Part shown: piece after piece, positions 1 through 36,877 of the stretch
Layout of the letters: every line of letters starts with the position of its first letter
Numbering within the stretch: position 1 is the first letter of the stretch
Assembly (NCBI GenBank): GCA_031271785.1
Contig: JAISUZ010000106.1
Span: forward strand, 1 to 36,877
DNA length: 36,877 nt
Direction: 5' to 3'
Origin: Fibrobacter sp.
GTDB lineage: Bacteria; Fibrobacterota; Fibrobacteria; Fibrobacterales; Fibrobacteraceae
Notes under the pieces: generated by a model
Told to the model about the DNA's origin: nothing
Seen by the model: only the letters and a program-made list of their open reading frames with translations
Database searches by the model: none
Position numbers and translations under genes: made by a program

Positions 1-587
1 TGAATAAGGTTAAAAAATTGAGGAAAAGGATCCTTAAATAGACCGTTCAAATATAGTTTCCTTTTTTCGATTTTAGAACTAAAAAAGCTAAAAACACTTT
101 CCGAAAAAAGTCGAAAAAAACGATCGTTTTTTATCGCACCTCGTTTTTCACTTATTTTCCCCATTTTTTAGTTTGTTTGATATGGTGACGGTTGTTTTTG
201 CCTATCAAAAGAGGCGCTTTCAAGGATGCAAAATAAGGGAGGAAGGAGGCCCCGTATTCCTCGCGTTTTTATGCAGTTAGGACAATCGCAAGGACAGACT
301 CCGTACGGGTTGACATTTCTATTCCCCATTCCCTATTTGATAAACACAGTTCGCATTTTTTATTGGTGCGAGTGTCGTCGCGAACGCGGGATGTATTTCT
401 TTGTCATCGCCACTTTGTCCTCATTCCCATATTCCAATTCCCTGTTTACAATTCCCGAGGAATTCGGCAGCAATTTTTTATCCCTAAGCGCGGTTCTCAA
501 TGCTCCGAGACAAATTTTTAGGCCGGAAGCCGCTCCAATTTGTCGCGGAGCGTTGGAATCGCGCGGGAGTGGCATTTTACCTTTTCA

Positions 588-730
588 AGGCGTTTGTATA
601 TGCCGTAAAATAAGCATTACCGCAGATTTGAAAAATCTTTCATGCCTTAGCGAACTCAATTAATGCGGTAATAAACAACGTCAATACGCTTGCGTGCCGA
701 CAATGTTTTCGGAGGCATATACGAATGCCT
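588..730. repeat. Interrupted inverted repeat, MITE-like
   Basis: A 17-base arm at 588-604 (AGGCGTTTGTATATGCC) pairs with 714-730 at 15 of 17 positions. Inside it, ATTACCGCA near 616-624 faces TGCGGTAAT near 664-672. Two pieces recur at 19.7-20.6 kb: 573-610 matches 20070-20107 with one mismatch in 38, and 674-695 is identical to 20109-20130. The nested palindromic layout with no coding content resembles a small non-autonomous repeat. No target-site duplication could be shown. Confidence 0.55.
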
Positions 731-737
731 TTTCTTC

Positions 738-769
738 GCGTGAGGGATGGTGACCCGAAGGGCGGAGAC
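738..769. repeat. 32-bp direct repeat, copy 1
   Basis: This stretch, which contains GGTGACCCGAAGGGCGGAGA, is identical over 32 bases to 36793-36824. Both copies lie in non-coding repeat blocks and are preceded by fragments of the same mosaic family. Confidence 0.75.
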
Positions 770-797
770 GCGCGGAATCTCTGTTCTTCGGGCATGG

Positions 798-842
798 GAA
801 GCATTGGAAATAGAACACTCAGGCATTCTATTTCCAATTCCC
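798..842. repeat. Hairpin in upstream repeat block
   Basis: ATTGGAAATAGAA (803-815) and TTCTATTTCCAAT (826-838) are perfect 13-bp inverted arms around a 10-base loop. With an internal GC bulge the pairing extends to GGGAA (798-802) and TTCCC (838-842). No T-run follows, so a terminator is less likely than a palindromic repeat unit. Similar GGGAATGGG/CCATTCCC words recur at 2620-2645 and 320-335. Confidence 0.5.
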
Positions 843-1020
843 TGTCTCCTGTTTCACTGCTTGCAATTTCTGATTTGAGAGAAATTCCGCGCGGCTCCGT
901 TTTTGGCGGAGGCTCTCGCGCTTCATTTCATTCGGCGGAAAGAAAGAGCGCGAGCGGGTGCCATCCCAAAAATACAGCCCGGCCGCCGTGAGGCGGACAC
1001 GCCCATAATCCGTTTGAATT

Positions 1021-1049
1021 TTTACAAAGTTTTTGCATTTTTTTATCTT
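1021..1049 (+). promoter_or_regulatory. Predicted sigma70-type promoter of lysS
   Basis: TTTACA (1021-1026), a 17-base spacer and TATCTT (1044-1049) form a plausible -35/-10 pair. Transcription would begin near 1056, giving a leader of about 24 nt that includes the AGGA ribosome-binding site at 1071-1074, 5 nt before the ATG at 1080. Predicted from sequence only. Confidence 0.5.
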
Positions 1050-1079
1050 TTAAGCGAAATTTGTAAAAAAAGGAACAAA

Positions 1080-2579
1080 ATGATTATTCCGGATTGTAAC
1101 GATCAAGTTCAGGCGCGGCTCGTTAAGCTCGAAAAATTTACAGAGATGAGTGTGGATCCTTATCCGCATTATTTTAACAGAACTCATGATTCCGAGAGAT
1201 TGAAAAAAGAAAAAGATAAGCTTTTGAGTTCCGGCGAAAAGGTTTCTTTTGCCGGGCGCGTGGTGCGTTATAACCGGAAAGGTAAAATGTGCTTTATGCA
1301 CCTGAAAGACCGTTTCGGGAAGTTGCAGGTGGTTTGCGTAGCGAATATTCTGGAAGATAATTATGAGATTGTGAAGATGATTGATCTCGGCGATTGGGTG
1401 GGCGTTTCCGGTTCGATGATGGAAACACAGAGCGGCGAGTATTCCGTGAAGGCGGATTCGGTGGTGATGCTTTCCAAGACGGTGCGTCCGCTCCCGGTGC
1501 CGAAGGAAAAGATCGACGATGCCGGTAATAAAACGGTTTTCCACGAGTTTAAGGATGTGGATACGCGGTACCGTCAGCGTTATGTGGATATGGCGCTGAA
1601 CGATGAAGTGAAAGAGGTGTTTTTGAAGCGCAGCAAAATTATGCAGGCGATTCGCGAATACCTGATCGGGAAAGGGTTTATTGAGGTGGAAACGCCGACG
1701 CTTCAGCCGATTTACGGCGGTGCGAATGCCCGCCCGTTCACTACGCATCATAACGCTGCCGATATGACGCTTTTTCTGCGCGTGGCTCCCGAGTTGTACC
1801 TCAAGCGTTGCATTGTGGGCGGTATGGAGAAAGTGTTTGAGTTCAGCAGTAATTTCAGAAACGAGGGCATGGACAGAACGCACAGTCCGGAGTTTACCGG
1901 TCTCGAATTTTACGAGGCGTACGCGGATTATAACGATATGATGGTGCACTTTGAAAATATTTACGAGCAGGCGTGCATCGCCGCTAACGGAACTACGAAA
2001 GTAAATTTTCAAGGGACCGAGATTGATTTTAAGACTCCCTGGCCGCGCCTTTCCCTATACGAGGCTCTCGAAAAATATGCCGGGTTCAAAGTCGAGAGTA
2101 TGACGGATGATGAGATCAAAACGGTTTTGGAGCAGAAGAACGAGAAGATGGACGGCGCCTGGAGCCGCGGCCGTGCGATTCTGAAGCTGTTTGAAATTTT
2201 TGTGGAAGACAAGCTGGTTCAGCCGGTGATTATCAAGGATATGCCGAAAGAGAGTACTCCGCTTTGCAAGGTGCATCGCGTGAATCCGGATTTGATTGAG
2301 CAGTTTGAGCCTTACGCGAACGGTTGGGAACTCGGGAATGCTTATACCGAACTGAATGACCCGCTTCGTCAGCGCGAGCTTCTCGAAGAACAGGTTTCCC
2401 GCGGCCGCGGCGGCGAGGGGGAAACGCATCCGATGGATGAGAGTTTCCTTCACGCGATTGAATCGGGGCTTCCGCCTACCGGCGGCGTTGGTTTCGGTAT
2501 CGACCGCATGGTGATGCTTTTAACGAATCAGCCGACGATTCGCGATGTTCAATTATTCCCTTTGATGAAACCGGAATAA
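1080..2579 (+). CDS. lysS: Lysine--tRNA ligase, class II
   Basis: LysRS charges tRNA-Lys with lysine in the cytoplasm. The 499-residue product has the family's usual length. An N-terminal OB-fold anticodon-binding domain (about residues 55-150) includes the segment beginning VSFAGRVV. The class II catalytic domain follows, with motif 1 around GFIEVETPTL, motif 2 FRNEGMDRTHSPEFT and motif 3 GFGIDRMVMLLT near the C-terminus. The frame is open for 59 codons upstream, to 903, but that extension is low-complexity, overlaps repeat DNA and is not part of known LysRS. The ATG at 1080 has AGGA 5 nt upstream and a plausible promoter just before it. The gene stands alone, with 273 non-coding bases before the next gene. 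Confidence 0.96.
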   Translation: MIIPDCNDQVQARLVKLEKFTEMSVDPYPHYFNRTHDSERLKKEKDKLLSSGEKVSFAGRVVRYNRKGKMCFMHLKDRFGKLQVVCVANILEDNYEIVKMIDLGDWVGVSGSMMETQSGEYSVKADSVVMLSKTVRPLPVPKEKIDDAGNKTVFHEFKDVDTRYRQRYVDMALNDEVKEVFLKRSKIMQAIREYLIGKGFIEVETPTLQPIYGGANARPFTTHHNAADMTLFLRVAPELYLKRCIVGGMEKVFEFSSNFRNEGMDRTHSPEFTGLEFYEAYADYNDMMVHFENIYEQACIAANGTTKVNFQGTEIDFKTPWPRLSLYEALEKYAGFKVESMTDDEIKTVLEQKNEKMDGAWSRGRAILKLFEIFVEDKLVQPVIIKDMPKESTPLCKVHRVNPDLIEQFEPYANGWELGNAYTELNDPLRQRELLEEQVSRGRGGEGETHPMDESFLHAIESGLPPTGGVGFGIDRMVMLLTNQPTIRDVQLFPLMKPE

Positions 2580-2852
2580 TTCTTTCTATGAAATCGGCAA
2601 TAACACATAGGGACCCGGGAATGGGGTGCAGGGAATGGGGAATAGAAGATTCTTCACACTCTCTCGCTACCCCGGACAAGAGCCGCTGTCCTGCCGAATT
2701 TATTTTGTACATGAATCAGTTCGAGCGAGGGTCGGCATTCGAAGAAAAACGAGTTTGGATTCTGAACCAAGTTCAGGGTGACAGCATGGCGATTTTCATG
2801 TCCCTTATCCCTAACTTTCATAAACGCAAAGCAATTTTTAGAGGTTCCCTGT
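2580..2852. other. Intergenic spacer with short repeats
   Basis: No gene is supported here. The spacer contains tandem GGGAATGGG-like words (2620-2645) and a small hairpin, CTGAAC-CAA-GTTCAG (2762-2776), followed by GGTGACAGCATG. Related hairpin-plus-GACA/CAGCATGAC units occur at 19779-19803 and 36632-36654. The lolC-like gene begins right after, with GAGG at 2841-2844 as ribosome-binding site. Confidence 0.6.
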
Positions 2853-4100
2853 ATGAATAAATTGGAATGGCTCCTCGCTTGGCGTTACCTCGGTGCGCAG
2901 CGGAAGAGTCTTTTTGTCGCGCTCATTGGTATTTTCAGTATGCTCGGCGTGAGCATCGGTGTGTTTGCGCTCGTGGTGGCGCTTTCGGCGGTGAACGGTT
3001 TTGAAGAGGAAGTGACGGCTCAGATGATCGGGAAGGACGCGCATTTTGAAGTGATGCGTTATTACGGCGATCCGATTGAGAACTACGAAGATCTTATGAA
3101 ACGGATCCGGGAGAACGATCCTGAAATTACCGGTGCTTCTCCGTTCATTGTTTACAAAGTGGGTATCAGTTCCAAAAAAGTGAACGATGGTATTGTGCTT
3201 TACGGAATCGATACCGAGCGTTCCAAAAGCGTGGTGGATATTCACAAGAATATGAAGTGGGGGAACTATACCGTGGATAGCGTGCCCGATGCCGCCGGGA
3301 ATTTACGCCCGGCGGTGCTTCTCGGCAGCGGGCTTGCTTCGCGCCTTCGAGTGGTGGTGGGCGATAAGATTATTCTTCAAACATTTCAAAGCCCCGAAGA
3401 GACCGCGAGCATGGGCGGTCCCCGTATTCTTTCGGCGGTGGTTTCCGGTATTTTTGAAACGGGTATGTATGAATACGATGGGAACCTCGCTTATATCGGT
3501 ATTGCCGAGGCGCAGAAACTGCTCGGTATGAAAGACGCGGTGAGCGGTATTCAGTTCCGCGTGAGAGATCATTGGCAGGCGGGAGTTCATGCGGATAAGG
3601 CGATGGAAATCGCCGATTATCCGTATTACGCGATTGATTGGCAGTCTAAAAACGTGACGCTCCTTAAGTGGATGAACTACGAGAAGTTTATTGTGGCGGC
3701 GATTATCTGCCTGATTATTTTGGTGGCGGCTTTCAATATTATCAGTTCGCTCATTATGGTGGTGATTGATAAAACAAAAGAAATAGGGATTCTTCGCGGT
3801 ATGGGTATGAGCAAATTTTCCGTGATGCGCGTGTTTATGCTGATGGGTTCTTTTATCGGAGTCGGCGGTACGCTTATCGGCGGGAGCGCTGGGCTTATTC
3901 TTTGTTTTATTCAGGAAAAATACAGGCTTATTAAACTTCCCGGCGATGTTTATGTGCTTCCTTATTTTCCGGTGCGCGTTGAAGGGCTCGATGTTCTTTT
4001 GGTTTTTGTGATCGGTATTATTTTATGTATCCTCGCTACGCTTTTTCCGGCATGGAAAGCGAGCCGTTTGGATCCGGTGGGGGCTATTCGCCATGAGTGA
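2853..4100 (+). CDS. lolC: Lipoprotein-releasing ABC transporter permease (LolC/LolE family)
   Basis: A 415-residue inner-membrane permease that, with LolD, extracts mature lipoproteins for delivery to the outer membrane. It starts MNKLEWLLAWRYL, followed by a first transmembrane helix (about 20-50), a large periplasmic MacB-type domain (about 50-280) and three C-terminal FtsX-type helices (about 285-400) including the LVAAFNIISSLIMVV segment and a DKTKEIGILRGMG coupling loop. The ATG at 2853 has GAGG 8 nt upstream; the frame continues upstream but is not family-like. Its 3' end overlaps lolD by 8 bases. Only one permease gene is present, so the complex may be a homodimer of a LolF-like protein, unless a second permease is elsewhere. 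Confidence 0.9.
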   Translation: MNKLEWLLAWRYLGAQRKSLFVALIGIFSMLGVSIGVFALVVALSAVNGFEEEVTAQMIGKDAHFEVMRYYGDPIENYEDLMKRIRENDPEITGASPFIVYKVGISSKKVNDGIVLYGIDTERSKSVVDIHKNMKWGNYTVDSVPDAAGNLRPAVLLGSGLASRLRVVVGDKIILQTFQSPEETASMGGPRILSAVVSGIFETGMYEYDGNLAYIGIAEAQKLLGMKDAVSGIQFRVRDHWQAGVHADKAMEIADYPYYAIDWQSKNVTLLKWMNYEKFIVAAIICLIILVAAFNIISSLIMVVIDKTKEIGILRGMGMSKFSVMRVFMLMGSFIGVGGTLIGGSAGLILCFIQEKYRLIKLPGDVYVLPYFPVRVEGLDVLLVFVIGIILCILATLFPAWKASRLDPVGAIRHE

Positions 4101-4791
4101 GATTTTACTGGAAACACAAGCGTTGACTAAGGTTTATGAAGAGACCGGCGAGCGGCTCGAAATTCTGCGCGGGGTGGATATTCAAATCGCCCCAGGCGAT
4201 TTTACGGTTCTTACCGGCGCTTCGGGTTCCGGGAAATCCACGCTTCTCAACCTGATGGGACTTTTGGATCAGCCGACTTCCGGAGAGATTCTTTTTAAGG
4301 GAAAGTCTCTGCGGGCGTTTTCCGACCGGGAACGCGATGATTACCACATGAAAAGCGTCGGTTTTGTTTTTCAGTTCCATCACCTGCTTTCGGAGTTTAC
4401 CGCGATTGAAAATGTGGCGACTCCGGCGCGGATTCTGAAATATTCAAAGCCGGTTTGGAAAGAGCGCGCGGAGATGCTTTTGGAGACGGTGGGGCTCAAG
4501 GATCGCCGGAATCATTTGCCGCGGGAACTCTCCGGCGGCGAACGTCAGCGGGTTGCGGTGGCGCGGGCGCTCATGAATCAGCCGGATTTGGTGTTTGCCG
4601 ACGAGCCCAGCGGTAATTTGGATGAAAAGAACGCTGTTGTCCTGAACGAACTTTTTGTAGAATTAAATAAGAAATACGGACAGTCGTTCTTGATCGTGAC
4701 GCACGATGAAAGAATGGCGCGCGAAGCCACGAAGCGTTTCCACATGCGTGGCGGCCTGGTGGTTCCTTTTAACGAGGAGAATGCGGTATGA
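4093..4791 (+). CDS. lolD: Lipoprotein-releasing ABC transporter ATP-binding protein
   Basis: A 232-residue ATPase that powers lipoprotein extraction by the adjacent permease. All ABC motifs are present: Walker A GASGSGKST (42-50), Q-loop at about 94, signature LSGGERQ (146-152), Walker B LVFADE (166-171) and switch histidine in VTHDE (H204). Length and sequence fit the LolD/MacB/FtsE subfamily. The start overlaps the permease stop by 8 bases and the stop overlaps clpC by 4 (ATGA), so the three genes appear translationally coupled. Confidence 0.93.
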   Translation: MSEILLETQALTKVYEETGERLEILRGVDIQIAPGDFTVLTGASGSGKSTLLNLMGLLDQPTSGEILFKGKSLRAFSDRERDDYHMKSVGFVFQFHHLLSEFTAIENVATPARILKYSKPVWKERAEMLLETVGLKDRRNHLPRELSGGERQRVAVARALMNQPDLVFADEPSGNLDEKNAVVLNELFVELNKKYGQSFLIVTHDERMAREATKRFHMRGGLVVPFNEENAV

Positions 4792-7271
4792 AAGGACGAT
4801 TTACGGACAGAGTAAAAAAGATTTTACAGTTTGCCCGCGAAAGCGCGGTGCATTTAGGTCATGACCGTGTCGGTACGGAACATTTGCTTCTCGGGATTAT
4901 TCGGGAAGGCGATGGGTTTGCGGTGAGCGCCCTTAAACGCATCGGAACGGATTTGGATAAACTCGCCTCCGATATTGAACAAACGCAGGTGACTCCGAGC
5001 GATATGATGACTCTCGGCAGCGGACAGCAGATGGTGCTTTTCACTTCGAGAGCGAAAACGGTGCTTCAAAATTCGGCGACCGAGGCGCGCGCCATGAGCG
5101 ATGATCATATTGGTACCGAACACGTTCTTCTTTCGCTGATGAAGATCAGCGATTCTTCGGCGGCGACGATTTTAAGGGAAGCCGGTCTTGATTATGAGAT
5201 GGTGAAGGATGCGGTGGTCGCGGTGCGCCGGGAAGATAAGGATCATTTGAGCAATATGGATTCCGATATGCCGATGAACAGCGCGCTGCGGAAATCGGGT
5301 AAATCCAAAATGCCGATTCTGGAACGTTTCGGAAGAGATTTGACCGAACTCGCCGTACAGGGAAAACTGGACCCGGTGATCGGGCGCGGCGATGAAATCG
5401 AACGCCTGATTCAGGTGTTGTCCCGGAGAAAGAAAAACAATCCGGTGCTGATCGGCGAACCCGGCGTGGGAAAAACCGCGATTGTGGAAGGGCTTGCCCA
5501 AAAAATCGTTCAGAAAAATATTCCGGAAGTGCTTGAAGGTAAACGAGTGGTCGCTCTTGATGTGGCGGCGATGGTAGCAGGTACCAAATATCGCGGGCAG
5601 TTTGAAGAACGCGTGAAGGGACTCGTTATGGAACTTGAGCGGAACGCGAACGCGGTGATTCTTTTTATCGATGAACTGCACACGATTGTCGGCGCCGGAG
5701 GCGCCGAAGGGAGCCTCGATGCTTCGAATATTTTCAAGCCGGCTCTCGCCCGCGGGGAATTGCAGTGTATCGGCGCCACAACCGTGGATGAATACCGCAA
5801 GTATATTGAAAAGGATGCGGCCCTGGAACGGCGTTTCCAAACCATAATGGTGAATCCGCCGACGCTCGAAGAGTCCGTGACGATTCTTCACGGGCTTCGC
5901 CAGAAGTATGAAAAGCATCATAAGGTGAGTTATACCGAAGATGCGCTCCGCGCCTCCGTTTATTTGAGCGACCGCTATTTGAGCGACCGCTTTTTGCCGG
6001 ATAAGGCGATTGATATTTTGGATGAGGCGGGCGCGCGCGTGCGCCTTGCAAGTATGGCGCTCCCTCCGGATTTGCGGATGCGTGAACACGAACTGGAAGA
6101 TGTGTCGCGCCAAAAAGAAGAAGCGGTGGCGATGCAGGATTTTGAAAATGCGGCTCAATACCGCGATCAGGTGGAAGCGCTTCAAAAAGAAATCGCTACC
6201 CTGAAACAGGAATGGCGGGAAAAGAGAAAGGACGAGTGCCTTGTCGTTGATGAAAGCGTGATCCGCGATGTGATCAGCAAAATGACGGGGATTCCGATTT
6301 CGCGCCTCGCGAGCGAAGAAACCAAAAAGCTGGTGGATTTGGATCAGGAAATCAAACGGCGTATTATCGGGCAGGATCGCGCCGTGATGGCTGTTGTGAA
6401 ATCCATTCGCCGTACCCGCGCGGGGATTCACGATACCAAACGCCCTATGGGCAGTTTCCTTTTCCTTGGGCCGACGGGTGTTGGAAAAACGGAGCTCGCA
6501 AAGGTTTTGAGTCTTTCGCTTTTCGGCGCCGAAGACGCCATGATTCGAATCGACATGAGCGAATACATGGAGAAACACAGCGTGTCCCGCTTGATCGGCG
6601 CGCCTCCGGGCTATGTCGGTTACGAGGAAGGCGGCGGACAACTGACCGAAAAAGTGCGCAAGCGTCCTTACTCGGTGGTGCTTCTCGATGAAATCGAAAA
6701 AGCGCACCCGGATGTTTACAACCTCCTGCTCCAGATTTTGGATGATGGGCAGCTGACGGACAGTTTCGGCCGGAAAATCAATTTTAAGAACACGATTATT
6801 ATCATGACCTCCAATGTGGGAGCGCGTGAGATCAAAAATAAAACCGGCATGGGCTTTACCAAGTCGAGCGCGGAGGATGAGTACAAACGAATGGAAAACG
6901 CCATTCGGGAAGAAGTCAAGCACGTGTTCACTCCGGAGTTTTTGAACCGCATTGACGATCAGATTGTATTCCAGAGCCTTTCCCGCGAAGACTTGATTTC
7001 CATTGTGGATATTCTCCTCGCGCAGCTTCAGAAAAATCTTTCCGAGAGAGGAATTTTGCTCGAAGCGACTCCGAAAGCGAAAGAAATTATTGTGGACGAC
7101 GGTTACGACCCGGCTCTCGGGGCGCGTCCGTTACGCCGCAGTATTCAGCAGCTTGTGGAAGATGAAATTGCCGAAGGACTTTTGCTTGGGCGTTATTCCG
7201 ATTTTTCCGTGATTAAAGTCAGCGACCGTGCCGGGAAACTTCATTTTGAAAGTGAAACGCTTCCGCCGTAA
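4788..7271 (+). CDS. clpC: Clp protease ATP-binding subunit ClpC
   Basis: An 827-residue Hsp100 unfoldase that normally feeds substrates to ClpP. The N-domain contains two Clp_N repeats (about 1-145), each with a G(T)EH(L/V)LL motif. AAA1 has Walker A GEPGVGKT (from 223) and Walker [13 protein letters not shown]/coiled-coil middle segment around 445-475 ([14 protein letters not shown]) marks ClpC rather than ClpA or ClpB. AAA2 has Walker A GPTGVGKT (from 561) and [19 protein letters not shown] loop is in the position of the ClpP-binding (I/L/V)GF tripeptide. The start overlaps lolD by 4 bases, with GAGGAG about 8 nt upstream. No clpP or McsB-type adaptor is in the window. Confidence 0.95.
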
Positions 7272-7291
7272 TGGAGTTAGGATAAAATTTT

Positions 7292-7297
7292 TATTTT
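7292..7297 (+). promoter_or_regulatory. Candidate -10 element close to epimerase ATG
   Basis: TATTTT lies 6 nt before the ATG at 7304, and no Shine-Dalgarno is seen between them. The position would give an almost leaderless mRNA, as at four other genes in this window. No good -35 is seen and the local T-richness weakens the case. Confidence 0.3.
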
Positions 7298-7303
7298 TAC
7301 CGC

Positions 7304-8281
7304 ATGCCGATTTCTCCTAAAGTTTTAGTAACCGGTGCTGCCGGTTTTATCGGAGCCGAAACGGTTCGCCGGTTGCTCTCCCTCGGGTTTGAGGTGGTGG
7401 GTATCGACAACATGAACGCCTATTATGCCGTGAGCCTTAAAGAGGCGCGCCTTGCAAGAATTACGGCAGCAAATTTCCGGTTTATTCGCGGCGATATTAC
7501 GGATAAGGAGCTTTTGGAAAAACTTTTCCGGGAAGAACATTTCGAGGCGGTGGTGCATTTGGCAGCACAGGCCGGCGTGCGTTACAGCCTTGAGAACCCG
7601 CAGACTTATATTGATTCCAATATTACAGGGTTCCTGAATATTCTCGAATGCTGCCGGCGGTTTTCGATTCCGAATTTGGTATATGCTTCTTCTTCGAGTG
7701 TTTACGGCCGGAATGACGATGTCCCCTTTAAGGTTTCAGACCGCGTAGATAAACCGTCGAGCCTTTATGCCGTGACGAAACGAACGAATGAACTTATGGC
7801 GGATACTTACCATCATCTGTATCAAGTTAATTGCACGGGGCTTCGCTTTTTTACGGTCTATGGCCCTTGGGGCCGGCCGGATATGGCGCCTTGGATTTTT
7901 GCCGAGAAGATGATGAAGGGGCTTCCGATTCAGGTTTTCAATCACGGAAATATGTCCCGCGACTTTACTTTCGTTGAAGATATTGTGGAAGGGATTGTTT
8001 TAACGATGCGTTCCGCTGCGGGTCGTGAAAAGCCGGAACATAAAATTTACAATATCGGCCGCGGAGTTCCGGTGAACTTGCTTGATTTTATTTTGGAGTT
8101 GGAACACGCTCTCGGAAAAACGGCGGTGAAAGAATTTCTCCCGATGCAGCCGGGCGATGTGGAAAAGACTTGGGCGGATACGGAAGCGCTCTCTGCGGAC
8201 ACCGGTTATCAGCCGAAAACCTCCCTTCACGAGGGAGTGAAACATTTTGCCGGCTGGTTTACGGAATATTTTCATGAATGA
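7304..8281 (+). CDS. NAD-dependent epimerase, probable UDP-glucuronate 4-epimerase
   Basis: A 325-residue extended short-chain dehydrogenase. The N-terminal Rossmann motif is VTGAAGFIG (10-18). The catalytic YxxxK appears in SLYAVTKRTNE, and the serine stretch ASSSSVYG precedes it. Segments such as DNMNAYYAVSLKEARL, GVRYSLENPQTYIDSN and FFTVYGPWGRPDMA are typical of UDP-glucuronate 4-epimerases, which make UDP-galacturonate for surface polysaccharides; a related UDP-hexose epimerase is possible. An in-frame ATG at 7271 is followed by a stop, so 7304 is the start. Its 3' end overlaps polA by 8 bases. It lies 33 bases after clpC, far from the polysaccharide cluster at 20.7 kb. Confidence 0.85.
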   Translation: MPISPKVLVTGAAGFIGAETVRRLLSLGFEVVGIDNMNAYYAVSLKEARLARITAANFRFIRGDITDKELLEKLFREEHFEAVVHLAAQAGVRYSLENPQTYIDSNITGFLNILECCRRFSIPNLVYASSSSVYGRNDDVPFKVSDRVDKPSSLYAVTKRTNELMADTYHHLYQVNCTGLRFFTVYGPWGRPDMAPWIFAEKMMKGLPIQVFNHGNMSRDFTFVEDIVEGIVLTMRSAAGREKPEHKIYNIGRGVPVNLLDFILELEHALGKTAVKEFLPMQPGDVEKTWADTEALSADTGYQPKTSLHEGVKHFAGWFTEYFHE

Positions 8282-11024
8282 AAAAAAACTGATTCTTTTG
8301 GATTCCTTCGCGCTTGCGTTCCGAATGTTTTATGCTTATGCCAAAAATCCGCTGGTGAACAGCGAGGGTTTGAATGTTTCTCTCGTTCACGGTTACTGGG
8401 GCGCTGTGTTCAGAATACTGCAGAAACATCAGCCGACTCATTTCGGGATTGTTTGCGATACCGGAAAAACGAATTTCCGCCACGAACTTTATCCGGATTA
8501 TAAAGCAAACCGCGGAACGATGCCCGAAGAAATGGCGCTCCAAATGCCGCTTTTGCTGGAAACGCTTGCCGCGAGCGGGCTCGCGGTGTTGTCCGAAGAA
8601 GGTTTTGAAGCCGACGACATTATGGCGGGAGTGGCTCTCGCGGCGGAAAAAGACGGTTTTGAACAGATTCTTTTGGTGACCAAAGACAAAGATATGGCGC
8701 AAATTGTGGATGATTGCATTCATTTGTTCCATTTGGAGAAAGGCGCGGACGGGATTGATTTCGGTCCGCAGGAAGTGCTTGAAAAATACGGCGTGAAACC
8801 TTCTCAAATGCGGGATTTTCTGGCGCTCACGGGAGATTCTTCGGATAATGTGCCGGGAGTTCCGAAAGTGGGGCCTAAAACGGCGGCGGAACTCTTAAAA
8901 ACATTCGGCGATATGGATTCGCTTTATGCGCGCTTGAATGAGGTGACTAAAAAAGGGCTGAGGGAAAATCTGGAAACGAACCGTGAAAAGGCGTTTCTTT
9001 CCCGCGAACTCGTGACGCTCCAAAGTGCGCGCGGGTTTCAGGGAACCTTGGCGCAAACCGAGTTTCGGGGAGTGAATCAAAAAGAGCTGGATTCCATTTT
9101 TGAAAAAAATGAAGTGAAAAGCCTGCTGCGTTTGCTTCACGCGCTGCCTGCCCGCGGCGAGAAACTCTCGGAGGCGGGTTTTGATTTCACGGAAGCCGAG
9201 TCTGCGGATTATCTCTGTGTGGATTCTCCGGAAATTTTTGAACAAATGAAAGCCGAATTTGCAGAAGCGCTTACGGTAGCTGTGGATACGGAAACCGATT
9301 CTCTCGATGCGCTTTCCTGCGGTCTTGTGGGGCTTTGCCTCTCTGTTTCCGAGACCAAAGGTTATTACGTTCCTTTGGCGCATACCGATGATATGGGACT
9401 TCCGCAGAAAAATTTTGATTTGAAGCCGGTGCGGGATTGGTTTTTGTCTTTGTGGAAAGACAACCGGCGGATGTGGGTTTTTCATAACGCCAAATTTGAT
9501 TTGCATGTTTTGGAACGGGCGTTTGAATTTTCGGCGTTTCCGGCGAATATTTCCGATTCTCTCGTGGCGGCGTGGATGATTTCTCCGGGCGGGCAAAGTT
9601 ACGGGCTTGACGAACAGGTTAAGTTGCGTTTTCACCATGAAATGATTCCGATTGAGAGTTTGATCGGGCGCGGTAAAAATCAGATTTCTTTTGCGCGCGT
9701 GCCGGTGGCAGACGCTTTCCCTTACGGCGCCGAAGATGCGGTTTACACGCTCCGGCTTTGGAATGTTCTTGCCGAAGAACTTGAAAAGGAAAAAATGACC
9801 GCCCTTTACCGGTCTCTCGAAATGCCTGTTTTGGAAACGCTTCTTGATATGGAGCGCGCCGGCGTTTCGGTGGATACGGAGGTGCTGAAACATTTATCGG
9901 AAGAAATCCGCACCAGGCTTTCGCAGATTGAAAAAAATATTTACGAAGAAGCCGGAAAAGAATTTAACATCGGTTCCACACAGCAGCTTGCCGAAGTTTT
10001 CTTTGATGAATTGAAACTCCCGGTGATTAAGAAAACGCAAACCGGCCGCAGTACCGACAGCGCCGTGTTGGAAGAACTTTCCAGCGTGGCGCCGCATCCG
10101 ATTGTTTTTGAAGTGATGGAATTCCGGGAACTCAAAAAACTCGTGAGCACTTATGTGGATGTGTTGCCTGCGCTTGTGAACCCGCGCACCAAGAGAATCC
10201 ATACGAGTTTTCTCCAGTGGGGGACGGCTACCGGCCGCCTTTCAAGCCGCGAACCGAACCTCCAGAATATTCCGATCCGCACCGAGTTCGGCAAAAAAGT
10301 GCGCGCGGCCTTTGTGCCGGCGGCTCCCGATCTGGTACTGCTTTCTGCGGATTATTCTCAAATCGAACTCCGGATGCTTGCTCATTTGAGCCGTGATGAG
10401 AATTTAATTCAGGCCTACCGCGAGGGCAAAGATATTCACACGGAAACCGCTTCGGCGATTTACGGGGTGCCGATGTCCAGGGTGACGGCAGATATGAGGC
10501 GCGATGCGAAGGTGGTGAATTTCGGTGTTTTATACGGGATGACGGCGTTTCGGCTTGCGCGTGATTTGAAGATTTCGAGAACGGAGGCGTCGCGTTTTAT
10601 TGAGGGCTATTTCGGGGCGTATCAGGGTGTGCGCCGTTTTATTGACGAGACGATTGCTTTTGCGCACGCGCACGGTTATGTGGAGACGCTTTCCGGGCGG
10701 CGGCGTTTTATTCCCGGGATCGATTCTTCGGACAGGACCGAGTGTCAAATGGCGGAACGGATGGCGGTGAATACGCCGGTGCAGGGAAGCGCTGCCGATT
10801 TGATTAAAATGGCGATGATCCGGATCCATTCGCGGATTCAAAAAGAAAAATTGCCGCTTCGTATGATTTTGCAGGTTCATGACGAACTTTTGTTTGAGTG
10901 TCCGAAATCCGAAGCGGATGCGCTCGGGGTTTTGGTCCGGGAAGAGATGGAAAATGCGCTTAAATTGGAAGTTCCGCTTGTTGTTTCGGTAGGATTTGGG
11001 AAAAATTGGCTGGAGGCTCATTAA
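8274..11024 (+). CDS. polA: DNA polymerase I
   Basis: A 916-residue repair and Okazaki-fragment-processing polymerase with three intact domains. The 5'-3' exonuclease (about 1-300) starts KLILLDSFALAFRMFYA. The 3'-5' proofreading domain keeps its metal ligands: DTETDS (D338, E340), HNAKFD and YGAED (Exo III). The polymerase domain has motif A DYSQIELR (D693), motif B RRDAKVVNFGVLYG (F750, a dideoxy-discriminating Phe) and motif C QVHDELLFE (D870). The start is the ATG at 8274, overlapping the end of the epimerase; nine more upstream codons are open but lie inside that gene and are not family-like. Confidence 0.96.
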   Translation: MNEKKLILLDSFALAFRMFYAYAKNPLVNSEGLNVSLVHGYWGAVFRILQKHQPTHFGIVCDTGKTNFRHELYPDYKANRGTMPEEMALQMPLLLETLAASGLAVLSEEGFEADDIMAGVALAAEKDGFEQILLVTKDKDMAQIVDDCIHLFHLEKGADGIDFGPQEVLEKYGVKPSQMRDFLALTGDSSDNVPGVPKVGPKTAAELLKTFGDMDSLYARLNEVTKKGLRENLETNREKAFLSRELVTLQSARGFQGTLAQTEFRGVNQKELDSIFEKNEVKSLLRLLHALPARGEKLSEAGFDFTEAESADYLCVDSPEIFEQMKAEFAEALTVAVDTETDSLDALSCGLVGLCLSVSETKGYYVPLAHTDDMGLPQKNFDLKPVRDWFLSLWKDNRRMWVFHNAKFDLHVLERAFEFSAFPANISDSLVAAWMISPGGQSYGLDEQVKLRFHHEMIPIESLIGRGKNQISFARVPVADAFPYGAEDAVYTLRLWNVLAEELEKEKMTALYRSLEMPVLETLLDMERAGVSVDTEVLKHLSEEIRTRLSQIEKNIYEEAGKEFNIGSTQQLAEVFFDELKLPVIKKTQTGRSTDSAVLEELSSVAPHPIVFEVMEFRELKKLVSTYVDVLPALVNPRTKRIHTSFLQWGTATGRLSSREPNLQNIPIRTEFGKKVRAAFVPAAPDLVLLSADYSQIELRMLAHLSRDENLIQAYREGKDIHTETASAIYGVPMSRVTADMRRDAKVVNFGVLYGMTAFRLARDLKISRTEASRFIEGYFGAYQGVRRFIDETIAFAHAHGYVETLSGRRRFIPGIDSSDRTECQMAERMAVNTPVQGSAADLIKMAMIRIHSRIQKEKLPLRMILQVHDELLFECPKSEADALGVLVREEMENALKLEVPLVVSVGFGKNWLEAH

Positions 11025-11073
11025 AAATGCAACGTTTGTACTTTTCGGGCATCTAAAAATTCAGCAGGAATCT

Positions 11074-12159
11074 ATGAATAAAAAAATCTTAATTGGCGTT
11101 ATAACGGTATTTTCACTTCTCTTCACGGCTTGTTCCGGCGGAGAGGCGAAAGAGCAGAAAAAAAGCGGCGGCGGAAGTACCGCCTCGCGCGTTGTGCGCG
11201 TGGAAGGTTATGTCGCTCAACAGAGGGTTTTGGATAACCGTTACCAGGTGAGCGCCGCCCTCCTCCCGATGGACGATGTGGAACTGAAAGCGGAAACCTC
11301 CGGGAGGCTTGTGCAGCTCCCTGTGAAGGACGGCGCTTCGGTTTCCAAAGGCGCTTTGATCGCCAAAATCGACGATTCCGAGTTAAAAGCGCTCCTCGCA
11401 CAAGCGAACGCGCAGCTCGAATTGGAAAAACAGAAAGAGGCGCGGACAAGAACGCTTCACGAAAAAGACGGGGCTACTACTGCGGAACTTGAAAGTGCGG
11501 TGGCGAGTTTGCATGCTCAGGAAGCTCAGGTGGCGCAGATTCAAGCGCAGATGCGCAAAACGGAAATTCGTGCTCCGTTTTCGGGGAGGCTCGGTTTCCT
11601 GAGCGTTTCCGAAGGCGAATGGATGACAAGCGGCGCTTCGGTTTCCACGCTCTCTTCCGTGCAGGAACTCAAAGTGGAATTTTCTTTACCGCAGCGTTAT
11701 GCCTCCATGGTTGCCGCAGGGGATTCTTTGAAAGTCATTGACGATGAACGCGGGCTTACGACCGCCGGAAAGATTCAGTTTCTGGAACCGACCCTCACTT
11801 CTTCGAGCCGCAGCCGGAAAATCCGGGCGATGATTCGCAATCCGAAAGAAGAATGGATGGCGGGGAGCTTTGTAAAGGCGGAACTTTCGCTTCGGGGCTC
11901 GAAAGAACGCGGTATGGCGATTCCTACCGAGGCGATTACGCTCGATGACAAAGGGCCTTATGTTTTTGTTTATAAAGAGGGAAAAGCGGTGCAAACCCGG
12001 GTGCAAACAGGGCTCCGCACACCGATTTCGATTGTGGTGATCAATGGTCTCGCCGAGAACGACACGGTGATTATTTCCGGTTTAATGAGCATGCGTAACG
12101 GGACTTCCGTAGAAATCCGCGACCTTCGTAACCAGATGAATTACGAGGTGCAGGAATGA
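11074..12159 (+). CDS. RND efflux periplasmic adaptor (membrane fusion lipoprotein)
   Basis: A 361-residue HlyD/AcrA-type adaptor linking the inner-membrane pump to the outer-membrane channel. The N-terminus is a lipoprotein signal with lipobox FTAC (C20). Biotinyl-lipoyl halves flank an alpha-helical hairpin (about 115-165, rich in Ala/Gln/Glu), followed by beta-barrel and membrane-proximal domains (FVKAELSLRG, PTEAITLDDKGPYVFVY). The ATG at 11074 has AGGA 5 nt upstream; an upstream extension of the frame to 10996 lies inside polA. Its stop overlaps the pump start by 4 bases (ATGA), so adaptor and pump are coupled. Confidence 0.92.
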   Translation: MNKKILIGVITVFSLLFTACSGGEAKEQKKSGGGSTASRVVRVEGYVAQQRVLDNRYQVSAALLPMDDVELKAETSGRLVQLPVKDGASVSKGALIAKIDDSELKALLAQANAQLELEKQKEARTRTLHEKDGATTAELESAVASLHAQEAQVAQIQAQMRKTEIRAPFSGRLGFLSVSEGEWMTSGASVSTLSSVQELKVEFSLPQRYASMVAAGDSLKVIDDERGLTTAGKIQFLEPTLTSSSRSRKIRAMIRNPKEEWMAGSFVKAELSLRGSKERGMAIPTEAITLDDKGPYVFVYKEGKAVQTRVQTGLRTPISIVVINGLAENDTVIISGLMSMRNGTSVEIRDLRNQMNYEVQE

Positions 12160-15100
12160 GCCTTTCACAGGTTTCCATTCGCCGCCCCGTTTTGATGACG
12201 GTGCTTGCCATCGGTACGATGGTGCTTGGTTTTTTCGGCGCGATGAATCTCGGGATTCGCAAATTCCCGAACGTTGATTCTCCGGTAATTACCGTAAGGA
12301 CTTCTTACAGCGGCGCGAACGCGGCGGTGGTGGAGTCGGAAGTGACGGAGATTTTGGAAGAATCCATCAACAGTGCCTCCGGTATTAAATCGCTCGTTTC
12401 CACAAGTTCCGACGGTTCTTCGACGATTCGTGTGGAGTTTGAAGTAGGCGCGGATTTGGAAGCGGCGGCGAACGATATTCGCGACCGCGTTTCCCGTGTG
12501 CAGCGCCGGCTCCCCGATGCGGTGGACCCTCCGACGGTTTTTAAATCCGATTCCGATTCCGACCCGATTTTGATGGTGAGCCTTATGTCCGATTCCCGTG
12601 ACGCCATGGAAGTTTCGGAAATTGCAAGAAACCTTGTGAAAGAACGCCTGCAAACGATTTCGGGCGTTTCGGAAGTGACGCTTTGGGGTGAAAAACAGCC
12701 GGTAGTGCGCCTTTGGCTGGATCCGGTGCGCATGCAGTCTCTCGGGGTGACTGCTTCCGAAATTTCGGCGGCTCTTGTCCGGGAAAATCAGGAACTCCCT
12801 GCGGGAAAAATCGAAGGGGCGACAACGGACCTTTCTATTCGCGCGCTCGGGCGTTTGGACGAACTTCCTTTGTTTTCGGGGGTGGCGATCAGAACCGCTC
12901 CGGACGGCACGGTGATCCGTTTAAGCGATGTGGCGAACATTCATTATGAACCTAAGGATCCGCGGACAGGTTTTAAACGTAACGGAAAAAATGTGATTGC
13001 CGTGGCAATTATTGCGCAGCCCGGCGCGAATCACGTTGATATTGCCGACCAATTTTATAAACGGATTGAAGAAATTCGCCGCGATTTACCGAGCGACGTA
13101 CAAATTATCCGCGGGATGGATTCTTCGGTTTCTATCCGGGCTTCCATCCGGGAAGTGATTGAGACGATTTTCATTTCGTTTGTTCTCGTGATTCTCACTA
13201 TTTTCATTTTCCTCCGCGAAGGGCGCTCCACTTTAATTCCGATGGTGGTGATTCCGGTTTCGCTGGTTGGGTGTTTCTTTATCCTTTATTTCTTCGGGTT
13301 TTCCATTAACGTTTTGACGCTGCTTGCCATGGTGCTTGCGATTGGGCTTGTGGTGGATGACGCGATTGTGATTGTGGAAAATATTTATCAGAAAATCGAA
13401 GAGGGGATGACGCCGAAGCAAGCGGCGGTCGCCGGAACCAATGAGATTTTCTTTGCCGTAATCGCGACTTCGATGGTGCTTATGGCGGTGTTTTTGCCGA
13501 TGCTCGTGCTCGGCGGTGTGACGGGGCTGCTTTTCCGCGAGTTTGTCGCGGTGATGATCGGAACGGTATTTCTTTCTACGGTGTCGGCGCTTACGCTTTC
13601 GCCGATGCTTTGTTCCAAATTTCTTCGCATGCAAAACAAAGGCCGCTTTTACATGATGACCGAGCCGTTTTTCGAGTGGCTGAACCGGATGTACGACAAA
13701 AGTTTGGGGATGTTTTTAAGAGTCCGCTGGATGGTGTTTGTGTTGATTGCCGCTCTCGGCGGTGTGACTTACTTTTGCTTTACTCATCTTTCGAGTGAAA
13801 TGGCGCCGATGGAAGACAGCGGTATGTTTTTCGCGCGCGTGCAGTTTCCGGAAGGTACCGGACTTTCCCGGACGAGAAGTTCGGTGGAAAACTTTGTCGA
13901 TGTGGTGCGGGAAAATTTGGATTCTTCCGAGTACGAAGAAATTCAAGCGGGAGCGAATGGCGCCGGAAATGCGATGGTTCGCTTTACATTGAACGAGGAT
14001 CCGAATGCGCGCCGTTCTCAATCGGCGATTGCGCGGGATGTGCAAACGCTCGCTTACGAATTTCCGGATATGCGTGTGATGGTGATTGAACCTCAAACGG
14101 TAAGTACGGGCCGCGGCGGGATGCCGATACAGTTTGTGCTGCAAGCGCCCGACATTGATATTTTAAGAGAACTGCTCCCCGAATTTTTAGCCGAAGCGGA
14201 TAAGAGCCCGTTTTTTACGGTGGTGAACTCGAACCTTACATTTACCAAACCCGAACTTCATCTGAATATTCTCCGCGATAAAGCGCGGGCGGAAGGAGTT
14301 TCGGTAGAAAATATTGCAACGGCGATTCAGCTCGGCATGGGTGATCAGACTTACGGCGAATTTTATTTGGAAGGCCGGCAGTACGATATTATCGGAAGCG
14401 TCGGTTACGAATACCGGGACAGGCCTGCTGCACTTTCGGCTTTGACCGTGCGGAATGCGAAAGGCGAGATGCTTTCTCTGGATCATTTTGTGGAGTATCA
14501 TGAAGTATCGGCTTCTCCTTCGCGCCCGCGTTACAACCGCTTTAATGCGGCTACGGTTTCTGCGGGGCTTACGGAAGGAAAAACTATCGGCGACGGGCTC
14601 GAAGAAATGCGCCGTATTGCAGACCGGGTGCTTAAAAAATATCCGAACGTCAGTACCGAACTTGCCGGCGCTACCAAAGAATATGTGGAGAGTTCCTCCG
14701 GGCTTTATGTCACGTTCTTGCTCGCGCTCGCTTTTATTTTCCTGATTCTCGCGGGGCAGTTTGAAAGTTTCCGCGCGCCGTTTGTCACGCTGTTCACAGT
14801 ACCTCTCGCCCTTTCCGGCGCGCTCGCTTCGCTTTATTTATTCGGGCAAACGCTCAATATTTTCAGTGAGATCGCGCTGATTCTTTTACTTGGGCTTGTG
14901 ACGAAAAACGGGATTCTTATTGTAGAGTTTGCGAACCAAATTGCGCGTAATACCGGGTGCTCTGCTTTGGAAGCGGCGCGCGAGTCGGCGAAGCGGCGTT
15001 TCCGCCCGATTCTCATGACGAGTTTTTCCACTGTGGGCGGCGCGATTCCCTTGATTGTGATGGGGGCGCCGAGCCGTGTGGCGATGGGTGTTGCGATTGT

Positions 15101-16550
15101 GGGCGGGCTTTCGTTTGCCGCACTGATGACTCTTTATGTGGTGCCGGCCGCTTACTCTTACTTTGCCGGAAAAACCGAAAAGATTTCCACCGATGCAACG
15201 AAAATGGCGGGTTTCCTTCTTCCGGTTTTGGGCGCGGGGCTCAGTATTTTGCTGTTTGCCCCGACTTCCGCTTCGGCAGATACGCTTTCGCCCGACCAGG
15301 CTGTGAAAATTGCTCTTGAAAAAAAGCATTCCGTTTTGATTGCGCGCGAACAGCTCAAGAGTGCTGAGGCCATGAATTCGCTCGGGGCAAACGGAATGCT
15401 CCCTACGCTCGATTTATCGCTTTCCCGTTATTATAATTACGGCGATTCCTATTCGAAAACACAAGCCGGAGTGAAAACCGATATTGACGATGATTTGGAA
15501 CACACCGATCAACTTCAGGTGGCTTTGAATTATACGCTTTTCAACGGATTTCGTTCGTGGAACTCTTATCAATTAAGTTCTTCCAATAAAAATCTTGCAG
15601 AAATCGAATTGCGGGATGAAATTGAAAATACGGCGAGCAGTGTGCTGAACACTTATCTCTCGGCGGTATCGGCGCGGGAATCGTTCCGGGTTGCCGAAGA
15701 AAATGTAAAGTTCTCCGCCGAGCGCCGTGATTTGACGAATGAAAAATATAATGTGGGCGCGGTGACGCGGCTCGATGCGCTTTCTTCACAAATGGATTAC
15801 ACTACGGACAGCGCGGCGAGTCTCACGGCGGAAACCGCGCTCCGTTCGGCGTTGCGTATGCTCGATCAGGAACTCGGCGGCGGTGTGATTCCTGTTGAAG
15901 AATATACGCTTCTCGATTCGGTTTGGGTGAACCGGGATCCGCCTTGGAAAACGCCCGAGGGAAAACAAACGGTTTTAAAAAATGCTCTCGAAAGAAGCGC
16001 CGCCATTCAAATGGCGGCAGCAGAGCGTAAGACAGCCTCTCTGAAACGAAAATCGGCGAGTTCTTCTCTTTATCCGCAGCTTAATTTACACGGGTCCTGG
16101 AATTACAGCGGGAGTGCCGCAGATAAAGGGAACCCGGCCGATGCGAACAGCAAATACTTCCGCGTGGGGGCGGCCGCTTCCTGGAATTTATTTAACGGAC
16201 TTTCGGACCGGGCGACGATTGAAACGGCAAAAATTGAGGAACGTACGGCGACTCTGAAAGAGGAAGAAGCGCGCCTTTCGGTAGAAACCGCTGTTTCCGA
16301 TGCGCTGGATAAACACCTCCGGGCGCTCGACGCGCTTCAAGTTGCCGAAGGGAATCTCTCTCTCGCCGATGAAACGCTCGCTATCGCCGAAGAACAGCTT
16401 CGCGCCGGGAGCATTACCGCCTTTGAATTCCGGGAACTGCAAAACCGCCGCACGGCAGCTTACGAAGCTCTGATTCTTTCAAGAATTCAGGCGAATTCCG
16501 CCGAAATTATGGTGAAATTATTGAGCGGAGAGATTCTCCGCCTCGACTAA
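12156..16550 (+). CDS. RND efflux pump fused to a TolC-like outer-membrane channel
   Basis: A 1464-residue protein that is two proteins in one frame. Residues 1-1016 are a complete HAE-type RND permease with 12 helices and two periplasmic loops; the proton-relay acids are D401/D402 in GLVVDDAIVIVEN, and K917 lies in VTKNGILIVEF. Residues 1017-1041 form a textbook Sec signal peptide: a lysine before it, a hydrophobic core (GFLLPVLGAGLSILLFAP) and an ASA|DT cleavage site after A1041. Residues 1042-1464 are a TolC-type outer-membrane factor with two OEP repeats (DQAVKIALEKKHS; FNGFRSWNSYQ; WNLFNGLSDRATIETAK). RND permeases end in the cytoplasm, so the internal signal could be inserted and cleaved to free the channel. 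The stop overlaps a convergent gene by 33 bases. Substrate is unknown. Confidence 0.9.
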   Translation: MSLSQVSIRRPVLMTVLAIGTMVLGFFGAMNLGIRKFPNVDSPVITVRTSYSGANAAVVESEVTEILEESINSASGIKSLVSTSSDGSSTIRVEFEVGADLEAAANDIRDRVSRVQRRLPDAVDPPTVFKSDSDSDPILMVSLMSDSRDAMEVSEIARNLVKERLQTISGVSEVTLWGEKQPVVRLWLDPVRMQSLGVTASEISAALVRENQELPAGKIEGATTDLSIRALGRLDELPLFSGVAIRTAPDGTVIRLSDVANIHYEPKDPRTGFKRNGKNVIAVAIIAQPGANHVDIADQFYKRIEEIRRDLPSDVQIIRGMDSSVSIRASIREVIETIFISFVLVILTIFIFLREGRSTLIPMVVIPVSLVGCFFILYFFGFSINVLTLLAMVLAIGLVVDDAIVIVENIYQKIEEGMTPKQAAVAGTNEIFFAVIATSMVLMAVFLPMLVLGGVTGLLFREFVAVMIGTVFLSTVSALTLSPMLCSKFLRMQNKGRFYMMTEPFFEWLNRMYDKSLGMFLRVRWMVFVLIAALGGVTYFCFTHLSSEMAPMEDSGMFFARVQFPEGTGLSRTRSSVENFVDVVRENLDSSEYEEIQAGANGAGNAMVRFTLNEDPNARRSQSAIARDVQTLAYEFPDMRVMVIEPQTVSTGRGGMPIQFVLQAPDIDILRELLPEFLAEADKSPFFTVVNSNLTFTKPELHLNILRDKARAEGVSVENIATAIQLGMGDQTYGEFYLEGRQYDIIGSVGYEYRDRPAALSALTVRNAKGEMLSLDHFVEYHEVSASPSRPRYNRFNAATVSAGLTEGKTIGDGLEEMRRIADRVLKKYPNVSTELAGATKEYVESSSGLYVTFLLALAFIFLILAGQFESFRAPFVTLFTVPLALSGALASLYLFGQTLNIFSEIALILLLGLVTKNGILIVEFANQIARNTGCSALEAARESAKRRFRPILMTSFSTVGGAIPLIVMGAPSRVAMGVAIVGGLSFAALMTLYVVPAAYSYFAGKTEKISTDATKMAGFLLPVLGAGLSILLFAPTSASADTLSPDQAVKIALEKKHSVLIAREQLKSAEAMNSLGANGMLPTLDLSLSRYYNYGDSYSKTQAGVKTDIDDDLEHTDQLQVALNYTLFNGFRSWNSYQLSSSNKNLAEIELRDEIENTASSVLNTYLSAVSARESFRVAEENVKFSAERRDLTNEKYNVGAVTRLDALSSQMDYTTDSAASLTAETALRSALRMLDQELGGGVIPVEEYTLLDSVWVNRDPPWKTPEGKQTVLKNALERSAAIQMAAAERKTASLKRKSASSSLYPQLNLHGSWNYSGSAADKGNPADANSKYFRVGAAASWNLFNGLSDRATIETAKIEERTATLKEEEARLSVETAVSDALDKHLRALDALQVAEGNLSLADETLAIAEEQLRAGSITAFEFRELQNRRTAAYEALILSRIQANSAEIMVKLLSGEILRLD

Positions 16551-17693
16551 AGGTTCCCACCAGCTGTCGGTAGGTTCGGGGTTGTCGGCGTTGATGGTTT
16601 GCCCGACTCTCGGCGTGATAAGTTTCACGCCCGCTTTCTCCGCGGCAATTTTTACGCGGGCGGGCGGGTCCCACCAGGTATGAGGCGCGAGGCTGAACGC
16701 GCCCCAATGAATCGGGAAAAGAATTTCTCCGCGAATATCCAAGTGCGCCTGTACCGTTTCTTCGGGAAACTGATGGTTGTTGCTCCAGCGCCTGTTATAT
16801 TGTCCGCATTCCATAAACGAATAATCGAACGGTCCGTAATGGAATCCGATTTGTTTGAAATGCGGTCCGTAACTCGTGTCGCCGCTGTGGAAAATTTTGT
16901 GTTCCTTTGTCCACACTACCCAGGAAATCCAAAGCGTTGTGTTGCGGTCCAGGAGAGAGCGGCCGGAAAAATGTCGGCCCGGCGTGCCTGCGTAATTCAG
17001 TTTTTTTCCGGCGCTGTTTTCAAAAACACTTTCTTCCCACCAGGAGAGAATCTGTACTTTTTCGGCGGGGACACCCCAGTCGATCAGGCGTTCGCCCACG
17101 CCGACAGAAGTGACAAAACGGTTTGTTTTCGGCGCGAGTTCGAGAATCGCTTTTTTATCGAGATGATCGTAGTGATCGTGTGAAATAAAAATCAAATCTA
17201 CCGGCGGAATTTCGGCGGCGGTTACCGGCGCGTTCTCTTGAAAACGGCGGACGGAACGGAAGAACGGCGCCGGAGAAACTTCGTTGGCAAGTACGGGGTC
17301 AAATAAGATTTTGAACCCGTCCATTTGAATCAGGAGCGAAGAATGCCCGAGCCAGGTGATGAAAAAACCGGTAGAATCGTTCGGCGGAAACGCTTTTTCC
17401 ACTTGCACCGGGTCGGCGGGGAGAAAATTCAAAGGATGAGTGCGGGCGGTATTGGTGTTGAGTTCTTTAAGCCTTTCCCAATAACTTTTTTCTTTGATTT
17501 CGGGCAGAAGTTTGGGTTTCATTTTTATGGGGTAATAATATTTTTTCCCGGATTTTAAAACTTTCATTTCATCTTCAGACACCGCCGCCTGCTCGTCGAT
17601 CAAATGCCGCGTCGGTTTGTGCGAACAGCAAGAGAATAAAAAAGCCACGAACGAAATTCCCGAAAGGAAAAAGAGGGTGCGAAGAGATTTCAT
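16518..17693 (-). CDS. Metallo-beta-lactamase-fold hydrolase lipoprotein (UlaG/NAPE-PLD-like)
   Basis: A 391-residue secreted enzyme of the metallo-beta-lactamase superfamily. The N-terminus is a signal peptide ending FLFSC (C22), so it is probably lipid-anchored. The metal-binding HxHxDH motif is SHDHYDH (H172, H174, D176, H177), with later ligands in TPGRHFSGR and HSGDTSYG and a final His in FPIHWGAF. The FDPVL and WLGHSSLLIQ segments and the late HTWWDPP segment are typical of the UlaG/N-acylphosphatidylethanolamine phospholipase D-like group. The substrate cannot be assigned. The start overlaps ftsB's stop by 4 bases, and the 3' end overlaps the convergent pump gene by 33 bases. Confidence 0.88.
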   Translation of the reverse strand: MKSLRTLFFLSGISFVAFLFSCCSHKPTRHLIDEQAAVSEDEMKVLKSGKKYYYPIKMKPKLLPEIKEKSYWERLKELNTNTARTHPLNFLPADPVQVEKAFPPNDSTGFFITWLGHSSLLIQMDGFKILFDPVLANEVSPAPFFRSVRRFQENAPVTAAEIPPVDLIFISHDHYDHLDKKAILELAPKTNRFVTSVGVGERLIDWGVPAEKVQILSWWEESVFENSAGKKLNYAGTPGRHFSGRSLLDRNTTLWISWVVWTKEHKIFHSGDTSYGPHFKQIGFHYGPFDYSFMECGQYNRRWSNNHQFPEETVQAHLDIRGEILFPIHWGAFSLAPHTWWDPPARVKIAAEKAGVKLITPRVGQTINADNPEPTDSWWEPLVEAENLSAQ

Positions 17694-18004
17694 TGATTTC
17701 CGGGGACAAAGTAATAAACTTTTTCGTTTTTCCGCGACATCCCGAATCGGGTCCTGGCGATCGCTTCTATGTAAAGCGTATCGCGCAGCAACCGTTCCCG
17801 GATTTCTTTTTTGAGTTCCACTTCTTTTTGGAGAGAATCAATTTTGGTTTCGAGTTCTTCGATTTGGTGATTCAAAAGACTTTGCTCGGTGACTCCCTTT
17901 TCTCCGAAAAGAAAATGCCCGAATACGGCGATCAAAGCAACGATCACAAACGTGATGGTGAACCGTCTGAAAAAGATCATCTTTTTCGAGATGCTTTTAA
18001 ACAT
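17690..18004 (-). CDS. ftsB: FtsB/DivIC-family septum formation initiator
   Basis: A 104-residue bitopic protein expected in the FtsQLB divisome subcomplex. A basic N-terminus (KSISKKMIFFRR) precedes one transmembrane helix (about 16-36, TITFVIVALIAVFGHFLF), then a coiled coil (about 40-80, NHQIEELETKIDSLQKEVELKKEI, in register every seven) and a short C-terminal segment with RTRFGMSRKNEKVYYFV, close to the family's conserved R-x-x-(L/F)-G-M/Y-x-x-x-(G/N)E-x-x-Y pattern. The ATG at 18002-18004 has GGAG 4 nt upstream. It overlaps dprA's stop by 8 bases and the next gene's start by 4. Confidence 0.83.
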   Translation of the reverse strand: MFKSISKKMIFFRRFTITFVIVALIAVFGHFLFGEKGVTEQSLLNHQIEELETKIDSLQKEVELKKEIRERLLRDTLYIEAIARTRFGMSRKNEKVYYFVPGNQ

Positions 18005-18905
18005 GAATCTCCGCGGATTCCGCCGTAAAATGAAACCAGTAACCATCCTGAGTGCGGACGAGCCCCGCGATCTCAAGTTCTGTCAATATAGATAAAAGAA
18101 GCGGAAACTTAAAATGAAAATTCTCTTCAAGTTCCTGAATTGTCCTTGAAAACCCCGCGTTTTTCCGCCAGAATTTTTCCGTTGCTTCGGGGAGCGTAAT
18201 TCCCGCGCGCCGGAGGTCCTGGCAGGGCATATCGTTTTTTTGCCGGACGCCCGAAAGAAGGGGAAGGTCTTCGGCAAACCAAACAGGTTTCGCTTGTCCG
18301 CAACGGAGAAGCTCGTGCGCGCCTCCGGAAGTGGGGTGTAAAATGTCGCCGGGGAGCGCGAGGAGTTCGCGATGTTCTTTCAGGCAAAATCGGGCGGTGA
18401 TCATCGCTCCGCCGCTCGTTTTACTTTCCACAAGAACCGTGGCGGCGGAGAGCCCGGCAATAATGCGGTTTCTTGCCGGAAACGAAGATTTATAGGCGGG
18501 CGTTTCTCCGGGATATTCGCTCAGGAGCCCGCCGCCAGATTCGAGAATTTGCCGGGCGAGAACTCCGGAGGAACCGTGGAGCGGCGTTTCCAAACCTTGC
18601 GCGAGAACGGCGATCGTGGGGATTCCTTCGCGGAGTGCGGCGCGGTGGCAGAAACTGTCGATTCCTTGAGCGAGCCCCGAAATAATCACGGCGTTCGTGC
18701 CTTTGAGACTGCGGATAAGCGCGCGGCATTTTTCTTCGGCGCCGGGGCTTGGGCGGCGCGTGCCTACAAAAGCCACACCGGTGTTACTTTCTCCGGGAAG
18801 CGTGCCGAGGGCAAAAAGTTCCTTGGGCGCGTGCGCGGAGGTTTTTAATGCGAGCGGAAAACGGTCGGGCGGAACGGAAAATACTTTTCTATTTTGATGA
18901 GCCAT
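17997..18905 (-). CDS. dprA: DNA-processing protein DprA (Smf)
   Basis: A 302-residue protein that loads RecA on incoming single-stranded DNA during transformation. The Rossmann-like DprA domain has VAFVGTRRPS, ISGLAQGIDSFCHRAALREG, GGGLLSEYPGETPAYKSSFPARNRIIAGLS and VVESKTSGGAMITA-type segments. The C-terminal winged-helix domain (about 235-300) is also present; an N-terminal SAM-like domain is short or absent. The frame is open upstream to 19067, but the ATG at 18903-18905 has a perfect AGGAG 7 nt before it, located inside mazG, and gives a family-like N-terminus. First gene of a dprA-ftsB-hydrolase operon, divergent from mazG. Confidence 0.92.
   Translation of the reverse strand: MAHQNRKVFSVPPDRFPLALKTSAHAPKELFALGTLPGESNTGVAFVGTRRPSPGAEEKCRALIRSLKGTNAVIISGLAQGIDSFCHRAALREGIPTIAVLAQGLETPLHGSSGVLARQILESGGGLLSEYPGETPAYKSSFPARNRIIAGLSAATVLVESKTSGGAMITARFCLKEHRELLALPGDILHPTSGGAHELLRCGQAKPVWFAEDLPLLSGVRQKNDMPCQDLRRAGITLPEATEKFWRKNAGFSRTIQELEENFHFKFPLLLSILTELEIAGLVRTQDGYWFHFTAESAEIHV
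18890..18895 (+). promoter_or_regulatory. Candidate -10 element of mazG
   Basis: TATTTT ends 8 nt before the mazG ATG (18904). Transcription would start almost at the ATG. The element lies within the beginning of the divergent dprA coding sequence. No convincing -35 is seen. Confidence 0.35.
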
Positions 18906-19695
18906 GAAATACTCCTTTGATGACTTGGTGAAAATAATGGAACGCCTGCGCGCTCCGAACGGATGCCCGTGGGACCGGGAACAAACCACGCAAAGCCTTC
19001 TCCCGTATTTGATAGAAGAATCCTGCGAATTTATCGATGCGGCGCAAACGGGCGAAGCCTCCCACATGTGCGAAGAACTCGGCGACGTACTGCTTCAAGT
19101 GGTATTTCACAGCGAAGTCTGCCGCGAACAGGGACAGTTTACAATCGACGATGTGATTCGGGGAATATGTGAAAAAATGGTGCGCCGCCACCCGCATGTA
19201 TTCGGCGAAGTTAAGGCGGAAACCTCCGAAGCCGTACTCAGGAACTGGGAAAAAATTAAAACGGCCGAAAAGAAGAGCGCGCCGCAGTCGGCGATGGACA
19301 AGGTGAGTAAAAGTCTTCCGGGACTTGCCCGGGCGCAGGAGATGCAGCGGCGTGCGGCGAAAGTCGGGTTCGACTGGGAGTCGAGCGCGCCGGTACTTGA
19401 AAAAATCCGGGAAGAGTGGAATGAAATGTATAGCGAACTCGAAACGCTCCAAAAGAATCCCGAAGACAAGGATGCTCTTGAAATGGAATTCGGCGATGTC
19501 TTGTTCTCGCTCGTGAATCTCTCCCGTCATCTCGGCCTCAATGCGGAAACCGCGTTAATGCGCGCGAGCGCAAAGTTTGACAAACGCTTCCGCCGCGTGG
19601 AAACGCTTGCCCTCGAAAAAGGAAAACCGCTGCAAGACATGACGCTCGCCGAAATGGACGAACTCTGGAACCTTGCTAAAAGAGATAACGCTTGA
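18904..19695 (+). CDS. mazG: Nucleoside triphosphate pyrophosphohydrolase MazG
   Basis: A 263-residue all-alpha NTP pyrophosphohydrolase that removes non-canonical or excess NTPs. The N-terminus [27 protein letters not shown] is the MazG signature. Two tandem domains are visible, each with EExxE...ExxD metal sites: EESCE with EELGD in the first half and EEWNE with EFGD in the second, as in full-length bacterial MazG. The ATG (18904-18906) overlaps the dprA ATG on the other strand; together they form CATG. There is no strong Shine-Dalgarno. A downstream Met at codon 12 would truncate the conserved start. Confidence 0.93.
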   Translation: [263 protein letters not shown]

Positions 19696-19722
19696 AAACG
19701 GAAAAACGCGTTTTATTTTTTG
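19695..19722 (+). terminator. Weak candidate terminator after mazG
   Basis: AAAACG (19695-19700) can pair with CGTTTT (19709-19714), followed by an AT-rich T-run. The stem is short and the nearby AAAACGCGTTTT palindrome could compete, so this is a low-confidence call. Confidence 0.3.
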
Positions 19723-19778
19723 AATTTTTTTAAGAAATAATGGAGATTGGGCGTGCCCCGGCGCGTTCATTGTCCCTC

Positions 19779-19803
19779 TGATCCTGAATTTATTTCAGGA
19801 TCA
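19779..19803. repeat. Perfect hairpin repeat (TGATCCTGAA arms)
   Basis: TGATCCTGAA (19779-19788) and TTCAGGATCA (19794-19803) are perfect 10-bp arms around TTTAT, followed by GCATGACAA. Comparable hairpins with a GACA-type flank lie at 2762-2776 and 36632-36654. There is no T-run and no adjacent gene end, so I read it as a dispersed palindromic repeat, not a terminator. Confidence 0.55.
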
Positions 19804-20257
19804 GCATGACAACGCAATAGTAGTTATGCTTGTCCGGGGTGACGATGGTATGTTCTTCGTGATTTCAATGACTGAATTCACCATTTATGCATCCGCATAG
19901 ATCGTCATTACGAGCCACGTTTTTTTGTCATCGCGAACGCGGAACGCGTGTGGCGATCCGGTAAGGGATAATACAGTGTCCGGATGGCCGCGGGCTATGC
20001 CCTTGCCATAACAAGTTCATCGCCGCTTTGTCCCAAATCCCTAAATTTCATACCCGAGGAACTTGAGTGCATTTTACCTTTTTAAGGCGTTTGTATATGC
20101 CGTAAAAAAACAACGTCAATACGCTTGCGTTTTATATCGGAAGAATTTGAGTTACATTTTCACATGAGCGCGGTTTCAATGGTTTGCACATCTATTGAGT
20201 TCGCACTTGCATGTAAGACTTTTCAAATGTGTGCCGCTACTTAGTTTTTCAAAACCT

Positions 20258-20617
20258 TTAGGCTGGAAGCCGCTCCGGTTTGGAAACCAGGTGGCGGCGC
20301 ACATTGAGAATACTTTTCATACCGGAGCGAACTGTATTGATGCGCAAAAAGTGTTGGAATTGCGCGAAAATACGTGAGGCAGGCGGAGGGCGGCGAAGCC
20401 GGTGCCGGATATTTCTCAGGTTCCTCAAGAGTGAAATGCAGGGATATGGGACACGGGATGTGGGATAAGAAGACTCAATCATGTCCCGTATCCCTTTTCC
20501 CGAAAGTTCTGTACCCGAAGAACCGAAATATCCGGCACCGACCGGAGGGTAGCCCGGAGACACGCCGACCCGGCCTTCGGTTTGCAATGTCGAAAGGTAA
20601 AGGCCGGGGCACGCCCG
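20258..20617 (-). repeat. Composite dispersed repeat, copy A (expanded centre)
   Basis: This is the reverse complement of copy B (30003-30240). It shares the GGCGTGCCCCGG end, the GGGCTACCCTCCGGTCGG core, CCTCCGCCTGCCTCACG and the GGAAGCCGCTCC end. The centre differs: between the two conserved halves sits about 139 bases (20401-20539) bounded by perfect 15-bp inverted arms (GGTGCCGGATATTTC and its complement) and containing a second inverted pair (20441-20453 with 20482-20494, 12 of 13). Confidence 0.65.
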
Positions 20618-20634
20618 TAAGCGGCTTTTTAATA

Positions 20635-20640
20635 TATATT
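20635..20640 (+). promoter_or_regulatory. Candidate -10 element of the rml operon
   Basis: TATATT at 20635-20640 would start transcription near 20647, just ahead of the rmlA ATG at 20658, so GAGG at 20647-20650 might barely be retained. No clear -35 is seen, and the upstream side falls in composite repeat copy A. Confidence 0.3.
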
Positions 20641-20657
20641 TCGCTTGAGGTTTTTTG

Positions 20658-21545
20658 ATGAAAGGTATTATTCTCGCCGGAGGTTCCGGCTCCCGGCTTT
20701 ATCCGCTCACGATGGTTACGAGTAAGCAGCTCCTGCCCGTGTATGATAAGCCGATGATTTATTATCCGCTTTCGACGCTGATGCTTGCCGGGATTCGCGA
20801 TATTCTCATTATTTCCACACCTTCGGACCTGCCGAATTTCGAGCGGCTTTTGGGAGACGGTTCCCGCATGGGTATTCGGCTCGAATACCGGGAGCAACCG
20901 AGTCCGGACGGACTCGCGCAGGCGTTTGTGATCGGCGAGAGTTTTATCGGCGACGATTCCTGCGCCATGATTCTCGGGGATAACATTTTTCACGGGAACG
21001 GGCTTTCCGCGCTTTTGAAAGAGGCGGTTCGGAATGCGGAGGAACACCGGCGGGCGACCATTTTCGGGTATTATGTGGAGGATCCGGAGCGATTCGGGGT
21101 GGTGGAATTCAATGCTTCGGGCGAGGTGATTTCCATTGAAGAAAAACCGGAGGCGCCGAAGTCGAATTATGCGGTGACCGGCATTTATTTTTATGATTCC
21201 CGCGCGGCGCGGTTTGCCAAAGAGATTAAGCCTTCGGTGCGCGGAGAACTTGAGATTACGGATTTGAACCGCTGTTTCCTGAACGAGAATGCGCTCGATG
21301 TCAAGCTGCTCGGGCGCGGTTTCGCGTGGCTTGATGCGGGTACGGTGGAGAGTCTTCAGGAGGCTTCGGACTTTGTCTGTGTGGTGGAGAAGCGTCAAGG
21401 GATTAAGATGGCCGCTCTCGAAGAGATCGCATTTGTCAACGGCTGGATTACACGGGATACCCTTGTGAAAACGGCGGAACTCTACGGTAATTCCTCTTAC
21501 GGTTTGCATCTCCGGAAAGTCGCGGAAGGGAAGATTCGGTATTAG
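20658..21545 (+). CDS. rmlA: Glucose-1-phosphate thymidylyltransferase
   Basis: A 295-residue nucleotidyltransferase making dTDP-glucose from dTTP and glucose-1-phosphate, the first step to dTDP-rhamnose. The signature [16 protein letters not shown] is at the N-terminus, followed by [26 protein letters not shown] and [20 protein letters not shown], all typical of RmlA. ATG 20658 has GAGG 7 nt upstream; a TTG one codon earlier is less likely. One base separates its stop from the rmlB start. First gene of the polysaccharide cluster. Confidence 0.95.
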
Positions 21546-21546
21546 T

Positions 21547-22551
21547 ATGGATACGGTAATTGTGACCGGCGGGGCCGGGTTTATCGGCGGAAATTTTGTG
21601 CATTACATGCTCGAAAAGTATGCGGATTACCGAATTGTCTGTGCGGACGCGCTGACTTATGCCGGGGATTTGGAGACTCTCGCTCCGGTTTCTGCGAATC
21701 CTCATTTTGTTTTTGAAAAAATGGATATTACCGACCGCGCTTCTGTTTTTAATTTGTTTGATAAGGTACGTCCTTCTTTTGTGGTGAATTTTGCGGCGGA
21801 GAGTCATGTGGACCGTTCCATTGAAGATCCGGAGATTTTCTTAAAAACCAATGTTTTGGGGACACAAGTGCTTTTGGATGCGTGCCGGAAATACGGGGTG
21901 AAGCGTTTCCATCAGGTTTCTACCGATGAGGTTTACGGCGATCTTCCTTTGGACAGACCCGATTTATTGTTTTCCGAAATAACGCCGCTTCATGCTTCAA
22001 GCCCTTATTCGGCGAGTAAAGCGGCGGCGGATCTTTTGGTGCTCGCATACTTCAGAACGTTTCAATTACCGGTCACCATCTCCCGGTGTTCCAATAATTA
22101 CGGGCCTTATCATTTTCCGGAGAAACTGATTCCCTTGATGATTGTGAATGCGCTTCACGATAAGCCGCTCCCGGTTTACGGCGAAGGCGTTAATGTGCGC
22201 GACTGGCTTTATGTGAAAGATCACTGCGCGGCGATTGATTTGATTTTGCACCGCGGAAAACTTGGGGAAGTTTACAATGTGGGCGGGCATAACGAGGTGA
22301 GGAACATCGATATTGTAAAGCGGATTCTTTCGCTTCTCGGAAAGCCGGAATCGCTGATTACTTTTGTCAAAGACCGCGCGGGGCATGATTTGCGCTATGC
22401 GATTGACCCTTCCAAAATTCAGCGGGAACTCGGTTGGTCTCCGGAAACGCGTTTTGAAGACGGGCTTCGAAAAACGGTGCAGTGGTATCTTGAAAACCGT
22501 TCGTGGTGGGAACATATTTTGGACGGGAGTTATCGAAATGGGAAAGTTTAA
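21547..22551 (+). CDS. rmlB: dTDP-glucose 4,6-dehydratase
   Basis: A 334-residue extended SDR enzyme converting dTDP-glucose to dTDP-4-keto-6-deoxyglucose. The NAD-binding VTGGAGFIGGNFV is near the N-terminus, with FAAESHVDRSI, STDEVYGDL and the catalytic SPYSASKAA (YxxxK), then SRCSNNYGPYHFPEKLIPL, all RmlB hallmarks. It follows rmlA by one base, and rmlC begins 14 bases before its stop, so translation is probably coupled. Confidence 0.96.
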   Translation: MDTVIVTGGAGFIGGNFVHYMLEKYADYRIVCADALTYAGDLETLAPVSANPHFVFEKMDITDRASVFNLFDKVRPSFVVNFAAESHVDRSIEDPEIFLKTNVLGTQVLLDACRKYGVKRFHQVSTDEVYGDLPLDRPDLLFSEITPLHASSPYSASKAAADLLVLAYFRTFQLPVTISRCSNNYGPYHFPEKLIPLMIVNALHDKPLPVYGEGVNVRDWLYVKDHCAAIDLILHRGKLGEVYNVGGHNEVRNIDIVKRILSLLGKPESLITFVKDRAGHDLRYAIDPSKIQRELGWSPETRFEDGLRKTVQWYLENRSWWEHILDGSYRNGKV

Positions 22552-23095
22552 GTTTATCGAGACGCCTTTGAAAGATGCTTTTCTGGTGGAACCGGCGGTG
22601 TTCGGCGATCACCGCGGTTATTTTTCCGAGACTTATAATGAGAGAGATTTTGCGGAGTTCGGAATTCAAGTGAAGTTTGTGCAGGATAACGAGTCGTTTT
22701 CGAGCGCCGGCGTGCTTCGCGGACTTCATTTTCAAAAGAAAAATCCGCAGGCGAAACTTGTACGCGTGACGCACGGGAATGTTTTTGATGCGGCGGTGGA
22801 TTTGCGAAAGGATAGTCCGACTTTCGGAAAGTGGTTCGGCGTTCTTTTGACAAGCGAAAATCACCGTCAGTTTTACATTCCGGAAGGGTTTGCCCATGGG
22901 TTTCTCGTGCTTTCCGAAACGGCGGGTTTTGTTTATAAATGCTCTCGTTTTTATGATCCTTCCGACGAAGGCGGCATTCTTTGGAATGATCCGGTTTTGA
23001 ATATCCGTTGGCCTCTCGAAGAGATTGAACGGACGCTGATCAGCGAAAAAGATTTAAAAAATCCGAAATGGAACGATATAGGCTTCTTTTTTTGA
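22538..23095 (+). CDS. rmlC: dTDP-4-dehydrorhamnose 3,5-epimerase
   Basis: A 185-residue cupin-fold epimerase, the third enzyme of dTDP-rhamnose synthesis. Family segments are VFGDHRGYFSETY, the catalytic LRGLHFQ (H64), AKLVRV (K73), GKWFG and the FYIPEGFAHGF stretch. The frame is open upstream to 22364, but that part lies inside rmlB; ATG 22538 has GGGAG about 8 nt upstream. It overlaps rmlB by 14 bases. The fourth enzyme, RmlD, is not encoded in this window. The stop codon lies within the predicted -35 of the next gene. Confidence 0.95.
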   Translation: MGKFKFIETPLKDAFLVEPAVFGDHRGYFSETYNERDFAEFGIQVKFVQDNESFSSAGVLRGLHFQKKNPQAKLVRVTHGNVFDAAVDLRKDSPTFGKWFGVLLTSENHRQFYIPEGFAHGFLVLSETAGFVYKCSRFYDPSDEGGILWNDPVLNIRWPLEEIERTLISEKDLKNPKWNDIGFFF

Positions 23096-23121
23096 CCGAA
23101 TTCCGGAAAAAAAACTAATAT
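23092..23121 (+). promoter_or_regulatory. Predicted promoter giving a leaderless phosphatase mRNA
   Basis: TTGACC (23092-23097), an 18-base spacer and TAATAT (23116-23121) form the best sigma70-like promoter in the window. Initiation about 7 nt downstream puts the first base within a few nucleotides of the ATG at 23131, and no Shine-Dalgarno is present in between. This makes the phosphatase/kinase/export genes able to be expressed separately from rmlABC. Confidence 0.55.
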
Positions 23122-23130
23122 TTACCCCTA

Positions 23131-23565
23131 ATGAAAAACATTTTAGTGCTTTGTACCGGAAATATTTGCCGCAGTCCAACCGCAGAGTATTTACTTCGCG
23201 AGGAACTTGGGGATGGTTATACCGTAAAAAGCGCCGGTCTCGGCGCGCTTGTAGATTCTCCGGCAGACCCGATGGCGGTAGCGGTGGCCGCGAGACACGG
23301 AATCGATTTATCCTCTCACCGGGCCGCTCAAGTGACGATGGATATGCTGAAATGGGCCGACCTTGTTCTTGTGATGGAAGCCGGTCAAAAATCGGAACTC
23401 TTGAATAAATATCCCTGGCTTGACGGTAAGATTTTCCGTTACGGCGAGCCTGAAAAAGTGGATGTGCCCGACCCTTATCGCCGTCCCGAAAGCGCGTTTG
23501 TGATGTCGTGGAATTTTATTAAAAAATTAACTCCCTACTGGGTGAAAAAAATTAAGGAATCCTGA
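23131..23565 (+). CDS. wzb: Low-molecular-weight protein tyrosine phosphatase
   Basis: A 144-residue cytoplasmic phosphatase. The P-loop CTGNICRS (C8 nucleophile, R14) is at the N-terminus and the general-acid loop is DVPDPYRR (D114). Immediately downstream is a BY-kinase with a tyrosine-rich tail, the expected substrate, so it probably resets the kinase during polysaccharide polymerisation, as Wzb does for Wzc. Its stop overlaps the kinase start by one base. The ATG at 23131 lacks a Shine-Dalgarno and follows a strong promoter by only 9 nt. Confidence 0.92.
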   Translation: MKNILVLCTGNICRSPTAEYLLREELGDGYTVKSAGLGALVDSPADPMAVAVAARHGIDLSSHRAAQVTMDMLKWADLVLVMEAGQKSELLNKYPWLDGKIFRYGEPEKVDVPDPYRRPESAFVMSWNFIKKLTPYWVKKIKES

Positions 23566-25661
23566 TGGCTCTCGTGAAAGAAGAAAAGAATGAATTAGGC
23601 GAACTGTTTTCGGATATTCTCCGGGAATGGAAGATTGTGGTGGGGTGTGTTTTCCTTGCCGGTGTTCTCGGTTTGTTTACTGCTTTTTGGATTCGCCCGG
23701 TTTATCAGGTGAATGCGCTTCTTCAAGTGGAATCCAAGGCGAAGAACAGCGCGGGAATGGGTGATTTAACGTCTCTCTTTTCGCAGGGAACTCCCGCCGA
23801 AACGGAAGTAGAACTTGTGAAAAGCCGCCGGGTGATCGGTACGGCGGTGGAAGCGCTCGGGCTTCGCAATGTAGCGATGCCTATGGGTTTTTGGGACCGC
23901 TTGCTGCACCGGGAAGGGCGGCTTGAGCTTTCCGGTTTGGTTCTTCCGGAGAAAAAAAATCCGACGGAGAAAACCAAGAAAAAATGGATGGTGGAGGCGA
24001 CCGATTCGTTTGCCTATAATTTGCTTGATACGAACGGCGTCAAGGTACTTTCCGGGAAGGTGGGGGAGAACGCTTCCGCATTGTATAAGGGAGACACGGT
24101 TTTCATTGGCGTTTCCCGAATGGAGGCGCGTCCCGGGCAGCGTTTTACCGTGGAAAGTCTTTTGCGGTTAGATGCGATCAACGCTTTTATCGATGCGTTT
24201 ACCGTAGGCGAAAAAGGAAAGAAAACCGGAATTTTGGAATTTACCTATGAGGATTATTATTCGGATAGAGCCGTTAATGTTTTAAATGAAGTGGCTAATG
24301 CTTACCTTCGCTCGAATGTGGAGAGCCGCAGCGCGGAAGCCGAAAAGACGCTTAATTTTTTGGAAGAACAACTTCCGGCTATAAAGGATTTGCTCGATAG
24401 TTCCGAGGAAGTGCTGAATGATTACCGCCTTCAAGTGGGTTCGGTGGATGTAACGACCGAAACGCGTATTGTGCTTGAAAACCAAATGCGGATGCAGCAA
24501 CAGATTTTGGAACTTCAGCAGCAGCGTCAGGAAACCGTCCGGCTTTTCCATCAGGAACATCCGGCGGTGAAAACGCTGGACGACCGTATCAATGCTTTGA
24601 ATCAAGAACAGGCTAAAATCGGTCTCCAGATTAAGAGACTCCCTTCCAAGCAGCAAGATGTATTGCGCCTGATGAGCGAAGTGGAGTTAAACAAACTCCT
24701 GTATGTGAATTTGATCAATAATATTCAGCGGATGCGCCTTGTCGCCGCGGGAGAAGTGGGTTCCGTACGCATTGTGGATTACGCCGAAGATGTGACGGTG
24801 CCGGTGCGCCCCGCAAAAAAAATGATTTTGGCGGTAGCGCTTTTCCTCGGGTTCTGCGTTTCCGTGGGGCTTATTACCCTCAAAAAGAAAATGCGCAGTG
24901 GCGTCCGCGACTCGCGGGTGATCGAAAGAGAACTCGGTGTGAGCGTTTATGCGAAGATTCCAAAGGGTTTGCAGCCTGCCGAAAAAACAATGATGCCGCT
25001 TGCCGTGACTTCTCCGGATGATATTGCGGTGGAATCCATGAGAACGCTCCGGACTTCCCTTGAGTTTATGATGGAAAGCGGAAAAGGGAATGTAATTGCT
25101 GTTTCCGGACTGATTCCCGGTGTTGGAAAAAGTTTTATTTCGGTGAATGTGGCGGCTCTTTTTGCCGCTTCCGGCAAGCATGTGCTTTTGATTGATGCGG
25201 ACCTCCGTAAAGGGCGCCTCCATAAAGAATTCGGGAAACCGAGAGATAACGGTCTTGCCGATCTTTTACTTGGGGATATTTCTATTGAAGAAGCGGTGCT
25301 TTCGGTAGGTGTTCCTAATTTGTCTTTAATTGTGACGGGAAAAGTACCGGGCAGCGCTTCGGAACTTCTCGGATCTTCGCGTTATAGCGAGTTAATGGAA
25401 AAGCTGAGAACGATTTACGACGTGATTATTGTCGATACGCCGCCGGTGATGCTTGTGACCGATGCGATGCTCGTATGCCGCCATGCGGATCAGGCGGTGA
25501 TGGTTGTGGAATATGACCGTCACTCTATCGGCGCGATTCAGGAAGGATTTGATTTGTTCACCAAAGGTGCCCCGGAATCCCTTCATAAATCCATCGTTAT
25601 TAACAAGTTTGTCCATAGCCGGAACGACGGCTACGGCTATAAATACGGAAAGTACGAATGA
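23565..25661 (+). CDS. wzc: Polysaccharide co-polymerase / BY-type tyrosine kinase
   Basis: A 698-residue inner-membrane protein controlling chain length and export. The first transmembrane helix (about 27-46) opens a Wzz domain; a long periplasmic coiled-coil/GNVR region follows (about 225-400), and helix two lies near 420-440. The cytoplasmic kinase has Walker A IPGVGKS (K522), Walker A' LLIDADLRKGRLH and Walker B VIIVDTPP. The C-terminal tail carries four tyrosines (Y690, Y692, Y694, Y697), the usual autophosphorylation cluster. It overlaps the phosphatase stop by one base and the export lipoprotein start by 4, giving the standard phosphatase-kinase-channel trio. Confidence 0.94.
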   Translation: MALVKEEKNELGELFSDILREWKIVVGCVFLAGVLGLFTAFWIRPVYQVNALLQVESKAKNSAGMGDLTSLFSQGTPAETEVELVKSRRVIGTAVEALGLRNVAMPMGFWDRLLHREGRLELSGLVLPEKKNPTEKTKKKWMVEATDSFAYNLLDTNGVKVLSGKVGENASALYKGDTVFIGVSRMEARPGQRFTVESLLRLDAINAFIDAFTVGEKGKKTGILEFTYEDYYSDRAVNVLNEVANAYLRSNVESRSAEAEKTLNFLEEQLPAIKDLLDSSEEVLNDYRLQVGSVDVTTETRIVLENQMRMQQQILELQQQRQETVRLFHQEHPAVKTLDDRINALNQEQAKIGLQIKRLPSKQQDVLRLMSEVELNKLLYVNLINNIQRMRLVAAGEVGSVRIVDYAEDVTVPVRPAKKMILAVALFLGFCVSVGLITLKKKMRSGVRDSRVIERELGVSVYAKIPKGLQPAEKTMMPLAVTSPDDIAVESMRTLRTSLEFMMESGKGNVIAVSGLIPGVGKSFISVNVAALFAASGKHVLLIDADLRKGRLHKEFGKPRDNGLADLLLGDISIEEAVLSVGVPNLSLIVTGKVPGSASELLGSSRYSELMEKLRTIYDVIIVDTPPVMLVTDAMLVCRHADQAVMVVEYDRHSIGAIQEGFDLFTKGAPESLHKSIVINKFVHSRNDGYGYKYGKYE

Positions 25662-26749
25662 TCAAGTTTTTAATTCTTTTTACCGCTATTCTTTTATCCG
25701 GTTGTTTTCTCGCGCCGCAAATGCGCATGAGTGAACCTTCCGATACGGCGAGTTACGGTAACGCCACTGTTTATTTGCATAAGATTAACACTATGAACTC
25801 GAATGATTCGCTGATTCCTTCGAGTTCCGTTGATGTGCAGATTCTTTTAAGCGAGGATGACAGTACGGGCGAATACCGTATTGGGCCTTTGGATGTTTTG
25901 CAGGTGATTGTTTGGGAACATCCGGAACTCACCTCTCCTATGGGGCAGTACCTGCCGGGCGGACAACTGGTTTCCAAAGAAGGAACGTTCTTTTTTCCTT
26001 ATGCCGGGGAAATCAAGGTGGCCGGTTTAACTACGCGTGAATTGCGCAACGAACTCACAACCCGGCTTTCCGATAAAATTCTCACGAACCCTCAGGTGGA
26101 TGTAAAAGTGGTGACTTATAACAGTTCCAAAGCTTTTGTTTCCGGCGAGGTTTTTAAACCGGGCTTTGTCGCTTTCGACGAATTTCCCATGACGCTCCCC
26201 GAAGCGCTTAGCCGTGTGGGCGGACTCACAAAAGATGCCAATGGTTCCGGCATTTTACTGCGCCGCGGCGAAAACGTTTTCAAAATCGATTATTACGGCG
26301 CGTTTGAATCGAACCTCGCCTTAGATCGCCTGCTCCTTCAACCGGGCGATCAGCTTTGGGTGCCTTCGGCGATGCAATCTAATGTTTATGTGATCGGAGA
26401 AGTGACGCAGCCTTCGGCGGTTTCCACCGGTTACGGTCGTTTGTCTTTAATGGAAGCCCTCGCGAAATCCGGCGGGCTTGCCATCACTACCGCATCTTCG
26501 GGTTCTATTTATGTGATTCGCAATACAAGTGATACACGGATTGACGTTTTCCATTTGGATGCCGGGAACGCCATGGCCCTTGCTTTTGCCGAACGTTTTG
26601 ATTTAAATCCGAGAGATATCGTGTATGTGGATGCTTCCGGGCTTGCTACTTGGAACCGCATGATCAGTATGATTCTCCCGTCGGTACAATCGGTTTATTA
26701 TGGTGTTTTAACCGGCCGAAATATTGATTCTTGGTTCATTACCAAATAG
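25658..26749 (+). CDS. wza: Wza-type polysaccharide export lipoprotein
   Basis: A 363-residue outer-membrane export channel subunit. The signal peptide ends LLSGC (C16). A Poly_export domain begins around residue 65 (EYRIGPLDVLQVIVWEHPEL), followed by SLBB-type repeats (SSKAFVSGEVFKPGFV; NVYVIGEVTQPSAV). A C-terminal amphipathic segment (TWNRMISMILPSVQSVYYGV) fits the membrane-spanning helix that forms the Wza barrel. It overlaps the kinase gene by 4 bases (ATGA). manC begins 8 bases after its stop. Confidence 0.93.
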   Translation: MIKFLILFTAILLSGCFLAPQMRMSEPSDTASYGNATVYLHKINTMNSNDSLIPSSSVDVQILLSEDDSTGEYRIGPLDVLQVIVWEHPELTSPMGQYLPGGQLVSKEGTFFFPYAGEIKVAGLTTRELRNELTTRLSDKILTNPQVDVKVVTYNSSKAFVSGEVFKPGFVAFDEFPMTLPEALSRVGGLTKDANGSGILLRRGENVFKIDYYGAFESNLALDRLLLQPGDQLWVPSAMQSNVYVIGEVTQPSAVSTGYGRLSLMEALAKSGGLAITTASSGSIYVIRNTSDTRIDVFHLDAGNAMALAFAERFDLNPRDIVYVDASGLATWNRMISMILPSVQSVYYGVLTGRNIDSWFITK

Positions 26750-26757
26750 GCGGAACA

Positions 26758-28134
26758 ATGATTAACTTAATTCTTTGCGGTGGTTGCGGAACGAGACTTT
26801 GGCCGATCAGTCGTGCGCTGATGCCGAAACAATTTGCCCGTTTGTTTGAAGGAAATTCTCTTTTTCAAAGAACGGTGCTTGCGAACCGCGTAGTCTGCCG
26901 TTCTCAATTTATTGTGAGTAACTCGGAACAATACTTTCTCGCCAAAGACCAGCTTGAAGATTTGAAAATGGAAAGTTCCTCACAGTTCCTGCTCGAACCC
27001 GTGGGGCGGAATACGGCGCCGGCCATTGCGCTAGCTTGCTTGACACTTTCTCCGGACGACATTGTTCTGGTATCGCCTTCGGATCACGTTATCAACAACA
27101 AAGAGGCGTACCTCAAGGTATTGGAACGCGCCCGGAAACTTGCTTCCGAAAATTATCTGGTGACTTTCGGCATTACGCCGACCGCTCCGGAAACCGGTTA
27201 CGGTTACATTGAAGCCGATCAGGAAAACGTCAAGCGCTTTGTGGAAAAACCGGATTTGGAAACCGCCAGGTCTTATTTAAAACAAGGTAATTTTTATTGG
27301 AACAGCGGTATTTTCTGCTTCAAAGTTTCCGTATTTTTGGAAGAACTTCAAAAGTATGCGCCGGAAATTTATAACGCCTCCGTACGTGCTTTATCGGAAG
27401 CAAAAACGGAAAATAATCTGATTCGTATCCGTCATGATAATATGGCGGAAATACCTTCGGATTCCATTGACTATGCGGTCATGGAAAAGTCAAACCGCGT
27501 GAAGGTGGTTCCGAGCGACATCGGTTGGTCGGATTTGGGTTCGTTTGAGGCGCTTTACAAAGAGTTTCCCCGGGAATCGAACGGAAACAATGTGAACGAA
27601 AAACACTTGCCGGTGAATTCCAAAAATTCTCTCGTGATCGGCAGTCAGCGTTTGATTGCGACCATTGATTTGAATGAGATGCTGATTGTCGATACGCCGG
27701 ATGCGCTTTTGGTTTCGCCGCTCAAGAGCAGCCAGAAAGTCAAGGAAGTGGTGGAAAGATTGAGAACGATCAATCCGGAACTCATAACCGTGCCGCAAAC
27801 CGTGAGCCGGCCGTGGGGCACCTATTCGGTGCTCGAATCTTCCGAGCGGTATAAAATGAAACGCATTGTAGTAAAACCGGGCGGAAGACTCTCGCTTCAG
27901 AAACATCTGCACCGCTCGGAACATTGGGTGGTGGTGAGCGGTACCGCCACCGTCACGGTCGGCGATGAAGTCTTTACCGTGCGCCCGAACGAATCCACTT
28001 ACATTCCGTCCGGCGAAACGCACCGTCTTCAAAACGAAGGCAAACTCCCGCTCGTGATTGTGGAAGTGCAAGTAGGCGAATATACCGGAGAAGATGATAT
28101 TTTCCGTATGGAAGACGATTACTTAAGAGTATAA
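26758..28134 (+). CDS. manC: Mannose-1-phosphate guanylyltransferase / mannose-6-phosphate isomerase
   Basis: A 458-residue enzyme supplying GDP-mannose. The N-terminal nucleotidyltransferase has LCGGCGTRLWPISR, PKQF, PVGRNTAPAIALA, SPSDH and FVEKPD. The C-terminal cupin (about 345-458) has RPWGTYSVLE, LQKHLHRSEHWVVVSGTA and YIPSGETHRLQN, the type II isomerase signature. The frame extends nine codons upstream into wza, but ATG 26758 has AGGCGGA about 4-8 nt before it and the conserved N-terminus. Last gene of the cluster; a strong terminator follows. Confidence 0.94.
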   Translation: MINLILCGGCGTRLWPISRALMPKQFARLFEGNSLFQRTVLANRVVCRSQFIVSNSEQYFLAKDQLEDLKMESSSQFLLEPVGRNTAPAIALACLTLSPDDIVLVSPSDHVINNKEAYLKVLERARKLASENYLVTFGITPTAPETGYGYIEADQENVKRFVEKPDLETARSYLKQGNFYWNSGIFCFKVSVFLEELQKYAPEIYNASVRALSEAKTENNLIRIRHDNMAEIPSDSIDYAVMEKSNRVKVVPSDIGWSDLGSFEALYKEFPRESNGNNVNEKHLPVNSKNSLVIGSQRLIATIDLNEMLIVDTPDALLVSPLKSSQKVKEVVERLRTINPELITVPQTVSRPWGTYSVLESSERYKMKRIVVKPGGRLSLQKHLHRSEHWVVVSGTATVTVGDEVFTVRPNESTYIPSGETHRLQNEGKLPLVIVEVQVGEYTGEDDIFRMEDDYLRV

Positions 28135-28159
28135 TTCGTTCATAATAAGAATTTCCGAG

Positions 28160-28193
28160 CGCCCGGAATATAAAATTCCGGGCGTATCTTTTT
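28160..28193 (+). terminator. Rho-independent terminator after manC
   Basis: CGCCCGGAAT (28160-28169) pairs perfectly with ATTCCGGGCG (28175-28184) around a 5-base loop, followed by a T-rich run to 28193. It closes the polysaccharide operon. Confidence 0.9.
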
Positions 28194-28250
28194 CCGCCGG
28201 AAAACTCCTGATCATCTTAAACCGCATGAGTGAACCGTTTTTCGGATTTC

Positions 28251-28256
28251 TATATT
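28251..28256 (+). promoter_or_regulatory. Candidate -10 element of thyA
   Basis: TATATT at 28251-28256 is followed by only 7 nt before the ATG at 28264, with no Shine-Dalgarno. The upstream terminator means thyA needs its own promoter, so this is a good candidate for a leaderless start. The -35 is weak (GTGAAC near 28230). Confidence 0.45.
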
Positions 28257-28263
28257 ACTCTTT

Positions 28264-29058
28264 ATGAAGCAATATCTTGATCTTCTCTCCGATTTGACGG
28301 CAAACGGGATTTTCCGCGAAGACCGTACGGGAACCGGAACATATTCCGTTTTCGGCCGGCAATGCCGTTATGATCTTTCCAAAGGTTTTCCTTGCCTTAC
28401 CACTAAAAAACTTCACCTGCGTTCGATCATTGTAGAACTGTTATGGTTTCTCCGCGGAGATACGAATATTAAATTCCTGCACGATAATAAGGTGACGATT
28501 TGGGATGAATGGGCCGATGCCAACGGCGACTTGGGTCCCGTTTACGGAAAACAGTGGAGAAGCTGGGAAACGGCGGACGGAAGAGTGATCGACCAAATTA
28601 CGAATGTAGTTGAAAGTATTCGAAAGAATCCGGATTCTCGCCGGCATTTGGTATGTGCATGGAATGTGGCGGATGTCGATAAAATGGCGCTCCCGCCTTG
28701 CCATTGCCTGTTTCAGTTTTATGTCGCGAACGGAAAACTCTCCTGCCAGCTTTATCAGCGGAGCGCGGATACTTTTCTCGGCGTTCCGTTCAACATCGCC
28801 TCTTACGCGCTCCTCACCATGATGATCGCTCAGGTGACGGGGCTTCAAGCCGGTGAGTTTGTACATACTTTCGGGGATCTTCATTTGTATTCCAACCATG
28901 TGGAACAGGCGAAAGAACAACTTTCCCGCACGCCCAGAAACCTCCCCGAAATGAAAATCAATCCCGAAGTAAAAAATCTTTTTGAATTTCAGTTGTCCGA
29001 TTTTGAACTTGTGAATTATGATCCTTATCCTGCGATCAAGGCGCCGATAGCCGTATGA
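28264..29058 (+). CDS. thyA: Thymidylate synthase
   Basis: A 264-residue enzyme making dTMP from dUMP using methylene-tetrahydrofolate, the same length as the E. coli enzyme. The nucleophile is in [10 protein letters not shown] (C146), the phosphate-binding arginines lie in [10 protein letters not shown] and DSRRHLV, and the folate-binding C-terminus ends IKAPIAV. It overlaps folA by 4 bases (ATGA), giving the common thyA-folA couple. It starts right after an independent terminator, with a -10-like box 7 nt upstream and no Shine-Dalgarno. Confidence 0.97.
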
Positions 29059-29540
29059 TTATTGCAGCGATTGTAGCGGTATCGGAAAATCAGGTGATCG
29101 GAAAAGACGGGCATTTACCGTGGCATTTACCGCGCGACCTCAAGTATTTTAAGGAAGTCACTACCGGGCATCATATTATTCTCGGGCGTAAAAATTATCA
29201 GGATGTGGGGCGGCCGCTCCCGAACCGGACGAACCTCGTGCTTTCCCGAGACCCGAAATTCGAAGCGCCGGGGTGTATCGTTTGTTCTTCTTTGGACGAC
29301 GCGTTTTCTACCGCGCGCCGCGCCGGGGAAACGGAATGTTTCGTGGTGGGCGGCGCGGAAGTTTATCGGATGGCGCTCCCGTACTGCACGCGGCTTTATT
29401 TAACGCGGGTGCTTGCCGAAGTTCCCGGCGATGTTTTTATGCCGGATCTTGGAAATTCATGGGTGCTGGTTTCCGAAAAGCGGGCGGAGGCAGACGAAAA
29501 AAACAGTTTTTCTTGCTCATTTCAGGTCTGGGAACGATAA
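29055..29540 (+). CDS. folA: Dihydrofolate reductase
   Basis: A 161-residue enzyme regenerating tetrahydrofolate consumed by ThyA. Features: [32 protein letters not shown] (spans about 2-33, acidic active-site residue D28 in LPRDL), [26 protein letters not shown] and [10 protein letters not shown]. It is translationally coupled to thyA through an ATGA overlap. Confidence 0.95.
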
Positions 29541-29599
29541 ATTTTACTAATTTGCGGGGCAAATCGTCCTATCTTCGAAAATCAATGCAGAGGTTTATT

Positions 29600-29869
29600 A
29601 TGTCAGAATCCCCAATCGAAAAAAAAGTCCCGGTCAAACCAGCAAATTCTAAACCAAAACCCAAGAGAAACCGCCCCGCCAAACCTTTTGCAAAGGCGCC
29701 GTCCACAGCAAAAGCCTCCACATTTTCCGATTCCATTGCGGACCGTCTCGGCGAAAAGCTCGCGGCAAAATTGAAAAAGCATCCCGACGATGTAATCAAA
29801 CGCCGGATTAAAGAAGCCCAGTCGGACCCCAAGGTTCAAGAAGCGAGCGCGAAATTCGGCTCCAACTAA
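29600..29869 (+). CDS. Small basic hypothetical protein
   Basis: An 89-residue protein I do not recognise. The first half is a disordered-looking Lys/Pro/Ala-rich stretch (KKVPVKPANSKPKPKRN, then RPAKPFAKAP) and the second a short predicted helical part (FSDSIADRLGEKLAAKLKKHPDDVI and on to AKFGSN). The start is the ATG at 29600 with AGAGG 7 nt upstream; an ATG at 29585 in frame lacks a site and the frame extends into folA without meaning. TATCTT (29570-29575) is a candidate -10. The composition suggests nucleic-acid or ribosome binding, but this is only an inference. Confidence 0.65.
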   Translation: MSESPIEKKVPVKPANSKPKPKRNRPAKPFAKAPSTAKASTFSDSIADRLGEKLAAKLKKHPDDVIKRRIKEAQSDPKVQEASAKFGSN

Positions 29870-29885
29870 AAGGGCCTCAAAATTC

Positions 29886-29958
29886 GTCCTCATAGCTCAA
29901 TTGGATAGAGCGCGCCCCTCCTAAGGGTGATATCTGCGTTCGATTCGCGGTGGGGATA
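29886..29958 (+). tRNA. tRNA-Arg (anticodon CCU)
   Basis: A full cloverleaf can be folded. The acceptor stem is GTCCTCA/TGGGGAT, the D arm GCTC...GAGC, the anticodon stem CGCCC/GGGTG with loop CTCCTAA (anticodon CCT), and the T arm CTGCG-TTCGATT-CGCGG. The discriminator base is A (29958), and CCA is not encoded. It reads AGG codons. A hairpin terminator follows 2 bases later. Confidence 0.93.
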
Positions 29959-29960
29959 TA

Positions 29961-29987
29961 AAAGGTTCGCCTTGAGCGAACCTTTTT
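29961..29987 (+). terminator. Rho-independent terminator after tRNA-Arg
   Basis: AAAGGTTCGC (29961-29970) pairs with GCGAACCTTT (29976-29985) around CTTGA, ending in a five-T run (29983-29987). Confidence 0.88.
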
Positions 29988-30002
29988 GCATTTGTTAAAG
30001 CG

Positions 30003-30267
30003 GGCGTGCCCCGGCCTTTACCTTTCGGCATTGCAAACCGAAGGCCGGGTCGGCGTGTCTCCGGGCTACCCTCCGGTCGGTGCTGCGCACTGCGCGCAAA
30101 GCGCGCACCCTCCGCCTGCCTCACGTGTCTTCGCGCGATTCCAACACTTTTTGCGCATCAATACAGTTCGCTCCGGCATAAAAAGTATTCTCAATGTGCG
30201 CCGCCACTTGGTTTCCAAGCCGGAGCGGCTTCCAGCCTAAAAATTTGTCCCACCAAGTGGCGGCGCA
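30003..30267 (+). repeat. Composite dispersed repeat, copy B
   Basis: It lies between tRNA-Arg and the TIR gene. 30059-30095 (37 nt) and 30109-30136 (28 nt) are identical to 36487-36523 and 36536-36563 in copy C, and most of the element is the reverse complement of copy A (20258-20617). The distal end holds a perfect 15-bp inverted repeat, TGCGCCGCCACTTGG (30197-30211) with its complement at 30253-30267, and a nested AAGCCG-GAG-CGGCTT hairpin. It contains short open frames with no domain support. Confidence 0.7.
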
Positions 30268-30561
30268 GATGAAGAAAGTCTTCCATGCCTGTTCGAGCTT
30301 GACAAATATACCCGAAGATCATGCCCTCAAGGGGGGAGCGGAAGACATGCCGCGCGTCCCGGCGACGGGTGAAGCCGAGAATGGACGCGCGATCAGCAGG
30401 GCTGAAGCGAGGGGGATCTCCCCCTTTACAAAAAAACAGGGATTCGTTTGCGGGGAATCGGTAATTCCATGCCCGAATAAATTAATTTGCGCGCGTTTTG
30501 TTGCGAATTCCCTCGATTTTTTCTATCTTTCCCAAATAGTTTTTAAAGATTTGGAACTTGC
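30268..30561. other. Non-coding stretch upstream of the TIR gene
   Basis: About 290 bases with no supported gene. The first half is GC-rich (including GGGGGATCTCCCCC near 30410-30424, a small palindrome), the last 80 bases are AT-rich and hold the predicted TIR promoter. Confidence 0.55.
30501..30529 (+). promoter_or_regulatory. Predicted promoter of the TIR-DHH unit
   Basis: TTGCGA (30501-30506), a 17-base spacer and TATCTT (30524-30529). Initiation near 30536 would leave a leader of about 26 nt before the ATG at 30562. The only ribosome-binding candidate is a weak TTGGAAC. The TATCTT box matches the one predicted for lysS. Confidence 0.45.
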
Positions 30562-31719
30562 ATGGCCGGCAAATTTGATATTTTCATCTCATATAGGCGC
30601 AAAGGCGGTTACGATACCGCGAAATTACTTTATGATAGACTTCGCCTGGATGGTTACTCCGTTTCTTTTGATATCGATACTTTGGAAAAGGGTAATTTCG
30701 ACGATGAACTTGAAAAGCGGGTTCATGATTGTAAAGATTTTATCCTGGTTTTGAGTCCGGGGGTGTTTGACCGGTTTTTTGATCCGAATTGCATTCCGGA
30801 AGATGACTGGGTGCGCCGTGAGATTTCCTGCGCGCTGCGATTGAATAAAAATATTGTTCCGCTCGCCCTTGACGGTTTTGCCTACCCAAGTCAAAGTCTG
30901 CCCGCCGATGTAAAAGATATTTTGCGTAAAAATGTGATCGATTTGAGTCCGAGGCATTTTGAGAGCGCTTATACCAATTTGAAAACCAAGTTTTTGCTTT
31001 CCAAGCAGAGTTTTGCAACCCGGCATAAAAAGAGCATTATCGCATTTGCGGCGGCGGCTGTTTTGGTTCTCGCGGCTTGCGCGTTTATGGCGATTTCCGC
31101 GATTTATGCTCAAAAAGATTTGGAGGCGAAAGAGGCCGAATTAAAAGCGCAGGAGTTGCAAGCGTCGGCGCAAAGAATAGTGGATTCGTTGCGGGTCGCC
31201 AAAGAGTCGGAGATTGCCCGCGCCACCGATTCGATTGCGCGTTACATTGATTCGGTGAAAAAAGCAAGCGCCGCGACAGCGAAACCGAGAACGGCGGGCA
31301 CCACGAACGTTACTCATGTTACCCATGTTACGAATGTGCAAGCGCCGCCGCCGCCGGTTCCGTCTTCATCCGGTAAAACGCTTCATTGGCGCAGCGGAAG
31401 CCGGGGCGCCGATCAAATTATTTTTGATAAAATCAAGTATGCCGGGATTGAAAAATCAAAATGTTCCGGCAATAACTTGCAGTTGACCGTCAATAAAGCT
31501 TCGTGTAAAGTGGCGAATGTGAAAGGGCAGGTTTCCTGCAATTGGTCTCCGAAATTAACGGTTTCCACCTGCGATAATCGTCCGGTGGCTTCGTTCGATT
31601 CTCAAAATATCAATACCGGTATTTTGGATAATGAAGAACTTGCCAAAAAATCTCTGGAAACGATGGCGAGACAAATTAATTTGACCGCGTGGGTTTCCGA
31701 TTTGCGAAAGCTTAAATAG
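30562..31719 (+). CDS. Membrane-anchored TIR-domain protein with Cys-containing ectodomain
   Basis: A 385-residue protein. Residues 1-145 are a bacterial TIR domain: KFDIFISYRRKGGYDTAKLLYDRL, FDIDTLEKGNFDDEL, DFILVLSPGVFD, and DDWVRREISCAL, in which E87 sits where TIR NADases have the catalytic glutamate. A positively charged RHKK precedes one transmembrane helix (about 157-181). A charged coiled-coil-like stretch (184-235), a TNVTHVTHVTNV run, a PPPP hinge and a C-terminal domain (about 270-385) with four cysteines (C301, C315, C326, C337) follow. The positive-inside rule puts the TIR in the cytoplasm and the cysteines outside. NADase activity, or use as scaffold only, cannot be decided. A DHH phosphoesterase gene follows after 8 bases. 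Confidence 0.85.
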   Translation: MAGKFDIFISYRRKGGYDTAKLLYDRLRLDGYSVSFDIDTLEKGNFDDELEKRVHDCKDFILVLSPGVFDRFFDPNCIPEDDWVRREISCALRLNKNIVPLALDGFAYPSQSLPADVKDILRKNVIDLSPRHFESAYTNLKTKFLLSKQSFATRHKKSIIAFAAAAVLVLAACAFMAISAIYAQKDLEAKEAELKAQELQASAQRIVDSLRVAKESEIARATDSIARYIDSVKKASAATAKPRTAGTTNVTHVTHVTNVQAPPPPVPSSSGKTLHWRSGSRGADQIIFDKIKYAGIEKSKCSGNNLQLTVNKASCKVANVKGQVSCNWSPKLTVSTCDNRPVASFDSQNINTGILDNEELAKKSLETMARQINLTAWVSDLRKLK

Positions 31720-31727
31720 AGAAAGTC

Positions 31728-33182
31728 ATGAAACTTTCGGATCTTTTGCCGTATCGAAAAATTATTTTGCAAACGCATAATATTCCCGATGCCGATGCCG
31801 TGTCTTCGGCTTTTGTGCTGCAAAAGTTTTTTGAAAAACAGGGGGCTTCGGCGCGCCTTGTTTACGGCGGTCCCGCCAAAATAACCAAACCCAGTTTGCT
31901 TATGTTTATAGAGGCGTTGAATATTGAGATCGAATACGTTTCCGAAATTCCGGCAGATACCGATTTGCTGATTACGGTGGATTGCCAATACGGGGCGGGG
32001 AATGTGCAAAAGTTTCCGTGTCCTGCTTTTGCGGTGATCGACCATCATCGTCCGGAAATAGTCGAAAACGAACTTTGTGAAATTAATCCGCATTTAGGGA
32101 GCTGCGCTACTTTGGTTTACAGCATGCTCTTAAAAGAGCATGCGGAAGATTTTATCAATCGGGAAAATATCAGAACCGCTTTGTATTACGGTCTTTTCAC
32201 CGATACCAACGGACTTTCGGAACTCAGGCACCCGCTGGACCGCGATTTGTCCGATGTGCCGTTCGACAGGCCTCTCCTGAAAAAATTAAAGAACGCGACC
32301 ATTACCATGCCCGAACTTTCCATTGTTTCGGGTGCGCTTGCCGATGTGAGCGTGGTTGAGAATATCGGTTTATTTAGAGCGGTTCCCTGTGATCCGAATA
32401 TTCTCGGTTTTTCAAGCGATATTGCCATGCAGGTCGATACTTTGGATGCCTGCATCTTATTTGCTCCCGCCGGTCCCGGAATTAAAATTTCGGTGAGAAG
32501 CTGTTCCCGTGAAATTATGGCGAACGAACTTGCTGCATTTTTGTGCGATGGGTTCGGCAGCGGCGGTGGAAATCTTGAAAAAGCGGGCGGCTTTTTTAAG
32601 AATACCGAAGAACATTTATTCAATAAACTTCGGGAATATATTACCGCGTTCGATAAAATTTATGCCGGCGTTACTCCGGTGGACTTTGGTTCCATGAAAC
32701 GGTACCGCAAGCTCCCGAATGAAGTGGGTTTTTGCGTGCTTACCGATTTGTTTCAAGCGGGCGCGAAGCTTACCGTGCGTACTCTGGAAGGCGATGTGGA
32801 TTTAACGGCAAGCGACGATATTTATATTATGATTGGAATCGAGGGTGAAATTTACCCGATTCTAAAAGAAAAATTTGAGAAGAATTATAAGGTGCTTGAT
32901 AAAAAATACGAGCTCGTTTCGGAGTACCCGCCTACAGTGATCGACCGGTACAACGGTGAAAAACATTCTATATTAAGTTATGCAAAAGTCTGCGTTCCTG
33001 TTTTTGAAAAAATCATTAAAGCCAAACAAATCGACAAGCGAACCAAAGTGTTCACTTATTGGGATACCGAGAAGTATTTTTCGGGAGTTCCGGGCGACTT
33101 TTTAGCCGCGAACGAAAATGATTTACAGGATTGCTGGATCGTAAATGAGCGTATTTTTTATAAAACGTATGAGTTAATCTAG
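31728..33182 (+). CDS. DHH-family phosphoesterase with duplicated C-terminal PGDYG-like module
   Basis: A 484-residue protein. The DHH domain has all metal motifs: HNIPDADA (H17, D21, D23), VDCQ (D85), DHHRPE (D105-H107) and GLFTDTNGL (D159). The DHHA1 substrate domain follows, with GSGGGNLEKAGGF (277-289), but the usual histidine of GGGH is asparagine (N282). Relatives hydrolyse nanoRNA, pAp or cyclic dinucleotides. Residues about 345-393 and 438-484 look like two copies of a small module (SDDIYI...GEIYPILKEKFEKNYKVL and PGDFLAANENDLQD...FYKTYEL) resembling the PGDYG family. It begins 8 bases after the TIR gene and is probably cotranscribed. Substrate unknown. Confidence 0.87.
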   Translation: MKLSDLLPYRKIILQTHNIPDADAVSSAFVLQKFFEKQGASARLVYGGPAKITKPSLLMFIEALNIEIEYVSEIPADTDLLITVDCQYGAGNVQKFPCPAFAVIDHHRPEIVENELCEINPHLGSCATLVYSMLLKEHAEDFINRENIRTALYYGLFTDTNGLSELRHPLDRDLSDVPFDRPLLKKLKNATITMPELSIVSGALADVSVVENIGLFRAVPCDPNILGFSSDIAMQVDTLDACILFAPAGPGIKISVRSCSREIMANELAAFLCDGFGSGGGNLEKAGGFFKNTEEHLFNKLREYITAFDKIYAGVTPVDFGSMKRYRKLPNEVGFCVLTDLFQAGAKLTVRTLEGDVDLTASDDIYIMIGIEGEIYPILKEKFEKNYKVLDKKYELVSEYPPTVIDRYNGEKHSILSYAKVCVPVFEKIIKAKQIDKRTKVFTYWDTEKYFSGVPGDFLAANENDLQDCWIVNERIFYKTYELI

Positions 33183-33329
33183 GACTTGCGGTCGTTCTCG
33201 CTCAACGCCCGTCTTTTGATGGATTCGGCGATTTTCTGTTTTTTTCTCTTTTTCCGGGACTTTGCATCTAAATTAACCAAAAGTGATTCTCAGGAACCGG
33301 TTTTCGGCAGTCGTATGTCTTGTTTTTTC

Positions 33330-33335
33330 TATTTT
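33330..33335 (+). promoter_or_regulatory. Candidate -10 element of the CsgG-like gene
   Basis: TATTTT at 33330-33335 ends 6 nt before the ATG at 33342, with no Shine-Dalgarno. An mRNA starting at or next to the ATG is predicted. T-richness lowers confidence. Confidence 0.35.
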
Positions 33336-33341
33336 TGTCAC

Positions 33342-34244
33342 ATGAAATTCATACTTGTATTGTTATTCATCGCAGTTGGTGCATGGGCACAGGCAGTACA
33401 GGATACCGGTGCTGTTCAAAGCAAAACCATCGCCGTTTTGGAAATCATCATTCCGGAAAATTCCGAAGAACCCGATGATGACGAATTTTCCGAAGAACCG
33501 GCCAATGAGCTAACCGTTAAGGAAACCGAATTTTTAAGTTCCGAACTGCGCCGTCAGGCTGTGACTTATTTTCCCAAAGAAAAATTTAATGTGCTCACCA
33601 AGGGGCAAGTTATCGACCGTATCCCCGAAGATGCCGAAGATCTCACCAACGCTGTTAGTATCGGCAAGGCGATTCGGGCGGATTATGTCACTTACGGGCA
33701 AGTGGGCCGGCTCGGCAAATTACTCACTCTGAAAATTGAACTCTATGATGTCGCCGACGGAACGATTCTCGGTGAATTTAATGACGAAGCTCCCGACATG
33801 AATGGTTTGGTAGATGCCATTCGAGGAAGAATCCCAGCCTTGTTTGCTTATGTTTACAAAGAACCGGCGGTTACCGTTGATGTTAAGCCGGATTCCACTC
33901 TTGTTTCCGCACTTCAAAACTTACAGCAGACGGTTGTACAACAATCGGAACAGCAAAGAAAACCGAAAGTTTCCAAATGGGTTGCCATTGGTTTTGATGT
34001 TTTAGCGGTGGCTGCGGTCGGTTTCGGCGTTTATCAGCACATGCAAGCTTCCAGGTATTACGATGACTACAAAGAGATAAAGCGCCCTTCCAAAGCCGAA
34101 CTGGAAAGTTCGGGGAATAACCCCGACCCTGAAATTGCAAGAACCTACGATAAAGTAGAAAGCGCTAAGAGTGCGAGAGATATTGCCGCTATCGCGGCGG
34201 GTGTATTGTTAGCTTCCGGCGTAACCATTCACATTGTGTTTTGA
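33342..34244 (+). CDS. Exported CsgG/FlgO-like protein with C-terminal membrane segments
   Basis: A 300-residue protein of unknown role. A Sec signal peptide ends AWA|QAV near residue 18. The next 150 residues (KTIAVLEIII, FLSSELRRQAVTYFPKEKFNVLTKGQVIDRIPE, ADYVTYGQVGRLGKLLTLKIELYDVADGTILGEF) match the general pattern of CsgG/FlgO/TolB-N-like domains found in envelope proteins. Two hydrophobic helices follow (about 205-228 and 277-300), the latter at the extreme C-terminus. ATG 33342 is preferred over an upstream TTG because it opens the signal peptide. The lipoprotein gene downstream begins 8 bases after its stop, so the two probably share an mRNA. Confidence 0.75.
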   Translation: MKFILVLLFIAVGAWAQAVQDTGAVQSKTIAVLEIIIPENSEEPDDDEFSEEPANELTVKETEFLSSELRRQAVTYFPKEKFNVLTKGQVIDRIPEDAEDLTNAVSIGKAIRADYVTYGQVGRLGKLLTLKIELYDVADGTILGEFNDEAPDMNGLVDAIRGRIPALFAYVYKEPAVTVDVKPDSTLVSALQNLQQTVVQQSEQQRKPKVSKWVAIGFDVLAVAAVGFGVYQHMQASRYYDDYKEIKRPSKAELESSGNNPDPEIARTYDKVESAKSARDIAAIAAGVLLASGVTIHIVF

Positions 34245-34252
34245 GGTTTAAA

Positions 34253-36445
34253 ATGAAAAAATATCTTTCTTTATACGCCTTACTCATAGCTGCTTTATTT
34301 TATTCTTGTAATGATTTCCAGAAAGTTCCGAACACCGATGAAGGGGATGGGGAATTATTCGCTTACTGCTTTTTCAGCGACGGACAGTATTGTCTGGAAG
34401 GTCCTTACAGCAGCTGTTCCCGCGGCGGTAAACTGACCAATTCTTGCGATCAGCCGGAACGTATTGTTCAGATGTCTTACTGCCTGTTTGATGCCGATAC
34501 GATTTGCATGATCGGCGGCGGGGATATTTCGAAATGTCCGGGAGCGAGCAGGAGCGAGGCTTTTTGCCCCTGGGAGATTCCGGAGGACACGTCGGAATAC
34601 GATTCTGCAACCCGCTTTTATTGTCAGTTCACAGACGATGAAGGAAATGAAACCTGTCTCCCAAGCCCTTACCCCGATGGTTCTTGCCCCAGCGGGGAAG
34701 GTATCGAAGCGGTCAATGAGTGTGATTTTTACGATTCTACGGTTGTGGTCGCGAGGGACCTTTGCAACGGCGTGTATTATGACAAGCAAAGCGAGTTTTG
34801 CGGTACGGACCAATTGATCCATAAGAAATGCGGCGGCCGGGAATACGATGTCAGTGAAAGTAAGGCGCTTTTTTGCAGTCAAGGCACTGTTTTAGGCCAT
34901 TGCGGTCCGCAATTATACAATGACGATTTGAGTTTTTGCAGAAATGAAGACGGCGAGAAGATTTTGTTTGACAAGTGCAACGGCGAGGAATACGAAACCG
35001 AAACCGAGTTCTGCGTGCAGGCGGAACATAACGGTATAGCGAGAGATACGGTGGTGTTGAAAAACAGTACCTGGGAATTAAAATGCGCAGCCGAAAACTA
35101 CAAGCCGACGGAAAAGTTTTGCCCTGAAAATGTGGAAACAGCGATTCCTCTTTGCGGCGGCAGAACATTTGATTTGGAAAAAGAATTTTGTTATAATGAT
35201 TCGGAAGTGCGCGCTTTGTGTAGTGGCGAGAGTTATACTCCGGAGCAAGCATGCGTTGAGGGAATCGGAGTAGTTACGAAGTGCCCGGGCGGTCAATATC
35301 TGATGACCGGAGAATGTTCTGACGATGATTTACCCAAATGCGGTGGAATCAGTTACCGCCCCTATAATCCGGCTGTTTACAATCCCGATACTCCGGGGCA
35401 GCGCTGCAATATGGAGGGAGAATCTCCGGTTCTTGAGACCTTGTGCGGTCTGGATTTTACAGATAATAGTATGTGGTATAGTGATGTTACCCATTTTTGT
35501 TATGAATCGGAATTACAGGAAAAGTGCGGCGGTGAAGAATATGAAGTGAGCGCCAAAGATTCAACGGTTTCCGAAAACGGATTGGAGTTCTCTATTGTGA
35601 AACAGGAAACGTGCGAGGATGGCGCGGTGGTTTCCGTATGTGAAGGCGATTACATTATACCTTCCTCCTCCTCCGTTTTTGATCCTGATATTCACTTTTG
35701 TATCAATGTATTATCCGCTGAAACTTTTGTGTTTGAAGGCGCCACCCGGGGTCCCGGAACCTATTTTGTTCCTTTGTGTAATGGTCACCCTTACGATGTG
35801 ACCCGGCAGTTTTGTTATAACGAAGAATCTATCAATAACTATTGCGGTGATAATATGACGGAATATGACCCCGCTTTGTCCCGTTGCGGAAACGAAGCCA
35901 ATGGAGAAAGTCCGACCGGCATATATTTGAGGGATCCGGTACCGGTAGGCGACCATGATTACCAAGCGGTGCTTATCGGCGGATATTATTACTTTACCGA
36001 AAACCTGAAAACACAAACGGAATCCAGTACTTGCTTTAATGGAGACTGTGAGACCTATGCCGATTACGGGCAGTATTATACTCTTGAGGAAGTTGAGAAT
36101 AATGAGTTGTGTCCGGAAGGGTGGCAGTTGATGGATTTTTACAGTTTCAGGCTAAATGATGCCGAACGTTTGGCGGCCGGTTCATGGGGCACAGATGGCT
36201 TAGGGAATGATTATTATGGGTTTAATGCTATCTCTTCCGGTTATTGTAATAATCCTCCCGACCTCTGCAGTGATTACATGGCAATTTGGTGGGTTCGTGA
36301 GATTGATGATGATTTTGGTGTTGATAGAATTTATACTACTGGAATTGAATATGTTTCGGGTATAGGCCTCGGGTTTATGCATTATGCTTCCGGAAGAAAT
36401 GATTGGATGCTCCCTATTCGTTGCGCCAAGCCGGTAGCAGAATAA
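34253..36445 (+). CDS. Cysteine-rich repeat lipoprotein with C-terminal FISUMP domain
   Basis: A 730-residue secreted protein. The signal peptide ends FYSC (C19), a slightly atypical lipobox. Residues about 20-540 hold about 14 repeats of a C-G-G-x-x-Y ... F-C pattern (examples CGGREYDVSESKALFC, CNGEEYETETEFC, CNGHPYDVTRQFC), spaced some 25-45 residues apart. The last 170 residues form a degenerate FISUMP domain: VLIGGYYYFTENLKTQ, CFNGDCETYADYGQYYTLEE, LCPEGWQLMD, GNDYYGFNAISSGYC, IRCAKP. FISUMP domains are characteristic of Fibrobacter surface proteins. ATG 34253 has GAGG 6 nt upstream. Function is unknown; surface binding is an inference. Confidence 0.88.
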   Translation: MKKYLSLYALLIAALFYSCNDFQKVPNTDEGDGELFAYCFFSDGQYCLEGPYSSCSRGGKLTNSCDQPERIVQMSYCLFDADTICMIGGGDISKCPGASRSEAFCPWEIPEDTSEYDSATRFYCQFTDDEGNETCLPSPYPDGSCPSGEGIEAVNECDFYDSTVVVARDLCNGVYYDKQSEFCGTDQLIHKKCGGREYDVSESKALFCSQGTVLGHCGPQLYNDDLSFCRNEDGEKILFDKCNGEEYETETEFCVQAEHNGIARDTVVLKNSTWELKCAAENYKPTEKFCPENVETAIPLCGGRTFDLEKEFCYNDSEVRALCSGESYTPEQACVEGIGVVTKCPGGQYLMTGECSDDDLPKCGGISYRPYNPAVYNPDTPGQRCNMEGESPVLETLCGLDFTDNSMWYSDVTHFCYESELQEKCGGEEYEVSAKDSTVSENGLEFSIVKQETCEDGAVVSVCEGDYIIPSSSSVFDPDIHFCINVLSAETFVFEGATRGPGTYFVPLCNGHPYDVTRQFCYNEESINNYCGDNMTEYDPALSRCGNEANGESPTGIYLRDPVPVGDHDYQAVLIGGYYYFTENLKTQTESSTCFNGDCETYADYGQYYTLEEVENNELCPEGWQLMDFYSFRLNDAERLAAGSWGTDGLGNDYYGFNAISSGYCNNPPDLCSDYMAIWWVREIDDDFGVDRIYTTGIEYVSGIGLGFMHYASGRNDWMLPIRCAKPVAE

Positions 36446-36453
36446 CAGAGATT

Positions 36454-36617
36454 GGCGTGCCCCGCGCGGAGCGCGGGTCGGCGGGGCTCCGGGCTACCCT
36501 CCGGTCGGTGCTGCGCACTGCGCATCAATGCGCATCCTCCGCCTGCCTCACGTGTCTTCGCGCAATTCCAACGCTTTTTTGCGCATTAATTATAGTTCGC
36601 ATTTTTTATTTGTGCGA
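36454..36617 (+). repeat. Composite dispersed repeat, copy C
   Basis: It begins 8 bases after the FISUMP gene's stop. 37-nt (36487-36523) and 28-nt (36536-36563) stretches are identical to copy B. The front carries CCCGCGC-GGA-GCGCGGG, a perfect 7-bp hairpin. The tail (36594-36617) matches 348-371 with one mismatch in 24, linking this copy to the block at the window start. Confidence 0.7.
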
Positions 36618-36631
36618 AAAGATACTTTGTC

Positions 36632-36654
36632 ATTCTCGGACTTGATCCGAGAAT
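36632..36654. repeat. Hairpin repeat (ATTCTCGGA arms)
   Basis: ATTCTCGGA (36632-36640) and TCCGAGAAT (36646-36654) pair perfectly around CTTGA. It resembles a hairpin at 2762-2776 and one at 19779-19803 in layout and in the neighbouring words, but the arm sequence differs. Confidence 0.5.
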
Positions 36655-36792
36655 CCAGTGAAGAACAATACAGGGTCTGGATGACCGCGGGCTATGCTCT
36701 CGCCTGGACTGCCACGCCTTCGGCTCGCAGTGACGGAAACAGGTTTTTCCATCCTGAAAATTTGTCCCGAAGCGTTGGAACGGCGCGAAAGT

Positions 36793-36824
36793 GCGTGAGG
36801 GATGGTGACCCGAAGGGCGGAGAC
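36793..36824. repeat. 32-bp direct repeat, copy 2
   Basis: Identical to 738-769, in the same orientation, about 36 kb apart. Upstream bases (GAAGCGTTGGAACGGCGCG) resemble 548-566 of the first block, so a longer mosaic is shared. Confidence 0.75.
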
Positions 36825-36877
36825 TTTTCAAGGCTCCGTTGCACTCGGCGGGTTCCCCGCCTTAGTGCAATACAGCC

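Follow-up and report, generated by a model that had tools for sequence, protein, structure and literature searches.

A Fibrobacter RND efflux permease encoded in one frame with a TolC-type channel and a predicted internal signal peptide

The RND efflux pumps AcrAB-TolC and MexAB-OprM combine a permease, whose C-terminus lies in the cytoplasm, with an adaptor and a channel, and contain permease and channel subunits in a 3:3 ratio. In these systems, permease and channel are encoded by separate genes. A different architecture is found in FbcH of Bradyrhizobium, a cytochrome b / c1 polyprotein in which the frame of a multi-pass membrane protein continues through an internal signal peptide into an exported subunit, and which is cut by signal peptidase I. 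We take FbcH to be the closest precedent for the Fibrobacter locus described here, which encodes homologues of the pump permease, adaptor and channel, but carries the permease and channel in a single reading frame with an internal signal peptide.

The locus resides in a 36,877-nucleotide stretch of Fibrobacter sp. DNA (the window; contig JAISUZ010000106.1), and its features are as follows.

11074..12159, + strand: adaptor (membrane fusion) lipoprotein, 361 aa (RND_mfp TIGR01730, translation)
12156..15200, + strand: RND permease moiety, residues 1-1015, HAE type (profile matches, D401/D402/K917)
15201..15278, + strand: predicted internal signal peptide, K1016-A1041, KMAGFLLPVLGAGLSILLFAPTSASA (core and AxA-like site conserved in 12 of 12)
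15276..15281, + strand: predicted signal peptidase I site, A1041|D1042 (prediction)
15279..16550, + strand: outer-membrane channel moiety of TolC/OprM type, residues 1042-1464 and stop codon (PF02321, structural matches)

An earlier note on this DNA had described a frame running unbroken from an AcrB-like permease into a complete TolC-like protein, and our analyses bear this out. Translation of positions 12156-16550 (+) yields 1464 codons free of stops. Pfam model PF00873 (ACR_tran) matches residues 4-1003 with 864 bits (model positions 2-1020 of 1021), and PF02321 (OEP) matches two stretches, the best beginning at residue 1046, with 154 bits in all. The adaptor, whose start and lipobox (LFTAC) were taken from the translation, scores 241 bits against NCBIfam model TIGR01730 (cut-off 94.9), and its stop shares four bases (ATGA) with the start of the fusion gene. 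At the gene level this is a tripartite RND efflux system, in that an adaptor is encoded together with permease and channel. A signal peptidase I gene is present in the same genome. At least four further, stand-alone channel genes are also present, and the fused channel therefore need not serve general export.

On its profile scores, the permease half is an HAE-type (AcrB/MexB-type) RND protein. It scores 967.6 bits against the multidrug model NF033617 versus 312.8 bits against the CusA/CzcA model TIGR00914 (NCBIfam), the latter value lying below the cut-off of 701.45 for CusA/CzcA membership; the NF033617 cut-off of 1250 likewise exceeds the score obtained, and an exact NCBI subfamily is therefore not claimed. 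Relatives of known structure are MexB, CmeB and AcrB. Residues D401, D402 and K917 are invariant in 11 relatives, and occupy the places of the AcrB proton-relay residues in TM4 (D401/D402) and TM10 (K917), with the transmembrane segments assigned by analogy to AcrB.

The channel half is a complete TolC-type outer membrane factor, whose relatives of known structure are OprJ, OprM and TolC. A model of residues 1042-1464 (mean pLDDT 76, with strand regions of low confidence) follows the TolC order of helix-helix-strand-strand-helix-helix, twice, and matches the folds of TOprJ1, TolC, CmeC and OprM (E about 1e-14). In this model the first helix starts at mature residue 5, approximately four residues past the predicted cleavage site.

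Among 60 relatives searched, the fusion is open from end to end in 10 other genomes (62-69% full-length identity) and is open up to the contig end in an eleventh (G013). The carriers include the isolate Fibrobacter intestinalis ATCC 43854 (G009; L126, NZ_FUWU01000009.1) and a single-contig genome (G016). The source is a draft assembly of 112 contigs, in which two genes might be joined by an assembly or sequencing artefact, but the identical frame layout in 11 further genomes, including the isolate and the single-contig representative, leaves this explanation a negligible chance. An assembly error, a missing stop and a frameshift are all ruled out by the open frame in the relatives; the earlier note had named a stop or frameshift at the junction as grounds for doubt. 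It had also raised the prospect that homologues would always occur as two genes. The fusion in 11 other genomes speaks against this, although not all orthologues are fused, with more than 50 channel-less permease orthologues encountered in Fibrobacteraceae. Several genomes, fused and channel-less ones among them, have all or part of the gene order polA - adaptor - permease(-channel) - dprA - mazG. A metallo-beta-lactamase-fold gene (PF12706; 16518-17693, - strand) runs towards the fusion gene, with a 33-base overlap at the end of the latter, and sits between the fusion and dprA in the window, a place where it was not seen in the relatives.

The K1016 codon begins at nucleotide 15201, and the ASA|D cut point falls between 15276-15278 and 15279, exactly where a signal peptide with an ASA|DT site had been proposed. 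The features of a signal peptidase I substrate are present: a positive n-region, a hydrophobic core, and small residues at -3 and -1. The homologue search and junction comparison suggested with that proposal recovered the same architecture. A hydrophobic core followed by [AVSTIG]xA is found at 12 of 12 Fibrobacteraceae junctions, and strict AxA at five of the 12, as compared with 3% for strict AxA after other hydrophobic cores in the same permeases; the site test uses a heuristic matrix, by which some sites are mislocated. Core hydropathy in the family is about 2.3-3.1. The linkers that separate permease from core differ widely between genera, whereas the core and AxA-like site are kept. Given the cytoplasmic end of RND permeases, the signal would be oriented to export the channel, in agreement with the earlier argument.

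An alternative source of the channel is internal initiation, for example at the ATG at 15204, with the read-through fusion being incidental. The source genome and several relatives do have an ATG where the signal segment begins (M1017). However, nothing equivalent to the ATG at 15204 is present in G009, G013 or G027: the signal segment of G009 and of G027 has no in-frame ATG where it begins, and in G013 there is none ahead of the core. The signal segment of one Kapaibacterium fusion (L157) and several Bacteroidota junctions (see below) likewise lack an in-frame ATG, and no ribosome-binding motif was seen by eye upstream of 15204. Moreover, if read-through were dispensable, one would expect drift to place a stop between the two halves, yet all 12 frames are open. 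Internal initiation as the conserved main route is ruled out by the non-conserved start codon, and we regard it as very improbable that most of the channel is made in this way.

Fusions with a comparable arrangement were also encountered in other phyla. The earlier note was correct that metal-type RND-TolC fusions exist in some Bacteroidota, and CusA-type fusions proved to be common there. One Lewinella genome carries two, and such fusions are frequent among its relatives. At least 80% of a CusA-type fusion was found in one place in 43 plasmid records, and in all nine plasmid records that were inspected the fusion is annotated as a single CusA/CzcA protein, with an adaptor gene next in order. 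A Bacteroidales genome (L155, G060) has an RND fusion of another kind, in which a 1584-codon frame joins an RND permease to about 500 residues that open with more hydrophobic segments and are unlike a TolC channel.

An HAE-type fusion, which the earlier note had considered worth checking, is confirmed for Fibrobacter, but it also occurs beyond this genome and phylum. Scanning named genomes revealed a 1452-aa HAE-type protein of the same architecture in a Kapaibacterium (L152). About ten relatives carry it full-length or nearly so, whereas others have two genes, some of them overlapping. The Kapaibacterium protein resembles the Fibrobacter fusion in that one frame encodes an HAE permease, a retained signal peptide and a channel, but the respective halves are only 46% and 26% identical and the junction sequence differs. 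Because unfused orthologues with overlapping genes exist in Kapaibacteria, this fusion is likely to be of separate origin. The junctions of Kapaibacteria fusions resemble the N-termini of their unfused orthologues. In three unfused representatives (L168-L170) the permease stop and the start codon of the channel share bases (ATGCGTGA in L168), and this arrangement is possibly a stage before fusion. Second RND paralogues in two Kapaibacteria genomes (G078:C41:37070-40216 and G081:C10:12224-15370) have open frames of 1516-1520 codons and may be further fusions. A frame of 24,521 codons (L235, L234; at G071:C9) includes a masked run of N and was set aside as a probable artefact.

The Bacteroidota fusions offer a comparative view of cleavage. 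Most signal peptidase I products of Bacteroidetes start with Gln, the average share among predicted substrates being 71%, and cyclised N-terminal Gln is backed by mass spectrometry (PMC5837995). Since this 'Q-rule' marks mature N-termini produced by signal peptidase I, Gln is expected after the internal segment if the segment is cut. A signal peptidase I-like site followed by Gln was found within 20 residues of the core in 28 of 29 CusA-type fusions. The corresponding control values were 4.9% for other hydrophobic cores and 9.6% for random windows. With a site finder blind to position +1, Gln occupies that position in 17 of the 29. Plasmid-borne fusions of named strains, checked after the hypothesis had been formed, gave Gln in 9/9, the exact Gln being ambiguous in two. 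The same comparison of signal peptidase I-like sites in Kapaibacteria fusions gave 9/11. The Q-rule evidence comes from other groups, Fibrobacteraceae not following the rule, and the case for the Fibrobacter fusion protein rests on its AxA-like site and orientation.

In each of the groups, a hydrophobic core and an AxA-like site persist at the junction amid diverging surroundings. The simplest reading of these patterns is selection for cleavage at the internal site. This reading has a weakness, as a recent fusion that had simply kept its signal peptide would give a similar picture, but the 20 residues before the Gln are only 16% identical among the 29 CusA-type fusions, and this low identity disfavours recent retention. 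The proposal of a polyprotein cut by signal peptidase thus gains comparative support from AxA-like sites in 12/12 Fibrobacteraceae and Gln in 28/29 and 9/9 Bacteroidota, and cleavage itself is strongly indicated by sequence comparison. The segment is hydrophobic enough (core about 2.3-3.1) to serve instead as a 13th transmembrane helix of an intact fusion, with the channel domain lying in the periplasm or bridging the membranes in one chain. An uncut helix would not be expected to keep an AxA-like site in 12/12 or, in Bacteroidota, a Gln at +1, however, and the stretch of about four residues between site and helix would be too short to span the periplasm, judging from known pump dimensions. 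With so short a distance in the model, a channel left uncut would have little prospect of reaching the outer membrane. We therefore consider an intact fusion improbable.

It is highly probable, from the sequence comparisons above, that the product of the gene is a pump polyprotein, which signal peptidase I cuts into a permease and a channel. The ribosome would make a 12-helix permease with a cytoplasmic C-terminus, followed by a short cytoplasmic linker. The internal signal peptide would then re-engage the Sec translocon in an N-in/C-out orientation and carry the channel to the periplasm, where signal peptidase I would cut after A1041. The released channel would trimerise and enter the outer membrane, and the permease would remain in the inner membrane, retaining what is left of the signal as an additional helix. 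Together with the adaptor lipoprotein encoded upstream, the two products would form a tripartite pump. Translated from one message, permease and channel would be supplied 1:1, in keeping with the 3:3 ratio of the known pumps.

The channel half has not been kept by all Fibrobacteraceae. It is absent in Fibrobacter succinogenes relatives and some others, and in many close relatives it has been lost outright rather than being present as a second gene. The idea that channel-less Fibrobacter hold the same channel elsewhere was rejected, as no close channel homologue was found in their genomes, where the best matches are only about 20-30% identical. In a permease-only tree, fused and channel-less proteins are intermixed, and a single clade of all fused proteins is ruled out (p-AU 1.7e-92), such that secondary loss or transfer is needed. 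One channel-less permease (G019) is nested in an otherwise fused clade with support 100/100. The DNA past its permease stop (L128) aligns with the channel start of its sister G004 with a score of 50 (shuffle mean 23.6; 0/500 shuffles reach 50), reading AHLENSKLLFSEELAQMAF*KN versus AQDSKLLMPTEAVQMALSKN in G004. The 110 bases after this stop are a decayed remnant of the channel gene behind a junction stop, a natural loss of the second half. The permease of the outgroup (f2) has no tail and no adjoining channel gene.

On the basis of the tree scatter and the position and relic of G019, the fusion appears to be ancestral or old in Fibrobacteraceae, and repeated losses of the channel half appear to have taken place, the F. 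succinogenes group being one case. Transfer of fused alleles between lineages is less likely. These repeated losses form a natural series on when a pump needs its own channel. In channel-less permeases (L014-L024 and most of L083-L149), the last residues are nearly invariantly DASKMA, or sometimes DASKMT, whereas the preceding linker varies and the codons differ. It is odd that several channel-less permeases share this end point. The same residues also precede the internal signal peptide in several fused proteins, and the tail may be functional in its own right.

We think it likely that these proteins represent a widespread, so far undescribed class of trans-envelope pump, in which signal peptidase I divides a polyprotein into inner- and outer-membrane subunits in fixed ratio, and that this class spans the HAE type in Fibrobacteraceae and Kapaibacteria as well as the metal type across Bacteroidota. 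The open-access full text searched yielded no account of RND-channel fusions, their processing or their internal signal peptides; such absence is weak evidence of novelty. If the class is real, one gene product supplies subunits to two different membranes, and the permease:channel ratio is fixed by translation, not by separate expression. In addition, many database 'CusA/CzcA permease' proteins would have a hidden outer-membrane half.

The Bacteroidota CusA/CzcA fusions (about 1440-1470 aa; for example WP_025603792.1 and WP_013768944.1) share with the Fibrobacter protein a permease, an internal signal peptide, a TolC-type channel and an adjoining adaptor gene. They differ in permease type, with the Bacteroidota CusA fusion scoring 1213 bits against TIGR00914 (cut-off 701) and the Fibrobacter fusion only 313, and in the residue at +1 after the site, which is Gln in the CusA-type fusions and Asp in Fibrobacter. 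FbcH differs in the destination of its products: both of its parts reside at the inner membrane in a respiratory complex, whereas the second part of the Fibrobacter fusion must reach the outer membrane.

Follow-up and report, generated by a model that had tools for sequence, protein, structure and literature searches.

Two adjoining genes encode a membrane TIR protein and a DHH phosphoesterase

The window, a stretch of 36,877 nucleotides from Fibrobacter sp. (contig JAISUZ010000106.1, assembly GCA_031271785.1), is part of a 2.28 Mb genome that is 95.5% complete, and the closest named relatives of its DHH protein are found in 'Candidatus Fibrimonadaceae' genomes. Two genes lie next to each other on the forward strand. 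The first (30562..31719) encodes a membrane TIR protein of 385 aa with a TIR domain, one transmembrane (TM) helix, a coiled coil and an outer four-cysteine domain, and the second (31728..33182) encodes a protein of 484 aa composed of DHH, DHHA1 and two PGDYG-like domains. Both open reading frames, as well as the 8-base spacer from the TIR stop codon to the DHH ATG (AGAAAGTC, 31720..31727, forward strand), were confirmed in the sequence, in agreement with the original prediction. The promoter that the two genes had been predicted to share was not recovered. No sigma-70-like site is present from 30250 to 30562, the whole region contains 6 matches compared with 4.2 ± 2.3 in shuffled sequences, and neither promoter nor terminator matches in the region rose above the shuffles. 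In three related genomes the start and stop of the TIR and DHH genes overlap by 4 bases. Judged from the short spacing in the window and these overlaps elsewhere, the two genes are likely co-transcribed.

An intergenic repeat of approximately 110 nt occurs in two copies that are 91-94% identical (30039-30152 and 36467-36579). The former lies just 5' of the TIR gene, beside a 48-nt imperfect inverted repeat (30165-30299).

The TIR protein combines a SARM1-like TIR domain with a putative outer sensor

Residues 5-136 of the first protein (30574..30969, forward strand) form a SARM1-like TIR domain, as indicated by PF13676 (E 2e-13, residues 7-134), by PDB phmmer, in which human SARM1 was by far the best solved relative (TIR domain, E 1e-25, residues 5-136), and by Foldseek (41% identity to SARM1, TMt 0.87). 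Residue E87 (codon 30820-30822), proposed earlier as a site for mutation, aligns with the catalytic glutamate of SARM1, and together with W83 and the YRR motif it is invariant in 19 of the 19 aligned members of the TIR family. With the catalytic glutamate in the SARM1 position, the domain may cleave NAD.

The TIR domain is followed by a TM helix at about residues 157-180 (31030..31101, forward strand; segment also delimited as 159-177), recognized by hydropathy and contained in a single long helix (156-238) in the structure model. Positive charges are found on the TIR side of the TM segment, including the motif RHKKS just before the helix, which suggests that the N-terminal TIR domain is cytoplasmic. 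The outer, putatively periplasmic domain (residues 270-385; 31369..31716, forward strand) carries four invariant cysteines, not noted in the original prediction, at positions 301, 315, 326 and 337. This four-cysteine domain is also present in secreted proteins without a TIR domain and in LPP20-type lipoproteins, sometimes encoded by the next gene, supporting that the domain is located outside the cell and probably acts as a sensor.

The DHH protein carries a phosphodiesterase core and two PGDYG-like repeats

The first 300 residues of the second protein constitute a DHH-DHHA1 core, which TmPDE, NrnA, GdpP and DhhP resemble in both sequence and predicted fold. The DHH catalytic domain covers residues 11-155 (31758..32207, forward strand; PF01368, E 1e-12), and the metal ligands of motifs I-IV (H17, D21, D23, D85, D105-H106-H107 and D159) are invariant in 78 aligned rows. 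The DHHA1 substrate-binding domain (residues ~236-303; 32433..32636, forward strand), to which the profile match is weak, is marked by R257 and a GGGN motif in place of the GGGH found in 50 of the 78 rows. Owing to the weak inter-domain placement in the DHH model (pTM 0.47), global TM-scores are low, in contrast to strong Foldseek E-values.

The C-terminal 180 residues, overlooked in the original prediction, consist of two PGDYG-like repeats (~318-394 and ~398-484; 32679..33179, forward strand) and are mostly beta in the predicted model. This half matches phrog_419 (E 3e-8), a domain also present in phage proteins of unknown function. The match to PF14083 (PGDYG) is 12.7 bits in the window protein, under the Pfam cut-off of 27, and reaches 87.8 bits (E 7e-25), over the cut-off, in the relative from Desulfovibrio sp. 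OH1186. The PGDYG half is conserved across the DHH family and sets it apart from ordinary NrnA.

In an alternative reading, the DHH protein would have the ordinary role of a phosphodiesterase for c-di-AMP/pApA or pAp, and a TIR acting as a non-enzymatic docking domain would localize or regulate it at the membrane. The top structural matches (TmPDE, NrnA and GdpP) and the TM helix on the TIR protein are consistent with it, as is the gene content of the window genome, which has one gene for the c-di-AMP cyclase DAC and no DHH protein other than this one and RecJ. The alternative keeps weight in Fibrimonadaceae, which have no other stand-alone DHH enzyme and carry a DAC gene. Against it, the Zoogloeaceae genome G114 carries the pair and has no DAC match, and the catalytic glutamate is retained in 47 of 49 TIRs in the alignment of linked TIRs, window included. 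Moreover, a separate DHH protein of NrnA size is encoded in each of G113, G115, G116 and G120, and because such proteins coexist with it in Clostridia and Synergistaceae, the DHH-PGDYG protein is not the housekeeping copy in these groups. Docking to an ordinary phosphodiesterase is considered unlikely.

A human-gut scaffold (L236:4201-6423) encodes a DHH-PGDYG protein fused to a HAD-type domain, which looks like phosphoglycolate phosphatase by eye. A GdpP neighbour in this scaffold was also considered and dropped.

TIR genes recur beside the DHH gene in distant bacteria

The DHH gene is present as a single copy in 13 Fibrimonadaceae genomes, in one of which a single TAG stop interrupts it (L053:403-1857, genome G004). 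Members of the TIR family occur in several copies, as many as 8 matches being found in one genome. A TIR gene lies directly 5' of the DHH gene in 6 of the 12 genomes with readable flanks, and the other 6 have no adjoining TIR gene. With further copies located elsewhere, this indicates that the pairing is recurrent and not obligate. Most TIR paralogues are not beside the DHH gene, some of them preceding rplM, htpG, FKBP or TlpA-like genes, and the linked TIRs fall in three TIR subclades. These features are what would be seen if members of a multi-copy TIR family had landed by chance beside a housekeeping gene, with no functional link between the two.

Evidence against such coincidence comes from other bacteria. 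Scanning the DHH alignment against 84,980 species genomes yielded 80 loci, and TIR proteins are the commonest neighbour families of these loci. In a six-frame recount, a TIR gene lies within 300 bp of the DHH gene at 35 of the 80 loci, at 25 of them directly upstream on the same strand; an earlier count with overlap-filtered ORFs gave 32 of 77. About 56% of the DHH loci have no TIR alongside, and some c2-type neighbours are convergent with the DHH gene and hence do not share one operon with it. TIR genes account for 32 of 148 slots next to the DHH gene versus 1 of 438 at a distance of at least four genes. The linked loci, with unrelated TIR types, are distributed over at least seven phyla: Fibrobacterota, Bacillota, Synergistota, Thermodesulfobacteriota, Myxococcota, Pseudomonadota and Acidobacteriota. 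The neighbourhood search proposed in the original prediction thus recovered TIR-DHH co-occurrence with varied TIR receptors far beyond this genome, and the recurrence of TIR neighbours argues against a housekeeping nanoRNase that is flanked by unrelated genes elsewhere.

On the DHH tree, TIR linkage is scattered, with at least 17 changes of label on well-supported branches. Of 8 genomes with linkage that were checked, 5 contain no PF13676 TIR besides the linked one; some DHH carriers, G112 and G125 among them, have no detectable TIR_2. The cultivable Sporanaerobium hydrogeniformans likewise carries DHH without TIR_2. In an even sample of 200 Lachnospiraceae, a TIR gene was found within 300 bp at 13 of 33 DHH loci, and TIR genes are present in 24 of 34 DHH carriers versus 69 of 166 non-carriers (p 0.002, Fisher test, uncorrected for shared ancestry). 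The scatter of linkage on the tree and the single-TIR genomes make coincidence unlikely, even though the tests are not fully corrected for ancestry. The chance explanation is thus largely refuted and is regarded as highly improbable, and the TIR and DHH genes are very probably functionally coupled.

Relatives of the DHH protein were also searched for among mobile elements. Two full-length DHH matches were found in the 'phages' set, a separate collection, both on unverified human-gut scaffolds (L235 and L236). In L235 the pair is present with overlapping start and stop; given the pair and apparent branched-chain amino-acid (ilv) genes, this scaffold is probably bacterial. IMG/VR scanned with the DHH alignment gave 62 pattern matches and no relatives, and the plasmid scan gave partial NrnA-like matches only.

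A group of Lachnospiraceae DHH-PGDYG loci without TIR (L152, L166, L170, L180 and close relatives) is flanked by other genes, with a WYL-like regulator encoded upstream and a Ser/Thr kinase downstream of the DHH-PGDYG gene.

TIR partners share one plan with different outer domains

The TIR partners of the DHH family share the TIR-TM-outer plan, a TM helix being detected in 44 of 48, and their outer parts are unrelated to one another, including Ig/MBG-like, LRR, DUF6273, WD40, four-Cys and other domains. Within Fibrimonadaceae, a diverged TIR-TM-CT subfamily, the 'x' clade, was observed at L070 and L081-L086. In many cases the very next gene encodes a TlpA-like thioredoxin or a secreted version of the outer domain.

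The PGDYG half has a second genomic context. In six Lachnospiraceae genomes (L196-L201), a homologue of the C-terminal half that lacks the DHH part is encoded in cassettes together with a TIR protein and a class III nucleotide cyclase. The cyclase is of the receiver/class III type, and for three of these six Pfam confirmed the cyclase domain. Several of the cassettes also contain a GAF-domain gene (GAF-GGDEF by Pfam in L201), and in L196 the cyclase and the PGDYG half are fused in one protein. Even where no DHH domain is present, the PGDYG half is thus tied to TIR proteins and to cyclic-nucleotide enzymes.

Proposed role of the TIR-DHH pair

It is probable that the two proteins act jointly in a signalling system that has not been described. 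The most satisfactory explanation overall, which we hold with even confidence, is a membrane TIR receptor with a partner phosphodiesterase that would control a TIR-made nucleotide. The outer domain may sense something periplasmic or extracellular, and sensing would cluster the cytoplasmic TIR domains, as suggested by TIR biology. Once clustered, the domains might use E87 to split NAD or some other nucleotide and so generate a small nucleotide signal. The DHH-DHHA1 core, whose metal site is intact in sequence, could hydrolyse this signal or its linear product and thereby set a threshold or end the response, and the two PGDYG-like repeats may recognize the ligand or the TIR partner. A single DHH gene may serve several TIR receptors in each Fibrimonadaceae genome, often including an adjoining one. 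A pair of signal-maker and signal-remover was already put forward in the original prediction, and the DHH catalytic residues and the SARM1 glutamate in the TIR domain both fit it; the roles themselves are still presumptive, and the direction, in which the TIR makes and the DHH protein removes the signal, is tentative and falls slightly short of even confidence.

The opposite direction would resemble Thoeris, with a TIR-made signal binding the PGDYG repeats and switching on the DHH protein as an effector, which would degrade nucleotides or short RNA and stop growth. The order of a sensor-TIR gene followed by an enzyme gene is reminiscent of Thoeris, and the half made of PGDYG repeats could plausibly bind a ligand. 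Short RNA is a possible substrate too, since DHH enzymes such as NrnA are able to act on it (PMC9757072). Nevertheless, the DHH gene often occurs without a linked TIR and is conserved in one copy, which does not resemble the pattern of a dangerous effector, and the stand-alone DHH-DHHA1 relatives among the PDB matches have small nucleotides and dinucleotides as their main substrates. Activation of the DHH protein by the TIR signal is therefore judged unlikely.

Extending the receptor-phosphodiesterase reading to the whole family, we tentatively propose, with a little less than balanced confidence, a widespread unnamed signalling system built on single-pass TIR receptors with swappable sensors (LRR, Ig/MBG-like, DUF6273, WD40 and four-Cys). 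These receptors would share a DHH-DHHA1-PGDYG phosphodiesterase controlling the nucleotide messenger that the TIR domains make, and the system would be a bacterial counterpart of Toll-like receptors in layout. In bacteria, TIR proteins are known mostly from phage defence, where they are soluble and serve as sensors or effectors. If the proposal is true, bacteria would also use membrane TIRs with swappable outer domains for TIR signalling from outside the cell, and a defined enzyme for switching a TIR signal off would exist across at least seven phyla. Which TIR product is cleaved by this DHH family becomes a testable question.

Comparison with known systems

The TIR-DHH pair is undescribed in PADLOC, NCBIfam and the searched literature, an absence that is in itself no proof of novelty. 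As in Thoeris (ThsB TIR and ThsA), a TIR gene adjoins a second gene whose product presumably handles a TIR-made nucleotide; here, in contrast, the TIR protein is anchored in the membrane and bears an outer domain, and the partner is a DHH phosphodiesterase. No ThsA-type effector domain was found in the neighbour gene by Pfam, PADLOC and NCBIfam scans. The PADLOC match of ThsB to the window TIR is partial (E 4e-8), NCBIfam ThcB4 scores 37.4 bits against a cut-off of 220, and in PADLOC the TIR protein gave partial matches only and the DHH protein none.

The window TIR is ~40% identical to that of SARM1 and shares its catalytic glutamate, tryptophan and YRR motif, but the ARM and SAM domains of SARM1 are absent and a TM helix and an outer domain are present instead. 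A survey from 2020 reported that bacterial SARM1 homologues were not found (PMC7075850). Differing from Thoeris in partner and match scores and from SARM1 in domain composition, the pair is classified as a variant of TIR-based nucleotide signalling.

The DHH-DHHA1 core with all metal ligands is common to the window protein and the stand-alone enzymes NrnA, PDE2, TmPDE and DhhP; the window protein differs from them by ~180 extra residues comprising the two PGDYG-like repeats, by GGGN for GGGH and by its TIR neighbours. TIR domains and nucleotide phosphodiesterases also occur in the same types of conflict systems (eLife 52696, 70394); neither DHH nor PGDYG appears in the text of the former, nor DHH in that of the latter.

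With Toll-like receptors, the TIR protein shares the layout of a single-pass membrane protein with a cytoplasmic TIR domain and an outer sensor, and the relative from Desulfovibrio sp. OH1186 has outer LRRs. The order is reversed here, with the TIR domain N-terminal, the likeness of the outer domains is apparently one of layout, and the partner is a phosphodiesterase. In the Desulfovibrio strain, the gene for the TIR-TM-LRR protein overlaps the DHH-PGDYG gene (L172:6643-9905).
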